From NCBI GenBank assembly GCA_016177735.1, contig JACOUS010000003.1, positions 1-64,000 of the forward strand: a stretch of 64,000 bases of DNA, written 5' to 3'. A program made the position numbers and the translations under genes. The notes beneath the pieces are model-generated. The model was given only the letters and a program-made list of their open reading frames with translations, had not been told where the DNA came from and made no database searches. Every line of letters starts with the position of its first letter. Positions within the stretch are counted from its first letter, which is position 1. Shown one piece after another: positions 1-64,000 of the stretch. This DNA is from Ignavibacteriales bacterium (GTDB taxonomy: Bacteria > Bacteroidota > Ignavibacteria > Ignavibacteriales > Melioribacteraceae).

Positions 1-190
1 ATAGAAAATTATGCATGGAAAACTGCATAAGAGAGGAAACATTTTTGTTTTTTTTAGATAACACAAAAATCACGATAGTAAAGAGCTGGTACCACTAACA
101 TGAAGATATCCAAAGCAATTTTTCACACAACCTCTTTAGGTCGTGGACTTCTATCAGAAAAAAATTCCGACTTTAGTCGTAATGAAGATA

Positions 191-384
191 TGGAGTTACG
201 CAAGTTATATTTTTTAATTGCCCCGACATTTATGTCGGGGAGAAGAATATCCTCCAATATATTGGGCTTTAGCCCAAATTGTCTTAAATGGTGGCTAAAG
301 CCAATAGTATCGGATAGATATTGTACCACGACCTGAAGGTCGTGGCAATGGAAAGTATCCAAATATGAATTTTGCGTAACTCCA
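191..384. repeat. Compound palindromic intergenic repeat with 13-bp terminal inverted repeats
   Basis: TGGAGTTACGCAA at 191-203 is repeated as its perfect complement at 372-384. Between the arms lie three smaller palindromes: 221-240 (CCCCGACAT arms), 262-277 (TTGGGCT arms) and 326-345 (CCACGACCT arms), plus TGGCTaaAGCCA at 292-303. The short ORFs here are simply translations of the repeat. I see no reliable gene in 1-560; the layout resembles a small non-autonomous element, but no transposase or clean target duplication is visible. Confidence 0.6.
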
Positions 385-434
385 GTTAAGATAATAAATT
401 GCGGCTAAAGCCCTAGTTATGTAGATGATTTTAT

Positions 435-486
435 CCCCGGCATTTCACCGCAAAGCGGGATTCCATTTACACGGCAAATGTCGGGG
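435..486. repeat. Hairpin-in-hairpin repeat, copy 1
   Basis: Outer arms CCCCGGCATTT (435-445) and AAATGTCGGGG (476-486) enclose a core TCACCGC-aaa-GCGGG followed by ATTCCATTTACA. The same core recurs at 16333-16359 and, inverted, at 56475-56500, each time inside different outer arms. It is followed by GGCAATTT, as in the other copies. Confidence 0.6.
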
Positions 487-560
487 CAATTTAATTTTGC
501 AACATACTTGGATGTTGCATGTTAATAATTGGTTATTACTAACAATCAACCGGTGCAATC

Positions 561-1007
561 ATGAAAAAAATTATAGGAGTAATATTTATGGTTACTTTCA
601 GTACTGTATTTGCACAAGAAAGCGAGGCAGCAGCAAACAAAATTATCGTGATGGAAAAATCCGCACTTGCAAGATGGTGCAATGGCGATCCATCCGGCTT
701 TCTCGAAATCTCTGCCGATGATGTTGTTTACTTCGATCCTTTTCTTGAAAAAAGATTGGACGGGCACGAAGAGTTAACAAAACTTTACGAAAGTCTGCGC
801 GGAAAAATTTTTACAGATCAATATGAAATGGTTAATCCGAAAGTACAATTGAGCAAAGAGATGGCGGTGCTTACGTTCAATTTTAACTCGCGCGTAAATG
901 ATATCGAGTACAAATGGAATTGCACAGAAGTTTACCGCCTCGAAGCGGACGGCAATTGGAAAATAATTCAAACACACTGGTCAATTACCAAACCTGAATT
1001 AAAATAA
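561..1007 (+). CDS. Secreted NTF2-like (DUF4440/SnoaL-type) protein
   Basis: The 148-residue product begins with a Sec signal peptide (MKKIIGVIFMVTFSTVFAQ, probable cut before ESEA) and then forms a single NTF2-like cone domain of about 125 residues. The segments ALARWCNGDPSGFLEISADD, VVYFDPF and the closing strand GNWKIIQTHWS are typical of the DUF4440/SnoaL/CaMKII-association group. Family members bind small ligands or act as dimer modules, and the ligand cannot be read here. It is 12 bp upstream of a VOC gene and probably cotranscribed with it. Export to the periplasm is inferred from the leader. Confidence 0.75.
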   Translation: MKKIIGVIFMVTFSTVFAQESEAAANKIIVMEKSALARWCNGDPSGFLEISADDVVYFDPFLEKRLDGHEELTKLYESLRGKIFTDQYEMVNPKVQLSKEMAVLTFNFNSRVNDIEYKWNCTEVYRLEADGNWKIIQTHWSITKPELK

Positions 1008-1019
1008 TTTGGTGTTGCA

Positions 1020-1400
1020 ATGGAAAATAAGGCTGGAATTTTTGAGCGGCTCGACACTGTAATTATTCGCGTTAAAAATATAGATACATCAAAAAGATGG
1101 TACACAGAAGTGCTGCAATTAAAAAATCTATTTGAAGATGATAAAGAAAAACTTGTTGTATTTGATACCGGGGGAGCGGCAAGTGTTACAATCTGGCACT
1201 TGAAAGAAGATGAAATTTTGCAGCAGAAAAGCGCAGCCGGAACATTCCCTATTTTTCTCTCGCCGGATGCGGAATCAATTCATAAGTATCTGAAAGAAAA
1301 TGGTGTTGAAGCAAGCTCGATAACAGAAAGCGAAGGAATAAAATTTTTCTTCTTCTTTGATCCCGATGGCAATAAACTAGAAGTCTGTCAAACCAACTAA
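1020..1400 (+). CDS. VOC family (glyoxalase/bleomycin-resistance fold) protein
   Basis: The 126-residue protein is one vicinal-oxygen-chelate unit made of two beta-alpha-beta-beta-beta modules. The first opens with VIIRVKNIDTSKRWYTEVL and the second ends in FFDPDGNKLEVCQ, the classic terminal strand carrying the metal-ligand glutamate. The usual first-strand histidine (as in DHV) is replaced by threonine (LDTVII), so full metal coordination is doubtful and the role may be binding rather than catalysis. It has no leader and is therefore cytoplasmic. It follows the NTF2-like gene by 12 bp. Confidence 0.8.
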   Translation: MENKAGIFERLDTVIIRVKNIDTSKRWYTEVLQLKNLFEDDKEKLVVFDTGGAASVTIWHLKEDEILQQKSAAGTFPIFLSPDAESIHKYLKENGVEASSITESEGIKFFFFFDPDGNKLEVCQTN

Positions 1401-1468
1401 GCACGCATATAATTTTATCAATGTGGTTGTAATTATTTTTTCAGAAACTAGATTAAATTGGAGACAGC

Positions 1469-2302
1469 ATGAAAAATAAATTATCATTTTTTCTATTGGC
1501 ATTTTTTTTATTTCCTTTAATAAATATATCGATAGCAAACGCCGAAAATTTTTCAGCGGATTCTGACGGCAAAATTGATTCGTTAAAAATTAAGAGCAAA
1601 ATTTTGGAAGCGGAGAAAGATGTTTTCGTTTATCTTCCGAAAGATTACAATCCGCAAAAAACATATCCGGTCATTTATTGTTTCATCAAAACATTTTATT
1701 TCAACGTTGTAAAATTTCCGCAATTGCTTGATAGTTTGTACGCCGGGGGGTTTCCCGAAGCAATAATTGCAAGTGTTGATACAGATGAAGAAGAAGTTTA
1801 TGCGGATTCGCCGCAAGGGAAAAAATTTAGAGAGTTTGCCGCAAAAGAAATTACCGCGGAGATCGATCAAAAATATTCCACGGATAAAAAGAGTCAGTCG
1901 CGTTTTCTTCTCGGATTTTCAGCCGGCGCAACTGCTGCGTGTGAAATAGCTTTTGAATACCCCGGATACTTCGGCAAAGTTGCGGCACAATCGCCCGGAT
2001 GGATGACACGCAATTCAACCGGTTTGCGCACGATTGATTTTACGGAAGCAAGTTTGGTAAACTTGAAAGAGAACAAATCAACGGTTTATCCTTCTTTCTG
2101 GTTTGTGTGGGGTGACGAAAAAAATATTGATGTACGCGGTGGATTGTGGGAAAGCAGATCGCGCGAGAACAGCACAAAAATTTTACGTGCGATGAAAGAA
2201 AAAAATATTCAAGTGGAATCTTCTATCGTGCCCGGTTCGCACAATCTTCAACTTTACCGCTCAACAATAATTCCGGCATTGAATTATTTGATGGGGAGAT
2301 AG
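1469..2302 (+). CDS. Secreted esterase, alpha/beta hydrolase (esterase D/enterochelin esterase-like)
   Basis: The 277-residue product has a signal peptide ending near SIANA. It then follows the PF00756 pattern: FVYLPKDYNPQKTYPVIY at the start of the hydrolase fold, a nucleophile elbow GFSAG with S151, a probable acid D216 in VWGDEKN, and H258 in PGSHNLQ. The family hydrolyses acyl esters on small molecules or on polysaccharide side chains. An exported location near GH5 and GH127 genes would suit deacylation of plant glycans, but that is inference. The GGAGACAGC just upstream of ATG 1469 is a usable ribosome site. Confidence 0.8.
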   Translation: MKNKLSFFLLAFFLFPLINISIANAENFSADSDGKIDSLKIKSKILEAEKDVFVYLPKDYNPQKTYPVIYCFIKTFYFNVVKFPQLLDSLYAGGFPEAIIASVDTDEEEVYADSPQGKKFREFAAKEITAEIDQKYSTDKKSQSRFLLGFSAGATAACEIAFEYPGYFGKVAAQSPGWMTRNSTGLRTIDFTEASLVNLKENKSTVYPSFWFVWGDEKNIDVRGGLWESRSRENSTKILRAMKEKNIQVESSIVPGSHNLQLYRSTIIPALNYLMGR

Positions 2303-2348
2303 TACCCGGTTTTTGTACTTCAACCTCATAAGTAAATTTCGATTTTAT

Positions 2349-2380
2349 AAAAGTCGCTCATGTCGAAGCGGCTTTTGTTT
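2349..2380. terminator. Bidirectional rho-independent terminator between convergent genes
   Basis: AAAAGTCGCT (2349-2358) pairs with AGCGGCTTTT (2367-2376) across an 8-nt loop, with one G-U pair. The hairpin is followed by GTTTTAT on the plus strand and preceded by A-rich sequence for the minus strand. It lies between the esterase stop at 2302 and the minus-strand stop at 2380. Confidence 0.75.
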
Positions 2381-2814
2381 TATAAACTCGTCCAACTTTT
2401 TTTGACGCCGGCTAAATAGAATATGCCGGCAATCAATGAGACCAAAGAAAAAATTATCATACGTAACGGATATACCGGTTTTTCAAATATCACAATTATT
2501 TCACCGATTACCGCAAGACCTCTCAAAGCATAAATAGAACCGATTGCAAGCAGAAACCATTTTAGAAAAGGCAGACGTAAAATAATATTTGCGCCGGAAA
2601 GCCCGTACAACCCGAACAATGAAAAGAAAATTGTAATCACAAAAGTTACAAGTGCCGGCTGGAGAGATCCGCTTTCGGCAAGAAGAGCCATCTCTTCGCC
2701 GGCGCCGAAATATCTGTAAGCATCGGCACCGATAAAAATAATTACGAGATGTAAGAGCGCAACTCCAAAACTCATTATTGATCCGGCTGATAAAAATTTT
2801 TTCCCGTTTGCCAT
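2380..2814 (-). CDS. Four-TM membrane protein of unknown function
   Basis: The 144-residue protein has four hydrophobic segments: SIMSFGVALLHLVIIFIGAD, ALVTFVITIFFSLFGLYGL, WFLLAIGSIYALRGLAVIG and MIIFSLVSLIAGIFYLAGV. Glycine and alanine are common within them, and soluble loops are short. I recognise no catalytic motif. Similar four-helix proteins are frequent as lone hypothetical genes in Bacteroidota. It stands alone between a terminator downstream and a 250-bp gap upstream. Confidence 0.75.
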   Translation of the reverse strand: MANGKKFLSAGSIMSFGVALLHLVIIFIGADAYRYFGAGEEMALLAESGSLQPALVTFVITIFFSLFGLYGLSGANIILRLPFLKWFLLAIGSIYALRGLAVIGEIIVIFEKPVYPLRMIIFSLVSLIAGIFYLAGVKKSWTSL

Positions 2815-2996
2815 TTTATTCTCATTTTTTTATGGACAAAATTATCAGCAATATACCATATAACCAATTTCATTTTGTTCTGTTTTGCCGTAATGGTACA
2901 ACATGCGGAAAATTTAAAAAATATTTCTTGACAGCGAGAGAAGGCATTATTAACTTTTCTTCAAAGTAATACATGCTTCCATCCGATTAGAGGGCG

Positions 2997-3012
2997 TGCG
3001 GTTGTAACCGCA
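2997..3012. repeat. Short palindrome TGCGGTT-gt-AACCGCA... family
   Basis: TGCGGTTgtAACCGCA is a perfect inverted repeat lying 58 bp upstream of the lipoprotein start. A sister copy GCGGTTtcAACCGC is at 4877-4890, so the same palindrome brackets the three-gene cluster 3071-4627. Otherwise the gap 2815-3070 holds nothing I can name. Confidence 0.5.
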
Positions 3013-3070
3013 TCATAAAAATTATATCAGAAAATACTTTTCAAATGTGACTTATACTCGCGGAGGGCTT

Positions 3071-3757
3071 ATGGGTAAAGTTGTGTTGAATTTTTTATTC
3101 CACTTAAGAAAGTATTTGCTCGTAACAGTATTTCTGTTCGGGCTGATATTTTCGGCATGCACATCCGTACCAAAAGAATCAATGGAATTATCGTTAACAG
3201 TCGGAAGAGACGTTGCTGAAATGCAGAGAGCGCATCTCGAGCTTGTTAATCTTTATTACGACCGGCTGACTTCCGGGATAAATAGATTTATCGACGAAGT
3301 GTATGCGCCGTATCAAACCGAAAAACTTACCGGGCAATTCAGAGATGATCTATTTTCAACCGATGGTGACGGAAAACCCAAACTCAATCTCGAAAATGTA
3401 AAAACACTTTTGGAAGAACTACGTTCCGAAATTGATAATTACAGAAACTCGAAACTTCAGCCGGTGCTTGCTCAACGTGATGATTTATTGATGAGCATCA
3501 ACGATTCATATAACCGGATCATTTACGCCAACTCGATAGTGACGGGACACCTCTCGTCAATATTGAAAGTGCACGATGCGCAAAATGAGATTTTGCAAAA
3601 ACTAAATCTTGGAGGCGCGAGGGAAAAAATCAGCGCAAATCTTTCGGCTGTTTCGGATAAAATCGATAATCTCACCAGCGATATAAAAGCAAAGAAACAA
3701 AGTGTAGAAGAAATTATTGATCGGTTCAATAAACTTATAAAAGAAATTTCAAAATAG
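3071..3757 (+). CDS. Coiled-coil lipoprotein, first gene of a three-gene envelope cluster
   Basis: The start ATG 3071 is chosen because GGAGGG ends 4 bp before it; an in-frame upstream start at 3047 lacks one. The leader MGKVVLNFLFHLRKYLLVTV continues to a lipobox LIFSAC, with cysteine as the lipidation site, so an outer- or inner-membrane lipoprotein is predicted. The remaining 190 residues are almost entirely helical with heptad character (for example SLTVGRDVAEMQRAHLELVN and LSAVSDKIDNLTSDIKAKKQ). I recognise no family. The next gene starts 15 bp after its stop and its stop codon abuts that gene's ribosome site. Confidence 0.75.
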   Translation: MGKVVLNFLFHLRKYLLVTVFLFGLIFSACTSVPKESMELSLTVGRDVAEMQRAHLELVNLYYDRLTSGINRFIDEVYAPYQTEKLTGQFRDDLFSTDGDGKPKLNLENVKTLLEELRSEIDNYRNSKLQPVLAQRDDLLMSINDSYNRIIYANSIVTGHLSSILKVHDAQNEILQKLNLGGAREKISANLSAVSDKIDNLTSDIKAKKQSVEEIIDRFNKLIKEISK

Positions 3758-3772
3758 ATGAAAGGAGGATTT

Positions 3773-4078
3773 ATGGGAAACGGGAACGATGATTTCAGAG
3801 ACAGAGTTAAGGAAAAATTAAAAGAAAACAGAGAAGCATTCGAAGGTCAGTACAAAGACGAGCTAAGTAAACTGCTTGGACTTTCGAAGGATGAGATAAA
3901 AAAAATCACACCGGACGGAACCGGCATGGAAGTTTATCAAAATCTTATTTCGGTAGTTCAAGAAGCATCTCGCGTTAATTTATCTCAAGCTGAATTAAAA
4001 ACGCGGATAGCAGAACTTGGAAGTGTTGCCATTGAAATAAGCAAAATGGTAGCACCTTTAGCAAAACTTTTTGTTTAA
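3773..4078 (+). CDS. Small soluble helical protein, middle gene of the cluster
   Basis: The start ATG 3773 follows AAAGGAGG by about 5 bp; an in-frame ATG at 3758 would put that ribosome site inside the coding sequence. The 101-residue product is charged and helical (DDFRDRVKEKLKENREAFEG) with a weakly hydrophobic tail ELGSVAIEISKMVAPLAKLF. It has no signal peptide. No family was recognised. Tight packing between a lipoprotein and a two-TM protein suggests it is a cytoplasmic partner of the membrane protein, which is inference from position only. Confidence 0.75.
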   Translation: MGNGNDDFRDRVKEKLKENREAFEGQYKDELSKLLGLSKDEIKKITPDGTGMEVYQNLISVVQEASRVNLSQAELKTRIAELGSVAIEISKMVAPLAKLFV

Positions 4079-4105
4079 CAAAAAAAATAAAATAAGGAGA
4101 CAAAC

Positions 4106-4627
4106 ATGAACGACAATAATAATGATGCAATTCTAACTATAGAAGCAGACCAGCGCAAAAAAGCAAATGAATTTATTATCAAACATTTGCAAGGTTCGAT
4201 GAGTGACGGCAAATCGGATCTGAAAGGTTTGCGAAGAAAACTTGCTCTAACTTACTGGGTAATAATTACTCTTTCGGTAGTTATGTTTTGTGTCGGCATA
4301 GTGCTGTTGAGCGTGCCGTTCCTTTCTGCATTCGGCGGAAAAGTTAAAGAATTGGAATCTTTGATTGCCGCCGGTTTCGGTCTCGCAGATTTGGTTTCTC
4401 TTTTCCTTTTCAAACCGCTCGAAAGGATTCATAAAATTATGGGAGACATGAGTCAGATTGTAATTGCACTCAACAGCTTTCAAACACAATTGGGTCTTCG
4501 TTTAATGCAGATGGATGCAACCGACCGCAATTCGATGGGAACTACTGCAGAGCATGTTAATTCTGCGGCAAAGGAGAGCATTAAAATAATTCAAGATTAT
4601 TTTGAAACAGCACAAGCAACTGCGTAA
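4106..4627 (+). CDS. Two-TM membrane protein, resembles TRADD-N-associated TM domains
   Basis: This is a 173-residue protein: a charged N-terminal helix of about 45 residues, a first TM helix (YWVIITLSVVMFCVGIVLLS), a second TM helix (LIAAGFGLADLVSLFLFKPL), then an amphipathic C-terminal region MSQIVIALNSFQTQLGLRLM. The order of helix, two TMs and a Q/N-rich amphipathic helix recalls the two-TM domain found with TRADD-N proteins in bacterial conflict systems (Pfam CyanoTRADDas_TM). That is a by-eye resemblance and not a verified match. AAGGAGA precedes the start. It is last in the three-gene cluster. Confidence 0.7.
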   Translation: MNDNNNDAILTIEADQRKKANEFIIKHLQGSMSDGKSDLKGLRRKLALTYWVIITLSVVMFCVGIVLLSVPFLSAFGGKVKELESLIAAGFGLADLVSLFLFKPLERIHKIMGDMSQIVIALNSFQTQLGLRLMQMDATDRNSMGTTAEHVNSAAKESIKIIQDYFETAQATA

Positions 4628-4676
4628 AATTTTTGCTAATAGCCTAATACGCTGAATGATCTTGCTTTTAAAATTA

Positions 4677-4890
4677 CCACGATCTTCAGGTTGTTAACAA
4701 AATCCTGAAATTGTCTTTCGACTTTTCCGTAGGAATCCTTCGGATAGTTGCATGTCGAACATCAATTCTGGCTAAAGCTCGTGGCAATTAAAAAGATGAT
4801 AAAATATTTTTGTTGAGCATGACTTAAAATTGCCACGACTTTTGAAGTCGTGGAAAAGTATAAATAAAAGACTGATGCGGTTTCAACCGC
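4677..4890. repeat. Cluster of short palindromes downstream of the three-gene cluster
   Basis: The gap 4628-5003 has no gene. It holds CCACGA...TCGTGG outer arms (4677-4682 and 4779-4784, followed by GGCAATT), a hairpin CCACGACTT-ttg-AAGTCGTGG at 4833-4853, and GCGGTTtcAACCGC at 4877-4890. These belong to the same family as the elements at 191-486, 10261 and 56458. Confidence 0.55.
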
Positions 4891-5003
4891 AATTGATAAG
4901 ACTAATTCCAACTATAGCCGGGGAAGTTTGTAATTCTGATCAAGAGCTAAATTGCTGGTAGTATAGTAAGGGGAAAAACTTGCTGGTTACTGTATAAAGA
5001 ATT

Positions 5004-6086
5004 TTATGAAGCTTGCGGTATCAATGCGAAGAGCAAAGATTCGATAAATCTTTTTGTATTGCGGTCATAAATTCCGAAGCCGGCACAGAATTCCCAGTAG
5101 TTGTAGCTGATGTTGTTTTCAATGCAAAGCTGAACGATGTAAGAAGTCCATCGCACACGCGAATCGATATCGGCTTTGTAATAAGCGCCGAACTCGCCGA
5201 GGTTAACCGGAATCTTTTTGCTTGCCGCCCATGCGATAACTTTGTTAAACTCATTTTCAATCGCAACCATTTCGCTTACAGAGCCGTTCCATTTTGTACC
5301 GAGCCAAGCATTGCTTCCGCTAACCCATTCCGCACCTTGATGAGTAAATTGAAATGGATTATAGTAATGAAAAGAAAGTATGATGTTGTTTTCGTTTGAA
5401 GGAAGTGTTAATTGATTTAACGAGCCGGTTCCGCCCCAATCTGCTAAACCAACAAGTACTGTTCTGTTTGGATTTGTCTTTCTGATTATTTCGAGAGCTT
5501 CGGCGAGATATGTATTCCACAATTGCGGAGTAAGATTTGAGTTCGGCTCGTTCAATATTTCAAAAAATAGTTTGAAGGAATAACCTTTATAATGTTCGGC
5601 GATCTGTTCCCACAATGCGAGAAATCTTTCTTTATGTGCAGAAGGGTTCTGCATAATTTCTTCGTAGTGATGAATATTTATGATTACAGCCAAATTATTT
5701 TTGAGCGCTTCGTTAATTGCCCAATCTACTCTTTGAAAAAATCTGCTCTCGATTGTGTACGGTGCAGTTTGTAAAGCATGTGCCGACCATTTAATCGGGA
5801 TGCGCACGGAATTAAATCCGACACCTTTTATAATTGAAAAATATTCTGCTTGTAATGTTACCCCCCAATCGCCTTCGTTCGGAGCTTCGAGCGCATTACC
5901 GAGATTAATTCCTTTGCCGAGAAGTCTGTTTTTCACAAACACATCGCCTTGAAATTCTGTTTCGGACGGTTCAACCGGATTGGAATCGTTTTTACAGCTT
6001 GTTATAAAAAATGAGCTGATGAAAAGAAATGATATGATTAACGGGTAGCGATAGTGCGTCATTTTTTTCAATAATAAGATGGGCAA
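5004..6086 (-). CDS. GH5 family glycoside hydrolase (cellulase-like), lipoprotein
   Basis: This 360-residue enzyme has a lipoprotein leader ending FFITSC, followed by a short linker and a TIM-barrel GH5 domain. Seen residues are the family signature FEILNEPN with the acid/base E180, a nucleophile E298 in NLGEFGAYY, IINIHHYEE and ILSFHYYNPF (numbering from 6086). GH5 enzymes cut beta-1,4-glucans or mannans with retention. Surface anchoring suggests polysaccharide attack outside the cell. ATG at 6062 is an alternative start giving a shorter leader; neither has a clear ribosome site. Confidence 0.9.
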   Translation of the reverse strand: MPILLLKKMTHYRYPLIISFLFISSFFITSCKNDSNPVEPSETEFQGDVFVKNRLLGKGINLGNALEAPNEGDWGVTLQAEYFSIIKGVGFNSVRIPIKWSAHALQTAPYTIESRFFQRVDWAINEALKNNLAVIINIHHYEEIMQNPSAHKERFLALWEQIAEHYKGYSFKLFFEILNEPNSNLTPQLWNTYLAEALEIIRKTNPNRTVLVGLADWGGTGSLNQLTLPSNENNIILSFHYYNPFQFTHQGAEWVSGSNAWLGTKWNGSVSEMVAIENEFNKVIAWAASKKIPVNLGEFGAYYKADIDSRVRWTSYIVQLCIENNISYNYWEFCAGFGIYDRNTKRFIESLLFALIPQAS

Positions 6087-6357
6087 ACTTAATCATTTGC
6101 CGATAACAGTCCCAAATTTTTTTTTATGAAAGAAATCAAACCGGTTCTTCTCGAATATTTTATTCTGTTTGTTAAATAAATCCGATAATATTTCTTATTG
6201 GCGTTTTTCCTATGATCAGAAAAAGTCGGAAAAGTTTGGGGCGGAGGCGTAACTACTTGAATTCGCAAACCAATTGGAATAATTTAGCCGAAGCGATTTG
6301 GTTCGTATCTTTTTAATAATCTATTTGGCTATTTAAAAATCAATTTCAGGGGGTGTG

Positions 6358-7212
6358 ATGAAAACAAAATATTTTTTAAGTGTTCTATTTACAATTACTC
6401 TTTTCAATTTTTTCGGATTTATTTCCGCACAAACACTTAACGTTGATTCGAAAGACGGAGTGAAAGTTGCTTACCTTACAAAAGGTGAAGGAGAAACGGT
6501 ATTAGTTTTTGTTCACGGATGGAGCTGCGATAAATCATATTGGGAAAATCAACTCGATGAGTTTGCAAAAAGCTACAAAGTAATTGCGGTTGATCTTGCC
6601 GGGCACGGCGAATCCGGTTTGAACAGAGAAGATTATACGATGGAAAAATTTGGAGAAGATGTTGCGGCTGTTGTTAATCAATTGAAACTGAACAAAGTTA
6701 TTTTGATCGGTCACTCGATGGGCGGCGCTGTAATTGTTGAAGCGGCAAAACTTTTGAAAGGGAAAACAATCGGATTAGTAGGCGTTGATACTTATCAAAG
6801 TTTCGAAGACGACTGGACGAAAGAACAAAAAGAAGGGATTCTAAAACCGTTCACTGAAAATTTTGCTGTTGCGGCAAAAGGATTTGTAAAATCGATGTTC
6901 CCGAAAACAGCGGATTCTCTGCTTGTCGAAAAAATTGCAAATGATATGTCGTCCGCACCGCCGCAAGTTGCCGTAAGTGCGATGAGAAATTTATTCTTCT
7001 ACGATTTGATCCCGGTTTGGAAAAAAGTAAATCTTCCGCTTGTTTCAATTAATTGCGATTTGTACCCGGTATCGACTGAGATGAACAAAAAATATGTGAA
7101 CGATTACGACGTAAAAATAATGAAAGGCGTCGGACATTTTATTCAACTCGAGAATCCAGCAGAGTTCAACAAACTTCTTCACGAGGCAGTTACTCAATTG
7201 ACTCAAAAATAA
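6358..7212 (+). CDS. Secreted alpha/beta hydrolase
   Basis: The start ATG 6358 follows AGGGGG; a GTG directly before it is also in frame. A signal peptide ends FGFISAQ. The hydrolase fold shows the oxyanion motif FVHGWSCDKSYW, the elbow GHSMGG with nucleophile S120, and H260 in GVGHFIQLENP. This pattern fits the epoxide hydrolase/haloperoxidase/proline-iminopeptidase branch of PF00561, and the substrate cannot be told. Its stop is 17 bp before the GH127 start, so the two are probably one transcript and both exported. The upstream gap 6087-6357 shows nothing nameable. Confidence 0.85.
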   Translation: MKTKYFLSVLFTITLFNFFGFISAQTLNVDSKDGVKVAYLTKGEGETVLVFVHGWSCDKSYWENQLDEFAKSYKVIAVDLAGHGESGLNREDYTMEKFGEDVAAVVNQLKLNKVILIGHSMGGAVIVEAAKLLKGKTIGLVGVDTYQSFEDDWTKEQKEGILKPFTENFAVAAKGFVKSMFPKTADSLLVEKIANDMSSAPPQVAVSAMRNLFFYDLIPVWKKVNLPLVSINCDLYPVSTEMNKKYVNDYDVKIMKGVGHFIQLENPAEFNKLLHEAVTQLTQK

Positions 7213-7229
7213 TTTCATAGAGGATGATG

Positions 7230-9635
7230 ATGAAATCCAAGTTAGTTGTTGTGTTAATGCTCTCTTTAATTGTGCTTACTCGGGCACAGACAAAAAATGA
7301 TTATCGCATTCAATCTGTTCCGCAGCATCAAGTAAAAATCAAAAACGGTTTTTGGTACGATAGAATGGAAACAAACAAAAACGTTACCATTCCGTACGTG
7401 CTGCAAAAACTTAACGAAACCGGAAGAGTGAAAAATTTTCTTTATGCCGCCGGAATTGAACACGGCGAGTTCTGCACAACTTATGCTTTTGATGATTCCG
7501 ATCTTTACAAAACAATTGAAGCTGTCAGCTATTCATTAATTAACTCTCCCGATCCAGGACTTGAAAAACAGATCGATACTTTGATATCACTGATTGCCAA
7601 AGTTCAGGAAGATGACGGCTATTTATATTCCGCGCGAAGATCACCTTCCGAAAAAATTAAAAAAATGATCGGACCGGAGCGATGGATAAATCTTCAGTGG
7701 AGCCACGAGCTTTATAATCTCGGACATTTGTACGAAGCCGCTGCTGCACACTACACAGCAACCGGCAAACGCACACTACTTGATGTTGCAATTAAAAGCG
7801 CTGACTTTATTGCTGATACATTCGGAGCCGGCAAATTACAATTGCCTCCGGGTCATCAAGAAGTTGAAATTGGTTTGGTAAAACTTTACCGCTTGACCGG
7901 CAATGAAAATTACTTGAACCTCGCAAAACATTTTCTCGATATCCGCGGACGCGGCAAAGAATTAACCGGACGCGAATCGTGGGGCGAATATGCTCAAGAC
8001 CACAAACCGGTGTTCGAACAAGACGAAGCAGTCGGTCATGCAGTACGTGCGTCGTATATGTTTTCTGCAATGACTGATATTGCCGCACTTACCGGCGATG
8101 AAAATTATAAAAGTGCAGCTGAAAAACTTTGGAAAAATGTTGTAAACAAAAAATTATATATCACCGGCGGCATCGGCGCAAAAGGTTCCGGCGAAGCTTT
8201 CGGTGATAATTATGAATTGCCCAACATGAGCGCATACAACGAAACATGTTCTTCGATTGCAAGCATACTTTGGAACTACAGAATGTTTCTGTTGAGCGGC
8301 GAATCGAAATATATCGATCTGTTCGAACGAACAATGTACAACTCTTTTCTTTCGGGAATCGGAATGGACGGCAAATCATTTTTCTATCCGAATCCATTGC
8401 AATCGTACGGTACACATGTCCGTAGTCCGTGGTTCACATGTGCATGTTGTCCGCCGAATGTAGCGCGGTTCATCGCATCGCTGCCGGGATTTGTTTATGC
8501 GGTTCAGAATGAAAATCTTTTTGTAAATCTTTTTGCAAGCAGCGATGCGGTTATTAATGTTGCCGGCAGAAATGTCCGGTTAACACAAACAACAAATTAT
8601 CCGTGGGAAGGAAATATTAATATTGTTATTTCGCCGGAAAGTGCATACAGAAAATTCAAACTCAACTTGAGGATTCCCGGCTGGGCAGCCGGCAGACCGG
8701 TTGACAGCGATCTTTATTCATACGTTAACAATTCTTTTTCCGTTGTTAAAATTTTGGTGAATGGAACGGAAGCAAATTACACACTGCAAAACGGCTACGC
8801 TGTACTCGATAGAGAATGGAATCAAAACGATACCGTGCAGCTTGTTCTTCCGATGCAGATTAAAAGAGTAATCGCAAACGAGAAAGTAGAGAGCAATAAA
8901 AATAAAACCGCACTTGAATACGGACCGATTGTTTACTGTGCAGAATGGAAAGACAATCCAAACGGTGTCGTGCGCAATTTACTTTTGCAAGATGATGAAG
9001 AACTAACAACCGAACACCAAACCGATTTATTGAACGGTGTGAACATAGTTAAAGGAAAAGTTTTCGGATGCAAAGTTTCCGGCGACAACACAATTGAAAA
9101 AACTCCGCAAGATTTTACGGCAATTCCGTATTATGCATGGGCACACCGCGGCGCCGGTGAAATGAATGTTTGGCTCGGCAGAAATGAAAAAGGACTTGTT
9201 CCTCTCAGCGATGCAACAATAGCATCGGCAAGTACAATTGAAGTTTCTTCGGGAAAAAATTTCAAAGCAATTAATGATCAGATCGAACCGAAAACTTCCG
9301 ATGATGAATCAGTTCCGTTTTTTCATTGGTGGCCCAACAAAGGAACAAAAGAATGGATCGAAATAAATTTTCCGAAAACCGAAGAAGTATCGCAAGTTGA
9401 AGTTTATTGGTTCGACGATACCGGCAGCGGAGAATGCAGACTCCCGAAATCGTGGAAAGTTCTTTACCAGGAAAACGGGAAATTCGTTCCGGTTTATGCA
9501 CCGGACGGTCACGAAATTCAAAAAAATAAATTTTGCAAAACGATATTTGAAACCGTCAAAACATCAAAGCTGAGAATAGAAATTGAATGCCAGCCCGATT
9601 TTGCCGGAGGTATTCAGGAAGTGAAAGTAAAATAA
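7230..9635 (+). CDS. GH127 beta-L-arabinofuranosidase-like enzyme (DUF1680), secreted
   Basis: Three consecutive ATGs occur at 7224, 7227 and 7230; the last has the best spacing from TAGAGG (7218-7223). After a signal peptide (KLVVVLMLSLIVLTRAQ) comes an (alpha/alpha)6 barrel of about 500 residues. All key GH127 residues are visible: E322 in GEAFGDNYELPN, E338 and C340 in NETCSS, and C406-C407 in CACCPPN. In characterised GH127 these hold zinc and supply the cysteine nucleophile. A beta domain follows, then an F5/8-type-C-like carbohydrate-binding end (from about residue 680, EWIEINFPKTEEVSQVEVYW). It likely releases arabinofuranose from pectin or hydroxyproline-linked glycans. Confidence 0.9.
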   Translation: MKSKLVVVLMLSLIVLTRAQTKNDYRIQSVPQHQVKIKNGFWYDRMETNKNVTIPYVLQKLNETGRVKNFLYAAGIEHGEFCTTYAFDDSDLYKTIEAVSYSLINSPDPGLEKQIDTLISLIAKVQEDDGYLYSARRSPSEKIKKMIGPERWINLQWSHELYNLGHLYEAAAAHYTATGKRTLLDVAIKSADFIADTFGAGKLQLPPGHQEVEIGLVKLYRLTGNENYLNLAKHFLDIRGRGKELTGRESWGEYAQDHKPVFEQDEAVGHAVRASYMFSAMTDIAALTGDENYKSAAEKLWKNVVNKKLYITGGIGAKGSGEAFGDNYELPNMSAYNETCSSIASILWNYRMFLLSGESKYIDLFERTMYNSFLSGIGMDGKSFFYPNPLQSYGTHVRSPWFTCACCPPNVARFIASLPGFVYAVQNENLFVNLFASSDAVINVAGRNVRLTQTTNYPWEGNINIVISPESAYRKFKLNLRIPGWAAGRPVDSDLYSYVNNSFSVVKILVNGTEANYTLQNGYAVLDREWNQNDTVQLVLPMQIKRVIANEKVESNKNKTALEYGPIVYCAEWKDNPNGVVRNLLLQDDEELTTEHQTDLLNGVNIVKGKVFGCKVSGDNTIEKTPQDFTAIPYYAWAHRGAGEMNVWLGRNEKGLVPLSDATIASASTIEVSSGKNFKAINDQIEPKTSDDESVPFFHWWPNKGTKEWIEINFPKTEEVSQVEVYWFDDTGSGECRLPKSWKVLYQENGKFVPVYAPDGHEIQKNKFCKTIFETVKTSKLRIEIECQPDFAGGIQEVKVK

Positions 9636-9660
9636 ATCGAATTTTGTTCGATAATAATTA

Positions 9661-9680
9661 AAGGTCTCCCGACCTTTTTT
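9661..9680 (+). terminator. Rho-independent terminator after GH127 gene
   Basis: AAGGTC-tccc-GACCTT followed by TTTT forms a compact stem with a 4-nt loop, 26 bp after the GH127 stop. The next gene's ribosome site AAAGAGGAG begins directly after the T-run, so DinB is either read through or has its promoter overlapping this hairpin. Confidence 0.7.
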
Positions 9681-9695
9681 AAAGAGGAGAAAAAA

Positions 9696-10196
9696 ATGTA
9701 CAGAGTAGTAAATGATTTTTTGAATGATTGGAAGTATGAAAGCGAATCAACGATGAAAGTCTTTAAAAATTTAACACAAGAATCTCTCGATCAAAAAGTA
9801 ACGCCGGACGGACGTTCATTACGAAAGCTTGCATGGCACATTACGTTATCGAATCCCGAAATGTTAACACATGCCGGTTTACCAGCCGGTCAATTTGATG
9901 AATCGGTTCAGCCGCCGGATAGTCTTCAAGAAATATTAAATGAATACGAAAAAAACTCACTGCTTGTTACGAAGTCAATTGCTGAAAATTGGAAAGATGA
10001 AGATTTGATAACCGAATTAAATATGTACGGCGAAATGTGGCAGAAAGGAAAAGTGCTCGGTGTGTTAATTATTCATCAAGCGCACCACCGCGCACAGATG
10101 ACTGTTTTGATGAGGCAAGCCGGTTTGAAAGTACCCGGCATTTACGGTCCTTCGAAAGAAGAGTGGACTGTTTACGGAATGCCGCCGCAATCGTAA
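9696..10196 (+). CDS. DinB superfamily protein
   Basis: The 166-residue protein is a four-helix DinB/YfiT fold with the three expected histidine positions: LAWHIT in the second helix and IIHQAHHRAQMTVLMRQAGL in the last, giving a metal triad. The C-terminal GIYGPSKEEWTVYGMPP is typical of the DinB-2 subgroup. Family members are metal-dependent transferases, often bacillithiol-dependent, but many are uncharacterised. It has no leader and is cytoplasmic. AAAGAGGAGA precedes ATG 9696. Nothing in the neighbourhood identifies a substrate. Confidence 0.85.
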   Translation: MYRVVNDFLNDWKYESESTMKVFKNLTQESLDQKVTPDGRSLRKLAWHITLSNPEMLTHAGLPAGQFDESVQPPDSLQEILNEYEKNSLLVTKSIAENWKDEDLITELNMYGEMWQKGKVLGVLIIHQAHHRAQMTVLMRQAGLKVPGIYGPSKEEWTVYGMPPQS

Positions 10197-10260
10197 AAAT
10201 GCAGTGAGCATTTAATTAGTAATGGAAGTTACGCTTAATTATTATTTGCATTTTTAATAG

Positions 10261-10307
10261 CCACGATCGTCAGCCCGTGGTGTTATTATTTTGCAGCTAA
10301 CTTATCG
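10261..10307. repeat. Intergenic palindromes of the CCACGA/CGGCT family
   Basis: CCACG...CGTGG (10261-10280) and CGGCTtcAGCCG (10296-10307) lie in the 225-bp gap between DinB and the histidine kinase. The same words (CCACGA, GCGGCTAAAGCC) recur at 191-486, 4677-4890 and 16263-16374. Confidence 0.5.
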
Positions 10308-10422
10308 GCTTCAGCCGCAATTTAATTTCAATATGCGACTAAAGCCAAAATGCAAGTGTGTTGGAATTTTTTAGGGGAGATAATTTGCTCTAAATTCTGC
10401 TTTGGAGTGAAAGACCTTTGTT

Positions 10423-12369
10423 ATGAAAATTTTATTGATGCTCGGTTTACAAATATCGTTGCTGTATGCGCAGTCGGGTTTGGACAGCCTTCTTAAAAAT
10501 ATTTCCGGCACCCCGGATACCACAAAAATTAAAATACTAAACGACTACACGTGGAATAATAGAAATAACCGTCCGTACGAGGCACTTCGAAGCGGTGAAG
10601 AAGCGCTCACAATTTCAATTGCAATTAAGAATAATAAACTCCGTGCAAAGTCATTAAATCTTATCGGCGTTGTTTACAGAAATATCGGCAATTATGAAAA
10701 AGCTCTCGGCTATTACAAAAACGCGCTGCACTTCTCCGAAACAGCCGGCGATAGTTCTCAAATTGCTTATTCATACAATAACATCGGAGGGATCTACCGG
10801 CTTGTGGGAAATTATCCGCTGACGCTTGAGTATGTTCTTAAAGCGCTGAAAATTTTCGAAAGTATGAATGATAAAGAAGGGATGGCATTTTGTACTATTA
10901 ACATCGGGCTCGTTTATAAAAATCAGGAAGACTATTCAAAAGCTCTCGAATATTTGAACTATACGTTAAAATTGAGAAACGAAATAAACGATAAAGCCGG
11001 CAAAGCATTGGCGTTGAATCTGATTGCAGAAACTTATGTTGATATTAAAAAAACTGATATTGCTTTGCAGTATTATTATCAATCGGAAAATGAGTACAAA
11101 GAAATCGGCGATCAAAAAGGATTATCGGCAGTGTGGGGCGGTATTGGTGGAATTTTTTACTCGCAAAATTTGATTGCAAAAGCTCTGGAATACAGACTGC
11201 GCGCATTAAATCTTTCTTATAAAATAGGATACATAGAAGGACAGATTGCACATCATAATAATCTTGCACTTATTTATGCAAAGAGGAATGATACTCTGCG
11301 AGCCGAGAACAATCTTAGAAAAGCGCTTAGCCTCGCCAACGGATTAAAAGCCGCTTACATTCAATTGGAATGTTACCGCTACTGGTCGCAGTATTATGAA
11401 ATGAAAAAAGATTATAAGAGTGCATTCGGATACAATAAAAAATATGTTGCACTCAAAGATTCTCTTTTAAGTCAGGAAAACATTTCTCTTGTTAAATCGA
11501 TGGAATCGGTTTACAAAGCAGAGAAGACCGAAAAAGAAAATGCCATTCTGCTGAAGGATATCGAGTTGAAAGAAAAACAGCGGAACTATCTAATTATAAT
11601 TGTACTGCTAGTAGTTGCAATATCGCTTGTAACTTACAGCCGGTATCAATCGAAGAAAATTGCAAACGAAAATTTGAAGGAACTCAACACAGTTAAAGAT
11701 ACTTTCTTCAAAATAATAGCCCATGATTTGAAAACTCCTTTCAATGCAATTTTCGGCTACACGGAACTGCTCAAAAAAGATTTCGACAAACTTAGCGATA
11801 GCGAAAAACTGAGCTGCATCGACGATATCAGCAGATCGGCAAAACAAAATTTTCAACTGCTCGAAAATTTGTTGATGTGGGCGCAGTCGCAATCCGGCAA
11901 ACTTGAATTCAATCCGAAAAAATTGGATGTGAAAAAAATTATTGAAAACAGCGCGGATCTTCTTTTTCATTTAGCGAAGAACAAAAGCGTTGCTCTCGAA
12001 ATTGAATGCGGTGATGTTCAGGAAATTACAGCCGATGAACAAATGATGAAAACTGTTTTCAGAAATTTAATATCGAACGGAATTAAGTTTTCCAACCCGA
12101 ACGGTAAAGTTGTGATCAGTGCAAATAAAGAGAATGATAAAATCAGATTCTCCGTAAAAGATTCCGGTGTTGGAATTAATGACGAAACAAAACAAAAACT
12201 TTTCACTAAAAACCGTGTTGCAAGTACAACCGGCACGCAAGGCGAAAGAGGAACCGGTTTGGGCTTGGTTCTCTGCAAAGATTTTATTGAAATGCACGGC
12301 GGTAAAATTCACGTAGAAAGCCAGCCCGGCGAAGGAAGCGAATTTATTTTTACGCTCGCTGTTGGGTGA
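10423..12369 (+). CDS. TPR-containing sensor histidine kinase
   Basis: This is a 648-residue membrane kinase. A signal peptide (MKILLMLGLQISLLYAQ) is followed by about seven TPR units in the periplasm (NIGLVYKNQEDYSKALEYLN is typical), a coiled segment, one TM helix at about 390-408 (YLIIIVLLVVAISLVTYS), then HisKA with phospho-acceptor H434 in FKIIAHDLKTPFN. HATPase_c follows with N-box NLISNGIKFSN, DSGVGI and GERGTGLGLVL. No receiver domain is present and no response regulator is adjacent, so its partner must be elsewhere. It ends 3 bp from the opposing lipoprotein gene. Confidence 0.92.
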   Translation: MKILLMLGLQISLLYAQSGLDSLLKNISGTPDTTKIKILNDYTWNNRNNRPYEALRSGEEALTISIAIKNNKLRAKSLNLIGVVYRNIGNYEKALGYYKNALHFSETAGDSSQIAYSYNNIGGIYRLVGNYPLTLEYVLKALKIFESMNDKEGMAFCTINIGLVYKNQEDYSKALEYLNYTLKLRNEINDKAGKALALNLIAETYVDIKKTDIALQYYYQSENEYKEIGDQKGLSAVWGGIGGIFYSQNLIAKALEYRLRALNLSYKIGYIEGQIAHHNNLALIYAKRNDTLRAENNLRKALSLANGLKAAYIQLECYRYWSQYYEMKKDYKSAFGYNKKYVALKDSLLSQENISLVKSMESVYKAEKTEKENAILLKDIELKEKQRNYLIIIVLLVVAISLVTYSRYQSKKIANENLKELNTVKDTFFKIIAHDLKTPFNAIFGYTELLKKDFDKLSDSEKLSCIDDISRSAKQNFQLLENLLMWAQSQSGKLEFNPKKLDVKKIIENSADLLFHLAKNKSVALEIECGDVQEITADEQMMKTVFRNLISNGIKFSNPNGKVVISANKENDKIRFSVKDSGVGINDETKQKLFTKNRVASTTGTQGERGTGLGLVLCKDFIEMHGGKIHVESQPGEGSEFIFTLAVG

Positions 12370-12372
12370 TAT

Positions 12373-13167
12373 CTAAAAATCTTTTATTTCGTACTCGCAA
12401 AGAGTGTTCAAAGAATCGTTCACTACAAAAACTTTGTTCATTTCAGGATTCACCGCAATTCCCTCGGCTTTTGTAAACGGCAGATCAAAAATTTCAATTA
12501 CATTTTGTGAAAACGACCACGCATAGATTGCTTTGCTTTCATCGCTCAAGAAAAAGTAAATATCGTTTGTGCGGTTGTACGAAATATCAGAAAGGTCTTT
12601 CGCAAAATTTATTTCAAGCTGATCTTTGATTGTTAAATCCGTGTTCAATCTAATTAATGCCGCCGGATTTTTTTCGTTCACGAGATGAATATTTCCGCTG
12701 ACGTCAACATAAATTCCTTCAAACCCATTGTTCGGATTATCCGATTGAGCAAATTTCTTTTTGGTAATAACGTTTCCGTTTTGATCAAGGTGAATGACGC
12801 TGTGAAGTTCTTCTTCAACAACCCACAAAGTTGAATCGCGGTAGTCAAAAGCGATTCCTTCCAAATCATTGCCGAGATAACTTAATTCTTTCAACACATT
12901 GCCTTGTTTATCTATCTTATAAATTTTTTGAGATGCGCCGCCGACAATCCATAAGGAATTGAACGACTCATCGAAACAAATTCCGGAAGGCTCTTCGATA
13001 GCTAAATTATACGAAGCGGATAATTTTATCTCAGGCTTTTTCTCCTCTTCTTCATTTGGTGATTTACATCCGGCAAAAGTGATAAAGAGAAATATTATGC
13101 TGGGAAGAAAGATTGTGTATTTCAAAAAGTTACTCTTTGCGGCATGGAATTTAACTGCTCTGTTCAT
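12373..13167 (-). CDS. SdiA-regulated-like (YjiK) beta-propeller lipoprotein
   Basis: The 264-residue protein has a lipoprotein leader ending ITFAGC. It then carries NHL/SdiA-regulated-type repeats: EPSGICFDESFNSLWIVGGA, LEGIAFDYRDSTLWVVEEE, GFEGIYVDVSGNIHLVNEKN and AEGIAVNPEMNKVFVVND. The recurring G-I-x-x-D followed by lW/vvVe is the hallmark of PF06977. Such six-bladed propellers bind or hydrolyse esters or act as scaffolds. It is the last gene of the HlyD/VTC/DUF4956 operon and overlaps the DUF4956 gene by 17 bp, so it is probably translated with it. Confidence 0.8.
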   Translation of the reverse strand: MNRAVKFHAAKSNFLKYTIFLPSIIFLFITFAGCKSPNEEEEKKPEIKLSASYNLAIEEPSGICFDESFNSLWIVGGASQKIYKIDKQGNVLKELSYLGNDLEGIAFDYRDSTLWVVEEELHSVIHLDQNGNVITKKKFAQSDNPNNGFEGIYVDVSGNIHLVNEKNPAALIRLNTDLTIKDQLEINFAKDLSDISYNRTNDIYFFLSDESKAIYAWSFSQNVIEIFDLPFTKAEGIAVNPEMNKVFVVNDSLNTLCEYEIKDF

Positions 13168-13822
13168 CGAAGAATAAATTTATTCGTCCCATCCCGTCAA
13201 TTTTTTTCAACTCTTCAACGAAATGCGTGCTCGAAATTTTATTTTTGAGACGGATGTGGTATGTGTACTCAATTCCCTTTGCATCGCTGGTACGTAAATT
13301 TATCATATCAAATTGGCGGCAGAAGGTGCTCAAAATTTTTTCGTGATGATCCGGTTGTGCGTTTTCGGTTACATAATTGAATTGAAGCATGTACTGCATT
13401 GTGCGAAAGAGTGAGAAGCTTGTTTTAGAAAAGAGATAAAGTATTGCGCTGATAATCAGCGTGCCGATTATTGCAACTTTGTGGTAACCAACTCCGGCTG
13501 CCATCCCTATTGCCAACCCGAGAAAAATGTAAACGATATCAACCGTATCTTTAATCGCAGTTCTAAAACGGATTATCGAAAGTGCACCCACCAAACCGAA
13601 CGCTCTTGCCAGATTGTTCCCGATTACCATTATCACGAGGGCTGTTATTACGGAAAGATAAATTATCGAATTAACAAAACTATCCGAGAAGCCGGGTCCC
13701 TTGTAAGTTATTCTGTAAATCATCGAAACAAAAAAACTGCAGACCAAGCCGATAAAAATATTACCGACGATTTCAATTACCGACGGCGGAAATACATTTA
13801 CAAACTCAAGATTCTGCGGCAT
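13151..13822 (-). CDS. DUF4956 membrane protein
   Basis: The 223-residue protein matches the DUF4956 layout: an N-terminal TM (VGNIFIGLVCSFFVSMIYRI), TMs around YLSVITALVIMVIGNNLARA and YIFLGLAIGMAAGVGYHKVA, the highly conserved loop FGLVGALSIIRFRTAI, then a cytoplasmic C-terminal domain of about 90 residues with a ferredoxin-like strand pattern. In many bacteria DUF4956 genes lie next to VTC-type polyphosphate polymerase genes, as here (14 bp gap). A membrane channel or scaffold role for the polymer is inferred. Function is not established. Confidence 0.88.
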   Translation of the reverse strand: MPQNLEFVNVFPPSVIEIVGNIFIGLVCSFFVSMIYRITYKGPGFSDSFVNSIIYLSVITALVIMVIGNNLARAFGLVGALSIIRFRTAIKDTVDIVYIFLGLAIGMAAGVGYHKVAIIGTLIISAILYLFSKTSFSLFRTMQYMLQFNYVTENAQPDHHEKILSTFCRQFDMINLRTSDAKGIEYTYHIRLKNKISSTHFVEELKKIDGMGRINLFFDEQSS

Positions 13823-13836
13823 TACTTTTCCGTTTC

Positions 13837-14571
13837 TTATAATGAAATATTTGGATAAAATTTTTTATTGATTCTGTGTTCATCAACGCAGATGGTGTAT
13901 TTGGAAATTGCCTCGCGCTGAAGTTTATATTTATTGATAACTTGCGGCACCCAGTACGGAAGCACTTTGTAATATTTTATTTCGAGCACAAAAAAATTAA
14001 CAAGCGAACGCTTCCATTTCTCTTCGGAGAAAAGCATGTCTGTTGAATGAACAAGCGAGCTTCTCAAATTTTTGTCGAACGTAACGCGCAAGTTTGAACC
14101 GAGCGCGCATGTGAAAGCTTCTCTTTCGTAAACAACAAGAACAACCGGCTGCAATCCGTAGCCGTTGAAATAGTAAAGAAAATTTTTTGCGCTTTTGTAC
14201 TGCCCGTTTTGAAAATCCGATTCGTCAATATCCGATGATAAAAGAAAATCATTCACATTTTTGAATAGGAGCAGAGCGCGGTCTTTCGAAACGTACTCGG
14301 CGTCTTTCCGTTTGATTTCAAGAAATGTATATGAATTTTCATCAACGGAATTGTAACCTCTGATGCGGAATTTGTTTCGGATTTTTAATCCGGCAATTTT
14401 TTCGTAATAAGATTTTAGCGAAGGAGTATCAAGGTAAATACTTCGTACCGTATATTCTTTGTCCGGCTGTGAAGCTGTGTGCGGATCGTAATTGAGATAC
14501 GGGGAAATTTCGTTTCGTAAACCTTCCAGTTTTTCAACCGGTACTAAATATTTATACTCGATTCTCTGCAT
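13837..14571 (-). CDS. VTC-domain polyphosphate polymerase
   Basis: The 244-residue protein is a single VTC tunnel domain (CYTH-like triphosphate tunnel fold) without an SPX domain. Tunnel residues seen are R43 (VRSIYLDT), R69 and R71 (KFRIRGYN), E85 and K87 (FLEIKRKD), K96 and R98 (SKDRA), R150 (VYEREAF), R162 (LRVTFD), E197 and K199 (VLEIKYY) and K224 (AISKY). These correspond to the arginine/lysine lining and metal glutamate of yeast Vtc4, so the catalytic set looks complete. It should make polyphosphate from ATP. Its start overlaps the HlyD stop by one base (TAATG), implying translational coupling. Confidence 0.88.
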   Translation of the reverse strand: MQRIEYKYLVPVEKLEGLRNEISPYLNYDPHTASQPDKEYTVRSIYLDTPSLKSYYEKIAGLKIRNKFRIRGYNSVDENSYTFLEIKRKDAEYVSKDRALLLFKNVNDFLLSSDIDESDFQNGQYKSAKNFLYYFNGYGLQPVVLVVYEREAFTCALGSNLRVTFDKNLRSSLVHSTDMLFSEEKWKRSLVNFFVLEIKYYKVLPYWVPQVINKYKLQREAISKYTICVDEHRINKKFYPNISL

Positions 14572-15629
14572 TATTCTGTAATAAACTTTTCAAAGTGCTG
14601 CCACGGCGTCAGCGGTTCCAGAACAATATCGCTCTTTATTACCATCCCCGGCACAAGTTTTTGATTTTTGTTATGAACCAAAACACCGAGAAACAAAACT
14701 TGTTCGTTGTTCAGTATTTTTACTTCTTTAGTTACTGAAAGAAGTTTACCCGAAAATTTTTTAGCCGGAGTTTCAAGCAGTAATTTTAATGAGTCGCCGA
14801 TGCGGAAATTTCCGGCTTCGTTTACTTTTATCGGAATGTTCAATACAACGTTTTCGATATTCAAAACCGTGAGCAAAGTGTCTTCCGATAATGTGGGCGA
14901 AATGATTCCGTCTATCGGAGAAACAATTGCGAGTTTGGAATTACGGTCTTTCAAAAAATTCAGTTCGGTGTTCAAAGCATCTATGTTTGAATTGAGCAGA
15001 TTAATCTCTTCGGATTTAACTCCCGTTGTCAACGCTTCAAGCTGTGATCTGTAAATATTCTCTTCGATCTCGCTCAGTTTCAATTCCCATTTCTGTATAT
15101 CGAATTCTTCTTGAGAAATTAATCCTCTCTCAAACAATTGTTCTTTCCGCAGAAACAAATTTTTATTTTCGTTCACTTTTTCTTTTGAGTAATCGAGACG
15201 GGTTTTTGCTTCTTTAATCAGAGCATCTTTCTCGCCGGTGCTTTGCGAATGCAAGGCGGCTCTCGCAACGGCAAGTTTTCCTTCTGCAAGCATTATTCTT
15301 TCACTAATTTGACTTGAATAAATTTTTGCAATTGTATCGCCGGCGGTAAGTTCGCTTTTGCCTTTTACTGATGCGGCAATGCTGAATGACACCGTTTCGC
15401 CTCTATCGAATTGTGTTATGTCGAATTCGTTCGGTCCGCCGGAAGTAAAATCAATCAAGTTGGAAATTATTTGCCCGTCTGTCCCTTTGCTTAAAATCCA
15501 TTTCTGCTGGGGATAAACTTGAGCATAAGAACTCATTTCATAAGGGATGGTGATTAAACTGCTGAAGAAAAGTAACGGAAATGCAAACGCAGTTAATCCG
15601 AATAAAAATAGTAATCTGACTCTTTTCAT
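14571..15629 (-). CDS. HlyD-like membrane-fusion protein heading the VTC operon
   Basis: The start ATG 15629 is preferred over an in-frame TTG at 15647. An N-terminal TM anchor (LLFLFGLTAFAFPLLFFSSL) is followed by a half-lipoyl strand region (ELTAGDTIAKIYSS), a long alpha hairpin of about 110 residues (KLAVARAALHSQ to LEALTTGVKSEEINLLNSNI), the second lipoyl half (KLAIVSPIDGIISPT) and a beta-barrel domain. This is the periplasmic adaptor layout of HlyD/EmrA. No ABC transporter or outer-membrane channel is adjacent; instead it is coupled to VTC and DUF4956. A role in moving polyphosphate or another polymer across the envelope is inference. Confidence 0.85.
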   Translation of the reverse strand: MKRVRLLFLFGLTAFAFPLLFFSSLITIPYEMSSYAQVYPQQKWILSKGTDGQIISNLIDFTSGGPNEFDITQFDRGETVSFSIAASVKGKSELTAGDTIAKIYSSQISERIMLAEGKLAVARAALHSQSTGEKDALIKEAKTRLDYSKEKVNENKNLFLRKEQLFERGLISQEEFDIQKWELKLSEIEENIYRSQLEALTTGVKSEEINLLNSNIDALNTELNFLKDRNSKLAIVSPIDGIISPTLSEDTLLTVLNIENVVLNIPIKVNEAGNFRIGDSLKLLLETPAKKFSGKLLSVTKEVKILNNEQVLFLGVLVHNKNQKLVPGMVIKSDIVLEPLTPWQHFEKFITE

Positions 15630-15873
15630 TTTTTTGTTAAAGAGCAAAAGTAGTTGATGAAGTATGTGTGATGTTGTTTATCCAATTCCCGGTTGAAAAA
15701 TAGTAAAAAGTCCTCTTTAATGTTTGTTATATTTGTATTGATAAAAGAACACCGGTGAAGTCGAAGAATCGCTCACACGGACTCTCTTTTAATAGAATCA
15801 AAATTCTTATATTTGCCCCAATTTCTTTTCCATTTTTTGTTTTAAACAAACACGATCATGAGCAGAAGGAAAT

Positions 15874-16236
15874 ATGCCGGTTAAAATTGAGAAGCCGACA
15901 GTTATTGAAGCCGCCGGTAACAAGCCAAAAATTATTGAAGAGTATATCGGCAGAGTAAATTCGGGCACGAGTGATGTGAGTATTGCAAGAATGAAAAGTC
16001 CGGGCGGATGGATAGAGCCGGGACAAACACCGGAGTTTGATGAATACACAGTTGTGTTGAAAGGTATGTTGAGAGTTACATCAAAAGATTCTGTAAATGA
16101 TATAAACGCCGGCGAAGCAATTATCACAAAGAAAGGCGAGTGGGTCCAGTACAGCACTCCGAATCCCGAAGGTGCGGAGTATGTTGCTGTTTGTCTTCCG
16201 GGCTTTTCACCGGCAATTGTTCATCGTGATGAATAA
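15874..16236 (+). CDS. Cupin-domain protein
   Basis: The 120-residue protein is a single cupin barrel. The first motif region reads PGGWIEPGQTPEFDEYTVVL and the second GEAIITKKGEWVQYSTPNPE. The first motif has E and E/Y where the usual H-x-H lies, so canonical metal binding is doubtful and a binding role without metal is possible. The termini SPAIVHRDE and GFSPA are typical of small cupins annotated near amino-acid metabolism. It has no leader. TATATTTG occurs twice upstream (15728, 15808), matching the Bacteroidota -7 consensus, without a convincing -33 partner. Confidence 0.8.
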   Translation: MPVKIEKPTVIEAAGNKPKIIEEYIGRVNSGTSDVSIARMKSPGGWIEPGQTPEFDEYTVVLKGMLRVTSKDSVNDINAGEAIITKKGEWVQYSTPNPEGAEYVAVCLPGFSPAIVHRDE

Positions 16237-16322
16237 AGTTTTTATTCACATAAAAAAATAGAAGTAGTTAATAATAGTTAGCAGATTGCGGCTAAAGCCG
16301 ATTTCATTTTGCTTAAATTATT

Positions 16323-16374
16323 CCACGAGATATCACCGCTTTGCGGGATTCCGTTTACACTGAAAATCTCGCGG
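16323..16374. repeat. Hairpin-in-hairpin repeat, copy 2
   Basis: Outer arms CCACGAGAT (16323-16331) and ATCTCGCGG (16366-16374) enclose TCACCGC-ttt-GCGGG and ATTCCGTTTACA. The core matches the copy at 435-486 base for base except for the loop and one site, while the outer arms differ. A GCGGCTAAAGCCG palindrome is nearby at 16290. The gap 16237-16518 holds no gene. Confidence 0.6.
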
Positions 16375-16518
16375 CAATTTTCAGTCGGTTGGAGTTAATT
16401 GCCTCTATTCGGCTAATCAGCGGGCAAGCTTTAGATAGCGGCAATTTTATGAATCCACTAGTTCATAACTATAGTCCAAATTTGTGTAACATAGTCATAA
16501 AAAATTTTTAAATAAGAA

Positions 16519-17976
16519 GTGAGGTGTACCATCGCAAAAGGTCAAAACGAAACTGTTGAAAAAATTGTATCGCTTGCAAAGCGAAGAGGATTTGTATTCC
16601 AATCATCGGAAATTTACGGCGGGTTAAACGGCTGCTGGGATTACGGTCCATTGGGTGTTGAACTCCTGAAAAATATAAAAGAAGAATGGTGGAAGGCGAT
16701 GACCTACCGCGAAGATGTTGAAGGCTTGGACGCATCGATACTTATGCATCCGCGTGTTTGGGAAGCAAGCGGTCACGTTGAAAATTTTACCGATCCGATG
16801 ATTGACTGCAAACAATGCAAAGCAAGATTCAGATTGGATACGCTTACCGAATTAATCTCCGAAAAAAATAAAGAGAAGTCACTCAGAGAATTAGACCCTG
16901 AAATTTTTGCAATGGAAGGTTCGCTAGATGATAAATTTACAGCGGTGCTTGAAGATCAGGCTAAAGCGGTAAAGCTGTTGGAAATTTTAAGCTGTCCGCA
17001 GTGCGGCAACAAAGGTACATTCACCCAGCCGCGCAAATTCAATCTGATGTTCAAAACATTTTTAGGACCGGTTGATGATGCGTCAAATATTATTTATCTG
17101 CGCCCTGAAACTGCGCAAGGTATTTATGTTAATTTTTTGAACGTTGCAAATTCAAGCCGCCAAAAACTTCCTTTTGGAATTGCGCAGATCGGAAAAGCAT
17201 TCCGCAACGAAATCAATACAAAAAATTTCTTGTTCCGCACGCGAGAATTTGAACAGATGGAAATGCAGTACTTTGTTAAACCCGGCTCCGATAAAACACA
17301 TTACGATGAATGGAAAGAAAGAAGAATCGAGTGGTTCAAAACTTTGGGAATGACGGCAACTAAATTACGCTTTCACGATCATCCAGCAGATAAACTTGCG
17401 CACTATGCAAAAGAGGCAACCGATATTGAATACGAGTTTCCGTTCGGCTGGGGCGAGATTGAAGGAATACACAACAGAACTGATTTCGATCTCGGAAGAC
17501 ACCAGCAATTCTCCGGCAAATCGCAGCAGTACTTTGATGACGAAACAAAAGAAAAATATATTCCGTACATAATTGAAACATCTGCCGGTGCAAGCCGTTC
17601 ATTCATGGCGTTTTTGGTTGACGCTTATTATGAAGAAGAAGTAAACGGTGAACTGCGCAGTGTGCTGAAGTTCCATCCGAAACTTGCGCCGATAAAAACT
17701 GCAATTCTTCCGCTCGTTAATAAAGACGGAATGCCGGAAGTTGCGCGCAAAATTGAAACCGACTTGAGACCATTCTTAAGAATTTTTTATGATGATAAAG
17801 GCGCAATCGGAAGACGTTACAGAAGAATGGACGAAGCCGGCACACCGTTCTGCATTACAGTTGATACGCAGACATTGCAAGACGAAACAGTAACTATCCG
17901 CGAGCGCGATTCAATGCAGCAAGTTCGTGTTGAAATTAGCGGGTTGTTAAATTATTTGCTAGAGAAGTTAAGATAG
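16519..17976 (+). CDS. glyS: Glycyl-tRNA synthetase (dimeric class II type)
   Basis: The 485-residue enzyme charges tRNA-Gly. Class II motifs are visible: motif 1 around FQSSEIYGGLNGCWDYGPLG, motif 2 AFRNEINTKNFLFRTREFEQ and motif 3 near ETSAGASRSFMAFLVDAYYE, plus the C-terminal anticodon-binding domain (LAPIKTAILPL onward). A zinc-ribbon-like CKQC...CPQCG pair is present. The GTG at 16519 is the first conventional start. However, GAGGTG at 16521-16526 is spaced as a ribosome site for ATC 16531, where homologues usually begin with M before AKGQ (see findings). Confidence 0.95.
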   Translation: MRCTIAKGQNETVEKIVSLAKRRGFVFQSSEIYGGLNGCWDYGPLGVELLKNIKEEWWKAMTYREDVEGLDASILMHPRVWEASGHVENFTDPMIDCKQCKARFRLDTLTELISEKNKEKSLRELDPEIFAMEGSLDDKFTAVLEDQAKAVKLLEILSCPQCGNKGTFTQPRKFNLMFKTFLGPVDDASNIIYLRPETAQGIYVNFLNVANSSRQKLPFGIAQIGKAFRNEINTKNFLFRTREFEQMEMQYFVKPGSDKTHYDEWKERRIEWFKTLGMTATKLRFHDHPADKLAHYAKEATDIEYEFPFGWGEIEGIHNRTDFDLGRHQQFSGKSQQYFDDETKEKYIPYIIETSAGASRSFMAFLVDAYYEEEVNGELRSVLKFHPKLAPIKTAILPLVNKDGMPEVARKIETDLRPFLRIFYDDKGAIGRRYRRMDEAGTPFCITVDTQTLQDETVTIRERDSMQQVRVEISGLLNYLLEKLR

Positions 17977-17998
17977 GTTTTTGTCATCTTTGAAAACG

Positions 17999-18020
17999 GA
18001 GACGCCATATATGGCGTCTC
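17999..18020. repeat. Perfect 22-nt palindrome, GAGACG family
   Basis: GAGACGCCATA and its complement TATGGCGTCTC form a perfect palindrome in the 55-bp gap between the convergent stops of glyS and the M61-like peptidase. It probably terminates both transcripts, though a T-run is missing. Confidence 0.6.
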
Positions 18021-18031
18021 TACAAAAAAAA

Positions 18032-19612
18032 TTATTTTATGCCGAACCATTCAAAACATTTCTTGTCGTATTGAGAAGTGTTTTCGTTTCTTAATTTGTA
18101 GGCGGGAACTTCATAATACTCGCCGAAGAGCCAGAATTTTCTGTACGAACTTACTTCCATCAAAATGCATGGACCGAGAGCATCGGGATTTGCTTTTAAC
18201 GTCGCACCGGAATTCAACGTTCTCATAATTTCCGATAATGCCTGGTCACCCGCATAAAAACGAATTAGCGCGCTCAAACTTCCGTTGGATACTGTCAACT
18301 CTTCATTCTGCGAGCGTTTGAATAAATCTCGCATGAGATCATCAAGTGATTTTGTACCGCCGGAGTTTTTAACAATTGCCGCATTCAAATTATGGGCAAT
18401 AATATCTCCGCGCTGGTACGGAAGCCTCATCATGTCGGAGTCGCTCCAAAATTGCGAAACAAGCTTTTCGTTTTTTTCGTAACGAACCGCAGAAGTGTAA
18501 TATTGGTTAAGAACTTTATTGTACTCTTCGATATAATCGTCAAGATTTATTTGTGAAGCGCGTAGTAAAATTAATCTTGCGTAATAATCTGCAAAACCTT
18601 CTTTGAACCAATAAACAAGCGGTTCGGGTTCGGCAAACTGGATTTTTTCTCCGAGCCACGTGTGAAAAGTTTCGTGTGCAATAACGCGCTTCAAACGGTA
18701 ATCGAGCGTTCTGTCTTTCGATAAAAATAATCCGTAGGAATTTGTTCTGCCGGTTCCGCCTTGATCTCCATTGCCTTCAATCGGCAAAACACTGATGAGA
18801 TAATACGGGAAATTAAAATCGCGCCAGAAATCTCTTTCCGTTCTAAAAATTTCTTTTATCATATCGCACAATTGATCATCGGAAAAATTCCATTTGCCGC
18901 GTATCGATAAATAAAACGGATAATTGCCGATTGTACGCTTGATAATTCTGAAATCTCCGCCGGTAAAAATTGAATATCTGAATTTCCACAAAGGAAATTT
19001 TACGAATTGACTTTTTTCATTGGCGCCGAAACTATTTGCCATGTTCCAGTTTGAAGGCATGTGGTTCCAATTTAACCGGAATCTGTATTCGGTGCCATTA
19101 TCCCACGCCGGCACAATAAAAAAAGTTTCACCGAGAAAGTGGAAGTAATTCCTTTTCAATACTACCATGTAATGGTTGCCGAGTTCAATATCACTGCTGC
19201 GGAGTTCCTCAACCTGATAATAAATTTTTATGTTAGCGCCGGAAGGATATCGAACAATTTTATATTCCGGTCTTTCGGTATCTAGAATGTATGTGTTTTC
19301 GGAAAGTGCTTTTAAATATTTGATGCCGGCTGTGCTGCTTTGCCCGCCGTATTCGCCGGGCAGAATAATTTTTGTTTCGCCGGATTTATCTCCTTTGAAT
19401 TCAAGAACAACAATAAATCTGAAAACATTAATATCGTAGAAGGGTTCGATCGAATAACTGATATCAAAAGGGGGATTGTCTTTCGATTTTGCTGCGGCGC
19501 CGCTTTGATAGTCATTATAAACCGGTGCCGTTGAAAAACCGGTTTGACCATTTAACGGAAAATCATAAAGAAAAAATATTACACACAAAAAAAACAGTAT
19601 CCGTCCGATCAT
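18032..19612 (-). CDS. M61-like secreted metallopeptidase (gluzincin)
   Basis: The 526-residue protein has a signal peptide (ILFFLCVIFFLYDFPLNGQ). It then has an M61-type N-terminal beta domain (DISYSIEPFYDINVFRFIVV) and a thermolysin-like core with the zinc motif H313-E314-T-F-H317 and third ligand E338 in WFKEGFADYY. The glycine-rich loop GNGDQGGTGRTNS before the active site is characteristic of the M61/M1 clan. A C-terminal helical domain lacks the PDZ domain seen in many M61 enzymes. It probably trims peptides in the periplasm. It has its own transcript, with a 320-bp divergent gap to the M16 pair. Confidence 0.85.
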   Translation of the reverse strand: MIGRILFFLCVIFFLYDFPLNGQTGFSTAPVYNDYQSGAAAKSKDNPPFDISYSIEPFYDINVFRFIVVLEFKGDKSGETKIILPGEYGGQSSTAGIKYLKALSENTYILDTERPEYKIVRYPSGANIKIYYQVEELRSSDIELGNHYMVVLKRNYFHFLGETFFIVPAWDNGTEYRFRLNWNHMPSNWNMANSFGANEKSQFVKFPLWKFRYSIFTGGDFRIIKRTIGNYPFYLSIRGKWNFSDDQLCDMIKEIFRTERDFWRDFNFPYYLISVLPIEGNGDQGGTGRTNSYGLFLSKDRTLDYRLKRVIAHETFHTWLGEKIQFAEPEPLVYWFKEGFADYYARLILLRASQINLDDYIEEYNKVLNQYYTSAVRYEKNEKLVSQFWSDSDMMRLPYQRGDIIAHNLNAAIVKNSGGTKSLDDLMRDLFKRSQNEELTVSNGSLSALIRFYAGDQALSEIMRTLNSGATLKANPDALGPCILMEVSSYRKFWLFGEYYEVPAYKLRNENTSQYDKKCFEWFGIK

Positions 19613-19935
19613 TAATTCTTCGCTTTGTAAAAACTTGTCAATGTCTCTCGTATTATTACGAAAATCTTTTTTGAAATGAAATACAATTTATCGGCATGTA
19701 CCCAAATCTCCCAATTCATGCCGGTGCGGATAGTACTGCTTCCGCTGCATTACTCTTTTTTAAGTAACAAAATTAATAAAAATGTTAGACCCAAATAAGA
19801 CAGACGGTTTATAAAATTAGTTTATCCGCCGGATTGAATTTTTTTAGAATGGATTTTTAAAAAGGATTTTGCAGATATTAGCACGTCAAATTAATGTAAC
19901 ATTTCAATCATTTCACAACAAGCAAGGGTATACTG
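19613..19935. other. Divergent intergenic region, no feature recognised
   Basis: This 323-bp space separates the minus-strand M61-like gene from the plus-strand M16 pair and must contain both promoters. I see no palindromic repeats of the families found elsewhere, no tRNA and no credible small ORF. Confidence 0.5.
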
Positions 19936-21264
19936 ATGAAACAAAAACTTTTGATTTTGCTTTTATTAGTCGGCTTTGTGAGTGCAAATGCACAAATCCG
20001 CAAAATTGATTTTGAGCAGTATGATCTATCAAACGGCATGCATGTTATTCTTCACAAAGACAACACACTGCCGATTGCTGCAGTAACGTTAACATATCAT
20101 GTCGGTTCGAAAAATGAGGAAGCAGACAGAACCGGCTTTGCACATTTCTTCGAACATTTGATGTTCGAAGGCTCGCAGTATATTGCCCGCGGTGAATTCG
20201 ATAAATTGAATCAGGGCGCCGGCGGTACAAACAATGCTTCAACAAGTTTCGACAAAACTTTTTACTATCAAGTTCTTCCTTCCAATCAGCTCGAACTTGG
20301 TTTGTGGATGGAATCCGAACGCCTGCTTCATTTGAAAATCGACAGCATCGGAGTTGAGACACAGCGCAAAGTTGTCAAAGAAGAACGCAAACAGAGATAC
20401 GATAATCAGCCGTACGGATCTTTGATCGAAGAAACTTTTAAGCGTGCGTACAAAGTTTATCCGTACAAATGGACTCCGATCGGTTCAGCGCAGTACATCG
20501 ATCAGGCAAAGCTCGATGAGTTCATGGAATTTTACAAACATTTTTATGTGCCGCAGAATGTAACGCTTTCTATTGCCGGAGATATTGATGTTGCGAAGAC
20601 AAGAGAATTGATTCAAAAATATTTTGTGGATATTCCGAAAGGCGCACAAGAAATTAAAAAAGTAAATGTTGTTGAACCGCCGATGACTGCCGAAATCCGC
20701 GACACTGTATTTGATAATATTCAGCTTCCGCTGGTTTTGCAAGCATATAGAATTCCGGCGCAAGGCACATCGGATTTTTACGCGCTCGATATGCTCGGTC
20801 AAGTTCTCGCCGGCGGACAAAGTTCGCGTCTTTACAAAGCTGTTGTAGATAAACAGCAGAAAGCGGTAAACGTCGGTTCGCTTCCGTTTCCTTTGGAAGA
20901 TTCCGGATTATTTATTGTTTACGGAATTACAAATGTGGGCGTGAGTGCAGATAGTTTGGAATTCGCGCTTCAAAAAGAAATTGATAAAGTGAAAACGGAA
21001 TCTATTACTGAAAAAGAATTTCAGAAACTCCGCAACCGTACTGAAAATGATTTTGTGAATTCCAACAGCACCGTTTTGGGAATTGCGGGAAGCCTTGCAG
21101 AATATCATGTTTATTACGGTGATACAAATTTGATTAACACGGAAATCAACCGTTACATGAAAGTTACGCGCGACGATATCAAAAAAGCCGCAAATAAATA
21201 TTTAACAAAAGAGAATCGTGTTGTTCTCTACTATCTTCCCAAATCAGCCAAACCAAAATCATAA
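19936..21264 (+). CDS. M16 zinc peptidase, catalytic subunit
   Basis: The 442-residue protein has a signal peptide (LLILLLLVGFVSANAQ). Its inverted zinc motif is intact: H70-F-F-E73-H74 in FAHFFEHLMFEGS, with the distal glutamate in VVKEERKQRYDN. The N-terminal half opens with the YDLSNGMHVILHKDNTLP strand typical of pitrilysin-type beta subunits, and the C-terminal half is the paired inactive M16 domain. With the next gene (29 bp downstream), which lacks the zinc motif, it should form a heterodimeric periplasmic oligopeptidase like mitochondrial processing peptidase or PqqL-type pairs. Confidence 0.93.
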   Translation: MKQKLLILLLLVGFVSANAQIRKIDFEQYDLSNGMHVILHKDNTLPIAAVTLTYHVGSKNEEADRTGFAHFFEHLMFEGSQYIARGEFDKLNQGAGGTNNASTSFDKTFYYQVLPSNQLELGLWMESERLLHLKIDSIGVETQRKVVKEERKQRYDNQPYGSLIEETFKRAYKVYPYKWTPIGSAQYIDQAKLDEFMEFYKHFYVPQNVTLSIAGDIDVAKTRELIQKYFVDIPKGAQEIKKVNVVEPPMTAEIRDTVFDNIQLPLVLQAYRIPAQGTSDFYALDMLGQVLAGGQSSRLYKAVVDKQQKAVNVGSLPFPLEDSGLFIVYGITNVGVSADSLEFALQKEIDKVKTESITEKEFQKLRNRTENDFVNSNSTVLGIAGSLAEYHVYYGDTNLINTEINRYMKVTRDDIKKAANKYLTKENRVVLYYLPKSAKPKS

Positions 21265-21293
21265 AGTTTGAAAATAGAACGGAGATAACAGAA

Positions 21294-23369
21294 ATGAAAA
21301 CCAAAGTTTTAATCTTCTTTTTGATTCTATTCGTGTCCGCATTATCGTATGCACAGCTTGATAGAAGCAAAAAGCCGGCGGCGGGTCCCGCACCGGAAAT
21401 TAAACTCGGCGATTACGAATCGTTTACTTTGAAAAACGGGTTGAAAGTTTTTGTAGTTACGAATAAAAAAATTCCGAAAGCTGCTTTTAATCTTGTGTTG
21501 GATTTTGATCCGATACTCGAAGATAAAAATGCCGGATATGTTGATGCCGCCGGGCAACTTTTGAGAACCGGCACAAAATCACGGACAAAAGACAAACTTG
21601 ATGAAGAAATTGATTTTATCGGCGCATCGATTTCAACATCGAGCAATGGGGTATTTGCACAGTCGCTCAAAAAGCATACGGAAAAACTTCTCGGGTTGAT
21701 GTCCGATATAGTTTTGAATCCGAACTTCACACAAGAGGAACTCGACAAAATAAAGAAGCAGACATTATCAAGTCTTGCCGCACAGAAAGATGATCCTTCA
21801 GCAATTGCATCCAATGTTAAAAATGTTCTCTTCTTCGGAAAGGAACATCCGTATGGTGAATTGCAGACTGAAGAAAGTGTAAATTCAATTTCACTCGAGA
21901 TGTGCAAAAATTATTACGATACATATTTCAAACCGAACATCGCGTATCTTGCAGTGGTAGGCGATATCACAAAAACAGAAGCGCAGAAACTTATTGAAAA
22001 ATATTTCGGCAAATGGCAGCCGAAAGAAGTTAACGGCAAAACTTTTGAGAATCCGAAAACACCGGTTGTGAATAAAATTGATCTTGTCGATAGACCTAAT
22101 TCCGTTCAATCTGTTCTGATGATGGGTTACCCGATAGATTTAAAAATAGGAAGTGAAGACGCAATAAAAGTTTCGATACTCAATACAATTTTGGGCGGAT
22201 CATTTGCATCGCGGTTGAATCAAAATCTTAGAGAGAAACATGCGTTTACTTACGGTGCCGGTTCTTCTTTTAATCCCGATAAATACATCGGCTCGTTCTT
22301 TGCTTCAACAACTGTAAGAAATTCTGCAACCGACAGCGCGATATCAGAAATATTGAACGAGGTCAAAAAAATCCGCGGTGAAAAAGTGAGCGATGACGAA
22401 CTACAGCTCACAAAAAATTACATGACCGGAAGTTTTTCGCGCTCGCTCGAAAACCCGCAGACAATTGCAAACTTTGCAATTAACATCGAACGTTACGCGC
22501 TTCCGAAAGATTATTATAAAAATTATTTGAAAAATTTGAATGCAGTTGCTTCCGAAGATTTACTTGCGGCAGCAAAGAAATATCTCAAACCGAACAACAT
22601 GCACATTCTTGTTGTGGGCAACGGGGATGAAGTTGCAAAAAATATTACGAAATTCAGCGTGAGCAATAAAGTTGAGTATTATGATATTTACGGAAATACA
22701 TACGATCCTTCCGTAAAAAAACTTCCAGCCGGTTTAACTGTTGAACAAGTTCTCGATAAATATATTGAAGCTGTAGGCGGCAAAGAAAATATGCTGAAAG
22801 TGAAAGACAGAACAATGCAATTGACCGGAACGGTTCAGGGAATGAACTTGACTGTTACAATGCAGCAAAAAGAACCGTGCAGATTGTATCAGGTTGTTGA
22901 TGCCGGTGTGTTCCAGCAAAAAACAATTTTTGACGGCGAAAAAGGAAAAATAGAAGCGATGGGTCAAATTCAGGAAGTTTCAGGAGATCAAGCTGAAGAA
23001 ATGAAATTACAAGGCTCGATTCATACTGTACTTCAATACGACCAGCTCGGCATCAAAACGGAATTGAGCGGATTCGAAACTATCAACGGAAAGGATGCAT
23101 ACAAAGTTACACTTACAAAACCATCGGGTAAAAAATCCACACAATATTTTTCTGCCGAATCCGGTTTGATGATTAGAAACGTTACAACGGTTTCAACTGC
23201 GCAAGGTAATTTTACACAAACAACCGATATGGATGATTACCGCGATGTGGAAGGAGTTAAATATCCTTTCAAGCTTACGCAAAGTTTTGGTCCGCAGACA
23301 GTTGAATTAAATGTAACATCGCTTCAAGTTAATACCGGTTTGAGTGACTCGCTGTTCGAAGTAAAATAA
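21294..23369 (+). CDS. M16 non-catalytic subunit with C-terminal LolA-like extension
   Basis: The 691-residue product has a signal peptide (LIFFLILFVSALSYAQ). Residues about 40-460 are two M16 domains; at the position of HxxEH it reads GYVDAAGQLLRTGT, so zinc and catalytic residues are gone. The conserved substrate-binding segment LGGSFASRLNQNLREKHAFT is kept. Residues about 495-691 (from LTVEQVLDKYIEAVGGKEN) form an extra beta-rich domain that looks like the outer-membrane lipoprotein-sorting (LolA/LolB) fold seen in Bacteroidota proteins of this type. It is cotranscribed with the catalytic subunit. Confidence 0.9.
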   Translation: MKTKVLIFFLILFVSALSYAQLDRSKKPAAGPAPEIKLGDYESFTLKNGLKVFVVTNKKIPKAAFNLVLDFDPILEDKNAGYVDAAGQLLRTGTKSRTKDKLDEEIDFIGASISTSSNGVFAQSLKKHTEKLLGLMSDIVLNPNFTQEELDKIKKQTLSSLAAQKDDPSAIASNVKNVLFFGKEHPYGELQTEESVNSISLEMCKNYYDTYFKPNIAYLAVVGDITKTEAQKLIEKYFGKWQPKEVNGKTFENPKTPVVNKIDLVDRPNSVQSVLMMGYPIDLKIGSEDAIKVSILNTILGGSFASRLNQNLREKHAFTYGAGSSFNPDKYIGSFFASTTVRNSATDSAISEILNEVKKIRGEKVSDDELQLTKNYMTGSFSRSLENPQTIANFAINIERYALPKDYYKNYLKNLNAVASEDLLAAAKKYLKPNNMHILVVGNGDEVAKNITKFSVSNKVEYYDIYGNTYDPSVKKLPAGLTVEQVLDKYIEAVGGKENMLKVKDRTMQLTGTVQGMNLTVTMQQKEPCRLYQVVDAGVFQQKTIFDGEKGKIEAMGQIQEVSGDQAEEMKLQGSIHTVLQYDQLGIKTELSGFETINGKDAYKVTLTKPSGKKSTQYFSAESGLMIRNVTTVSTAQGNFTQTTDMDDYRDVEGVKYPFKLTQSFGPQTVELNVTSLQVNTGLSDSLFEVK

Positions 23370-23398
23370 AAAAGATAAATTGATTTAAGCAGTATTAC

Positions 23399-23428
23399 AA
23401 AGGCAGTCTCACAAGGGCTGCCTTTTTT
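23399..23428 (+). terminator. Rho-independent terminator after the M16 pair
   Basis: AAAGGCAG (23399-23406) pairs with CTGCCTTT (23418-23425), followed by a continuous T-run. It lies 30 bp after the M16 stop. Confidence 0.75.
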
Positions 23429-23477
23429 ATTACATAAAAAATTTTGATAGATAATTGGAAAAATATTTTCGATTGTA

Positions 23478-23622
23478 GAGACGGATCGCATCCGTCTCCT
23501 CAAGTTTCTTAAAAACACAGCTAACACAATCAGGTACGCAATTCCCAGCGTAAAGACGTTCTGCAGAACGTCTTTACAACAGTGTAAAAATATTCTGTAA
23601 TGTAGAAACGCACAGTGTGCGT
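23478..23622. repeat. Three tandem GAGACG/AAAGACG-type palindromes
   Basis: Three hairpins lie close together. The first is GAGACGGAT-cgc-ATCCGTCTC (23478-23498). The second is a perfect 28-nt palindrome with half GTAAAGACGTTCTG (23550-23577). The third is ACGCACA-g-TGTGCGT (23608-23622). The interiors differ, but each is self-complementary. The gap 23370-23865 has no gene; it also holds a direct repeat ATCAGGTACGYAATT at 23529-23543 and 23745-23759. Confidence 0.65.
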
Positions 23623-23808
23623 CACTGATAAATTATAGTGTAAAACAAATTTCATTTACATGTACATTCTACCTACACGGTAAACAAATCATTTCTCTAA
23701 AATTCATTTCTAAAATTTTATCGACAGATTAAATCAGACCTAACATCAGGTACGTAATTTGTTGTAATATAAATTTTTATAGTCCACAAAAAAGTAACTT
23801 GAAAATGT

Positions 23809-23817
23809 GGGGGGGGG
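23809..23817 (+). repeat. Homopolymeric G9 tract in the leader of the 941-aa gene
   Basis: Nine consecutive G residues sit 48 bp before ATG 23866 in otherwise AT-rich DNA. Such tracts expand and contract during replication and often tune expression of surface proteins. Loss of one G would put ATG 23805 in the same frame as the gene, but a TAA follows directly, so any effect would be on spacing or RNA structure. Confidence 0.6.
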
Positions 23818-23865
23818 TAATATTTTGGAGGGTAACAATTCACATCTCAAAAAAGCGGGGCACTA

Positions 23866-26691
23866 ATGAAGAAAAAACTCAGCAGTTATTTTCTCATTTC
23901 ATTTCTATTATTCTTTCCTTTGTTGATCTATTCGCAAACAATCATCAAAGAAAAAGTAACGGTAAGTCCGAAGAAGTCATCGACAAAAATACCGGATGCA
24001 GTACAAGAAGAATCACAGCTTGAATTTCAAATCGGCGGAGCGCTGCCTTTGACGACGGCAGTCGTAGGACCAACCACAACACAAAGCGGAAGCAGCAGCG
24101 GCGGAGCTAATCCGTATGTTTATCTTTACTTTCCTCCACTCAACGGAAATTATCAGATAACAATCAGCTCCACACTATCAGCCGGACAGACAACAAATGT
24201 AAATTATGTAGTAAGTTATCAGGGGCAAGGAATCAGTTATGGAGAAAGATGGCTCTACAACGGCGGAGAAGAAACGACGGTAGTAACAACAACAATAAAC
24301 GTAACGATCAACAGCTTTCCGGAAGAAACGCCGGTAGATTTTAGTCTGCATCTCGGCAGCGATTACATTTGCAGTAACTACGAGAGCGGCTTGAGTATAG
24401 TTAATTACAATCAGCCGATTACATCGACAACAAATGTGAAATTTAATATTAACAGCGGAGTTCAAGGAGTAGAACTTTACAACAAAAATAGCGGAGAGAT
24501 AATAACAAGCGGAACATCTGTACATATCCTCGATGTACCGAATTTATCGATAAGATTAAGTAGTCCGTATCAAGGTAATGATGTAAACGTAAATGTAACG
24601 GCAGAGATCGGCGGAGTAACAAGAGAAGATTCTGTGACGGTAATCGGTACGGGAAATTATTTCAGATTATATTCGGAAAAAAGAATATGGGATATGCTTG
24701 AAGGAAGCACAATAGAAATGGCGGTAGAGCTGCAAGGCGAAAGCAGCTGCGACGATGTGCGCCTTCAAGATACAACAAAGTATAATCTTCTAATTACACA
24801 AGGAGAGAGCTTCGGACATATCAAACATCCGGTAAGCGGAGAACTTGTAAGTGAAGCAGTAAACCTTCCGCATGAAAACGGGAAACTGAAATTCAAGTTT
24901 GCGGCAGTAGAAGAATTACTTTCATCGGAAGAAATTGTGAAGATAACGGTGACAACAACCAATCCGGCTATTAGTCCTTATGAATTTGTAATAACAATTC
25001 ACAAAGAAGGAATGATAGTAACATTTGTACCGGAAACAATAATGCCTGGAGATACGGCATCGGTAATATTGAAGAAGAAAAACCCGGACGGCACATTGAG
25101 TGATTTCCCTGAAGATCAATACTTTGATGCAGAGATAATCGGCGGCGCAGAGTACGGAACATTGTACGTACCTCAGTGGGGAGATCAATCGGACTACCTT
25201 TTGAATATTCCTCAGGGCTTTAAGTTCATAGCCGAAGAAGTGATAAGCGAACCGAAAGTAGAATCAACAATACTAGTACGAACCACAGCGGGAATAATCT
25301 GGGGCAGAGTAACACCTGGTAAAACGAATAACCAGAACAGCGTACAGAACACAACAGACGACGAGCAGCTTTGGGGCAGCGCAACAATAACGATCGGGGA
25401 AGGAAAAGACACGATGTATGTGAGAGCATATCTTACAGAAGAAAATTTAGTAGTGGGCGATACGGTAGAAGTGATAGTAAAGAAAGTTGACAAAGACGGA
25501 AACGAAACAGATTTTCCATCGAACACATTATTCGAGGTAGGAATAAAAGAAGGTTGTACGGCGGGAAATATTTTAACATCAAGTGGAGAGAAGGGTCAAT
25601 ATTTTACGAACATAAGCAGACCGATAAGATTTGTGGTGAACGATTCTCTTTCGGCGGCAGATACAAGTATTGTTTTGAGAGTGGGTGTGCCGTCGGATGA
25701 AAGTACAATATATTTGCCGTATGAAGCAGCGGCACCGGGTGGAAAAATATTGCCGTTGAAAGGGAAGATGAATTCGGTGACAGAACAAGCATCGGATTAT
25801 TGTGTATTGAATCAGTTTGAATATACCGGGTTTGGATTGGCAAGCGGAAAGATTGAGAATATAAAAATAGAGATTACCTTAACCGGCCCCAAAGAAATTT
25901 GGCCATATCTTCCACCACAGTTGGATGGTAGGAGTCGTGGGGCTGGTAGACCCGGATATAATCCATTTACCGGAATCGATGTTGAAGTTATAAAGGGTGA
26001 ACATTTTGTTTCTGGTGTCGAAGTAAAATTAACGGTTGAAAGAGTAGAAGGAACAGGCGGACACGATCATGTTTTTCCAAAGCTTCCTCTAAGTTTGTCT
26101 GGCAAGCTAAAGGCTAATAATATCAAGGGGAATCCTATAGTTGTCAGCACAAGTATAAATGGCAAGATAAGTGTCGAGGAGATATTATCCTCACAGTTCT
26201 CTGGCAACTACAAGATTAAAGCAGAATTGGTTTCTAAACCTAAAGTACAAAATTCTATTGGTATAGTTGTTAAGGTACCCGGTTTAATTAGCTTCGCAGA
26301 GATTAATCCAGAAGGTAAATGGAGATTGGTTGGGGCGCTTCCAACAAAACATACAGATGTTCATTGGTGCACTCCTGAGATGAGTAAATATATGTTAAAA
26401 GCGATAGATGAATTTTATGAATGGTCAAAGGCCTACCGTGGTAGTGAATCAGGGATTGTACTAGACGTAAATGATATGAGCTTAATCTGGGGAGGTTCGT
26501 ATGAATACAATGCAGATTGGAACGTCTATAAATCACATTCTTTTCATAGAGTAGGAACGAGCGTAGATATAAATAGAACTGGAATGAGCGATGATGAGCT
26601 CAAAAAATTGACCGAAATCATAAACAAAAACTATGGTAAGAGAGATCCCGAGAGACCACAAATTCACTATGGATTTTTAGGAGGTAATTAA
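23866..26691 (+). CDS. Large secreted Ig-like protein with M15-peptidase-like C-terminus
   Basis: The 941-residue protein has a signal peptide (FLLFFPLLIYSQ). The body (about 60-640) is a chain of beta-sandwich repeats; two adjacent units share the pattern VTFVPETIMPGDTASVILKK and MYVRAYLTEENLVVGDTVEV followed by PDG/DKDGN and FP. The last 55 residues contain SFHRVGTSVDIN and PQIHYGF, giving H894, D901 and H934. This is the SxHxxGxAxD plus distal-His zinc pattern of M15 (VanX/VanY/D-Ala-D-Ala peptidase) enzymes, though the usual catalytic glutamate is not obvious. Codon use changes at about 25870 (GTA-rich valine before, GTT after). Confidence 0.75.
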   Translation: MKKKLSSYFLISFLLFFPLLIYSQTIIKEKVTVSPKKSSTKIPDAVQEESQLEFQIGGALPLTTAVVGPTTTQSGSSSGGANPYVYLYFPPLNGNYQITISSTLSAGQTTNVNYVVSYQGQGISYGERWLYNGGEETTVVTTTINVTINSFPEETPVDFSLHLGSDYICSNYESGLSIVNYNQPITSTTNVKFNINSGVQGVELYNKNSGEIITSGTSVHILDVPNLSIRLSSPYQGNDVNVNVTAEIGGVTREDSVTVIGTGNYFRLYSEKRIWDMLEGSTIEMAVELQGESSCDDVRLQDTTKYNLLITQGESFGHIKHPVSGELVSEAVNLPHENGKLKFKFAAVEELLSSEEIVKITVTTTNPAISPYEFVITIHKEGMIVTFVPETIMPGDTASVILKKKNPDGTLSDFPEDQYFDAEIIGGAEYGTLYVPQWGDQSDYLLNIPQGFKFIAEEVISEPKVESTILVRTTAGIIWGRVTPGKTNNQNSVQNTTDDEQLWGSATITIGEGKDTMYVRAYLTEENLVVGDTVEVIVKKVDKDGNETDFPSNTLFEVGIKEGCTAGNILTSSGEKGQYFTNISRPIRFVVNDSLSAADTSIVLRVGVPSDESTIYLPYEAAAPGGKILPLKGKMNSVTEQASDYCVLNQFEYTGFGLASGKIENIKIEITLTGPKEIWPYLPPQLDGRSRGAGRPGYNPFTGIDVEVIKGEHFVSGVEVKLTVERVEGTGGHDHVFPKLPLSLSGKLKANNIKGNPIVVSTSINGKISVEEILSSQFSGNYKIKAELVSKPKVQNSIGIVVKVPGLISFAEINPEGKWRLVGALPTKHTDVHWCTPEMSKYMLKAIDEFYEWSKAYRGSESGIVLDVNDMSLIWGGSYEYNADWNVYKSHSFHRVGTSVDINRTGMSDDELKKLTEIINKNYGKRDPERPQIHYGFLGGN

Positions 26692-26692
26692 A

Positions 26693-28246
26693 ATGAATTA
26701 TAAAATTATTTTTTTGTTTCTGTTCGCTTTTAGTATAATCTATGGGCAAGAGTTCCCTATGATTAAGAAAGCCGAAATAACTTGTAAAGTACTTCATCAA
26801 GAGCCAGGGTTGTTTTTTTATAGATACGCCGTGCTAAATGATAAGTCTAGCAATGGGAAGATTTTTTCGTTTGATATTGATGTTACTTTAGGAACAGAAG
26901 CGTTAATAGATACGACGGGTCTTCAATTTTATAATATTTTTTTAAGGGACCTATTCAGTAAGGGATATAGTTTTTGGGAAAGAAAAGTTATTCCAGTTGG
27001 AATTTCACACGTTCCTAACGGATGGGATGGTTCAATCAATTTAAGTACATTAAGAATAGATTTCAGCGGTTTCCCTGAAATTGAAGCGGGTAATAAAATT
27101 TATGGTTTTGAAATTAATTGTATTGGTTTACCAGCAATAAGAAAAACCACTTTTTCAATAGCTAAAGATATTGTAATAGATCAACTGCCCAGTATTGAGG
27201 ATACAAGCTATGCCATGACTGAAGAACAAATGGATTCGATTTTGTCATCGTTGGATTACAATTCATTCACCGTTGGTCCAAACATTTTTAATGAAAATTT
27301 TGGCTGTATTGAGATTATTGATTCGGTAATAAGTTATACAAATCGCTCATTTGTTTTTGGCTGGATTAACCAAGAAGCAGCCAAAAACAAATATGAGACT
27401 TATTTAACAAATGCGAGAGCTTCACTTCAGCAAGGCGACTCATTACATGCCCGTGTTAATCTCGAAAATATATTAAGAGAAGTTGACATTGATAGTTCCG
27501 GTGCAATAACAAGTGAAGCATATGCACTTCTTAGATATAACACAGAATATTTGTTGGCTTTTTTGCCTGAGGTAACCGAACCGCGAAACGATCTCACGGC
27601 AAAAGCATCTGCAGAAGTAACAACCGTAAACGGTGTACTTCAATATTCATACACAATAACCAACGAAGCAGTAAGCAGTCAATCCGCCGCAAACATATAT
27701 GTGGAAGACACAACAACAAGCACCACATCTGCACCGGTAAATTGGCGGACGGAAAAAGTGCAGAACAAACTCGACCGTTTTTATACGGCAGCAAACCCAA
27801 TAACAGCCGGCACAACACAAAGCGGATATACGGTAACTTCCAATTCATTGCCGGTAATCGGTAAAGTGTATGTTCTGTCGGAAAGATTTGCGGTTGATAC
27901 AACGGATATAAAAACAAACTCGTACGAAGTAACAACAGTTGTTCCGTCGCAGAGACCGGCACAAATAAATGCAAGTGCATTTATTGATTCGATGATAAGT
28001 TACAACAACCGTGCATACGCATTGGGCTGGATGCAGTATTACTGGGTTAGAGATAACAATTATTATCAATTGAACAATGCCAAAACAATGATAAACATGA
28101 ACGTACCGGCAAGTGCAGTAGTAATATTAACGGCATTCGAAGGATGGCTGGATACATGTATGAGCCAATCGTACTTTAACAAAGAGACGTACGGCTTGTT
28201 GAAGTACAACAGTATCTATTTAAGAGAAAAATTAAGCGGGCAATAA
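26693..28246 (+). CDS. Secreted protein built of two repeated modules
   Basis: The 517-residue protein starts one base after the preceding stop and has a signal peptide (IIFLFLFAFSIIYGQ). It consists of the same beta-plus-helical module twice. The helical halves align clearly: IIDSVISYTNRSFVFGW to YALLRYNTEYLLAFL (about 208-290) and FIDSMISYNNRAYALGW to YGLLKYNSIYLREKL (about 429-512). The first copy is AT-rich and GTT-type in codon use, and the second resembles the first half of the upstream gene. No known domain was recognised. A secreted partner of the neighbouring proteins is inferred. Confidence 0.75.
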   Translation: MNYKIIFLFLFAFSIIYGQEFPMIKKAEITCKVLHQEPGLFFYRYAVLNDKSSNGKIFSFDIDVTLGTEALIDTTGLQFYNIFLRDLFSKGYSFWERKVIPVGISHVPNGWDGSINLSTLRIDFSGFPEIEAGNKIYGFEINCIGLPAIRKTTFSIAKDIVIDQLPSIEDTSYAMTEEQMDSILSSLDYNSFTVGPNIFNENFGCIEIIDSVISYTNRSFVFGWINQEAAKNKYETYLTNARASLQQGDSLHARVNLENILREVDIDSSGAITSEAYALLRYNTEYLLAFLPEVTEPRNDLTAKASAEVTTVNGVLQYSYTITNEAVSSQSAANIYVEDTTTSTTSAPVNWRTEKVQNKLDRFYTAANPITAGTTQSGYTVTSNSLPVIGKVYVLSERFAVDTTDIKTNSYEVTTVVPSQRPAQINASAFIDSMISYNNRAYALGWMQYYWVRDNNYYQLNNAKTMINMNVPASAVVILTAFEGWLDTCMSQSYFNKETYGLLKYNSIYLREKLSGQ

Positions 28247-28247
28247 A

Positions 28248-28874
28248 ATGAAAACAATATTAATTATAGCGCTAAGTGCAAGTATTGCATTTGCACAAAC
28301 TGTATATAAAGTAACACCGGGCAGCAAAGGGAACCAGATAATATTAACGGTAGAGAATGAATCAAAAGAAAAAGAGTTGACAAAAGTAAAAGTGAAATTG
28401 ATAAATCAACGTTCGTCTTTCAACTTTCGCACGGCAGAAGAAGAAATAGAAAAGATAGAAAGAGGAAAATCAGAAGAAGCACAATTTACTTTCGATGCGG
28501 AAATCATAGACGAATTAAGCAGAACAGATACATTGAGATTTATGATAACCGGCAGCGAAGGGACGAAACAACAGAAAGAAATATTGATCGGTTATGAATT
28601 GCCAACGGAATATGTACTCGAGCAAAATTACCCGAACCCGTTCAATCCGGAGACGACGATAAAATATATATTGCCGGAAGCATCGAATGTAACATTAAAA
28701 GTATACGACATACTCGGCAAAGAAGTCGCAGCATTAGTAAATGAAAACAAGCCGGCGGGAATTCATTACTCTTCACTCTCCGCACGACACTCAACACTCG
28801 CCAGCGGCGTATATTTTTACCGTTTAACAGCCGGTTCGTATCAATCAATAAAAAAGATGCTGCTTTTGAAATAA
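28248..28874 (+). CDS. Secreted protein with C-terminal sorting (T9SS type A-like) domain
   Basis: The 208-residue protein has a short signal peptide (TILIIALSASIAFAQ), a beta domain of about 100 residues (GSKGNQIILTVENESKEKEL), then a terminal domain of about 85 residues beginning VLEQNYPNPFNPETTIKY and ending FYRLTAGSYQSIKKMLLLK. That ending is the C-terminal secretion signal common in Ignavibacteria and related groups, read by the type IX system and then removed. It starts one base after the previous stop, so three genes form one operon. Between GIH and LASGVYF the usual strand is replaced by YSSLSARHST (see findings). Confidence 0.85.
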   Translation: MKTILIIALSASIAFAQTVYKVTPGSKGNQIILTVENESKEKELTKVKVKLINQRSSFNFRTAEEEIEKIERGKSEEAQFTFDAEIIDELSRTDTLRFMITGSEGTKQQKEILIGYELPTEYVLEQNYPNPFNPETTIKYILPEASNVTLKVYDILGKEVAALVNENKPAGIHYSSLSARHSTLASGVYFYRLTAGSYQSIKKMLLLK

Positions 28875-28894
28875 TTTTTGTAGCGTTTTTACTT

Positions 28895-28919
28895 AGAGAC
28901 GACCGAACCGGTCGTCTCT
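28895..28919. repeat. GAGACG-family palindrome in a convergent gap
   Basis: AGAGACGACCG (28895-28905) and CGGTCGTCTCT (28909-28919) form an 11-bp perfect stem with a 3-nt loop, 20 bp after the stop of the sorting-domain gene and 17 bp before the opposing SpoU gene's end. Confidence 0.6.
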
Positions 28920-28935
28920 GCAGTTATGCAAATAT

Positions 28936-29472
28936 TTACTCTGCATCAAAAATTCTTCGCAGATCGAAAACGGCAATGCCGTACGCCACGGCAACGTTTA
29001 ACGATTGTTTGATTCCGTATTGCGGAATCTCAATTGAACAGTCGCAGAGATCGAGCAAATCTTGAGATACGCCTGTAATTTCGTTGCCCACAATTAAGCA
29101 AAGGGGAAAATCAATTTTTGCCAACTCGTAATATTTTTTGCTCAGCTCGGTCAATTCGAGCGCGCAAATTTTTACACCTTTTTGTTTCAACGAAGCGATT
29201 ACTTCTTTTGCATCTTTAACATATTCCCACGCCACGCTCTCTTGTGAACCGAGAGCTGTTTTCAAAACTTCTTTTTTGGGTGGATGCGGCGTGTAACCGC
29301 ACAAGTAAAGTTTTTCAATCATTGCACCGTCGGAAGTTCTGAATATCGAACCGACATTATAACTGCTACGGATGCTGTCCAACATAACATAAAGCGGAAG
29401 CTTTTTTACGAGATGAAGCGAATCAAGCGTACTTCTGTTTTTTGAGATTTCTTCGTGTGTTAATTTTTTCAT
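28936..29472 (-). CDS. SpoU (TrmH) family RNA 2'-O-methyltransferase
   Basis: The 178-residue protein is a bare SPOUT knot domain. All three SpoU motifs are visible: motif 1 SIRSSYNVGSIFRTSDG with the catalytic arginine, motif 2 FPLCLIVGNEITGVS and motif 3 IEIPQYGIKQSLNVAVAYGI with the catalytic asparagine. These enzymes transfer methyl from SAM to ribose 2'-OH in tRNA or rRNA. The absence of an N-terminal substrate-binding domain fits the TrmL/TrmH-like small forms. The exact target cannot be told. It is probably the last gene of a run with the SMR gene 9 bp upstream. Confidence 0.9.
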   Translation of the reverse strand: MKKLTHEEISKNRSTLDSLHLVKKLPLYVMLDSIRSSYNVGSIFRTSDGAMIEKLYLCGYTPHPPKKEVLKTALGSQESVAWEYVKDAKEVIASLKQKGVKICALELTELSKKYYELAKIDFPLCLIVGNEITGVSQDLLDLCDCSIEIPQYGIKQSLNVAVAYGIAVFDLRRIFDAE

Positions 29473-29481
29473 GAGGAGAAT

Positions 29482-29808
29482 TTAGGAATTGGTTTGATGT
29501 GATAATCTAAGTCCGGCAACACCGGCTATAATTAGAAAGACAAAAAAGATTCTTAAAAAATCTTTTGGTTCATTTAAGAATAACATGCCGTAGATTACAG
29601 TGCCGGCTGCACCGATGCCAGTCCATATTGCATAAGCTGTCCCTATTGGTAAATTTTTGCTTCCCATCGAAAGAAAAACGAAACTCAATAGCATTGTTGT
29701 TACACTAAAAATAGTAGGTGTAATTCGTGTAAATCCTTCGCTGTATTTTAATCCTACTGCCCAGCAGATTTCAAAAAGTGATGCGATGAAAATGTAGAAC
29801 CACGACAT
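29482..29808 (-). CDS. sugE: SMR family exporter, Gdx/SugE type
   Basis: The 108-residue protein has four TM helices. Helix 1 carries the essential glutamate (FIASLFEICWAVGLKYSEGF), and the Gdx signature is clear in LPIGTAYAIWTGIGAAGTVI and LNEPKDFLRIFFVFLIIAGV. The W/E/G pattern groups it with guanidinium exporters (Gdx, formerly SugE) rather than EmrE. It acts in the inner membrane as a proton-coupled dual-topology dimer. Its start codon overlaps the stop of the GerMN lipoprotein gene by one base. No guanidine riboswitch was recognised upstream. Confidence 0.9.
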   Translation of the reverse strand: MSWFYIFIASLFEICWAVGLKYSEGFTRITPTIFSVTTMLLSFVFLSMGSKNLPIGTAYAIWTGIGAAGTVIYGMLFLNEPKDFLRIFFVFLIIAGVAGLRLSHQTNS

Positions 29809-30317
29809 CAGAATGATTCCTTTGCAATTGATAAATAATTTTCGAGAGTTTGATTGTTGATAAAAAAGTTTACCTTTTTTAGATCGGTAAATTGTTTTGC
29901 CGTTTCATATAGTTGTTCTTGAATTCTCGATATATCGCAGACAGTGGAAATATCAAAATCGCCGGTGAGATAAACATCTGCAATGCCGGCGGCAATTGTT
30001 ACCTGAACGAGCATCAACTGCGGTCCTTTCACAAAATTTCGGAGTTCTTCAACTTCGGCAGGCTTCTCCATTATAAGCTGATTAATTGCTGTTTCAATCG
30101 GCGAGCGTTCCACAATAATTTTTCTTTCGATACCTATAAGTTTATCATTGCAGCCAATAACTTTGCCGTTTAATTTACTTCCTTGTAGAGCAGTAAGATA
30201 TATTTGAACGGATTGTTCTTTTGGTTCTTCTTTTAGTTCTTCAGATTTGCCGCAGTTTACCAGTAAAAGGAAAGAGGAGAGAAAAAACAGAAACAGAGAA
30301 AATTTTTGTTTCACCAT
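29808..30317 (-). CDS. GerMN-domain lipoprotein
   Basis: The 169-residue protein has a leader ending FLLLVNC with the lipidation cysteine. It then has one GerMN domain: SVQIYLTALQG, the SPIETAINQLIMEKPAE region, IAAGIADVYLTGDFDI and a closing TDLKKVNFFINNQTLENYL. The family (PF10646) occurs in GerM-like spore proteins but is also widespread as an envelope ligand-binding or peptidoglycan-associated module in non-sporulating bacteria, which must be the case here. It is coupled to sugE by a one-base overlap. Confidence 0.8.
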   Translation of the reverse strand: MVKQKFSLFLFFLSSFLLLVNCGKSEELKEEPKEQSVQIYLTALQGSKLNGKVIGCNDKLIGIERKIIVERSPIETAINQLIMEKPAEVEELRNFVKGPQLMLVQVTIAAGIADVYLTGDFDISTVCDISRIQEQLYETAKQFTDLKKVNFFINNQTLENYLSIAKESF

Positions 30318-30430
30318 TTTGTGTATGCTCCATTCCGTTTGTTAAAGGCTGGTAGAAAGATAATAAAAATTGGTTATTAGTGTGATATGAAGAACGACTC
30401 GGTTACAAAGAAGTCTGAATGGTGATGAAT

Positions 30431-30500
30431 TTTGTGTCTTCATGGCAAAGAGTTTACCGCTTTGATAAACAAAAACATTTAATTGTCACGAAGACACAAA
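30431..30500. repeat. Inverted repeat containing the GAAGACACAAAGGCACGAAG word
   Basis: TTTGTGTCTTC (30431-30441) pairs perfectly with GAAGACACAAA (30490-30500). The word CACGAAGACACAAAGGCACG is widely dispersed in environmental Bacteroidota genomes. Here it lies just downstream of the DUF4249 gene's stop and may end that transcript. Confidence 0.5.
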
Positions 30501-30514
30501 GGCACGAAGGAAAA

Positions 30515-31420
30515 TTATTTTGTTACTTTGAAATAAACAGTATCGGCAATCATCGAACCGAATATACCGATGCCATCTCCTTGAATATTAATCCGCGGTT
30601 CGTGAAAGTTGCCGTCGAACTCTTGCACATTTTTGTATGTCTGTGCGAAGAGTCTGTAGTTTTCATCGGCGGCATAAATTATCATTCTATATCTGCCGAA
30701 AAACCAAACGTCAAGCCATTCAACGTTGTAATCAATTTTTGAGGAATATGAATTTACATTTTGCAGCCACTTGAATTGATATTTGTATATATCGAAATCA
30801 TCTTCGAGATCTTTTCTATCAATTTCCATGTAAGGATTATCATAAATAAAATTATCGAACGAAGCATCGAGCGCAACAATCGAGATAGCATAATATTCAG
30901 TCTCCGGTGACGGTGTAAAAGGTGATTTGAACTGCTTAACAATACCGCCGTTGTCGGTTTCTCTGTACTTCATTGAATCGAGAAAGGACTCGTCCTTTAA
31001 TATTTTAAAACCGGTTTTAGGAACTGTTGTAACGGAACTTGCTGTAAGATTCTGTCCATCGATAGCAGCTTTTACGGTAAGCTTATAAGATTTATTGTAA
31101 TCAATTTGCAGATCGCTTCCGTTATATTCGAACGAATATTTTCCCGGATTGAAAACGAGCGTGTATTCTTTGGAATCTTGCAAGTCGGTTAGTTTTACAT
31201 CAGCATTATAAAGGACAACATCTGCCGGGTCCGGTTGTGTATTGAGCGGGATATTTCTCGTGATTCTGATATTCTCAACTTTTTTGCCGGGATAGAGATA
31301 GCCTTCAATTACAATTTTGGGCGAGTATGTATTCTGCCCGATTTCAACCGTGCTTTCTCCGCATGCATAAAAAACCAAAACTATTAAGAGTACCGCGAGA
31401 AATTTTATTTTTATTTTCAT
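30515..31420 (-). CDS. DUF4249 lipoprotein, partner of the TonB-dependent receptor
   Basis: ATG 31420 is chosen because AGAGGATC precedes it and it starts a lipoprotein leader (KFLAVLLIVLVFYAC); an upstream in-frame start at 31486 gives no leader. The 301-residue product matches DUF4249: an N-terminal strand PKIVIEGYLYPGKKVENIRI, the repeat NADVKLTDLQDSKEYTLVF, and later segments TEYYAISIVALDAS. DUF4249 lipoproteins are nearly always encoded next to a CarboxypepD_reg/TonB receptor, as here (72 bp upstream), and are thought to sit on the outer membrane as the receptor's substrate-binding partner. The substrate is unknown. Confidence 0.85.
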   Translation of the reverse strand: MKIKIKFLAVLLIVLVFYACGESTVEIGQNTYSPKIVIEGYLYPGKKVENIRITRNIPLNTQPDPADVVLYNADVKLTDLQDSKEYTLVFNPGKYSFEYNGSDLQIDYNKSYKLTVKAAIDGQNLTASSVTTVPKTGFKILKDESFLDSMKYRETDNGGIVKQFKSPFTPSPETEYYAISIVALDASFDNFIYDNPYMEIDRKDLEDDFDIYKYQFKWLQNVNSYSSKIDYNVEWLDVWFFGRYRMIIYAADENYRLFAQTYKNVQEFDGNFHEPRINIQGDGIGIFGSMIADTVYFKVTK

Positions 31421-31492
31421 TTTATGATCCTCTAAAACTTTTTTTGCTGAGTAAAATTTTTGTATGAATATTTTTTTGTACAACACTTTGCA

Positions 31493-33838
31493 CTAAAATT
31501 TTATGCTCACGCCGATGCTTGGCAAAATTGGGAACATGTTCACGTTTTCAACTTTCTGCGTGAGTATGCCCTCTTTAATTTTATTTTCGTATTCAATGAA
31601 CCAAACATTTTTTCTGTTAAGCATGTTGAATATTTGTAAGTACGGTGCAAGCGACCAGCCGTCGTACTGAATTTCGTAGGTCAAACTAAAATCAAGCCGC
31701 GCATAATACGGGAGTCTAAATTCGTTGATGCCCGAAGGATAAATTGCCGGACTGTTTTGGTTTAAATCCCAATCCGGTGCTTGATTAATAACATATACAG
31801 AAGACGGAAGTGTTATCGGCTGACCGGAAAAATATGTGAAGTTAAAACCGAGCATCCATGTTTTATCGGATTGAACAAATTGTCTTCCGTGCAATTCGTT
31901 GAACACATTATTGAGATCGAAATTTGCCACCAAGTTTACCGAGTGCGTTCTATCGTGACGCGGATTGAAAGCTTTGCCGCTGTTAACTCGATCAATTGTG
32001 TATTCGGTTTTTGCGAATGAATACGCCGCCCATCCGGTTATTGCACCGACATCTTTGCGAAGCAAAAGTTCTATGCCGAGAGAGTTTCCATTCCCTTTAT
32101 TGAATAATCCTTTTGTTGTGTTGAAAAGAGGTTCGTTTTCGTCGCTGTATCCGTCGGCGGAAATATCTGCAAGAAAAGCCGGGTTGTATGAATAAATGTT
32201 TGAATAATCTTTGTAGTATGCTTCTGCTTCGAACTCGATATTTTGTGCAATTTCTTTTTGGTAGCCGAGAATGAAATGCGCCGCTGACGAACCTTCAATA
32301 TATTCGTCCGCGGTAGTCCATATGCTCACAAAAAATAATCTCGGAATGCGGTTTGCATATTGATGAAACAATCCGGTTGAGAATTTCAGGTTGCTTGTTT
32401 CAGTAAGCCGGTATTTGATTGAAAGACGCGGATCGAGGTTTTTATAATCTACATCGGAATCAAAATAATCTGCGCGTAAGCCGGCTTCAATATTCCAGAG
32501 AATATTCGGCTGCCATGTTGTTGTAAAGTATGTTGAAAACAATCTTCGGAATTTTGCAACATCAACTTTGCCGCCGATAAAATCTTGTTTTAAACCGCCG
32601 CTCACATTTTTCTGCTCGAATCCGAATTTGAAATTGAGTTGATCGCTGTAGAAATATTCAACTGCGCCTTTAAATGTTACATCGCGGATTCTATTTTTTT
32701 CGGTGAACTCAACATCATCAAAATCGAAATCGGAAAAGAAACGGCTTGCAGTAATCCAAAAATTTCCAAAAACTTTTGGTGAAATAATTGTTCGCCAGTT
32801 AATACTTCCGGTTTGATTTCCCCAAACGTAATCGAAGCCGAGTGATTGAGCGCGTTCTTTATCAAGCACAAAATCGAGATCGTCAATCCCGCCGTAAAAA
32901 CTTACGCTCAATTTGTTCGAGTTGTCGATATCGAAAAATGCTTTGATGTTCCCGTCGAGAAAATAATAATTGGGAACATCATCAATTATTTTTGCAACGG
33001 TTTGATCAATGTATGTTCTTCTCAATGAACCCGATAAAGAGCCGATACTTCCAATCGGTGTCTGCAATGTTGTGTTGACCGAGAGGAGACTCACCGAAAC
33101 TTTTCCTTCGAACTCGTTTCTGTTGCCGTCGTTATTTGTAATGTTAATAACGGAAGAAAGTCTGCCGCCGTACTCAGCACCGAAGCCGCCTTTGTACACT
33201 TCAACTTTTTTAATTGCATCCGTATTGAAAGTTGAGAAGAGACCGAATGCATGTTCGGGATTGTAGACGTCTGTGCCGTCAACAAGAAAAAGATTTTGAT
33301 CGGGCGTTCCGCCGCGTACGTAAATTGCCGATGAAAAATCCGACAGCGGTACAATACCCGGTAATGACTGCAATGTTCTCAAAAGATCCGACTCGACAGC
33401 TTGCGGTACTTTGCCAAGCTGCACCGGCGAAAGATCAATCTTTGAAACCGGCTTGTTGAATAGTTTATCAATTGTTCTAATCGAATCTGCAGTAACAACA
33501 ACTTCTTCGCCGGTCAAAACTTCTGTGCTCAACGAAACATCAATTCTTTTTTCTTCGCCGGCTTTAATAGAAATCCTTTGTGAAAAAGTTTTGTATCCGA
33601 TGTAACTTACCGTCAGTTCGTATGTGCCGGGTTGGAGATTCGGAATAACATAGTAACCGCTTACATTTGTACTTGCGCCGCGGCTTACTTCTTTCAGATA
33701 GATATTGGCTCCAATCAATGCTTCGCCGTTCGAAGCATCATAAACAAAGCCGTTTAAAGTTGTCTCGCCGTTTTGTGCAAATGAATTGTTCAACAATATA
33801 AAGAGTAAAAAAGGAATGATCAGTTTGTTAAATCGCAT
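31493..33838 (-). CDS. TonB-dependent outer-membrane receptor with CarboxypepD_reg domain
   Basis: The 781-residue protein has a signal peptide (LIIPFLLFILLNNSFAQ). A carboxypeptidase-regulatory-like domain follows at about 25-110 (LNGFVYDASNGEALIGANIY), then a plug domain (about 120-230; SAIYVRGGTPDQNLFLVDGT) and a 22-strand barrel. It ends with the expected phenylalanine, KF. There is no SusD gene beside it; instead the DUF4249 lipoprotein follows. Such pairs import large or bulky ligands across the outer membrane, and the ligand is not evident from context. Confidence 0.92.
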   Translation of the reverse strand: MRFNKLIIPFLLFILLNNSFAQNGETTLNGFVYDASNGEALIGANIYLKEVSRGASTNVSGYYVIPNLQPGTYELTVSYIGYKTFSQRISIKAGEEKRIDVSLSTEVLTGEEVVVTADSIRTIDKLFNKPVSKIDLSPVQLGKVPQAVESDLLRTLQSLPGIVPLSDFSSAIYVRGGTPDQNLFLVDGTDVYNPEHAFGLFSTFNTDAIKKVEVYKGGFGAEYGGRLSSVINITNNDGNRNEFEGKVSVSLLSVNTTLQTPIGSIGSLSGSLRRTYIDQTVAKIIDDVPNYYFLDGNIKAFFDIDNSNKLSVSFYGGIDDLDFVLDKERAQSLGFDYVWGNQTGSINWRTIISPKVFGNFWITASRFFSDFDFDDVEFTEKNRIRDVTFKGAVEYFYSDQLNFKFGFEQKNVSGGLKQDFIGGKVDVAKFRRLFSTYFTTTWQPNILWNIEAGLRADYFDSDVDYKNLDPRLSIKYRLTETSNLKFSTGLFHQYANRIPRLFFVSIWTTADEYIEGSSAAHFILGYQKEIAQNIEFEAEAYYKDYSNIYSYNPAFLADISADGYSDENEPLFNTTKGLFNKGNGNSLGIELLLRKDVGAITGWAAYSFAKTEYTIDRVNSGKAFNPRHDRTHSVNLVANFDLNNVFNELHGRQFVQSDKTWMLGFNFTYFSGQPITLPSSVYVINQAPDWDLNQNSPAIYPSGINEFRLPYYARLDFSLTYEIQYDGWSLAPYLQIFNMLNRKNVWFIEYENKIKEGILTQKVENVNMFPILPSIGVSIKF

Positions 33839-34055
33839 AAAGTTGTCTTTAATTTGTGAATTATTTTTTAATGTCGTTATGACGAACGAAACGAAGTGAT
33901 TGTTACAAATTAAAGAAAGAAAAAGTTTCAGCTAATCATTTTAAAAAATTTGTATCGGCATCAATTAATTTTGTTCAAAAAAATTCATGGCAAAAAATTG
34001 TATAAAAGATTACGATAATGTAAAGACGGCTTTGCTGGTGACTAAAAAAATAATT

Positions 34056-34082
34056 GTAGAGACGGGATATATCCGTCTTTAC
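34056..34082. repeat. GAGACG-family palindrome between two minus-strand genes
   Basis: GTAGAGACGGGAT (34056-34068) and ATCCGTCTTTAC (34071-34082) form a near-perfect stem with one bulge and one mismatch. It is 53 bp downstream of the rlmN stop as read on the minus strand. A partial copy GTAAAGACGGC is at 34020. The rest of the gap 33839-34134 holds no gene. Confidence 0.55.
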
Positions 34083-34134
34083 CTAACAGAACAAACAAAA
34101 AAAAATGGTGAAGTAATCATTCAAAATAGACTAG

Positions 34135-35199
34135 CTATTTCATTTTCACTGCAAGCTGTCCGCAAGCGGCGGCAATATCGTCACCTTGTGTTTCGCGTAC
34201 CATAACAGTGATGTTATTGCTGCGGAGTTTATCAACGAAGCGAAGTATTTCATCATAAGGTGTCGGTTCAAGTTCGGCTGATATTCCGCCCGGATTCATA
34301 TGCTTGATGCTGTTGAACGGAATAACATTTATTTTGGAAGGAAATTTTGCGCAGAGTTTTGTAATGGCTTTTACGTCATCGTCTGTGTCATTCAAATCTT
34401 TCAGCATTGTGTATTCAAAAGTGATGCGCGTTTTTGTTTTCTGAGAATAGTATTTGAGCGCTTCAACGTTTTCTTTTAACGAATACTTTTTGTTTATCGG
34501 CATTATTTTGGAACGGAAATCTTCAAAAGCCGAGTGAAGAGAGAAAGCAAGCTTAACTCTCAAGCCGCTGTCTGCAAGTTCCTTTATTTTGTGCGGAATG
34601 CCGGAGGTGGAAACTGTGATTCTTGTTCTGCTCAATCCTTTTGTTAGTTCGTGCGTAAAAATTTCTGCAGACTTTAAAGTAGTGGTGAAATTGAGCAGCG
34701 GTTCGCCCATTCCCATATAGACAATATTTGTGATTTTTTCTTTGCCGTTTTCTTTGGCGGTCAGCAAATATTGATCAACAACTTCGCCGGCTGTTAAATT
34801 TCTTTTGTAGCCCATCAATCCGGTTGCGCAAAATTTGCAATCGAGAGGGCATCCGACTTGTGTAGAAATACAAAGTGTACTTCTTTCTTTTTCGGGAATC
34901 AGCACGGATTCTATTTTATGTTTATCATGAGTTTCAAACAGAAATTTTTTTGTGCCGGTTGAATGTGAGTTTTGTGTAGTGACAAGGTTTAGTGTTCTTA
35001 AATTACAATTGTCATCAAGTTTGCCGCGCAGTTCTTTTGAAAGATTTTGCATCTCGTTGAAATCGAAACAGATATGATTGTAAATCCAGTTAAAAAGCTG
35101 GCTCGCACGGAATTTTGGTTCTCCGATCGAGATGCAGTAATCTTGCAATTCCGCAAGTGTAAATCCTTTTAATTCTATTTTCTTATCGGTCGTTTTCAT
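34135..35199 (-). CDS. rlmN: 23S rRNA (adenine2503-C2)/tRNA-A37 methyltransferase RlmN
   Basis: ATG 35199 starts the conserved N-terminus (IELKGFTLAELQDYCISIGE). The 354-residue radical-SAM enzyme shows the cluster motif C117-PLD-C121-KF-C124 in GCPLDCKFCATG, the GEPLLN motif (MGMGEPLLNF) and the C-terminal cysteine in RETQGDDIAAACGQLA, which is the methyl-bearing partner of the mechanism. It methylates A2503 of 23S rRNA and A37 of some tRNAs, affecting decoding accuracy. Upstream in-frame codons to 35319 are not conserved-looking. Confidence 0.95.
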   Translation of the reverse strand: MKTTDKKIELKGFTLAELQDYCISIGEPKFRASQLFNWIYNHICFDFNEMQNLSKELRGKLDDNCNLRTLNLVTTQNSHSTGTKKFLFETHDKHKIESVLIPEKERSTLCISTQVGCPLDCKFCATGLMGYKRNLTAGEVVDQYLLTAKENGKEKITNIVYMGMGEPLLNFTTTLKSAEIFTHELTKGLSRTRITVSTSGIPHKIKELADSGLRVKLAFSLHSAFEDFRSKIMPINKKYSLKENVEALKYYSQKTKTRITFEYTMLKDLNDTDDDVKAITKLCAKFPSKINVIPFNSIKHMNPGGISAELEPTPYDEILRFVDKLRSNNITVMVRETQGDDIAAACGQLAVKMK

Positions 35200-35361
35200 G
35201 GCACGCAAATATATGCATGTCAGTTCAAAAAACAGAGATGTAGTTTTTATTGATAACAAAAATTTCCGTGTATAGTTCTGTTTGTATTTTCGGAAGGCAT
35301 TCTTTAGTTTTGATATCACAACACAATAATCAAGAGTCCTTCTTCACAAAAAGAGGAACAA

Positions 35362-36504
35362 ATGAACTTCGAAATCACAGAAGATCAATTAATGATTCAG
35401 CAAACCGCAAAGGAATTTGCAGAAACAGAGATTGCACCTACAGCAATCGAACGCGATAAAAAAGCAGAGTTCCCCGGCAGTATTGTTAAAAAACTTGGCG
35501 AACTTGGTTTTATGGGAATGATGGTTTCCCCTCAATTTGACGGTGCCGGGCTTGATACCGTCAGTTATGTTCTTGCAATGATAGAACTTTCGAAAGTTGA
35601 TGCGAGCATCGGCGTAATTATGTCGGTAAATAATTCGTTGGTTTGTTACGGATTAGAAAAGTGGGGCTCCGATCATATTAAAGAAAAATATTTGAAGCCG
35701 CTTGCGCGCGGAGAAAAGCTCGGTGCGTTTGCTCTTTCCGAACCCGAAGCCGGAAGCGATGCAACACAGCAGCACACTACAGCTTTCAGAGAAAACGGAA
35801 ACTGGGTTATCAACGGAATGAAAAACTGGATTACGAACGGAACTTCCGCTGATTATTATTTGGTAATGGCTCAGACCGATAAAGAAAAAGCTCATCATGG
35901 AATTACTACTTTCTTGGTAGAAAAAGGAACACCCGGTTTCGATCATGGCGCTAAGGAAGATAAACTTGGCATTCGCAGCAGTGATACGTGTTCGCTTACT
36001 TTTGAAAATTGCAAAGTGCCCGATGAAAATATTGTGTGGGAAGTAGGTAAAGGTTTCAACTTTGCGATGAATACTTTGAACGGAGGAAGAATCGGAATTG
36101 CGGCACAAGCATGCGGCATTGCCGAAGGTGCTCTCATGGCGGCAAAAGGCTATGCTAAAACCCGTAAAGCATTCGGTACGGAAATAGCACATCACCAGGC
36201 AATACAATTTAAAATTGCCGATATGGCTGTTAAAGTTGAAGCGGCAAAATTGTTAACACTTCAAGCGGCGGCACTAAAAGATAACGGCAAAAAATATTTA
36301 AAAGAAGCGGCAATGGCTAAGCTGTATGCATCAAAGGTGTCAGTTGAATGCGCGCTCGAAGCAATTCAAATTCACGGCGGATACGGTTACGTGCGCGAGT
36401 ATCTTGTTGAAAGATTTCTACGCGACGCCAAGATTACAGAAATTTATGAAGGTACTTCGGAAATACAAAGAATTGTTATTGCAAGAGAGTTGCTGAAAGA
36501 TTGA
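35362..36504 (+). CDS. Short-chain acyl-CoA dehydrogenase
   Basis: The 380-residue flavoprotein has the complete ACAD layout: N-terminal helices (TEDQLMIQQTAKEFAETEIA), the FAD/substrate middle domain (LGAFALSEPEAGSDA and NGMKNWITNGTSADYYLVMA), and a C-terminal helical domain with QIHGGYGYVREYLVERFLRD and the catalytic base region ITEIYEGTSEIQRIVIAREL, where the glutamate is E of YEGTSE. It resembles butyryl-CoA dehydrogenases. It oxidises acyl-CoA to enoyl-CoA and passes electrons to ETF. No other beta-oxidation genes are adjacent. Confidence 0.93.
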   Translation: MNFEITEDQLMIQQTAKEFAETEIAPTAIERDKKAEFPGSIVKKLGELGFMGMMVSPQFDGAGLDTVSYVLAMIELSKVDASIGVIMSVNNSLVCYGLEKWGSDHIKEKYLKPLARGEKLGAFALSEPEAGSDATQQHTTAFRENGNWVINGMKNWITNGTSADYYLVMAQTDKEKAHHGITTFLVEKGTPGFDHGAKEDKLGIRSSDTCSLTFENCKVPDENIVWEVGKGFNFAMNTLNGGRIGIAAQACGIAEGALMAAKGYAKTRKAFGTEIAHHQAIQFKIADMAVKVEAAKLLTLQAAALKDNGKKYLKEAAMAKLYASKVSVECALEAIQIHGGYGYVREYLVERFLRDAKITEIYEGTSEIQRIVIARELLKD

Positions 36505-36518
36505 ACGGAGAAAAAAAT

Positions 36519-36830
36519 ATGGATCAGGTATTAAAGAATGTGATTGATGTTATCGTTGAAGTTGCTCATCCGGATAAAATAATTTTGTTTGGTTCTAGAG
36601 CAAATGCAACAGCTGGTAACCAGAGTGATTATGATTTGCTTGTGTTAAAGAAGGGGATAAAAAACAGAAGGGAATTGACACAGAATATTTATAGAAATTT
36701 TTCCGATGTAGGTGCACCAATAGATTTGATTGTTGAAGAAACCGGAAGATTTGAAGAAAAAAAATCTGATCCATATTTGATATATAAAACTGTTGCTGAA
36801 GAAGGCAAGGTTGTTTATGAAGGATCATAA
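36519..36830 (+). CDS. MNT-type nucleotidyltransferase, antitoxin of an HEPN pair
   Basis: ATG 36519 has GGAG 8 bp upstream. The 103-residue product is a minimal nucleotidyltransferase with GSRANATAGNQSDYDLLVL, the GS...DxD metal site. It overlaps the HEPN gene by 14 bp. In characterised MNT-HEPN modules the nucleotidyltransferase adenylylates the HEPN RNase and so silences it. The later strand APIDLIVEE supplies the third acidic residue. The pair could equally be a housekeeping remnant. Confidence 0.85.
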   Translation: MDQVLKNVIDVIVEVAHPDKIILFGSRANATAGNQSDYDLLVLKKGIKNRRELTQNIYRNFSDVGAPIDLIVEETGRFEEKKSDPYLIYKTVAEEGKVVYEGS

Positions 36831-37209
36831 AAAAGCTAAAGAATGGTTCTTACGCGCTCAAAGCAATTTTGCTTTAGCTAAACTTGGTAATGGAAATGAT
36901 TTTATTCTTTACGAAGATTTATGTTTCGATTTACAACAAGCTGCAGAAAAATCTTTGAAAGCCGTTTGCATTCTTAATGGTATTATTTTTCCGAAAACTC
37001 ACGACATTGCATATTTAATATCACTTCTCGAAAAAGGAGGAATTGCAGTGCCCGAAGAAATAAACGACTCGAAAATTCTAACAGACTATGCTGTTGAAAC
37101 ACGATACCCGGCAGAGTTTGAACCAATTACTGAAGTAGAATATCTGAAAGCACTTGAATTAACCAAAAATGTGATGGAATGGGTTAAAGTCTTGCTCAAT
37201 CAATTATGA
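36817..37209 (+). CDS. HEPN-domain protein (toxin partner)
   Basis: The 130-residue helical protein matches PF05168: KAKEWFLRAQSNFALAKLGN, FDLQQAAEKSLKAVCILNG, PKTHDIAYLISLLEKGG and AVETRYPAEFEPI. The canonical RX4HXY motif of HepT is absent, but R in ETRYP and H in PKTHDI are the residues conserved in this HEPN branch. The start ATG 36817 lies within the end of the MNT gene, a coupling typical of these toxin-antitoxin pairs. Its stop overlaps the next ATG (ATGA), linking it to the YidD-like operon. Confidence 0.85.
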   Translation: MKDHKKAKEWFLRAQSNFALAKLGNGNDFILYEDLCFDLQQAAEKSLKAVCILNGIIFPKTHDIAYLISLLEKGGIAVPEEINDSKILTDYAVETRYPAEFEPITEVEYLKALELTKNVMEWVKVLLNQL

Positions 37210-37631
37210 AAAAATTTTTCCTAATAATATTTTTTTCGGCAATTGTTTCCTCCGCACAAACAGATTGGGTAAAATGGAATGCTGTGCAAGTTTCATACGA
37301 AATGAAAAATAATAACGAACTAGAACAGAGCGTTGGATTTTGGGCATCGTTACAATCTGCCTATAAATTCTTGATATCCGATCACGACGGCGATAACTGT
37401 CCGTTCTATCCGTCGTGCTCACAATTTTATGTTGAAGCTGTTAACAATTCCGGTTTTGTTAAAGGTACATTAATGTTTGCCGACCGCTTTACGCGCGATT
37501 TGAATTTTTTCAAGGGATGGAAACATTATCCCGTTCATTGCAAAACCGGGAAGTTTTTTGACCCGCCGTACAATTACAATTTGAATCCGCGCTCAATTCA
37601 ATTTTTATCCGCAGAGAATTCTTCCGAGTGA
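37206..37631 (+). CDS. yidD: YidD-like protein with a Sec signal peptide
   Basis: The 141-residue protein contains the YidD core: NCPFYPSCSQFYVEAVNNSG, then KGTLMFADRFTRDLNF, matching the family pattern C-x-F-x-P-(T/S)-C-S-x-Y...G...G...R-(I/F)-x-R. YidD normally is about 75 residues, attaches to the inner face of the membrane by an amphipathic helix, and helps YidC insertion. This copy is nearly twice as long and opens with an evident export signal, MKKFFLIIFFSAIVSSAQ, so it may work in the periplasm. It overlaps the HEPN stop by four bases and is followed after one base by a TPR gene. Confidence 0.85.
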   Translation: MKKFFLIIFFSAIVSSAQTDWVKWNAVQVSYEMKNNNELEQSVGFWASLQSAYKFLISDHDGDNCPFYPSCSQFYVEAVNNSGFVKGTLMFADRFTRDLNFFKGWKHYPVHCKTGKFFDPPYNYNLNPRSIQFLSAENSSE

Positions 37632-37632
37632 A

Positions 37633-38529
37633 ATGATTATTAAAAGAACAAAATCTCATATCGCCGAAATTTTCTGCAATGTTCTTTGCGTTTTTGTTAT
37701 TACCGTTGTATCCGTTAATGCACAGAAGTTGAACGATGATTTTTTTTCGCCGAAATCACGGCTCTCATTTGGCAATTATCTATTCCTTGAAAAAGATTAT
37801 TTGAGAGCGTCGAACGAATACAAAGAATTTCTGAAAACCGATAATAACGATACGGTACGATTCAAACTGTCTGAAAGTTTTTTACGGATCGGCAGATACG
37901 AAGAAGCGGCGAATAATTTTAAGTCGCTCTTCTTCTCTACTTCATTAACAGATGAAGCACGATTGGGACTTTTTAAGTCGCTTTTTTTCGAGAAAAATTT
38001 TGTTCGTTTCCGCCAATACAGACTTGAGGAAAACTATACTACTGAAAAATTTTCACATGACATAGACCGCCTTAATTACATTTCGTATTTCTTTGATAGT
38101 GAACCGCTGCCTGATTCGAGCAGATTATTCTCTGCATTTGCTGATTTAAATAGAGCAGACATAAAAAAATTTTATTATATGAAAAAAAATCCCGATACAA
38201 AAAATCCGGTTACGGCGGCACTGCTTTCTGCGGCTATACCCGGACTAGGGAAAATTTACACCGGTGAAATTGGAGACGGTATTACTTCGTTAATTACAAC
38301 CGGACTGCTTGTTTTTCTTTCTGCAAATAATTTCCGGCACGATCATAATTTCCGCGGATGGCTGTTTGCCGGTTTTGCCGCGCTGGCGTACGGAGGAAAC
38401 ATTTACGGTTCGGCAGCTTCGGCGCAAATTTATAATGCCGGTGTAAAATTCAATTTTGATAATGAAGTGAAATTGTTCTTCGAAAAGCACAATTACTTTC
38501 TTCCTGAATTTGATTTTGTGAACAGATGA
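37633..38529 (+). CDS. TPR protein with a C-terminal double-glycine membrane domain, copy 1
   Basis: The 298-residue protein has a signal peptide (VLCVFVITVVSVNAQ), TPR-like helices (KSRLSFGNYLFLEKDYLRAS and LSESFLRIGRYEEAANNFKS), and from about residue 200 a hydrophobic domain starting SAAIPGLGKIYTGEIGDGIT and ending AYGGNIYGSAASAQIYNAG. The P-G-x-G-x-x-Y-x-G pattern recalls TM2/DUF5683-type membrane units. The next gene repeats this architecture. It is exported and probably inner-membrane or envelope associated. It is linked to yidD by a one-base gap. Confidence 0.75.
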   Translation: MIIKRTKSHIAEIFCNVLCVFVITVVSVNAQKLNDDFFSPKSRLSFGNYLFLEKDYLRASNEYKEFLKTDNNDTVRFKLSESFLRIGRYEEAANNFKSLFFSTSLTDEARLGLFKSLFFEKNFVRFRQYRLEENYTTEKFSHDIDRLNYISYFFDSEPLPDSSRLFSAFADLNRADIKKFYYMKKNPDTKNPVTAALLSAAIPGLGKIYTGEIGDGITSLITTGLLVFLSANNFRHDHNFRGWLFAGFAALAYGGNIYGSAASAQIYNAGVKFNFDNEVKLFFEKHNYFLPEFDFVNR

Positions 38530-39368
38530 AAAAATTATTCTATAAATATTTTCTTCTTATTGAAATTTTTGTCGTGTCTTCTCTTTTTCCGCAAGATAGA
38601 CTTTCGATTCAATTTGATTACGCAAACAAACTTTTCCAAACCTCGCAATACTTTGATGCGATTACCGAATACAAACGGCTGCTCTTTTTTGACGAAGCAA
38701 AAAAATATTCCTACAAAGCATATTTTCAAATTGGCAAATGCTACAAAGCCGGCGCAAAATTCGACGAAGCAATAAAATATTTTTCAACTGCATCTATAAA
38801 TGCCGCCAACGAAAATGAAAAGTTGAGTGTATATTTTGAAATTGTTCGGACGAATATTTCGAGAAGAACAACAAGTCGTGCATTGCAGATACTTGATGAA
38901 ATAGAAAAAGAAAACACAAATACATTTATTCGAGATTCGATCAATTATTGGAGAGGATGGACGTACATATTTGCCGATGATTGGAAAAATGCCGCCGATG
39001 CTTTTTCAAAAATTAAATCCGACCACGAATTAAAAAAGCTCTGCGAGCAAGTGGAAAAGGAAAAAGTTTCTGTTACCTTTACAAAAGCAATTTCTTATTT
39101 TTTGCCGGGTGCCGGAGAAGTTTATTCCGGCAATATTTTATCCGGCTCAATCACGTTTGGCTGGAATTTGTTATTTGGTTATCTGACAATTAATTCTTTT
39201 GCAGAAGAAAGAATTTTTGACGGAATGGTAATTGGAAGTCTGGGCTGGCTCAGATTTTACAGAGGCAATATTCAAAGTGCTGAAGAATCCGCCAAACAAA
39301 AAAATATTGCGATAGCCAACAAAATTTTGAAATATCTACAATACGAATATAAAGGTGCGAAGCCGTGA
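38526..39368 (+). CDS. TPR protein with a C-terminal double-glycine membrane domain, copy 2
   Basis: The 280-residue protein is a diverged paralogue of the preceding one: leader (YFLLIEIFVVSSLFPQ), TPR repeats (LFQTSQYFDAITEYKRLLFF and YFQIGKCYKAGAKFDEAIKY), then FLPGAGEVYSGNILSGSITF and a tail LRFYRGNIQSAEESAKQKN that aligns with the GGNIYGSAASAQ tail of copy 1. It overlaps its neighbour by ATGA and the ACT gene by a further four bases. Function is unknown. Conservation of order with yidD suggests an envelope assembly role. Confidence 0.75.
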   Translation: MKKLFYKYFLLIEIFVVSSLFPQDRLSIQFDYANKLFQTSQYFDAITEYKRLLFFDEAKKYSYKAYFQIGKCYKAGAKFDEAIKYFSTASINAANENEKLSVYFEIVRTNISRRTTSRALQILDEIEKENTNTFIRDSINYWRGWTYIFADDWKNAADAFSKIKSDHELKKLCEQVEKEKVSVTFTKAISYFLPGAGEVYSGNILSGSITFGWNLLFGYLTINSFAEERIFDGMVIGSLGWLRFYRGNIQSAEESAKQKNIAIANKILKYLQYEYKGAKP

Positions 39369-39370
39369 AA

Positions 39371-39793
39371 ATGTCTGAAGATGAAATCAGAAAAATTACA
39401 TTTGATGCTGTTCAAGAATTAGGTGAGCGCGCAACTCCGGAAGCAGTTAAAGATGTTGTAAGAAAAAAAGTTGAAATATTGAGCGGCGGAGATTACAGTT
39501 TTAAACAAGGAGAAATTTCTTCTGGCAAAGTAATTCTAACTTCGTTCGGATTGAACAAACCCGGAATTGTTGCCGCCGTTACAAAAGCTCTTGGTGAATC
39601 GAACTGCGACATTCAGGATCTCAGTCAAAAAATTATGGGCGATTTTTTTACGATGATTATGATAATTGATATTTCTACTTCTCCAAAAGATTTAAAAGAA
39701 ATCCAGCAAGAAATGGCGCGAGTTGCCGAAGAACTCAAAATTAAAATTTATCTCCAGCATGAAGATGTGTTTAGATATATGCACAGAATCTGA
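39371..39793 (+). CDS. ACT-domain regulatory protein (UPF0237-like)
   Basis: The 140-residue protein has a helical N-terminus (SEDEIRKITFDAVQELGERA) and a C-terminal ACT domain: KVILTSFGLNKPGIVAAVTK, ESNCDIQDLSQKIMGDFFTM and IYLQHEDVFRYMHRI. The loop GLNKPGIV is the amino-acid-binding turn. UPF0237 and UPF0210 proteins are usually encoded together, as here with a broken gene between them, and are presumed to be sensors or enzymes acting with glycine or serine-like ligands; the ligand is not shown. GTG 39365 is an alternative start. Confidence 0.88.
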   Translation: MSEDEIRKITFDAVQELGERATPEAVKDVVRKKVEILSGGDYSFKQGEISSGKVILTSFGLNKPGIVAAVTKALGESNCDIQDLSQKIMGDFFTMIMIIDISTSPKDLKEIQQEMARVAEELKIKIYLQHEDVFRYMHRI

Positions 39794-39856
39794 AAGTTGA
39801 AAAGTAGAAAGTTGTGAGTTGCCGGTAGTTAGTTGTTTTCATAAAAAGATGGAAAA

Positions 39857-40249
39857 ATGGAAAGAACTAATTTTGAAAAATTGGATGTATATAAATTATC
39901 TGAAAAATTAGCTGATTTAATTTGGGATATAATTATTGAATGGAATCCGTTTGCTTAAGATACAGTTGGCAGACAAATCATAAAATCCAGCGGCAGTTTT
40001 GGTGCAAACATCGCTGAAGGAACCGGCAGAGGAAGCGCAAAAGAGAATAAAAGATTTGCTCGCATTACACGGGGTTCATTATTTGAAACAAAGCATTGGC
40101 TTAGAATAGCATTGAAAAGAAAATTACTCACTCAAAAAAATGTTAATGTGATAAAAATTATAGTGGATGAATTATCTCCACGTTTAAGTGCATACATAAA
40201 TTCTATAAAAACAAAATCAAATAACTATAAACAACCATCAACCAACTAA
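39857..40249 (+). pseudogene. Four-helix-bundle (S23/IVP-like) gene broken by an in-frame TAA
   Basis: Reading from ATG 39857 gives MERTNFEKLDVYKLSEKLAD, then WNPFA and a TAA stop at 39956-39958. The same frame then continues DTVGRQIIKSSGSFGANIAE, GTGRGSAKENKRFARITRGS, LFETKHWLRIALKRKLL to a TAA at 40247. The whole matches the four-helix bundle family (TIGR02436, 23S rRNA intervening-sequence protein). Homologues have lysine at the stop, so one A-to-T change in AAA or AAG suffices. It is either a recent pseudogene or a sequencing error. Confidence 0.85.
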
Positions 40250-40256
40250 TAACAAC

Positions 40257-41618
40257 ATGCAATACGAATTCGAAGAAATACTTGGAACAATCAGAATGAC
40301 GGAGATCGAGCATTTTGATATCCGCACAGTTACGCTCGGTATCAGTCTGCGCGATTGCAGCGACCGCAACCTCGAAATAACAAAACAAAAAATTTACGAT
40401 AAGATTTTACGCTACGGAAAAAAGCATGTTAAGAATGCAAGAGAAGTAGAAGCCAATTACGGAATTTCAATTGCAAACAAACGTGTTTCCGTTACGCCTA
40501 TCTCAATTCCATTCGATTCATTTTCCGCAGAAGAATATGTTGAGATCGCAAAAGTTCTGGATAAAGCCGCAGAAGAAATCGGAATCGATTACATTGCCGG
40601 TTTCTCTGCACTCGTTCAAAAAGGAATGACCAACGGCGAACGCGAATTGATAAAAGCAATTCCATACGCGCTTTCACAAACCAAAAGAGTCTGTTCGAGT
40701 GTGAATGTTGCGTCAACTAAAGCCGGAATAAATATGGACGCATTACTGCTGATGGCTGATGCAATTAAACAAACGGCAGAACTCACTAAAGATAGAGATT
40801 CAATCGGTTGTGCCAAACTTGTTGTGTTTGCAAATGCCGTAGAAGATAATCCGTTTGTTGCCGGTGCTTTCCACGGAGTATCGGAACCTGAAGTAGTGCT
40901 AAATGTTGGTATCAGCGGACCGGGTGTTGTGCTCGATGCTATCAAAGAAGCCGGACGCGTTGATCTTCAGCAGTTATCCGAAGTCATTAAAAAAACTATT
41001 TTCAAAATAACACGTGCCGGTGAACTGATCGGAAGAAAAGTTGCAGAGAAAAACGGTGTGCCGTTTGGAATAGTTGATATTTCTCTCGCACCGACTCCGG
41101 CTGAAGGAGACAGCATTGCGGATATTTTGAAAGCAATGGGCGTTGAAGATGTCGGCGCTCCCGGAACAACAGCGGCTCTCGCTATGTTGAATGATGCAGT
41201 TAAAAAAGCCGGATTGATGGCAAGTTCTTCTGTCGGAGGAATGAGCGGCGCTTTTATTCCCGTTAGTGAAGATCAAGGTATGATTCGCGCGGTACAAGCC
41301 GGGCATTTAACTTTGGAAAAATTGGAAGCGATGACTGCAGTCTGTTCGGTAGGACTCGATATGATTGCAGTGCCCGGTGATACTCCGGCGGCAAACATCG
41401 CCGGTATCATTGCTGATGAATGTGCAATCGGAGTAATTAACGATAAAACTACAGCCGTTAGAATTATTCCGGCATACGGAAAAAATGTGGGCGATTTTGT
41501 TGATTACGGCGGCTTACTCGGCAAAGCGCCGATAATGGAAGTAAGAAAATTAAGTCCGGAAAATTTTGTAGGCAGAGGCGGAAGAATTCCCGCACCGATG
41601 AGAAGTTTAACGAACTAA
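40257..41618 (+). CDS. UPF0210 family protein
   Basis: The 453-residue protein matches the DUF711/UPF0210 family along its length: the N-terminal [20 protein letters not shown], the glycine-rich loop [60 protein letters not shown] and [20 protein letters not shown]. The family has a fold related to pyruvate-formate-lyase-like barrels, and its biochemical activity is not established. Genomic association with an ACT protein (UPF0237), preserved here, suggests regulation by an amino acid. Confidence 0.92.
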
Positions 41619-41648
41619 AATTTCTAAATAAATTTTTCAGGAGGATAA

Positions 41649-42254
41649 ATGAAAAGAGGATTAATAATTACTCTCGGAATCATTGCGGTAATTGTCATAC
41701 TTATTATTTCAGTTATCGGATGGGGCGTTGGTGTTTATAATAAAATGGTTGGATTGAACGAAGGTGTTAACCAGGCTTGGAGCCAGGTTGAAAACCAGTA
41801 CCAGAGAAGATACGATCTAATTCCAAATCTTGTTGAGACGGTTAAAGGTGTTGCCGATTTTGAAAAAGAAACATACACAGCAGTAACCGAAGCGCGCGCG
41901 AAAGTTGGACAAATCAAACTTTCTGCAGATCAATTGAGCGATCCTCAAGCTTTCCAGCAATTCCAGCAAGCGCAAGACGGATTGAGTAGTGCGCTTTCAC
42001 GCTTGCTTGTTGTTTCGGAAAATTATCCTCAATTAAAAGCCAACGAAAATTTCTTACAGCTTCAGGCACAACTCGAAGGAACAGAAAACAGAATTTCCGT
42101 TGAAAGAATGAAGTTCAATCAAGTTGTTCAGGATTACAACACGCAGATAAAAAGATTTCCGGCGGCAATAATTGCCGGCATGACCGGATTCAAAGACAAA
42201 GCTTATTTCAGAGCCGCAGCCGGTGCCGAACAAGCTCCGAAAGTGCAATTTTAA
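41649..42254 (+). CDS. lemA: LemA family protein
   Basis: The 201-residue protein has one N-terminal TM helix (IIAVIVILIISVIGWGVGVY) then the LemA helical hairpin: NEGVNQAWSQVENQYQRRYD, LIPNLVETVKGVADFEKETY, and AAIIAGMTGFKDKAYFRAAA. It is anchored in the inner membrane with the coiled domain on the outside. LemA genes are nearly always beside a TPM-domain gene, as here (36 bp). The module is linked to membrane quality control or stress response, but a reaction is not known. AGGAGG precedes the start. Confidence 0.93.
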   Translation: MKRGLIITLGIIAVIVILIISVIGWGVGVYNKMVGLNEGVNQAWSQVENQYQRRYDLIPNLVETVKGVADFEKETYTAVTEARAKVGQIKLSADQLSDPQAFQQFQQAQDGLSSALSRLLVVSENYPQLKANENFLQLQAQLEGTENRISVERMKFNQVVQDYNTQIKRFPAAIIAGMTGFKDKAYFRAAAGAEQAPKVQF

Positions 42255-42257
42255 ATG

Positions 42258-42434
42258 TTTGAGTGCAGAACGCAGAGTGTAGAGCTAATAATGAAAAAAA
42301 TATTTATACTGTTTTTTATTCCGCTGCTAATTTCATCGGCGCAGACTGAATTTCCAATCCTGAAAAATTATGCAAACGATTTTACATCAACTTTATCCAG
42401 CTCTGAACTCTACACTCTGAACTCTACACTCAAA
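42258..42434. repeat. Long-range inverted repeat across the start of the TPM gene
   Basis: TTTGAGTGCAGAACGCAG...AGAGCT (42258-42286) is largely complementary to 42399-42434. Twelve bases, CAGAGTGTAGAG (42273-42284), pair perfectly with CTCTACACTCTG (42408-42419). The upstream arm lies directly before ATG 42291 and the downstream arm lies in codons for SSELYTLNSTLKSF. In mRNA this could close a stem over the start region. Confidence 0.55.
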
Positions 42435-43034
42435 TCGTTCGACGATTCAACTTCCAACCAAATAGTTTTTTTGATGAACGCATCGCTCGAAGGTTATCCG
42501 CTTGAAATGTACACGTATGAAGTTGCATCGAGAAATAAAATCGGCTCGGCAAAAAATAATAACGGTGTGCTGTTCTATGTTGCAAAAGATGATCGGAAAA
42601 TGAGAATTGAAGTCGGTTACGGTTTGGAAGGTGCTCTGCCCGATGCACTTGCAAGTTCAATTTTAAGGAATGAAGTGCGTCCGTATTTCAAACGTGGTGA
42701 TTATTATGCCGGCATTGCTTCGGGTATAAATGCCGTCATGTCTGCAACAAGAGGCGAGTACACAAACGAAGACAAAGATAAAGATGGCGAAGGCGGCAAA
42801 ATCAAATTTCCGTTCATTTATATCATAATGATTATAATCTTTTTGATACTTGGCGGCGGAAGAAGAGGGGGCGGCGGCGGAATTTTGCCGTGGTTAATTA
42901 TTGGTTCGATGGGCAGCGGAAGAGGCAGAAGCAGTTGGGGAGGCGGCGGTGGAAGTGGTTTTGGAGGCGGATTCGGCGGTTTTAGCGGCGGCGGCGGCTC
43001 TTTTGGCGGCGGCGGCTCAAGCGGTAGTTGGTAA
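42291..43034 (+). CDS. TPM-domain (Psb32/MOLO-1) secreted membrane protein
   Basis: ATG 42291 is chosen because it starts a signal peptide (KKIFILFFIPLLISSAQ); an in-frame ATG at 42255 would add 12 residues encoded by repeat sequence. The TPM domain follows (YANDFTSTLSSSELYTLNST, DDSTSNQIVFLM, IGSAKNNNGVLFYVAKDDRK and RIEVGYGLEGALPDALASSI), then a TM helix (FIYIIMIIIFLILGG) and a glycine-rich tail. TPM domains are chaperone- or phosphatase-like and partner LemA. A membrane-tethered periplasmic domain is predicted. Confidence 0.9.
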   Translation: MKKIFILFFIPLLISSAQTEFPILKNYANDFTSTLSSSELYTLNSTLKSFDDSTSNQIVFLMNASLEGYPLEMYTYEVASRNKIGSAKNNNGVLFYVAKDDRKMRIEVGYGLEGALPDALASSILRNEVRPYFKRGDYYAGIASGINAVMSATRGEYTNEDKDKDGEGGKIKFPFIYIIMIIIFLILGGGRRGGGGGILPWLIIGSMGSGRGRSSWGGGGGSGFGGGFGGFSGGGGSFGGGGSSGSW

Positions 43035-43412
43035 CGGATGTTCTATCCTTTTTATTTTTAGTTTTTTCTTGCCTTGAAGTTATTAGCTTCTTTTATTATT
43101 ATTTCACAGAGATTGAAAGATATTTAGGGGTATTTATATCAGTGCGGATTTCTTTTCCGTGCATATTCTTTATTCAATGCCTTCTAAAAGCTGAACGTAT
43201 TATTTTGAAGTGATGTTTAAATATTTGATCCGCTTCCAAGTTTTAAGGCACATGATAAGTTTCAAACCAAGAACTTGATTCAGACAATTGATAAACAAAG
43301 AATTACCGAAGCATGAAGGGACTAAATTTTTATTTCGATTACTTTATCAGTTATTAAAAATCCGGTAATTCGATTAAAGAAATAAATATTTCACTAATCT
43401 AGGAGAATTAAA
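43035..43412. other. Gene-free region upstream of the ferredoxin
   Basis: This 378-bp AT-rich gap has no convincing ORF. It contains a 9-bp perfect inverted repeat, GAATTACCG (43300-43308) and CGGTAATTC (43363-43371), about 40 bp before the ferredoxin ribosome site, which could be an operator or leader stem. Nothing else was recognised. Confidence 0.4.
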
Positions 43413-43745
43413 ATGTCTATAATGATTACTGACGAATGCATCAACTGTGGTGCTTGCGAACCTGAATGCCCTAACACTGCAATTTATGAAGGAGGTGCTC
43501 AATGGGAACTTGCCGGCAATAGTTACGGCGAAGGAAATGATGCACCATCGGGAGCTAACGGATTCTTCTCAAAAGATTATTTTTATATAGTACCGGATAA
43601 ATGTACCGAATGTGTCGGATTTCATGACGAACCTCAATGTGCCGCTGTTTGCCCGGTTGACTGCTGTGTTCCGGATTCCAAACATGTTGAAGACAAAGAT
43701 TTATTGCTGAAGAAAAAAGAATATCTCGATACTCTCGGAAGATAA
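43413..43745 (+). CDS. 2[4Fe-4S] ferredoxin, YfhL-like
   Basis: The 110-residue protein holds two cluster motifs: [12 protein letters not shown] near the N-terminus and [18 protein letters not shown], the second with an 8-residue insertion between cysteines 2 and 3 as in YfhL/Azotobacter-type ferredoxins. An unusual glycine/asparagine-rich loop ([19 protein letters not shown]) separates them. The C-terminal helix [14 protein letters not shown] is typical. It transfers electrons in the cytoplasm. AGGAG precedes the start and a strong terminator follows, so it is a single-gene unit. Confidence 0.92.
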
Positions 43746-43827
43746 TTCTGGATACTGATCGCATTTGTTCCGGTTAAGGAATTTATTGTTTAGTGTGTTG
43801 TTCTTTAATAACAGCCAAAGAAGTTTG

Positions 43828-43857
43828 AAAGCCCCGATTGACGGGGCTTTGTTTTAT
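43828..43857. terminator. Strong bidirectional terminator
   Basis: AAAGCCCCG (43828-43836) pairs with CGGGGCTTT (43842-43850) over a 5-nt loop, followed by GTTTTATTT. It separates the ferredoxin from the convergent nuclease-like gene, whose stop lies within the T-run. Confidence 0.9.
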
Positions 43858-44753
43858 TTAAAATCAACTGCCGCTTTCACCGGAAAATGATCCGAAGGAT
43901 ATCTGCCGTTGCGGTTTGTCTTTATTATTTCAGAATATTTCACACTCAACTTGTCGTTTATAAAAATGTAGTCAATCTTATCGCCGGTGTCTTCTCCTTT
44001 AAATGAATTGAATGTACCGTCTGCAGAAGTTTTTTCGTTGACGACGTAATATGAATCGAGCAGATTGTTTTGTTTGATAACCTTAATTGTTTCTTCGCTT
44101 CCGCCGGTATTGAAATCTCCGGTTAGAATCACCGGCAGATTTGTATTGAACGAATTTATTTTATCAATAATTGCAGACGCGCTTTTGATTCTCGAAGGAA
44201 CCGATTCATGATCGAGATGCACGTTCAAAGCAAAAAACTCTTTGCCGGAAAACTTATCGAAAAATTTTCCCCACGTACAAATTCTTGTAATGTTGTTTCC
44301 CCAACTTTTTGAACCGGCAACTTGCGGTGTTTCCGAAAACCAGAATGTTTCAGATGTATCAACTATAAAGCGGTCGCGCGCATATAAAATTGCAGAGTAT
44401 TCGCCTTTGGTTTTTCCGTTATCTCTGCCCACTCCGATATAATTATAGCCGGGAAGTTCGTCAATAATTTCCGTGATTTGAAAATCGAGCGCTTCTTGCA
44501 CTCCAAGAATATCGGGATTAAAATTTCTGATAACATCAAACACCATTTGTTTTCTGTATTGCCAGCTATCTTCGCCGTCGTCTGCCGCGCCGTAACGGAG
44601 ATTGAATGTCATAACTTTTAACGGTGATTCGTAATTTGCCGGCTGAGCAGTAGTTTCTTTTGGTGAAGAACAAGAATTAAAAAGAATTGTAAAAGCAAAA
44701 AGAGTAAAAATAATTTTGGATAACGCTGTGAAAAGTTTAATAGAAGTCTTCAT
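43854..44753 (-). CDS. Endonuclease/exonuclease/phosphatase family lipoprotein
   Basis: ATG 44753 starts a lipoprotein leader (IFTLFAFTILFNSC). The 299-residue product is an EEP fold with the expected residues in order: VMTFNLRYG (Asn), DILGVQEALD (metal Glu), LNVHLDH (His/Asp), ILTGDFNTGG (Asp/Asn), KIDYIFIND and YPSDHFPVKA (Asp/His pair). EEP proteins cut phosphodiester bonds in DNA, RNA or phospholipids. An extracellular surface-bound form of this length resembles secreted phosphodiesterases rather than DNA repair enzymes. It may serve phosphate scavenging. Confidence 0.88.
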   Translation of the reverse strand: MKTSIKLFTALSKIIFTLFAFTILFNSCSSPKETTAQPANYESPLKVMTFNLRYGAADDGEDSWQYRKQMVFDVIRNFNPDILGVQEALDFQITEIIDELPGYNYIGVGRDNGKTKGEYSAILYARDRFIVDTSETFWFSETPQVAGSKSWGNNITRICTWGKFFDKFSGKEFFALNVHLDHESVPSRIKSASAIIDKINSFNTNLPVILTGDFNTGGSEETIKVIKQNNLLDSYYVVNEKTSADGTFNSFKGEDTGDKIDYIFINDKLSVKYSEIIKTNRNGRYPSDHFPVKAAVDFK

Positions 44754-44822
44754 ATGAATTTTGTCTGTTTGTTCATAAATTACCCGTGCAAAATCTATCA
44801 ATAATAATTATAAGAATCATCA

Positions 44823-45668
44823 ATGAAGATCGGGAAATATGAACTCGTAGTTTTGGAAACCGGAACATTCGCTTTGGACGGCGGCGCAATGTTCGGAATA
44901 ATTCCAAAACTGCTTTGGCAAAACAGCAATCCGCCGGATGAAATGAACCGCGTTACACTTGGCGCGCGGTGCCTCATGCTTGTCAGCGATTCAAAAAAAA
45001 TTTTGATCGACACAAGTCTTGGCAGCGGCTGGGATGAAAAATTTATGCGCATCTATAATGTGAATCAAAACGGAAAATTATTGACCGATACGTTGAACGG
45101 ACACGGTTACAAACGCGAAGAAATCACAGATGTGATTTTAACTCATCTTCATTTTGATCACACCGGCGGCTCAACAACATTAGCCGATGGTAAATGGGTG
45201 CCCGCATTTCCGAATGCAAAATATCATGTACAGAAAAAACATTTTGAGTGGGCGTTAAATCCAACCGAACGCGACCGCGGAAGTTTTATTGCAAATAGAT
45301 TTATGCCGCTTCACGAAGAAGGGCTGTTAAATCTTATCGATTATAAAAAAGAATTTGATGATGAGATTGAATTCATCGTAATCAACGGACACACTTTTTC
45401 GCAGCAGATGGTAAAAATTTCGGACGGCAATCAAACTGTTTTGTACTGCGGCGATCTTCTTCCGTTTGCATCGCATATTCCAATTCCGTATGTGATGGGC
45501 TACGATCTTCAGCCGCTCGAAACTGTGCGCGAGAAAAAAGAATTGTACCCGAAAGCAATCGAAGAAAACTGGATTTTGTTTTTCGAGCACGATCCGAAAA
45601 TTGCCGCGGCGACAATCATAAAAACAGAGAAAGGTTTTTCCGTTAAGGAAACTTTTACTGAGTTGTAA
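44823..45668 (+). CDS. Metallo-beta-lactamase-fold hydrolase
   Basis: The 281-residue protein has the MBL metal motif VILTHLHFDHTGG (HxHxDH), the later FIVINGHTFSQQMV histidine, the aspartate in VLYCGDLLPFASHIP and a terminal ILFFEHDPKIAA histidine, so two-metal binding looks complete. The N-terminus GKYELVVLETGTFALDGGAM resembles lactonase/MBLAC-like family members. It is the first gene of a likely three-gene operon with a Rieske protein (1-bp gap) and QueG. The substrate is not evident. Confidence 0.88.
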   Translation: MKIGKYELVVLETGTFALDGGAMFGIIPKLLWQNSNPPDEMNRVTLGARCLMLVSDSKKILIDTSLGSGWDEKFMRIYNVNQNGKLLTDTLNGHGYKREEITDVILTHLHFDHTGGSTTLADGKWVPAFPNAKYHVQKKHFEWALNPTERDRGSFIANRFMPLHEEGLLNLIDYKKEFDDEIEFIVINGHTFSQQMVKISDGNQTVLYCGDLLPFASHIPIPYVMGYDLQPLETVREKKELYPKAIEENWILFFEHDPKIAAATIIKTEKGFSVKETFTEL

Positions 45669-45669
45669 A

Positions 45670-46005
45670 ATGGAAACGATGAACGGCTATACAAAAATTT
45701 GCAGATATGATGAACTGAAAGAAAAAATCGGCAGAAGATTTTTTGTTGATGATGTCGAAATCGCACTCTTCAAAGTGGAAGACAAAATTTACGCGCTAAG
45801 CAATATTTGTCCGCACCAAAAAACACACCTGATCCACGAAGGTTTCATCGAAGAGGGAAAAGTTACTTGCCCGGTACACGGCTGGCAGTTCGAATTACAA
45901 AGCGGCAGACTTGCACAAGACAGAAAGGGTTTGGATTCTTTCGAAGTAAAAATTATCGATAATGATATTTACGTTAAAGTGACGGAAAAGAAATTAAACT
46001 GGTAG
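45670..46005 (+). CDS. Rieske 2Fe-2S protein (NirD/ferredoxin type)
   Basis: The 111-residue protein is a single Rieske domain. The cluster ligands are NICPHQKTHL (C-x-H) and VTCPVHGWQFEL (C-x-x-H), spaced as in NirD and dioxygenase ferredoxins. It lacks a TM anchor or leader and so is a soluble electron carrier. Position between an MBL hydrolase and QueG suggests it may feed electrons to one of them; QueG needs a reductant, but that is speculation. It starts one base after the MBL stop. Confidence 0.9.
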   Translation: METMNGYTKICRYDELKEKIGRRFFVDDVEIALFKVEDKIYALSNICPHQKTHLIHEGFIEEGKVTCPVHGWQFELQSGRLAQDRKGLDSFEVKIIDNDIYVKVTEKKLNW

Positions 46006-46008
46006 GCT

Positions 46009-46941
46009 GTGAAGATTACAAATCAAATAGTAATTGAAAAGGCAAAAGAACTCGGATTTGATTTGATCGGCTTTGCAAAAGCAGAACTACTCGAGCACGA
46101 ATCTGAAAAATTGAATGAATGGCTCGAAAGAAAATTTCATTCAACAATGGAGTATATGCAGAGACATACCGACAAGCGAAAGGATGTAAAAAAAATATTG
46201 CCGGAAGCTAAAAGCGTTATCTCTCTCGCAGTGAATTACAACACAAATCATAATCATGATAATAAAAACGGACACGGAAAAATTTCTCGTTATGCCTGGG
46301 GCAGAGATTATCATTTGATTCTCTGGGACAAACTCGAAATACTTGAAGAAATGCTTGAACAAATCGATCCGCAATTTAAAAGCATCAGTTATGTTGACAC
46401 CGGTCCGGTGATGGACAAAGCCTGGGCGGTGCGTGCCGGTATCGGATGGCTCGGCAAACATACAAACGTGATTACAAAAGAATTGGGAAGCTGGGTTTTC
46501 CTCGCAACAATAATTACAAATTATGATTTCGAGTATTCGAAACCGATTGAAGATTTTTGCGGAACGTGCACTGCTTGCATCGATGTATGCCCCACAAAAG
46601 CTATTGTTGATGAATATGTTGTCGATGCAAACAGATGCATCTCGTTTTTAACGATTGAAAACAAGGGCGAGATCCCCGAAAAATTCAAAAATGATTTTGA
46701 TAACTGGCTCTTCGGCTGCGATGTGTGCCAGGATGTTTGTCCGTGGAATAAAAAATTTTCTGTTATTACCGGCATTAAAGAATTTGAACCGCACGAAAAA
46801 GAAATTGGTTTGGATAATGTGTTAGCAATGGAGCCGGAGGAATTCAAAAAGAAATTTGAAACGAGTCCGATTAAAAGAGCCAAACTAAAAGGCTTGATGA
46901 GGAATGCTCAATTCCTAAAAAGTAATAGTGAGCAGATTTAA
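46009..46941 (+). CDS. queG: Epoxyqueuosine reductase QueG
   Basis: The 310-residue protein begins at GTG 46009, three bases after the Rieske stop. It reduces epoxyqueuosine to queuosine in tRNA using cobalamin and two [4Fe-4S] clusters. The cobalamin-binding and catalytic region is SYVDTGPVMDKAWAVRAGIG, the aspartate of VDTGP being the proton donor. Cluster ligands are CGTCTACIDVCPTKAI and CDVCQDVCPW with the separate cysteine in NRCISFL. The C-terminal HEAT repeats of long QueG forms are absent. The queuosine synthesis genes are not in the window. Confidence 0.94.
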   Translation: MKITNQIVIEKAKELGFDLIGFAKAELLEHESEKLNEWLERKFHSTMEYMQRHTDKRKDVKKILPEAKSVISLAVNYNTNHNHDNKNGHGKISRYAWGRDYHLILWDKLEILEEMLEQIDPQFKSISYVDTGPVMDKAWAVRAGIGWLGKHTNVITKELGSWVFLATIITNYDFEYSKPIEDFCGTCTACIDVCPTKAIVDEYVVDANRCISFLTIENKGEIPEKFKNDFDNWLFGCDVCQDVCPWNKKFSVITGIKEFEPHEKEIGLDNVLAMEPEEFKKKFETSPIKRAKLKGLMRNAQFLKSNSEQI

Positions 46942-47005
46942 TAAATGAATCGATGCGTTTTTGGCAGTTGTCCCGCTGTGAGATAATTAATAGAACACAG
47001 ATCGA

Positions 47006-47052
47006 ACAGATAGAACTGATAAAAGCCGATTTAAAAATCAGTTTATATCTGT
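47006..47052. repeat. Imperfect hairpin repeat ACAGATA..TATCTGT
   Basis: ACAGATAGAACTGAT (47006-47020) is paired with ATCAGTTTATATCTGT (47037-47052). It lies in the 237-bp gap between queG and trxB and includes the dispersed word ACACAGATCGAACAGATA. A TAAATTTG at about 47133, close to the Bacteroidota -7 consensus, could be the trxB promoter. Confidence 0.45.
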
Positions 47053-47178
47053 TTGAGCAGTTGAACTTTCTTGCCGCAAGCAAGTCAATGTGCAATTGAA
47101 TCTTTCACGGGTTTATAGAATCTAATAATTCAGTAAATTTGTCGTACTAAATTTTAATAAAATTACGGAGAACTACGT

Positions 47179-48129
47179 ATGCCGGATAATCATCATAAAG
47201 TAATAATAATAGGAAGCGGACCGGCTGGGCTTACAGCAGCGCTTTACACATCGAGAGCAAATTTAAATCCAATTGTGTTTGAAGGACTGCAACCCGGTGG
47301 ACAATTAACTATCACAACCGAAGTAGAAAACTTTCCGGGGTTCGAACACGGAATTCAAGGACCCGAATTGATGGATGTTATGCGCAAGCAAGCGCAAAGA
47401 TTCGGTGCAAAATGTTTCTTCAAAATTGTTGATGAAGTTGATTTCTCGAAAAGACCTTTTACCGTTAAAACCGGCGGAGAAATTTATACTGCCGATTCAA
47501 TTATAATCGCAACCGGTGCTTCGGCAAAACTTCTCGGCATCGAAACCGAAAACACATTTATGGGTTACGGTGTTTCTGCTTGTGCTACTTGCGACGGATT
47601 TTTCTATAAAGGATTGAAAGTTCTCGTAATCGGCGGCGGCGATACTGCAATGGAAGAAGCAACATACTTAACAAGATTTGCAGAAGAAGTCACATTAGTT
47701 CACAGAAGAGATGAATTCCGCGCATCAAAAATTATGACCGAGCGCGCGCAGAAAAATCCGAAAATTAAATTCATTACAAACGCAGTTGTTAAAGAAGTGC
47801 TCGGCAAAAACGAGAACGGAAGAAAATTAGTAACCGGCGCTCTTTTGCAGAACACAAAAGACGGTTCAACATACGAAGTTCAAGCAGATGGAATTTTTGT
47901 TGCGATTGGTCATCAGCCAAACACAAATATTTTTAAGGGACAGCTTGATATGGATGAAACCGGCTACTTAAAAATTAAGAATGGATCAACTTACACAAAT
48001 GTTGAAGGTGTTTTTGCAGCGGGAGATGTTGCAGATAAAACATACCGCCAAGCAGTTACAGCCGCCGGTACAGGATGTATGGCAGCTCTCGATGCACAAC
48101 GCTGGCTCGAAGAACACGAACTTGCTTAA
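47179..48129 (+). CDS. trxB: Thioredoxin-disulfide reductase
   Basis: The 316-residue flavoenzyme shows the FAD motif [19 protein letters not shown], the redox pair C135-A-T-C138 in CATCDGFF, the NADPH motif [20 protein letters not shown] and the C-terminal FAD motif [19 protein letters not shown]. All positions fit low-molecular-weight bacterial TrxB, which reduces thioredoxin with NADPH. GGAGAACTACGT precedes the start. A perfect palindrome eight bases after the stop probably ends the transcript. Confidence 0.97.
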
Positions 48130-48136
48130 TTAATTT

Positions 48137-48164
48137 GTAGAGACGCGGCATGCCGCGTCTCTAC
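48137..48164. repeat. Perfect 28-nt GTAGAGACG palindrome
   Basis: GTAGAGACGCGGCA (48137-48150) is followed immediately by its exact complement to 48164. It lies between the convergent stops of trxB and the DUF6249-like gene. This is the longest perfect member of the family together with 23550-23577. Confidence 0.7.
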
Positions 48165-48177
48165 GTTAAAATATATT

Positions 48178-48579
48178 CTAATTTTTCTCACTTGCGTTTT
48201 TAATTTTTCTCGTTACGAAAAATGAAGTAACAAATCCGAGACCGGTCATAAATATTACCCAGAACCAAACCCATTCTTCGCGCAAACTATAATCAGAATA
48301 ACTTACAGAGCCGTCAAATCGAATAACTTCACCGAATAAATTCCCGAACATGAAACCGATTCCCAAACCAAGCCCGAAGAAAGCAATTATGATTCCGAAT
48401 TTTAATAATGTGAACGGATCGCGTTTGGAGCGTAAAAGTTCTACCATCTGCTCATACGAAAGACCTTTATCAATCATCATCAATTTTTCTTTTGAGCGGA
48501 AATAAAAATAAGTGGTTAAAACAAGTCCGGTTACCAAAACCGATACTATCGGTATGAATACAGCAATTACGCCTTCCAT
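48178..48579 (-). CDS. Small membrane protein, DUF6249-like
   Basis: The 133-residue protein has three hydrophobic helices: AVFIPIVSVLVTGLVLTTYF, LLKFGIIIAFFGLGLGIGFM and VWFWVIFMTGLGFVTSFFVT, with a basic loop RSKEKLMMIDKGLSYEQMVE between the first two. This layout (TM, MIDKG loop, TM pair) is that of DUF6249, a Bacteroidota family of unknown function that is often found divergent from ECF sigma genes, as here. A role in the same regulon is possible but not shown. Confidence 0.8.
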   Translation of the reverse strand: MEGVIAVFIPIVSVLVTGLVLTTYFYFRSKEKLMMIDKGLSYEQMVELLRSKRDPFTLLKFGIIIAFFGLGLGIGFMFGNLFGEVIRFDGSVSYSDYSLREEWVWFWVIFMTGLGFVTSFFVTRKIKNASEKN

Positions 48580-48766
48580 GATATATCTCCTTTTATTTGT
48601 TACTTTTGACTAAGCTGTTTACACAATGGTTACAAAAAATTTTTTGGCATACAGCCGTTAATCTTTTTCTTCTGTTCTTTGGACGGACTTTACCGGCTTA
48701 AAGGTTACGGAAATATTTTTTTATGATTGTGTAACCAACCGACAACAACTGCGGTCTAAATGTTTG

Positions 48767-49333
48767 ATGAAACACTTAACCGATATAGAAATAATTGATT
48801 CGATCAAAAGAGGAAACAGTGCGGATTTTTCCCTTTTGGTGGATCGTTATAAAGATAAAGCCTTTTCTCTTTTGAAAAGAATTTTGAAAAACGAAATGGA
48901 TGCCGAAGAAGTTTTGCAAGACAGTTTTTTGAAAGCGTATTATTCGTTAAAAGAGTTCAGGCAAGATTCAAAATTTTCTACATGGTTTTATAAAATAGTT
49001 TATAACTCGGCACTAACCGTTGTTGCATCAAAGAAAAGAAAGATAGAACACGAGATGAGTTCTATTGACGATGAATTTGATCTGACAAGCGGTGATAATC
49101 AAATTTATGCTTCTGCGGAAAATTCACGCGAGTATGTGCTGAAATTAGTGGACAAACTTCCTTTGCGTCATGCGCTGGTAACTATTCTATTTTATGTTGA
49201 TGGACTTTCGTTGAACGAAATAAGTCAGGTAATGGGAACTTCTTTGGTTAATACAAAAGTTTTACTGCATAGGTCGCGAAGCGCTTTGAAAGATCTTCTT
49301 TTGAAGCACAATTATCAGGAGGAATTATTATGA
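48767..49333 (+). CDS. ECF RNA polymerase sigma factor
   Basis: ATG 48767 follows a TTG also in frame. The 188-residue protein has sigma region 2 (DFSLLVDRYKDKAFSLLKRI, DAEEVLQDSFLKAYYSLKEF, SKFSTWFYKIVYNSALTVV) and region 4 (LPLRHALVTILFYVDGLSLN, EISQVMGTSLVNTKVLLHRS), with no region 3. It directs transcription of a stress or envelope regulon. Its stop overlaps the anti-sigma start (ATGA). The intergenic region upstream carries TTTACACAATGGTTAC and GATTGTGTAACC, an inverted pair that may be its own promoter or operator. Confidence 0.93.
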   Translation: MKHLTDIEIIDSIKRGNSADFSLLVDRYKDKAFSLLKRILKNEMDAEEVLQDSFLKAYYSLKEFRQDSKFSTWFYKIVYNSALTVVASKKRKIEHEMSSIDDEFDLTSGDNQIYASAENSREYVLKLVDKLPLRHALVTILFYVDGLSLNEISQVMGTSLVNTKVLLHRSRSALKDLLLKHNYQEELL

Positions 49334-49860
49334 GCAAATTAAACGATGATATTTTGAACAGATATATAGATAACGAACTCGATTCGACAGAAATAAACGA
49401 TGTCAAAAAGGTTTTGGACGAAGACGAAGAATCTTTGAAAAGATTAAAAGCGTTGAGAAGCATTGACCGTTCGTTGAGAGAGATTGAAATTTATCCGGCA
49501 CCGCATGGCTTCACAGAAAAAGTGATGCGGACAATTATCAGCAAATCAAAATCTGCGATTGCTAAGCCGGGTTACTTTTTTATTTCGATAGTATCTTTTT
49601 TTCTTTTTGCAATTGTTACGGTTTTGATTGCCGCTTTGAAATATTCGGAAAGGGGAACGGCACAAGTTACTCAAACAAATCCGCTTGATGATTCCGTTAA
49701 ATTTGTGAAAGAAAATTTACCTCTCTTGCAGAACTTTTTTAGCAGTGATAACTTTTTAATGGTCGGGATAGTTCTGACTGTAATTTTACTCATCAGCGGT
49801 TTCTTCATGGTAGAATCTCATAAAGATTTCAAGAACAAATTGAACAGTGCTTCGCGTTAA
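49330..49860 (+). CDS. Membrane anti-sigma factor
   Basis: The 176-residue protein has an N-terminal cytoplasmic anti-sigma helix domain (MSKLNDDILNRYIDNELDST, a RskA/RseA-like DILNRYIDNEL start), a TM helix (YFFISIVSFFLFAIVTVLIA) and a second TM helix near the C-terminus (FLMVGIVLTVILLISGFFMV). It lacks the HxxxCxxC zinc motif of ZAS proteins. Translational overlap with the sigma gene fits one-to-one binding. Release probably depends on envelope proteolysis, which is inference from the family. Confidence 0.85.
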   Translation: MSKLNDDILNRYIDNELDSTEINDVKKVLDEDEESLKRLKALRSIDRSLREIEIYPAPHGFTEKVMRTIISKSKSAIAKPGYFFISIVSFFLFAIVTVLIAALKYSERGTAQVTQTNPLDDSVKFVKENLPLLQNFFSSDNFLMVGIVLTVILLISGFFMVESHKDFKNKLNSASR

Positions 49861-50014
49861 GTACACACATAACTCAGCCAAATACCTTAACAACAGAATC
49901 GAAGTGAATTATCACAATTCATTCAAACCATGCAACAACCTTTTACACAAGTTTGTCTTTAAGAAATCCTTTCGATAATTTTCGAACCGGTTAACAAAAA
50001 CTCAAAAGAATTTT

Positions 50015-50923
50015 ATGACTGCAAAATCAGGATACGTAGCAATTATAGGTAAGCCAAACGCGGGTAAATCCACTTTGATGAACGCATTGATCGGCGAGAA
50101 ACTTTCAATCATTACAGATAAACCGCAGACCACGAGAAAACGAATACTCGGAATTCTTACCGAAGATGATTATCAAATTATTTTTATAGATACGCCCGGC
50201 ATATTAAACCCGGAATATCTTCTGCAAGAAAGAATGCTCGGCTTCGTGCACAATTCCGTGAAAGATGCGGATATCATTCTGTTTATTGTTGATGTTGCAG
50301 ACGACCCCGATGCAAAAAAAACTTTATCGGATGAAAAAGTTTTTAACATTCTAAAAGACAGTCAAAGCAAAAAAATTATCTTGCTGAATAAAGTTGATCT
50401 CTCAAATCAAGTTACCGTTGAAAATACAATACGCGGATTATCATCAAACAAACTTTTTGAAAAAGTAATTCCGGTTTCAGCCGGCTTCGGTTATAATTTA
50501 ACATCAGTAAAAAATGCAATCGTTGAATTACTTCCCGAACATCCGAAATATTTTCCGGATGAAGATTTGAGCGATGCGGACGAACGCTTTTTTGTTACCG
50601 AGATAATCAGGGAAAAAGTTTTTGAAATGTACCGCGATGAAGTTCCGTACAGCACCGAGGTTATCATCGAAGAATTTAAGGAAAGATCGAAAGGGAAAGA
50701 TTTTATAAACGCATCTATAATTGTTGAACGCGACACGCAGAAAAAAATAATTATCGGAACAAGCGGAGAAAAAATTAAAAAGCTCGGCAAAATTTCGAGA
50801 GAAGCGGTAGAATCTTTTTTGCAAAGACAAGTTTATCTTGAACTTTTTGTTAAAGTGAGAGAGAAGTGGCGTTCAAATCCTTCCATGCTCAAAAGTTTTG
50901 GCTACACTGCACCAGATGAATAA
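50015..50923 (+). CDS. era: GTPase Era
   Basis: The 302-residue protein has all G motifs: G1 IIGKPNAGKSTLMNALIG, G2 in TDKPQTTRKRILGIL, G3 FIDTPG, G4 ILLNKVDLS and G5 PVSAGFG. The C-terminal KH domain has the GTSGEKIKKLGKISREAVES loop that binds the 3' end of 16S rRNA. It works in small-subunit maturation. It heads a run of seven plus-strand genes with overlaps or gaps of a few bases, ending at 55891. Confidence 0.97.
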   Translation: MTAKSGYVAIIGKPNAGKSTLMNALIGEKLSIITDKPQTTRKRILGILTEDDYQIIFIDTPGILNPEYLLQERMLGFVHNSVKDADIILFIVDVADDPDAKKTLSDEKVFNILKDSQSKKIILLNKVDLSNQVTVENTIRGLSSNKLFEKVIPVSAGFGYNLTSVKNAIVELLPEHPKYFPDEDLSDADERFFVTEIIREKVFEMYRDEVPYSTEVIIEEFKERSKGKDFINASIIVERDTQKKIIIGTSGEKIKKLGKISREAVESFLQRQVYLELFVKVREKWRSNPSMLKSFGYTAPDE

Positions 50924-51848
50924 TTTCAAACTCTCCTCAAAATACCTCGGCGAAGCCGCACTTTTATTAATGACGATCATTTGGGGCGGAACGTTTGTAA
51001 TTGTTAAAGAATCTCTAAACGATATTTCCACAATGCTTTTTGTTGCGATAAGATTCGGCGTTGCTGCATTGATTATCGGTGCATATCTCTACATAAAAAA
51101 ATATAAGGTTGATAAAAAAAGTTTGGCTTCCGGATTTGTTTTGGGTGCGTTTCTGTTTCTCGGATTTTTATTTCAAACAATCGGATTGAAACAAACCACA
51201 GCAACAAAATCAGGTTTTATAACCGGTTCTCTTGTAGTGATGGTCCCCATATTTCAAACAGTGATTGAGAAGAAACTCCCTTCTACTGGTGCGCAAATCG
51301 GCACAGTGCTCGTCTTCTTCGGAATATTATTTCTATCGAGCGGCGGCACATCGATTACAAATTTTTTATCTGAACTCGGCGGAAGTTTTAATTTCGGTGA
51401 TACACTCACATTAATCTGCGCCGCATTCTTTGCGCTTCATATTGTTTTCATGGATATAATTTCACCCAGACATGATTTCTGGATTTTGTTTGTAACACAA
51501 CTCGTTACTGTTTCAGTTTTGAGTCTTCTCGGCTCATTTATTTTTCATGCCGGTGGATTTGAAAATATTCACATCGATCCGACGCCAAATTTAATTTGGG
51601 GATTGTTGTACACATCGCTTCTTGCTACATGTGTTAATTTCGGGTTGCAGACAAAATTTCAAAAAGTTGTCAGCCCAACCAAAGCCGGAATCATCTATTC
51701 GTTCGAGCCGATCTTTGCCGCAATCTTTGCTTTCTTTTTACTAAACGAAAAAATCAGTAATTTTGGTTTGGCTGGCAGCGCTCTGATTTTTTCCGGTCTT
51801 ATTGTTTCTGAAGCATACGATTCGATTTTCAACAACAAAGAGAAGTAA
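50916..51848 (+). CDS. EamA/DMT-family transporter
   Basis: The start ATG 50916 overlaps the end of era by 8 bp. The 310-residue protein has ten hydrophobic helices in two EamA repeats; the first begins YLGEAALLLMTIIWGGTFVI and ends GILFLSSGG, the second begins FNFGDTLTLICAAFFALHIV and ends LIFSGLIVSE. The WGGTFV and EPIFAAIFAFFLLNEKIS signatures are typical of drug/metabolite transporters (RhaT/YdcZ-like). It exports or imports small metabolites by proton exchange; the substrate is not predictable. Its stop is one base before the acylphosphatase start. Confidence 0.9.
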   Translation: MNNFKLSSKYLGEAALLLMTIIWGGTFVIVKESLNDISTMLFVAIRFGVAALIIGAYLYIKKYKVDKKSLASGFVLGAFLFLGFLFQTIGLKQTTATKSGFITGSLVVMVPIFQTVIEKKLPSTGAQIGTVLVFFGILFLSSGGTSITNFLSELGGSFNFGDTLTLICAAFFALHIVFMDIISPRHDFWILFVTQLVTVSVLSLLGSFIFHAGGFENIHIDPTPNLIWGLLYTSLLATCVNFGLQTKFQKVVSPTKAGIIYSFEPIFAAIFAFFLLNEKISNFGLAGSALIFSGLIVSEAYDSIFNNKEK

Positions 51849-51849
51849 G

Positions 51850-52122
51850 ATGCGGAGAGCTGAAATAATTGCAAACGGATTAGTGCAAGGAGTTGGTTTC
51901 AGATATTTTGTTGTGAGAGAAGCACAAGCACTCGGATTGAAAGGCTATGTTAAAAATCTTTATTCGGGCGAGGTGTTGACAGTTGTTGAAGGCGAAAAAT
52001 ATATGGTCGAAGAACTTTACAATAAAATAAAAATCGGTACTTCTTTTGCGGATGTTAAAAACGCATCTATAAAATGGAGTGAATCGAAAAATGAATTCAC
52101 AAAATTTGAGATTAGATTTTGA
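51850..52122 (+). CDS. acyP: Acylphosphatase
   Basis: The 90-residue enzyme hydrolyses acyl phosphates such as carbamoyl phosphate. The substrate loop and catalytic arginine are seen in ANGLVQGVGFRYFVVREAQA, and the catalytic asparagine in GLKGYVKNLYSGEVLTVVEG. The length is normal for the family. The start 51850 is placed one base after the DMT stop; in-frame codons upstream lie in the transporter gene. It ends overlapping the ispF start (TTGA). Confidence 0.94.
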   Translation: MRRAEIIANGLVQGVGFRYFVVREAQALGLKGYVKNLYSGEVLTVVEGEKYMVEELYNKIKIGTSFADVKNASIKWSESKNEFTKFEIRF

Positions 52123-52610
52123 GTGCACAATTTAGAATCGGCTTCGGCTGCGATATACATAAATTTTCCCGGGATAGAATTTTAGTTCTCGGCGGCATTG
52201 TAATTCCAAGCGAATTCGGTCTCGAAGGTCATTCCGATGCAGATGTACTTCTTCATGCAATCTGCGATGCTATGCTCGGCGCGCTTGCTCTCGGCGATAT
52301 CGGCAAACATTTTCCAAACACCAGTGATGAATTTAAGGACATCGACAGTAAAATTTTATTGAAGCACACCTACGAATTGATCAATCAAAACGGATACGAA
52401 TTGGGGAATATTGATTCGACACTCGTGATGGAAAAACCGAAGATACTTCCGTACGTTCAAAGAATGAAGGAAGAGATTGCAAATGTTTTATCCGCAGACA
52501 TTAATCAGATTTCCATAAAAGCAACAACTTCGGAAAAACTCGGTTTTATCGGAAGAGAAGAAGGTGCCGCCGCATACGCTGTAGTTCTGCTTACCAAAAA
52601 AGAGAATTGA
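52119..52610 (+). CDS. ispF: 2-C-methyl-D-erythritol 2,4-cyclodiphosphate synthase
   Basis: The 163-residue enzyme makes the cyclodiphosphate intermediate of the MEP isoprenoid pathway. Zinc ligands are in GFGCDIHKFSR and EGHSDADVLLHAICDAMLGA, and the substrate loop is DIGKHFPNTSDEFKDIDS with a typical second site ISIKATTSEKLGFIGREEGA. The start is an unusual TTG at 52119, overlapping the acylphosphatase stop; the residues MSAQFRIGFG align well with homologues. It overlaps dedA by one base (TGATG). Confidence 0.96.
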   Translation: MSAQFRIGFGCDIHKFSRDRILVLGGIVIPSEFGLEGHSDADVLLHAICDAMLGALALGDIGKHFPNTSDEFKDIDSKILLKHTYELINQNGYELGNIDSTLVMEKPKILPYVQRMKEEIANVLSADINQISIKATTSEKLGFIGREEGAAAYAVVLLTKKEN

Positions 52611-53218
52611 TGCTTCAAGATATTATTTCCTATATAAACACTTTAGACCCGGCACTTATTTATCTGGTGCTCTTCTTTTTTGCATTCATCGAAAATATTT
52701 TCCCTCCATCGCCGAGCGATGTCGTACTTGTAATTGGCTCGACACTAATTGCAAAAACAACAATCGGTTTTGTGCCGATCTTATTATTAACAAGCACGGC
52801 AAGCGCAATCGGATTTGTCTGCATGTACTACGTCGGAAAATATTTCGGCGACCGTGTTCTGCGCTCCGGCAAATTAAAATTTATCAAACAAGATACGCTG
52901 GATAAAACAGACCGGTGGTTCGGCAAGTACGGCTACAATTTGATTTTGATTAACCGCTTTCTGCCGGGTACGCGCGCAGTAATTAGCTTTTTTACCGGAG
53001 TTCATAAATTGGCTCCGCTTAAAACTTTTTTTTATGCCGCATTCAGTTCCTTTTTTTGGAATGCGCTCTTAATTTTTACCGGCTATCTTTTGGGCAACAA
53101 CATTGATAAAATAGATTCGTTCCTTTCCGGATATTCAAATGTCGTGTTGATATTGATAGTTATTGCCGCTGCAGTTTTGCTGGTTAAACATTTCCGTAAG
53201 AAGAAAAAAACAGAATGA
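52610..53218 (+). CDS. DedA family membrane protein
   Basis: The 202-residue protein has the DedA core: FAFIENIFPPSPSDVVLVIG (re-entrant loop with the E...P motif), YYVGKYFGDRVLR, FGKYGYNLILINRFLPGTRA and VISFFTGVHKL (the F/GxRxxxP motif) and SSFFWNALLIFTGYLLGNNI. The family moves undecaprenyl phosphate or phospholipids across the membrane. Overlap with ispF (one base) and lnt (ATGA) is notable, since IspF makes isoprenoid precursor and Lnt acylates lipoproteins. Confidence 0.93.
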   Translation: MLQDIISYINTLDPALIYLVLFFFAFIENIFPPSPSDVVLVIGSTLIAKTTIGFVPILLLTSTASAIGFVCMYYVGKYFGDRVLRSGKLKFIKQDTLDKTDRWFGKYGYNLILINRFLPGTRAVISFFTGVHKLAPLKTFFYAAFSSFFWNALLIFTGYLLGNNIDKIDSFLSGYSNVVLILIVIAAAVLLVKHFRKKKKTE

Positions 53219-54873
53219 AATTTTTTGCAAAATATAGAGACGTACTCACACCTCAAGAGCGAAAGCAGAGAAATAAAGAACGACTGCTTGCATTGTTTAG
53301 TGGAGTTCTGCTTGGAATTTCATTCCCTCCTTTCCCTTTTCCGTTCCTAATTTTTTTTGCATTGATTCCATTTTTCTTCGCGATTGAAAAAAGAGAATCG
53401 CTCGCCGAGATTAACAGAATAACTTATCTCACACATTTTGTTTTTACATTGATTACTCTTTATTGGGTTGGAAGCTGGACAAAAGAAGCCGACCCTTTTC
53501 TGATGATCTCCGGTGTGCTGTTAATGTTTGTTAATCCGGCTTTGTACTTGATTCCAACAACACTGTACTATCTCACCAAAAAATCTTTGAATAAAAAAGC
53601 TGCACTGTTTCTCTTTCCATTTTTCTGGTCTGCATTCGAATATCTTTACGGATTAACCGATCTCCGTTTTCCATGGCTGATGCTTTCAAATAGTCTCGTT
53701 TATTTCAACAGCTTCATTCAAATTGCAGATATAATCGGCGCGCCGGGTCTTTCGCTGCTTGTTCTTTTCATCAACATATTTTTATTTCTGTTCATGAAGA
53801 ATAGAAAAGAAGAGCCGCGCACAAATCTTAAGTATGTTTGGATTGCTGCATTGTTGTTTGTTGTTCCATTGGTTTATGGAATTATAAGATTAAACACGTA
53901 CAAACTTTCCGATAAGAAAATAAAAACCGGTTTGGTTCAACCCGATTTGAATCCGTGGGATAAATGGGAAGCCGGGAACATCAGCGCGCAGCTTGAACTA
54001 TATCTTTCACTCTCCCGGCAAGCAGTAAAACAGAAAGCTGAAATAATTATTTGGCCCGAATCTGCATTGCCGGCTTATCTTCTTTCCGATGGTTACTACG
54101 ATGAAGTAAATAGAATTCACCGCTTCGCGGATACGAATAATGTTTTCATTTTAACCGGAATGCCGGACGCAACATTTTTTTTCAATAAAGAAGAAGCGCC
54201 GCCCGATGCAAAGTTTACAAAAGTTTCCGGCACGCCGTACGTTTCTTACAACTCGATTTTACTTTTCTCACCGCAGTCGCGTCACGTACAAAAGTACGGC
54301 AAGATAAAACTTGTTCCATTCGGCGAGCGTGTTCCGTTTGTTGATAAGCTTCCGTTTCTCGGTGATTTGATTAAATGGCAAGTTGGAATTTCAAGCTGGA
54401 ATACCGGCAAAGAACAAACAGTTTTTGATCTCGATAGAGATCATGATCTTAAAATCGGCGGATTGGTTTGCATAGAATCTATTTATCCGGATTTTACAGC
54501 CGGCTTTGTTGAAAAAGGCGCGAACATAATTGCCGTAGTTACCAACGATAGCTGGTACGGATATTCGAGCGGACCTTTTCAGCACAAAGAAATTAGTACG
54601 TTGCGCGCGGTAGAAAACAGAAGAATGGTTTTGCGTGCGGCAAACGGAGGCGTAAGTTGTTTCATCGATCCGCTCGGAAGAACAATCGAGCAGACAAAAC
54701 TTTTCACCCGTGATTTGCTTGTAAGTTATGCTTACATCGAAAACGGATTAACTTTTTATTCGCGCCATCCGTTAATTATTCCTTTACTCTCTTCAATAAT
54801 TTCCGTGATAATAATTTTATTTTTCATTTATAAACGATTGACAACAAGGTTTACAAAAAATGAAACAAATTGA
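53215..54873 (+). CDS. lnt: Apolipoprotein N-acyltransferase
   Basis: The 552-residue enzyme has an N-terminal membrane region with six or more helices (from LLALFSGVLLGISFPPFPFP), then a periplasmic nitrilase domain with the triad Glu in IWPESALPAYL, Lys in YGKIKLVPFGERVPF and Cys in GLVCIESIYPDF, then a final TM helix (LLSSIISVIIILFFIYK). It adds the third acyl chain to lipoproteins, consistent with the many lipoproteins encoded nearby. The start overlaps the dedA stop (ATGA) and its end overlaps the next gene by 14 bp. Confidence 0.95.
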   Translation: MKFFAKYRDVLTPQERKQRNKERLLALFSGVLLGISFPPFPFPFLIFFALIPFFFAIEKRESLAEINRITYLTHFVFTLITLYWVGSWTKEADPFLMISGVLLMFVNPALYLIPTTLYYLTKKSLNKKAALFLFPFFWSAFEYLYGLTDLRFPWLMLSNSLVYFNSFIQIADIIGAPGLSLLVLFINIFLFLFMKNRKEEPRTNLKYVWIAALLFVVPLVYGIIRLNTYKLSDKKIKTGLVQPDLNPWDKWEAGNISAQLELYLSLSRQAVKQKAEIIIWPESALPAYLLSDGYYDEVNRIHRFADTNNVFILTGMPDATFFFNKEEAPPDAKFTKVSGTPYVSYNSILLFSPQSRHVQKYGKIKLVPFGERVPFVDKLPFLGDLIKWQVGISSWNTGKEQTVFDLDRDHDLKIGGLVCIESIYPDFTAGFVEKGANIIAVVTNDSWYGYSSGPFQHKEISTLRAVENRRMVLRAANGGVSCFIDPLGRTIEQTKLFTRDLLVSYAYIENGLTFYSRHPLIIPLLSSIISVIIILFFIYKRLTTRFTKNETN

Positions 54874-55891
54874 TTTGCGAAGCGACACAGTTACAAGACC
54901 TTCCGAAGGAATGCGTAGCGCAATGTACGAAGCCAAAGTTGGCGACGATGTGTACAAAGAAGATCCGACTGCAAATGAGCTTGAAGAATTTGCGGCACAA
55001 CTTCTCGGAAAGGAAGCAGCGCTTTTTGTTCCGAGCGGTGTGATGGGAAATCAAATTTGTTTGAATGTGCTTACAAAACCCGGCGATGAAGTGATCTGCG
55101 AAAAAGATGCACATATTTTTCAATATGAATCCGGCTCGCCGGCGGCTTTGAGCGGATTGCAATTAAGTTTGGTTGACGGAAATAAAAAAGGAGTTTTCAC
55201 AACCGAACAAGTAGAACCGCTGATCAGACCAACAAGTGCGTATTATATGGCTCGCACAAAAGTTATCGAAATTGAAAACACACACAACCGTGCCGGCGGA
55301 ACAATCAATCCGTTAGAAAATATAAAAGAAATTTCAACACTCGCTAAAAAGTATAATTTGTTTATTCACCTCGATGGAGCGCGCATTTGGAATGCTTATG
55401 TTGAAACCGGAATTACACCGGCAGAATACGGAAGTTATTTCGATACTGTTTCGTGTTGTCTTTCGAAAGGGTTGGGTGCACCGGTTGGTTCAATCATTGC
55501 CGGTACAAAAGATTTTATTAATGAAGCATTTCGTGTCCGCAAAGCATGGGGCGGAGGAATGCGTCAAGTTGGAATACTTGCATCAGCCGGTTTGTATGCT
55601 TTGAAAAATAATATCGAACGCTTGAAAGAAGATCATCAAAAAGCAAAATTGTTTGCCGCTAAACTCGCACAAATGAAAAATATTGAGATCGATCTCGATT
55701 TGGTTGAAACAAACATTGTAATGTTTTCTCCGCTTAATATTTCTGTTGATGATTTTTTAATGATGTGTAAACAGAATGGATTGCTGCTTGGAACCGGCAA
55801 AGTGGGAATTATCAGAGCCGTTACCCATGTGGATGTTTCTTTTGAAGAGATCGACAAAGCAGTTGGTATTATTGCAGAAATTGTAAAATGA
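54860..55891 (+). CDS. ltaE: Threonine aldolase, low-specificity type
   Basis: The 343-residue PLP enzyme splits L-threonine or L-allo-threonine into glycine and acetaldehyde. The family start IDLRSDTVTRPSEGMRSAMY, the phosphate loop VPSGVMGNQI, the aspartate FIHLDGARIWNA and the PLP-lysine motif SCCLSKGLGAPVGSIIAG are all seen. The C-terminal strand VETNIVMFSP is normal. It is the last gene of the era run and overlaps lnt by 14 bp, so translation is likely coupled. Confidence 0.95.
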   Translation: MKQIDLRSDTVTRPSEGMRSAMYEAKVGDDVYKEDPTANELEEFAAQLLGKEAALFVPSGVMGNQICLNVLTKPGDEVICEKDAHIFQYESGSPAALSGLQLSLVDGNKKGVFTTEQVEPLIRPTSAYYMARTKVIEIENTHNRAGGTINPLENIKEISTLAKKYNLFIHLDGARIWNAYVETGITPAEYGSYFDTVSCCLSKGLGAPVGSIIAGTKDFINEAFRVRKAWGGGMRQVGILASAGLYALKNNIERLKEDHQKAKLFAAKLAQMKNIEIDLDLVETNIVMFSPLNISVDDFLMMCKQNGLLLGTGKVGIIRAVTHVDVSFEEIDKAVGIIAEIVK

Positions 55892-55937
55892 ACACTGAAA
55901 AAATTATATACAATACTGTAAAACAATAGGAACCAAA

Positions 55938-56387
55938 ATGGAAAACTCCGGATACAAACATAAAATCATAGAAGTGGTAAAATTTCATGAAGTAGATATG
56001 CTTGGCGTTTGCAACAACGCGGTCTATTTCAACTATTTTGAAGATGCACGAATCAAGTACATGCAAGATTTAAAACGGGAGTACAAGCTCAAAGAAATTT
56101 TAGATGGACCTTCTTTTTTTATAATGGCGCACAATGAATGTGATTACATCGAACCGGCTTATCTTGATGACGAATTATTTATCCGCACAAAAATTAGTTT
56201 CATAAAAAATTCGAGTTTCGGATTCAACCACATTGTAGAAAAAAAATTCAGCCAAAAGATAATTGCAAAAGGTGCCGGAGTTGTAGTTCATATCGACCGC
56301 CGCACAAACAAATCAATTCCATTGCCGGATGAATTTTACGAGGCTGTTAAAAAATTTGAAAGCGAAGTCGAGATTCAAAAAAGTTAA
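55938..56387 (+). CDS. Hotdog-fold acyl-CoA thioesterase (YbgC/4HBT type)
   Basis: The 149-residue protein has the 4HBT active-site motif VVKFHEVDMLGVCNNAVYFN and the following FEDARIKYM helix. The catalytic aspartate position is D in EVD, with N/Y-rich strands typical of YbgC/FadM enzymes. It hydrolyses an acyl-CoA of unknown chain length in the cytoplasm. GGAACC precedes ATG 55938. It may be co-expressed with the upstream run, 46 bp away. Confidence 0.88.
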   Translation: MENSGYKHKIIEVVKFHEVDMLGVCNNAVYFNYFEDARIKYMQDLKREYKLKEILDGPSFFIMAHNECDYIEPAYLDDELFIRTKISFIKNSSFGFNHIVEKKFSQKIIAKGAGVVVHIDRRTNKSIPLPDEFYEAVKKFESEVEIQKS

Positions 56388-56457
56388 TCACAACACTATA
56401 CAAGATTTGTTTTTGGATAACTTCGGCAAACAAAATTTTGTTTATGAAAGGCAATTG

Positions 56458-56516
56458 CCACGACTTTCCCCGGATAAACGGGACCCCGCTCCGCGGTGAT
56501 AAATCGCGGCAATTTA
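56458..56516. repeat. Hairpin-in-hairpin repeat, copy 3 (inverted)
   Basis: Read on the minus strand this is CCGCGATTTATCACCGC-gga-GCGG followed by GGTCCCGTTTATCCGGGG, the same core as at 435-486 and 16323-16374. On the plus strand it starts GCCACGACTTTCCCCGG. It is in the gap between the thioesterase and the convergent acyltransferase. Confidence 0.55.
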
Positions 56517-56542
56517 AAATCCTATAGAATTATTCAGCCCGG

Positions 56543-57673
56543 TTAATCAAAGAAAAAAATAATTAAGCAGATAGTAACACCGGCAAATACCAATCTTGAA
56601 ATTGCTGTTGGGTATTTTGTTTTCAAGTATCCCCATCCTTTGGCAAAGAGAATCATTATAACCGCGAGCACGATTGTTATTAACAGACATTCGAGCAGAT
56701 TTAAATCATTGCTAAGAATATCAACCATATTTTTGCCATTCCAAAATTGTTTATAAATAAATTTCAGATGGAGCCAATAAACTATCAGAGATTCGCGGCT
56801 CACATCGAGCACGAATGAATTATAATTGTCAATGCGGTTGATATAAAACCAAAATGTTCCCAGTAAAACGAAAAGCACGCCCAATCTTTCCAAAAAGAAA
56901 AGCGGATTCGGTTTGATCTCCGTAAATGACGAGGGGAGTAAATAATTCAAAAGCAAAACGGATATCAGAAATGTTACGGCACCAAGTATAATTATCTTGC
57001 GTGCGAATTTTGCTTCTTCATTTTTTTGTTTTGCTTCAACGTAAAATTTTCCGGCAAGTGCGCCCGAAAAAATAAATGCAGCCCACGGAAACAAAGGGAA
57101 CAACGAGCCGTGAATTCGATTGAAGTAATTTGCTATCGATAACGGAATATGTTTTGCAAAATCAACTCTCCACATTAACGGACCAATCAGCAGAATTATC
57201 AAAGTGAGTGCAAATAAAATATTGTAGAAAAGTGTATCGGACTTGATTGCAATTCTTAAAAAGAGAAGAACAAGCAAACCAACAGCGATGCACTGAAGTA
57301 TATCAACCATGAAAAAATCTTGCAGCATGTGCGGATAATCCGGATTGGAAAGTTTTCTGAACGAGAGGAGCGACATGTGTACCGAATAACCGGCAAGCAG
57401 AATTAATATTAATCTGCCGAGCCGTTTCCAAAATTTCGCACCGAATTTTCTTAACTCGTCCAATCCTTTTTGAAAAGACAAAATGAAAACCATCCCGGAA
57501 GAAAAAGTAAAAGCCGGCGCAACAAGCCCGTTAATAAAATTAATCGGTGAGAACCACCATAAAGTTTTTATATCATTGCTTAAAAAAGCAGTGGTCACAT
57601 GCACCTCAATCATTACAAGCAAGGCAAGCCCTTTCAATAAATCAATGAACTGAGCGCGGTTTTTTTGTGCCAT
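56543..57673 (-). CDS. Heparan-alpha-glucosaminide N-acetyltransferase-like membrane protein (DUF1624)
   Basis: The 376-residue protein has about ten TM helices. The N-terminus RAQFIDLLKGLALLVMIEVH and the loop VTTAFLSNDIKTLWWFSPIN are those of the DUF1624/YeiB-like acyltransferase group, in which the histidine in the first helix pair is thought to carry the acetyl group from cytoplasmic acetyl-CoA to an external glycan. Typical helices include LGRLILILLAGYSVHMSLLS and FPLFPWAAFIFSGALAGKFY. The acceptor is unknown. It is a single-gene unit. Confidence 0.85.
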   Translation of the reverse strand: MAQKNRAQFIDLLKGLALLVMIEVHVTTAFLSNDIKTLWWFSPINFINGLVAPAFTFSSGMVFILSFQKGLDELRKFGAKFWKRLGRLILILLAGYSVHMSLLSFRKLSNPDYPHMLQDFFMVDILQCIAVGLLVLLFLRIAIKSDTLFYNILFALTLIILLIGPLMWRVDFAKHIPLSIANYFNRIHGSLFPLFPWAAFIFSGALAGKFYVEAKQKNEEAKFARKIIILGAVTFLISVLLLNYLLPSSFTEIKPNPLFFLERLGVLFVLLGTFWFYINRIDNYNSFVLDVSRESLIVYWLHLKFIYKQFWNGKNMVDILSNDLNLLECLLITIVLAVIMILFAKGWGYLKTKYPTAISRLVFAGVTICLIIFFFD

Positions 57674-57737
57674 TTTCTCTCAATTTATTTTATGCAAGAT
57701 GGTGAAATATTCCGAGTTACTCAACAATCCGTAGTGA

Positions 57738-57763
57738 TCTTGAAAGCCGCAAAACTTTCAAGA
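57738..57763. repeat. 9-bp perfect inverted repeat between divergent genes
   Basis: TCTTGAAAG (57738-57746) and CTTTCAAGA (57755-57763) with an 8-nt spacer lie between the divergently transcribed acyltransferase and exonuclease genes. It could be an operator for either. The rest of 57674-57870 holds no gene. Confidence 0.45.
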
Positions 57764-57891
57764 CTGAGTGTGCAATCCCGGAAAGAACTTGAGAAACCGG
57801 TGAATGGGACAAAGTCAATACCAAAAAAGATTCAGTGCTAATTAACACGAAAATTTGTTAGATTTATTTTGTGTCATTCAAAGAGGGCGCA

Positions 57892-58581
57892 ATGAACCTA
57901 ATTTTCGATATTGAAACAGCCGGTTATGATTTTGAATCTCTGCACGAATCACAACAAGAATTTCTGCTTCGTTATGCCGAACAAGAAAAAAATTCAGCAA
58001 AAAAAGAAGAGCTAATCGAAGAAGCTAAAAGGTATCTAAGTCTTTATCCCCTGACGGCGAGAGTCATTGCCATCGGAATGATGAATACGGAGACAGAAAA
58101 AGTAATGGTTCTTTACGAGGGAGAAAATAACGACGATCTTGTTGTAGAAGAAAAGAATATAAAATACAAACCGATGAGCGAAGAACAGATGCTGAAAAGT
58201 TTCTGGCAGTATTCGGGCAAAGCGGAAAAAGTAATTACATTCAACGGAAGAAATTTTGATATCCCTTTTCTTATGGTGCGGTCTGCAATGGCGAGAATTA
58301 AGTCTTCAAAAAATTTTATGAAAACAAGATATGATTCAAAAGAGCACATCGATCTTCTCGAGCAGTTTACATTTTATGGAATTACCAAAAAGTTTAATCT
58401 CGATTTCTACTGCCGCGCATTCGGAATTGAATCTCCAAAATCAAAGGGGATTACCGGAATGGAAGTTAAAGAACTTTACAAAGCCGGTAAGATAAAAGAC
58501 ATTGCAGTTTACTGCGGCGAAGATGTACGAGCAACTTATGAGTTGTACAAAATTTGGGAAACACACTTGAACGTCAAGTAA
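57892..58581 (+). CDS. 3'-5' exonuclease (predicted PolB-type, DEDD)
   Basis: ATG 57892 follows GAGGGCGCA; a start at 57871 is also in frame. The 229-residue protein fits PF10108: Exo I motif NLIFDIETAG (D, E), Exo II VITFNGRNFDIPFL (N, D) and Exo III IAVYCGEDVRATYELYK (Y, D). The spacer GITGMEVKELYKAGKIKDIA is typical. These stand-alone proofreading-like exonucleases remove 3' nucleotides in repair or RNA turnover. No polymerase domain is fused. Confidence 0.88.
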   Translation: MNLIFDIETAGYDFESLHESQQEFLLRYAEQEKNSAKKEELIEEAKRYLSLYPLTARVIAIGMMNTETEKVMVLYEGENNDDLVVEEKNIKYKPMSEEQMLKSFWQYSGKAEKVITFNGRNFDIPFLMVRSAMARIKSSKNFMKTRYDSKEHIDLLEQFTFYGITKKFNLDFYCRAFGIESPKSKGITGMEVKELYKAGKIKDIAVYCGEDVRATYELYKIWETHLNVK

Positions 58582-58627
58582 AACAGTATGATTAATTCTA
58601 TAATTCAAAATCAGGGGGGAACTGATT

Positions 58628-59734
58628 ATGAGAAAAATAATTTCTTGGAAGGGAGTTATAATATTATTAGCTGTCTTACCGTTTGTTAACACGGGAATTT
58701 CGGCACAGCAGAAAAACGGGATTGCGCTTGGCACCGTGAAAGAAAAAGGAACCGGATCTCCGTTGCCTAATGTTAATGTTTTTCTTTCCGGTACAACTTT
58801 AGGCGCGGCAACTGATGAAATGGGTAACTTTGAAATAGAAGGCGTTCCCGACGGCAAGTACACTGTTGTTGCTTCCATGATCGGATTTAAAACACAAACA
58901 CGTAACGTGGAAGTAACAAACAATAAAATTTCTCTTGGATTTATACTTGAACCAAAAGAATATGAGATGGAGACTGTGGAAGTTAGCGGTGACGTACCGG
59001 AAGAATGGAAACAAAATCTGGAAACGTTTAAGAAATTTTTTTTAGGACAAACAGAACAGAGCGGCGAATGTGTTGTTGAAAATGAATACAAAATAGATTT
59101 CTCGGAAGATGCAATCGGCAACTTAAACGCAAAAATTTTCGAACCACTGATGATTATTAATAATGCTCTCGGTTATAAAATTGAATGCATTCTACTTTTG
59201 TTTTATTGTAATGACAAAGCCGGCAGTGTTAAATTTTTGATCCACACAAAGTTCACAGAACTTAAATCCGATAATGAAGATGATAAAGAAAAATGGGCAG
59301 AAAACAGAAAGCTTGCTTATTTAAAATCAATGAAACGCTTGCTGAAAAGTATAACACAAAATGAATTGTTCGAAAATGATTATTCTATCGGATTCAATTT
59401 CACTCCGTCCTCTCCGTTAGAAATCAAAAAGGCGAAAGAATTAATTGCAAAGCGAGAAAGCAACAAATGGATGAAAGATTCCAAACCGATCTCGAGTTAC
59501 GAAATTGTAAAATACTCAAGCGAAGATAAAAACTATACACTTTCTTTCGATAATTATTTGTATGTATACAACTCGATTACCGATGATTTATCATGGCTTT
59601 TTCTCCCGTACAGAACAGCCATGCTCGATAAATACAGTGAGCCGATTGATCCAATTTCTATTCAGGCTTTCGGCAGTCTTGCAAAAAACGGAACCGCAAA
59701 TTTATTGCCTCTTAATTATGAATATGCAAAATAA
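58628..59734 (+). CDS. Secreted protein with CarboxypepD_reg-like domain, partner of a TonB-like gene
   Basis: The 368-residue protein has a signal peptide (VIILLAVLPFVNTGISAQ). A carboxypeptidase-regulatory-like beta sandwich follows at about 28-115 (LGTVKEKGTGSPLPNVNVFL, TLGAATDEMGNFEIEGVPDG), then a domain of about 240 residues of unknown type, with EEWKQNLETFKKFFLGQTEQ and a tyrosine-rich end SFDNYLYVYNSITDDLSWLF. There is no TonB plug or barrel. It overlaps the TonB-like gene by 17 bp, so it may be a periplasmic or surface component of a TonB-driven process. Confidence 0.82.
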   Translation: MRKIISWKGVIILLAVLPFVNTGISAQQKNGIALGTVKEKGTGSPLPNVNVFLSGTTLGAATDEMGNFEIEGVPDGKYTVVASMIGFKTQTRNVEVTNNKISLGFILEPKEYEMETVEVSGDVPEEWKQNLETFKKFFLGQTEQSGECVVENEYKIDFSEDAIGNLNAKIFEPLMIINNALGYKIECILLLFYCNDKAGSVKFLIHTKFTELKSDNEDDKEKWAENRKLAYLKSMKRLLKSITQNELFENDYSIGFNFTPSSPLEIKKAKELIAKRESNKWMKDSKPISSYEIVKYSSEDKNYTLSFDNYLYVYNSITDDLSWLFLPYRTAMLDKYSEPIDPISIQAFGSLAKNGTANLLPLNYEYAK

Positions 59735-60359
59735 GAAGCGGGTATTCCTCTTTAATTACGATGTAATTTATTATGAGTTGCATATTAAAGTTGGAGTAGT
59801 AATCAGTTTACTGATAAGTATTTTTCTTTTTTTTGTTTTTCCCAAGAACAAAACTGAGAAAAAAGAAATCCCGTATTTCTACGAACCGCTTATTACCGTA
59901 ATTGATATTCCAAACACAAAGCAATCGTTACAATCAGCGCCGCCAATACCGGCGGCGCCGGTTATTTCCAATCTGCTTTTGCCGGTCGAAGACCCGGAAA
60001 TTTTGCCGGACGTTGTTGTTAAAGAAGCATCATCACACAAGAGCGGAACAGTTGAAGGAACAAGTAAAGGAAGCGGCAAAACCGGAGTTTACGAGGCATC
60101 TTCATTTCCGTTTGTACCAAGACAAATTTTGGAAGTTGTTCCTAAAAACGAAGACGACTCGGAAGGATTTGTGAAAATTAGAGTGCTTGTCGGTGTTGAC
60201 GGTTATGTACGCGAGCACAAAATATTAAGCAACACAACCAAATCGGAAGTTTGTCTGCGCAATGTTGTTAATGCTGTTTACAAATCGCGCTGGCAGCCGA
60301 TTGCCATCGAAGGAGAAAAAGTAGAATACTGGATCGAAAAGACTTATGCTTTTAATTGA
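59718..60359 (+). CDS. TonB-like energy transducer
   Basis: The start ATG 59718 (or 59724) lies inside the end of the upstream gene; longer readings in this frame are just shadow of that gene. The 213-residue protein has one N-terminal TM (VGVVISLLISIFLFFVFP), a proline-rich linker (QSAPPIPAAPVISNLLLP) and a TonB C-terminal domain from about residue 130: GFVKIRVLVGVDGYVREHKI, then ALKSRWQPIAIEGEKVEYWI-like ending YKSRWQPIAIEGEKVEYWI. It should couple the proton motive force to an outer-membrane partner. ExbB/ExbD are not adjacent. Confidence 0.87.
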   Translation: MNMQNKKRVFLFNYDVIYYELHIKVGVVISLLISIFLFFVFPKNKTEKKEIPYFYEPLITVIDIPNTKQSLQSAPPIPAAPVISNLLLPVEDPEILPDVVVKEASSHKSGTVEGTSKGSGKTGVYEASSFPFVPRQILEVVPKNEDDSEGFVKIRVLVGVDGYVREHKILSNTTKSEVCLRNVVNAVYKSRWQPIAIEGEKVEYWIEKTYAFN

Positions 60360-60474
60360 AATAAGATTCCGATTGACGGCAATTCAATAAAAATTTATTT
60401 TGCTTTCAAATAGTATTTCTTTCTCGAACTACTGATAACAAACAACAGCGTCAATAACTAATTGGAGGTTCGTA

Positions 60475-60906
60475 ATGAACACCAAGAAACTTTTAATCAC
60501 CGCTCTTGCTGTTTTTATTGTTGCAGAAGTTACTAACTATTTGATCCACACAGTAATACTTTCTTCCACTTATGCTTTAGAAGAAGTAGCAAAAGCCTTC
60601 CGCCCGATGGAAGAGATGGAAAGCAAAATGTGGGTAATGTGGGTTGTAGATCTTATCTGGTCTTTCTTCTTTGCGTTTTTCTTTGTAAAAGGATACGAGA
60701 ATAAAGGTATAATGGAAGGTGTTCGTTTTGGAATATACATTGGTTTGTTTGTATCGCTGGTTACGGCTTATGCACAGTACGTTGTTTATCCAATTCCGTA
60801 CTCGGTAGCGTTTCAGTGGTTCTTGTATGGATTAATTCAATCGGTACTGCTTGGCGTGGTTGCCGCGTTAATTTATAAACCTCAACCCAAAATTGCTGAG
60901 AGTTAA
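60475..60906 (+). CDS. Four-TM membrane protein, unknown
   Basis: The 143-residue protein has helices LLITALAVFIVAEVTNYLIH, VWVVDLIWSFFFAFFFVKGY-like (MWVVDLIWSFFFAFFFVKG), FGIYIGLFVSLVTAYAQYVV and FLYGLIQSVLLGVVAALIYK, with the H of NYLIH and a P-rich loop YPIPYSV. Similar small proteins occur in Ignavibacteria as lone genes. I recognise no family with a function. GGAGG precedes the start and a terminator follows, so it is monocistronic. Confidence 0.75.
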   Translation: MNTKKLLITALAVFIVAEVTNYLIHTVILSSTYALEEVAKAFRPMEEMESKMWVMWVVDLIWSFFFAFFFVKGYENKGIMEGVRFGIYIGLFVSLVTAYAQYVVYPIPYSVAFQWFLYGLIQSVLLGVVAALIYKPQPKIAES

Positions 60907-60924
60907 TTTTAATTTTTATGTGAG

Positions 60925-60951
60925 AGGGACATCATCCGGTGTCCCTTTTTT
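60925..60951 (+). terminator. Rho-independent terminator
   Basis: AGGGACA (60925-60931) pairs with TGTCCCT (60940-60946), then TTTTT. It ends the four-TM gene. A further AAAAGGGACAAATGAAA just before the next start reuses the same GGGACA word as that gene's ribosome site region. Confidence 0.8.
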
Positions 60952-60971
60952 ATTTTAAATAAAAGGGACAA

Positions 60972-61604
60972 ATGAAAATTCCGGGAAACATAATCACCGG
61001 TGTAATACTTTCGAACAGAAACAGCGAACAGCTTGCGGTTAATAATTCGCTGCTAAAAATTGATGATAAAACTCTTATCGAGAGATTATTTGAATTGTTG
61101 AAACAAACTTTTGAACAAGTAATCATTTGCACAAATGAGCCGGAGCTCTACAATTTTATTGATGCAAAAAAAATAAAAAATTTGTTCCCCAATTTTGGTA
61201 CGCTTGCCGGAATACATTCTGCACTAACTTCAACGGCAGCAGAAAAAATTTTTATTACTTCTTGCGATATCCCTTTTTTGGTAAAACCACTTATCGATTT
61301 TTTAATCGAACATAAAAGCGGCGAATCGATTGTGATTCCTTCCGCAAAAGAAAAAGTGGAATACCTTTGCGGAATATACGATAGAAGATTACTGCCGATC
61401 GTCGAAAAAATATTGAATGATATTTCCGAAGCCGGCAGCAGAAACCAACATGTAAAAAGCTCTGCGTTTAGTTTGTGGAATTTTGTAGAGCGGATCGGCG
61501 CGGATATCGTTAATGTTGAATTTGAAAAGTGGTACTTCAACGATCTTTTTTTCGACATCAACTCGCCGGAAGATTGGGAATACGCAAAAGAGAAACTGAT
61601 TTAA
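60972..61604 (+). CDS. mobA: MobA-like molybdenum cofactor guanylyltransferase, degenerate nucleotide motif
   Basis: The 210-residue protein has a MobA-like Rossmann fold with the expected later segments: NLFPNFGTLAGIHSALTSTA (the GPLAGI motif), KIFITSCDIPFLVKPLIDFL (the metal-binding SCDxP motif), GIYDRRLLPIVEKIL and FFDINSPEDWEYAKE. The N-terminal GTP loop, normally LAGGxSxRMGxDK, is changed to GVILSNRNSEQLAVNNSLLK, so normal GTP binding is questionable. It may have altered specificity or be decaying. It is downstream of a terminator with no partner gene for the molybdenum cofactor nearby. Confidence 0.75.
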   Translation: MKIPGNIITGVILSNRNSEQLAVNNSLLKIDDKTLIERLFELLKQTFEQVIICTNEPELYNFIDAKKIKNLFPNFGTLAGIHSALTSTAAEKIFITSCDIPFLVKPLIDFLIEHKSGESIVIPSAKEKVEYLCGIYDRRLLPIVEKILNDISEAGSRNQHVKSSAFSLWNFVERIGADIVNVEFEKWYFNDLFFDINSPEDWEYAKEKLI

Positions 61605-61660
61605 TAGATATGGCTGCTGTTCTCTGCGGGCATGTTCAGCTCTGTGGAATAAAAATAATA

Positions 61661-61690
61661 ACACGGAGTACACAGAGATTCACTAAGAAA
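61661..61690. repeat. Dispersed word ACACGGAGTACACAGAG
   Basis: ACACGGAGTACACAGAGATT followed by CACTAAG is one of the short direct-type repeats seen in many Bacteroidota genomes. It lies in the 300-bp gene-free gap 61605-61904 downstream of mobA. Nothing else in that gap is recognisable except the palindrome at its end. Confidence 0.4.
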
Positions 61691-61869
61691 TGACAAAATA
61701 TTCAAAGACTTCATCTCTCAATTAATTTCTTTTAAAACTGCACAGACATTCTCTCCGATTATTTTCATTAATAAAAAAAATGATTTTCTTTTCCTAAATC
61801 TGAAACCCGGAAGATTTCTTTTCATCACATTTCAGCAAGAATTGTTGAGATTTATACTTGGCAAGTAAG

Positions 61870-61889
61870 TTGATATTTATAAATATCAA
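61870..61889. promoter_or_regulatory. Perfect 20-nt palindrome upstream of the MerR gene (candidate operator)
   Basis: TTGATATTTATAAATATCAA is a perfect palindrome whose last base is 15 bp before ATG 61905. The half-site TTGAT...ATCAA is like FNR/CRP-family boxes but with ten instead of four central bases, and the long AT centre also recalls NsrR-type sites. It is well placed for autoregulation by the downstream MerR protein. Confidence 0.6.
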
Positions 61890-61904
61890 TTTTATGAAAA
61901 AGAG

Positions 61905-62372
61905 ATGAACGATATTAATATAGATCATGCGGAACCGGTTTTTCCCATCAGCACAGCGGCAAAACTGTTAAACATTTCGGTACACACTCTACGCATGTAC
62001 GAACGCGAAGGACTTTTCATTCCATACAAAAAAGATTCGAACCAGCGGCTCTATTCCAAAGCAGATATAGAAAGAATCGAATGTATCCGCAGTGCAATTA
62101 ACGAATCAAAGATTAGCATCAACGGAATCAAAACAATTTATTCGCTCATTCCGTGCTGGGAAGTTGTGAAATGTTCTGATGAAGATAGAGCAAAGTGCCG
62201 CGGATATAACAGTCACAGCCAGCCGTGCTGGAGTATCAAACATCCCGGTACAATTTGCGAAAATAAAAATTGCAGAGAATGCGGTGTGTACAAAAATTTT
62301 TCGGAATGCGGAAAAGTAAAAGAGCTTATTAAAACTATGCATCAAAAACCGGATTCAACCATTACACTATAA
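61905..62372 (+). CDS. MerR-family regulator with a cysteine-rich C-terminal domain
   Basis: The 155-residue protein has a MerR N-terminal winged helix (PISTAAKLLNISVHTLRMYE and REGLFIPYKKDSNQRLYSKA, with ADIERIECI). The C-terminal half is unusual: a CW...C...C...CW...C...C...C pattern with eight cysteines between about residues 85 and 145 (PCWEVVKCSDEDRAKCRGYN, QPCWSIKHPGTICENKNCRE, CGVYKNFSECGKVKE). Such cysteine-rich tails suggest an iron-sulfur cluster or metal sensor. It lies 18 bp before an octaheme cytochrome, so it likely controls that operon in response to redox or nitrogen-oxide stress. Confidence 0.85.
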   Translation: MNDINIDHAEPVFPISTAAKLLNISVHTLRMYEREGLFIPYKKDSNQRLYSKADIERIECIRSAINESKISINGIKTIYSLIPCWEVVKCSDEDRAKCRGYNSHSQPCWSIKHPGTICENKNCRECGVYKNFSECGKVKELIKTMHQKPDSTITL

Positions 62373-62390
62373 AAAAAGAGTAAAACAAAC

Positions 62391-63968
62391 ATGAGAAAAA
62401 TTATCCTAATACTGCTTGCTGCCGGGCTGCTAATAGTTGTTGCAATCAACACATTTTCGGGAAGCGGATTTGAACCGACCGAATTTATGAAAGTGAAGGA
62501 AAAATATTCGCAGAAAGAAAAACCGTCTGTAGATCATTCCAAGTTTGCGGTACTTCAACAGAAATTTTCTTCTCCGCAAAAAGTTACCGAAGCTTGTATT
62601 TCTTGCCACAACGGAAGACAAGCGGAAGTGATGAATTCCAACCACTGGAATTGGGAACGAGAAGAATATATTGAAGGACGCGGAATTGTTTATGTCGGTA
62701 AAAAAAATGCGATAAATAATTTTTGTATCGGTGTACAAGGCAATGAAAAAAGCTGTGCCAAATGCCATGTTGGTTTGGGAATGACGGAGAAGGGATTCAG
62801 TTTTACAGACCCGTCAAACATTGACTGCTTGATTTGTCATGATAATTCCGAAACGTATGCGAAAGCGCCCGAACAAGGTGGTGCACCGGATTCTAAATTA
62901 GATTTTAGCAACATTTCACAACATGTCGGCAAACCGAAACGCTCAAACTGCGGTGTCTGTCATTTCTTCGGCGGCGGCGGTAACAACGTTAAACACGGCG
63001 ATCTTGAAAAATCGATGTTCGAACCGGCGCGCGATGTTGATGTGCACATGGCTGTGGAAGATTTAAATATGGAATGCGTTGACTGTCACACAACAGACAA
63101 ACACAACATTTCCGGCAAAATCTACTCGCTCTCTTCGATGAATCATAACCGCGCAACTTGCGAGCAATGCCATACCAACACTCCGCATGAAAAAGATATT
63201 CTCAACGAACACACCTTAAAAGTTGCATGCCAAACATGTCACATTCCGGTTTATGCAAAAGTTAATGCAACAAAAACTGCATGGGATTGGTCAACTGCCG
63301 GCAAATTGAAAAACGGCGAACCGTACGAAGTTGATGATGCCGACGGCAACCACACTTATCTCTCAATCAAAGGAAGTTTTGAGTGGGGTAAAAATTTAAA
63401 ACCGGATTACGTTTGGTTCAACGGGACTGCATCGCATTATTTGCTTGGCGATAAAATTCAAGACACGACCAAGCCGCTTGTTTTGAACGAGCTTCACGGA
63501 AGTTATCACGATACAGAATCTAAAATAGTTCCGGTAAAAATTCATAGAGCAAAACAACCGTACGATCCAGAAAACAAAATTTTAATTCAGCCGAAACTTT
63601 ATGCAGATAAAAAAGGCGAAGGTGCTTTCTGGAAAGATTTTGATTGGACAACCGCTTCAAAAATCGGAATGGATGATGTAAAACTTCCGTTCAGCGGAAA
63701 AGTTTCTTTCATCAAAACGGAAATGTACTGGCCTGTCAATCATATGGTATCAACTAAAGAAAACACTGTTCAATGCAATGAATGCCACACCAGAGAAAAC
63801 AGCCGTCTTGCTAAACTTACGGATTTCTATATGCCGGGCAGAGACTACAATAACATAATTGAAATCTTCGGGCGGACACTGTTAGTTCTCACATTAATAG
63901 TTGTAGCCGCGCACGGTACAGTACGAATTGTCGTAAGCAGAAAATCAAAATCGAGAGGTACAAAATGA
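62391..63968 (+). CDS. Octaheme c-type cytochrome, tetrathionate reductase (OTR) family
   Basis: The 525-residue protein has an N-terminal signal anchor (IILILLAAGLLIVVAINTFS), eight CxxCH haem motifs (CISCH, CAKCH, CLICH, CGVCH, CVDCH, CEQCH, CQTCH, CNECH) and a C-terminal TM helix (LLVLTLIVVAAHGTVRIV). The segment ACISCHNGRQAEVMNSNHWN is the start typical of OTR (TIGR04315). Characterised OTR reduces tetrathionate, nitrite and hydroxylamine in the periplasm. The extra C-terminal TM and the following gene suggest electrons come from the quinol pool. Confidence 0.92.
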   Translation: MRKIILILLAAGLLIVVAINTFSGSGFEPTEFMKVKEKYSQKEKPSVDHSKFAVLQQKFSSPQKVTEACISCHNGRQAEVMNSNHWNWEREEYIEGRGIVYVGKKNAINNFCIGVQGNEKSCAKCHVGLGMTEKGFSFTDPSNIDCLICHDNSETYAKAPEQGGAPDSKLDFSNISQHVGKPKRSNCGVCHFFGGGGNNVKHGDLEKSMFEPARDVDVHMAVEDLNMECVDCHTTDKHNISGKIYSLSSMNHNRATCEQCHTNTPHEKDILNEHTLKVACQTCHIPVYAKVNATKTAWDWSTAGKLKNGEPYEVDDADGNHTYLSIKGSFEWGKNLKPDYVWFNGTASHYLLGDKIQDTTKPLVLNELHGSYHDTESKIVPVKIHRAKQPYDPENKILIQPKLYADKKGEGAFWKDFDWTTASKIGMDDVKLPFSGKVSFIKTEMYWPVNHMVSTKENTVQCNECHTRENSRLAKLTDFYMPGRDYNNIIEIFGRTLLVLTLIVVAAHGTVRIVVSRKSKSRGTK

Positions 63969-64000
63969 AAAGAGTTTATGTTTATAAAGCATTCAATCGT
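63965..64000 (+). CDS. Start of the next gene, probably a cytochrome b subunit (partial)
   Basis: ATG 63965 overlaps the cytochrome stop (ATGA) and reads MKRVYVYKAFNR to the window end. Short basic openings of this type (vYkaFeRfWHW) are typical of cytochrome b561/formate-dehydrogenase gamma-like quinol oxidising subunits that accompany OTR genes. Only 12 residues are available, so the assignment rests on context. Confidence 0.5.
   Translation, partial: MKRVYVYKAFNR

Follow-up and report, generated by a model that had tools for sequence, protein, structure and literature searches.

A VTC operon and its setting

In the window, the whole 64-kb stretch of DNA analysed here, we found four minus-strand genes packed into one operon, which encode a periplasmic adaptor, a VTC-domain protein, a DUF4956 membrane protein and a propeller lipoprotein (Table 1). 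The spacing given in an earlier note on this DNA is exact by the ORF coordinates: the adaptor and VTC genes overlap by 1 base, a 14-bp gap separates the VTC and DUF4956 genes, and the DUF4956 and lipoprotein genes overlap by 17 bp. The adaptor ORF also has an in-frame TTG at 15647. On the lipoprotein side the operon is closed off by a convergent histidine kinase gene, 3 bp from the end of the lipoprotein gene; at the other end, beyond a spacer of about 230 bp, a divergent gene (15874-16236, plus strand) encodes a small cupin. We found no convincing promoter in the upstream region (15648-16236), and the promoter and terminator scan gave chance-level signals only. No anti-phage defence model matched the locus.

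Table 1. Features of the operon and their positions in the window
Feature	Position	Strand	Remarks
HlyD/EmrA-type periplasmic adaptor, 352 aa	14571-15629	-	single N-terminal TM anchor; ATG start
RxxxLxxxxxxS (RLS) TolC-docking motif in adaptor	15114-15149	-	R161, L165, S172
VTC-domain (triphosphate tunnel) protein, 244 aa	13837-14571	-	cytosolic; Vtc4-like catalytic set
DUF4956 protein	13151-13822	-	MgtC-like membrane helices; C-terminal ACT/ferredoxin-like domain
DUF4956 R-F-R	13562-13570	-	two invariant Arg (R85, R87); end of third predicted helix
SdiA-regulated/phytase-like propeller lipoprotein	12373-13167	-	accessory

Within the window, there is no TolC-family gene in the operon, no CotH gene adjoins the VTC gene, and no ABC, RND or MFS inner-membrane pump lies next to the cassette, where DUF4956 holds that place. 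The same genome carries two more VTC copies, both with CotH nearby. The third copy (L050, C20:5000-19000) has the order DUF4956-CotH-VTC and sits in a polysaccharide-type cluster with Wzy ligase, C-methyltransferase and FemAB-like genes; its VTC protein is strongly diverged (branch of 4.3 in the VTC tree). Ppk1 is also encoded in this genome, so the VTC system is an addition and no replacement. We rejected replacement of Ppk1 more generally: 40 of the 42 VTC genomes in our phylum sample, this one included, have a listed Ppk1 match or are absent from the list of genomes that lack Ppk1, a list from which four lacking genomes are missing.

The VTC protein and its membrane partner

The VTC protein matches Pfam PF09359 with an E-value of 1e-42 (146.8 bits against a curated cut-off of 23) and consists of a single VTC domain of 244 residues with no TM segment, no SPX domain and no Vtc1-type TM domain. 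When we searched the PDB sequence set with a profile of 53 VTC proteins, only Vtc2/3/4 matched (best 2.1e-22), and a Foldseek search with the AlphaFold model (pLDDT 94.5) returned Vtc4 at 2.8e-15 compared to 2e-7 for CYTH enzymes. From the profile-PDB alignment we mapped residues to yeast Vtc4 and found that R3 corresponds to R196, E5 to T198, K7 to K200, R69 to R264, R71 to R266, K87 to K281, K96 to K294, R150 to R361, R162 to R373, E197 to E426, K199 to K428 and K224 to the catalytic K458. Across 140 homologues, conservation at these positions is about 92-100%, except at the E5 position, which is acidic in 139 of 139 sequences (E in 123, D in 16). The earlier note had called the tunnel residues complete; all those it named are present and near-invariant among the 140 homologues except R43, found in just 109 of 139, and its list left out K7, K96 and R98. 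R65 and K67 are basic residues conserved here and absent from yeast.

In Vtc4, basic residues that guide the chain replace the glutamate patch of TTM phosphatases, and K458 both matters for polymerases and marks them (PMC4641920). At the positions of the TTM-phosphatase acidic patch, the VTC protein has basic R3, K199 and K96 and acidic E5, which aligns with acidic-patch Glu-4 of the phosphatase AtTTM3 by equivalences that we infer. Judged from sequence, R3 and K199 would fit a polymerase, with E5 as a retained acidic position. Profile, fold and conserved residues thus agree with the earlier assignment of a Vtc4-like polymerase domain. In the literature that we searched, we found no bacterial VTC protein that had been assayed biochemically.

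The near-invariant E5, within an RxExK motif, speaks for a different activity, in which the cargo of a tripartite system would be some other polymer, phosphorylated or anionic, or a surface-polysaccharide precursor, and the VTC protein would phosphorylate or cleave it. The same alternative draws on the VTC-DUF4956-CotH genes in Gram-positive Pel polysaccharide loci (PMC7112168), on the Wzy and methyltransferase genes beside the third copy and on the DUF4956-adaptor operons without VTC described below. However, K458 and the chain-guiding basic residues of Vtc4 (R3, K96, K199) are kept, and both fold and sequence are nearest to Vtc4 and not to CYTH phosphatases; we consider this alternative unlikely.

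The second protein matches DUF4956 (Pfam PF16316, 4e-14), and its AlphaFold model (pLDDT 83) has about five predicted helices followed by a C-terminal beta-alpha-beta-beta-alpha-beta domain, for which the top Foldseek matches are weak hits to RelA-type ACT domains (E 4e-3). The window protein scores 21.5 bits against MgtC (PF02308), under the curated cut-off of 31.4, while 13 of 50 DUF4956 relatives match that model at E<=1e-3 (best 8e-6), and it matches the NCBIfam model NF007431 at 1e-8. The only residues that are invariant in the family alignment are R85 and R87. DUF4956 had no match among PDB sequences, a search of the viral structure library returned no useful match, and the sequence and Foldseek searches found no solved structure that supports a channel. 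These weak profile and fold matches suggest that DUF4956 is a membrane protein of the MgtC type that ends in an ACT-like domain, and a streptococcal protein of the same locus type has been independently described with MgtC and ACT domains (PMC12345266).

This likeness to MgtC (PF02308 in 13 of 50 relatives, NF007431 at 1e-8), the weak RelA-type ACT matches and the action of Salmonella MgtC on ATP synthase and PhoR, as cited in a passage of PMC12345266, could also point to a phosphate- or ATP-sensing regulatory unit, in which DUF4956 inhibits or senses, polyphosphate (polyP) stays inside the cell and the adaptor belongs to another transporter. We regard such a unit as improbable: most diderm loci have the adaptor in the operon and monoderms lack it, DUF4956, adaptor and TolC occur together even where VTC is absent, and the cassette has no ABC or RND pump.

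Conservation of the cassette and its candidate outer-membrane partners

To follow the neighbourhood beyond the window, we used a phylum sample of 247 genomes, 42 of which carry VTC, and examined 60 loci. In 57 of the loci DUF4956 is no more than two genes away from VTC, and in 37 the adaptor is; DUF4956 is found in all 42 VTC genomes. In a wider scan of 80 loci, we found DUF4956 in 77 and the adaptor in 69. Since the 53-sequence VTC alignment was too diverse for a locus scan, a closer sequence set was used as query and the 80 loci were picked by similarity to the window VTC, which skews them towards close relatives (VTC identities with the window copy of 39-55%); in part they overlap the 60-locus set. 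They come from Ignavibacteriota, Bacteroidota, Zixibacteria, Calditrichota, KSB1, Latescibacterota, Neomarinimicrobiota, Krumholzibacteriota, Eisenbacteria and others. The cassette has more than one gene order, HlyD-VTC-DUF4956 as well as VTC-DUF4956-HlyD. The conserved neighbourhood that the earlier note had proposed to look for thus recurs in both sets, and these counts argue against an absence of conserved linkage and bear out DUF4956 as the constant membrane partner of VTC.

Operon proximity by itself proves no function, and the window copy has neither a TolC nor a CotH neighbour, so the genes might simply be co-transcribed with no common function. The linkage counts contradict this, as does an HlyD-VTC-DUF4956 order that is found in about ten phyla at 39-55% VTC identity in the 80 closest loci, and we consider it very improbable.

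The propeller lipoprotein belongs to a known family (SdiA-regulated, Pfam PF06977, 2e-20). The earlier note had counted it as a core part, a role that we reject because just 7 of 60 and 11 of 80 loci have an SdiA-regulated gene no more than five genes away from VTC; it is an occasional accessory only. In the VTC tree, the window copy falls among Melioribacteraceae/Ignavibacteria sequences. Adaptor linkage is clustered on this tree (11 changes compared to 31.7 in shuffles) and has no single simple origin.

The window adaptor has no Pfam match; it is diverged, matches NCBIfam periplasmic-adaptor models, and its family profile matches EmrA/MacA/AcrA structures (best 2.6e-19). The RxxxLxxxxxxS motif is the TolC-binding motif of adaptors (PMC3391258), and in the adaptor family we found R in 110, L in 98 and S or T in 81 of 111 sequences. 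A TolC/OEP gene lies beside five VTC cassettes (L054, L152, L159, L175, L195). Chloroflexi are monoderm, and none of eight monoderm loci with VTC-DUF4956 (six Gram-positive, two Chloroflexi) has the adaptor; the two Chloroflexi VTC proteins are nested inside an adaptor clade of the VTC tree. The RLS motif, the TolC genes in several operons and the absence from monoderms are in line with the earlier proposal that the adaptor extends the system across the periplasm.

Diderm loci that lack the adaptor often have DUF2490 (13 of 60) or an OprO/P-type porin. A separate Bacteroidota clade has VTC-DUF4956-DUF2490 and no adaptor (L074, L075, L094-L096, L098-L101, L103, L105-L107), and DUF2490 may be the outer-membrane part there. 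In L083, L084 and L112, DUF4956 lies ahead of a Porin_O_P-type (OprO/P) gene, in one case slightly under the cut-off, and CotH; DUF4956 occurs in these loci with or without VTC, and L083 and L084 also have a PAP2 phosphatase.

DUF4956-adaptor operons also occur without VTC (L108-L110, L118-L121, L111, L117, L203), so the exporter may carry another substrate. The Hymenobacter plasmid locus (L203) has adaptor-DUF4956-TolC, with TolC assigned by Pfam. Several of these operons have a third gene of about 410 aa with no Pfam match except in Hymenobacter; the protein is OMF-like by inspection alone, and the OEP model had been seeded with it. In the L108-type operons a short-chain dehydrogenase comes next. 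In L115 (6419-8871) and L116, DUF4956 is followed by a CotH-like looking protein with no Pfam match and a metallophosphoesterase-like protein.

CotH kinases and proposed polyphosphate export

We found CotH in 41 of 42 VTC genomes compared to 54 of 205 others (Fisher 4e-19, a P value that ignores shared ancestry). Type IX secretion was considered as a confounder and rejected: among SprA-positive genomes the association persists, with CotH in 41 of 41 VTC genomes and 53 of 149 others (1e-15, again ignoring shared ancestry). In 25 of 60 and 21 of 80 loci, CotH is no more than five genes away from VTC. It is also present in Gram-positive plasmid loci with VTC-DUF4956, in published Pel loci (PMC7112168) and in C. 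perfringens loci. In C. perfringens NELoc-2 (CP4_0460-0465), membrane proteins named "tubulin/FtsZ GTPase" lie beside VTC (PMC2879425); from their size, membrane localisation and position, these are probably misnamed DUF4956 proteins. The co-occurrence with CotH suggests that exported polyP serves surface phosphorylation.

In yeast, the VTC complex makes polyP in the cytosol, beside its membrane part (PMC9911596). The cassette resembles yeast Vtc4/Vtc3/Vtc1 in the residues and fold of the catalytic tunnel domain and in the presumed synthesis beside a membrane partner. Unlike the yeast proteins, the bacterial VTC protein lacks SPX and Vtc1-type TM domains and has RxExK in place of RxTxK, a separate protein, MgtC-like, serves as its membrane partner, and an adaptor/TolC extension is added. 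CotH, polyP polymerase and DUF4956 have been described as accessory genes in Gram-positive Pel loci (PMC7112168) and as SIR_1592-1594 (PMC12345266). That module likewise pairs VTC with an MgtC/ACT-type DUF4956 and has CotH near; in contrast to the window cassette, it is monoderm with no adaptor or TolC reported, and it sits in Pel loci, of which none was recognised among the present loci without a dedicated Pel search. As in EmrA/MacA/HlyD-TolC exporters, the RLS adaptor is anchored in the inner membrane and some loci have a TolC-family gene, but the inner-membrane component is apparently DUF4956 and not an ABC, RND or MFS transporter. DUF4956 shares with MgtC/SapB the helix pattern, a C-terminal ACT-like domain and weak profile matches, and differs in scoring under the Pfam MgtC cut-off and in its VTC/adaptor/CotH context. 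Ppk1 would share the presumed product, polyP, with the cassette but is an unrelated protein encoded elsewhere in the same genome. What is new is thus the adaptor/TolC form and its breadth; VTC-DUF4956-CotH was known before in Gram-positives, with no function assigned. The roles that the earlier note gave to VTC, DUF4956 and the adaptor have comparative support, that of the lipoprotein does not, and CotH, the MgtC/ACT architecture and the Gram-positive Pel precedent had been overlooked.

Taken together, the linkage, the Vtc4 residues and fold, the MgtC/ACT architecture, the RLS adaptor and its absence from monoderms support a synthesis-coupled polyP exporter of the Gram-negative envelope, a reading that we hold to have about an even chance of being right. 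Cytosolic VTC would transfer the ATP gamma-phosphate to a growing polyP chain within its beta-tunnel, like Vtc4, and pass the chain to DUF4956, whose ACT-like domain probably regulates in place of eukaryotic SPX domains. The HlyD-type adaptor would link DUF4956 to a TolC-family channel, and by this docking the polymer is proposed to exit across both membranes. Outside, secreted CotH-family kinases and proteins of the cell surface would most likely use polyP as a phosphoryl donor or bind it as a ligand. The structural reading, with a VTC enzyme, an MgtC-like membrane partner and a TolC-type adaptor, is well supported; synthesis and export of polyP, a conduit role for DUF4956 and use of the product by CotH are our inferences. 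The near-invariant acidic E5, the DUF4956-adaptor operons that have no VTC and the lack of an encoded energised pump count against the polyP exporter. The fullest version, a widespread bacterial machine in which ATP-driven polyP synthesis itself drives the chain out by way of an MgtC-like channel and TolC, and surface polyP is the phosphate donor for secreted CotH kinases, seems doubtful to us.

Several bacteria carry extracellular polyP. To our knowledge, no dedicated bacterial polyP exporter has been described and the extracellular phosphate donor of CotH is unexplained; our literature search for bacterial polyP export gave nothing. If the exporter reading is true, a conserved polymerase-membrane protein-adaptor-TolC cassette would be a dedicated bacterial polyP exporter and a second bacterial polyP route beside Ppk, and it would provide a phosphate source for secreted kinases, CotH among them. 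It also gives a testable role to DUF4956 and bacterial VTC proteins, which have so far been annotated by name only.
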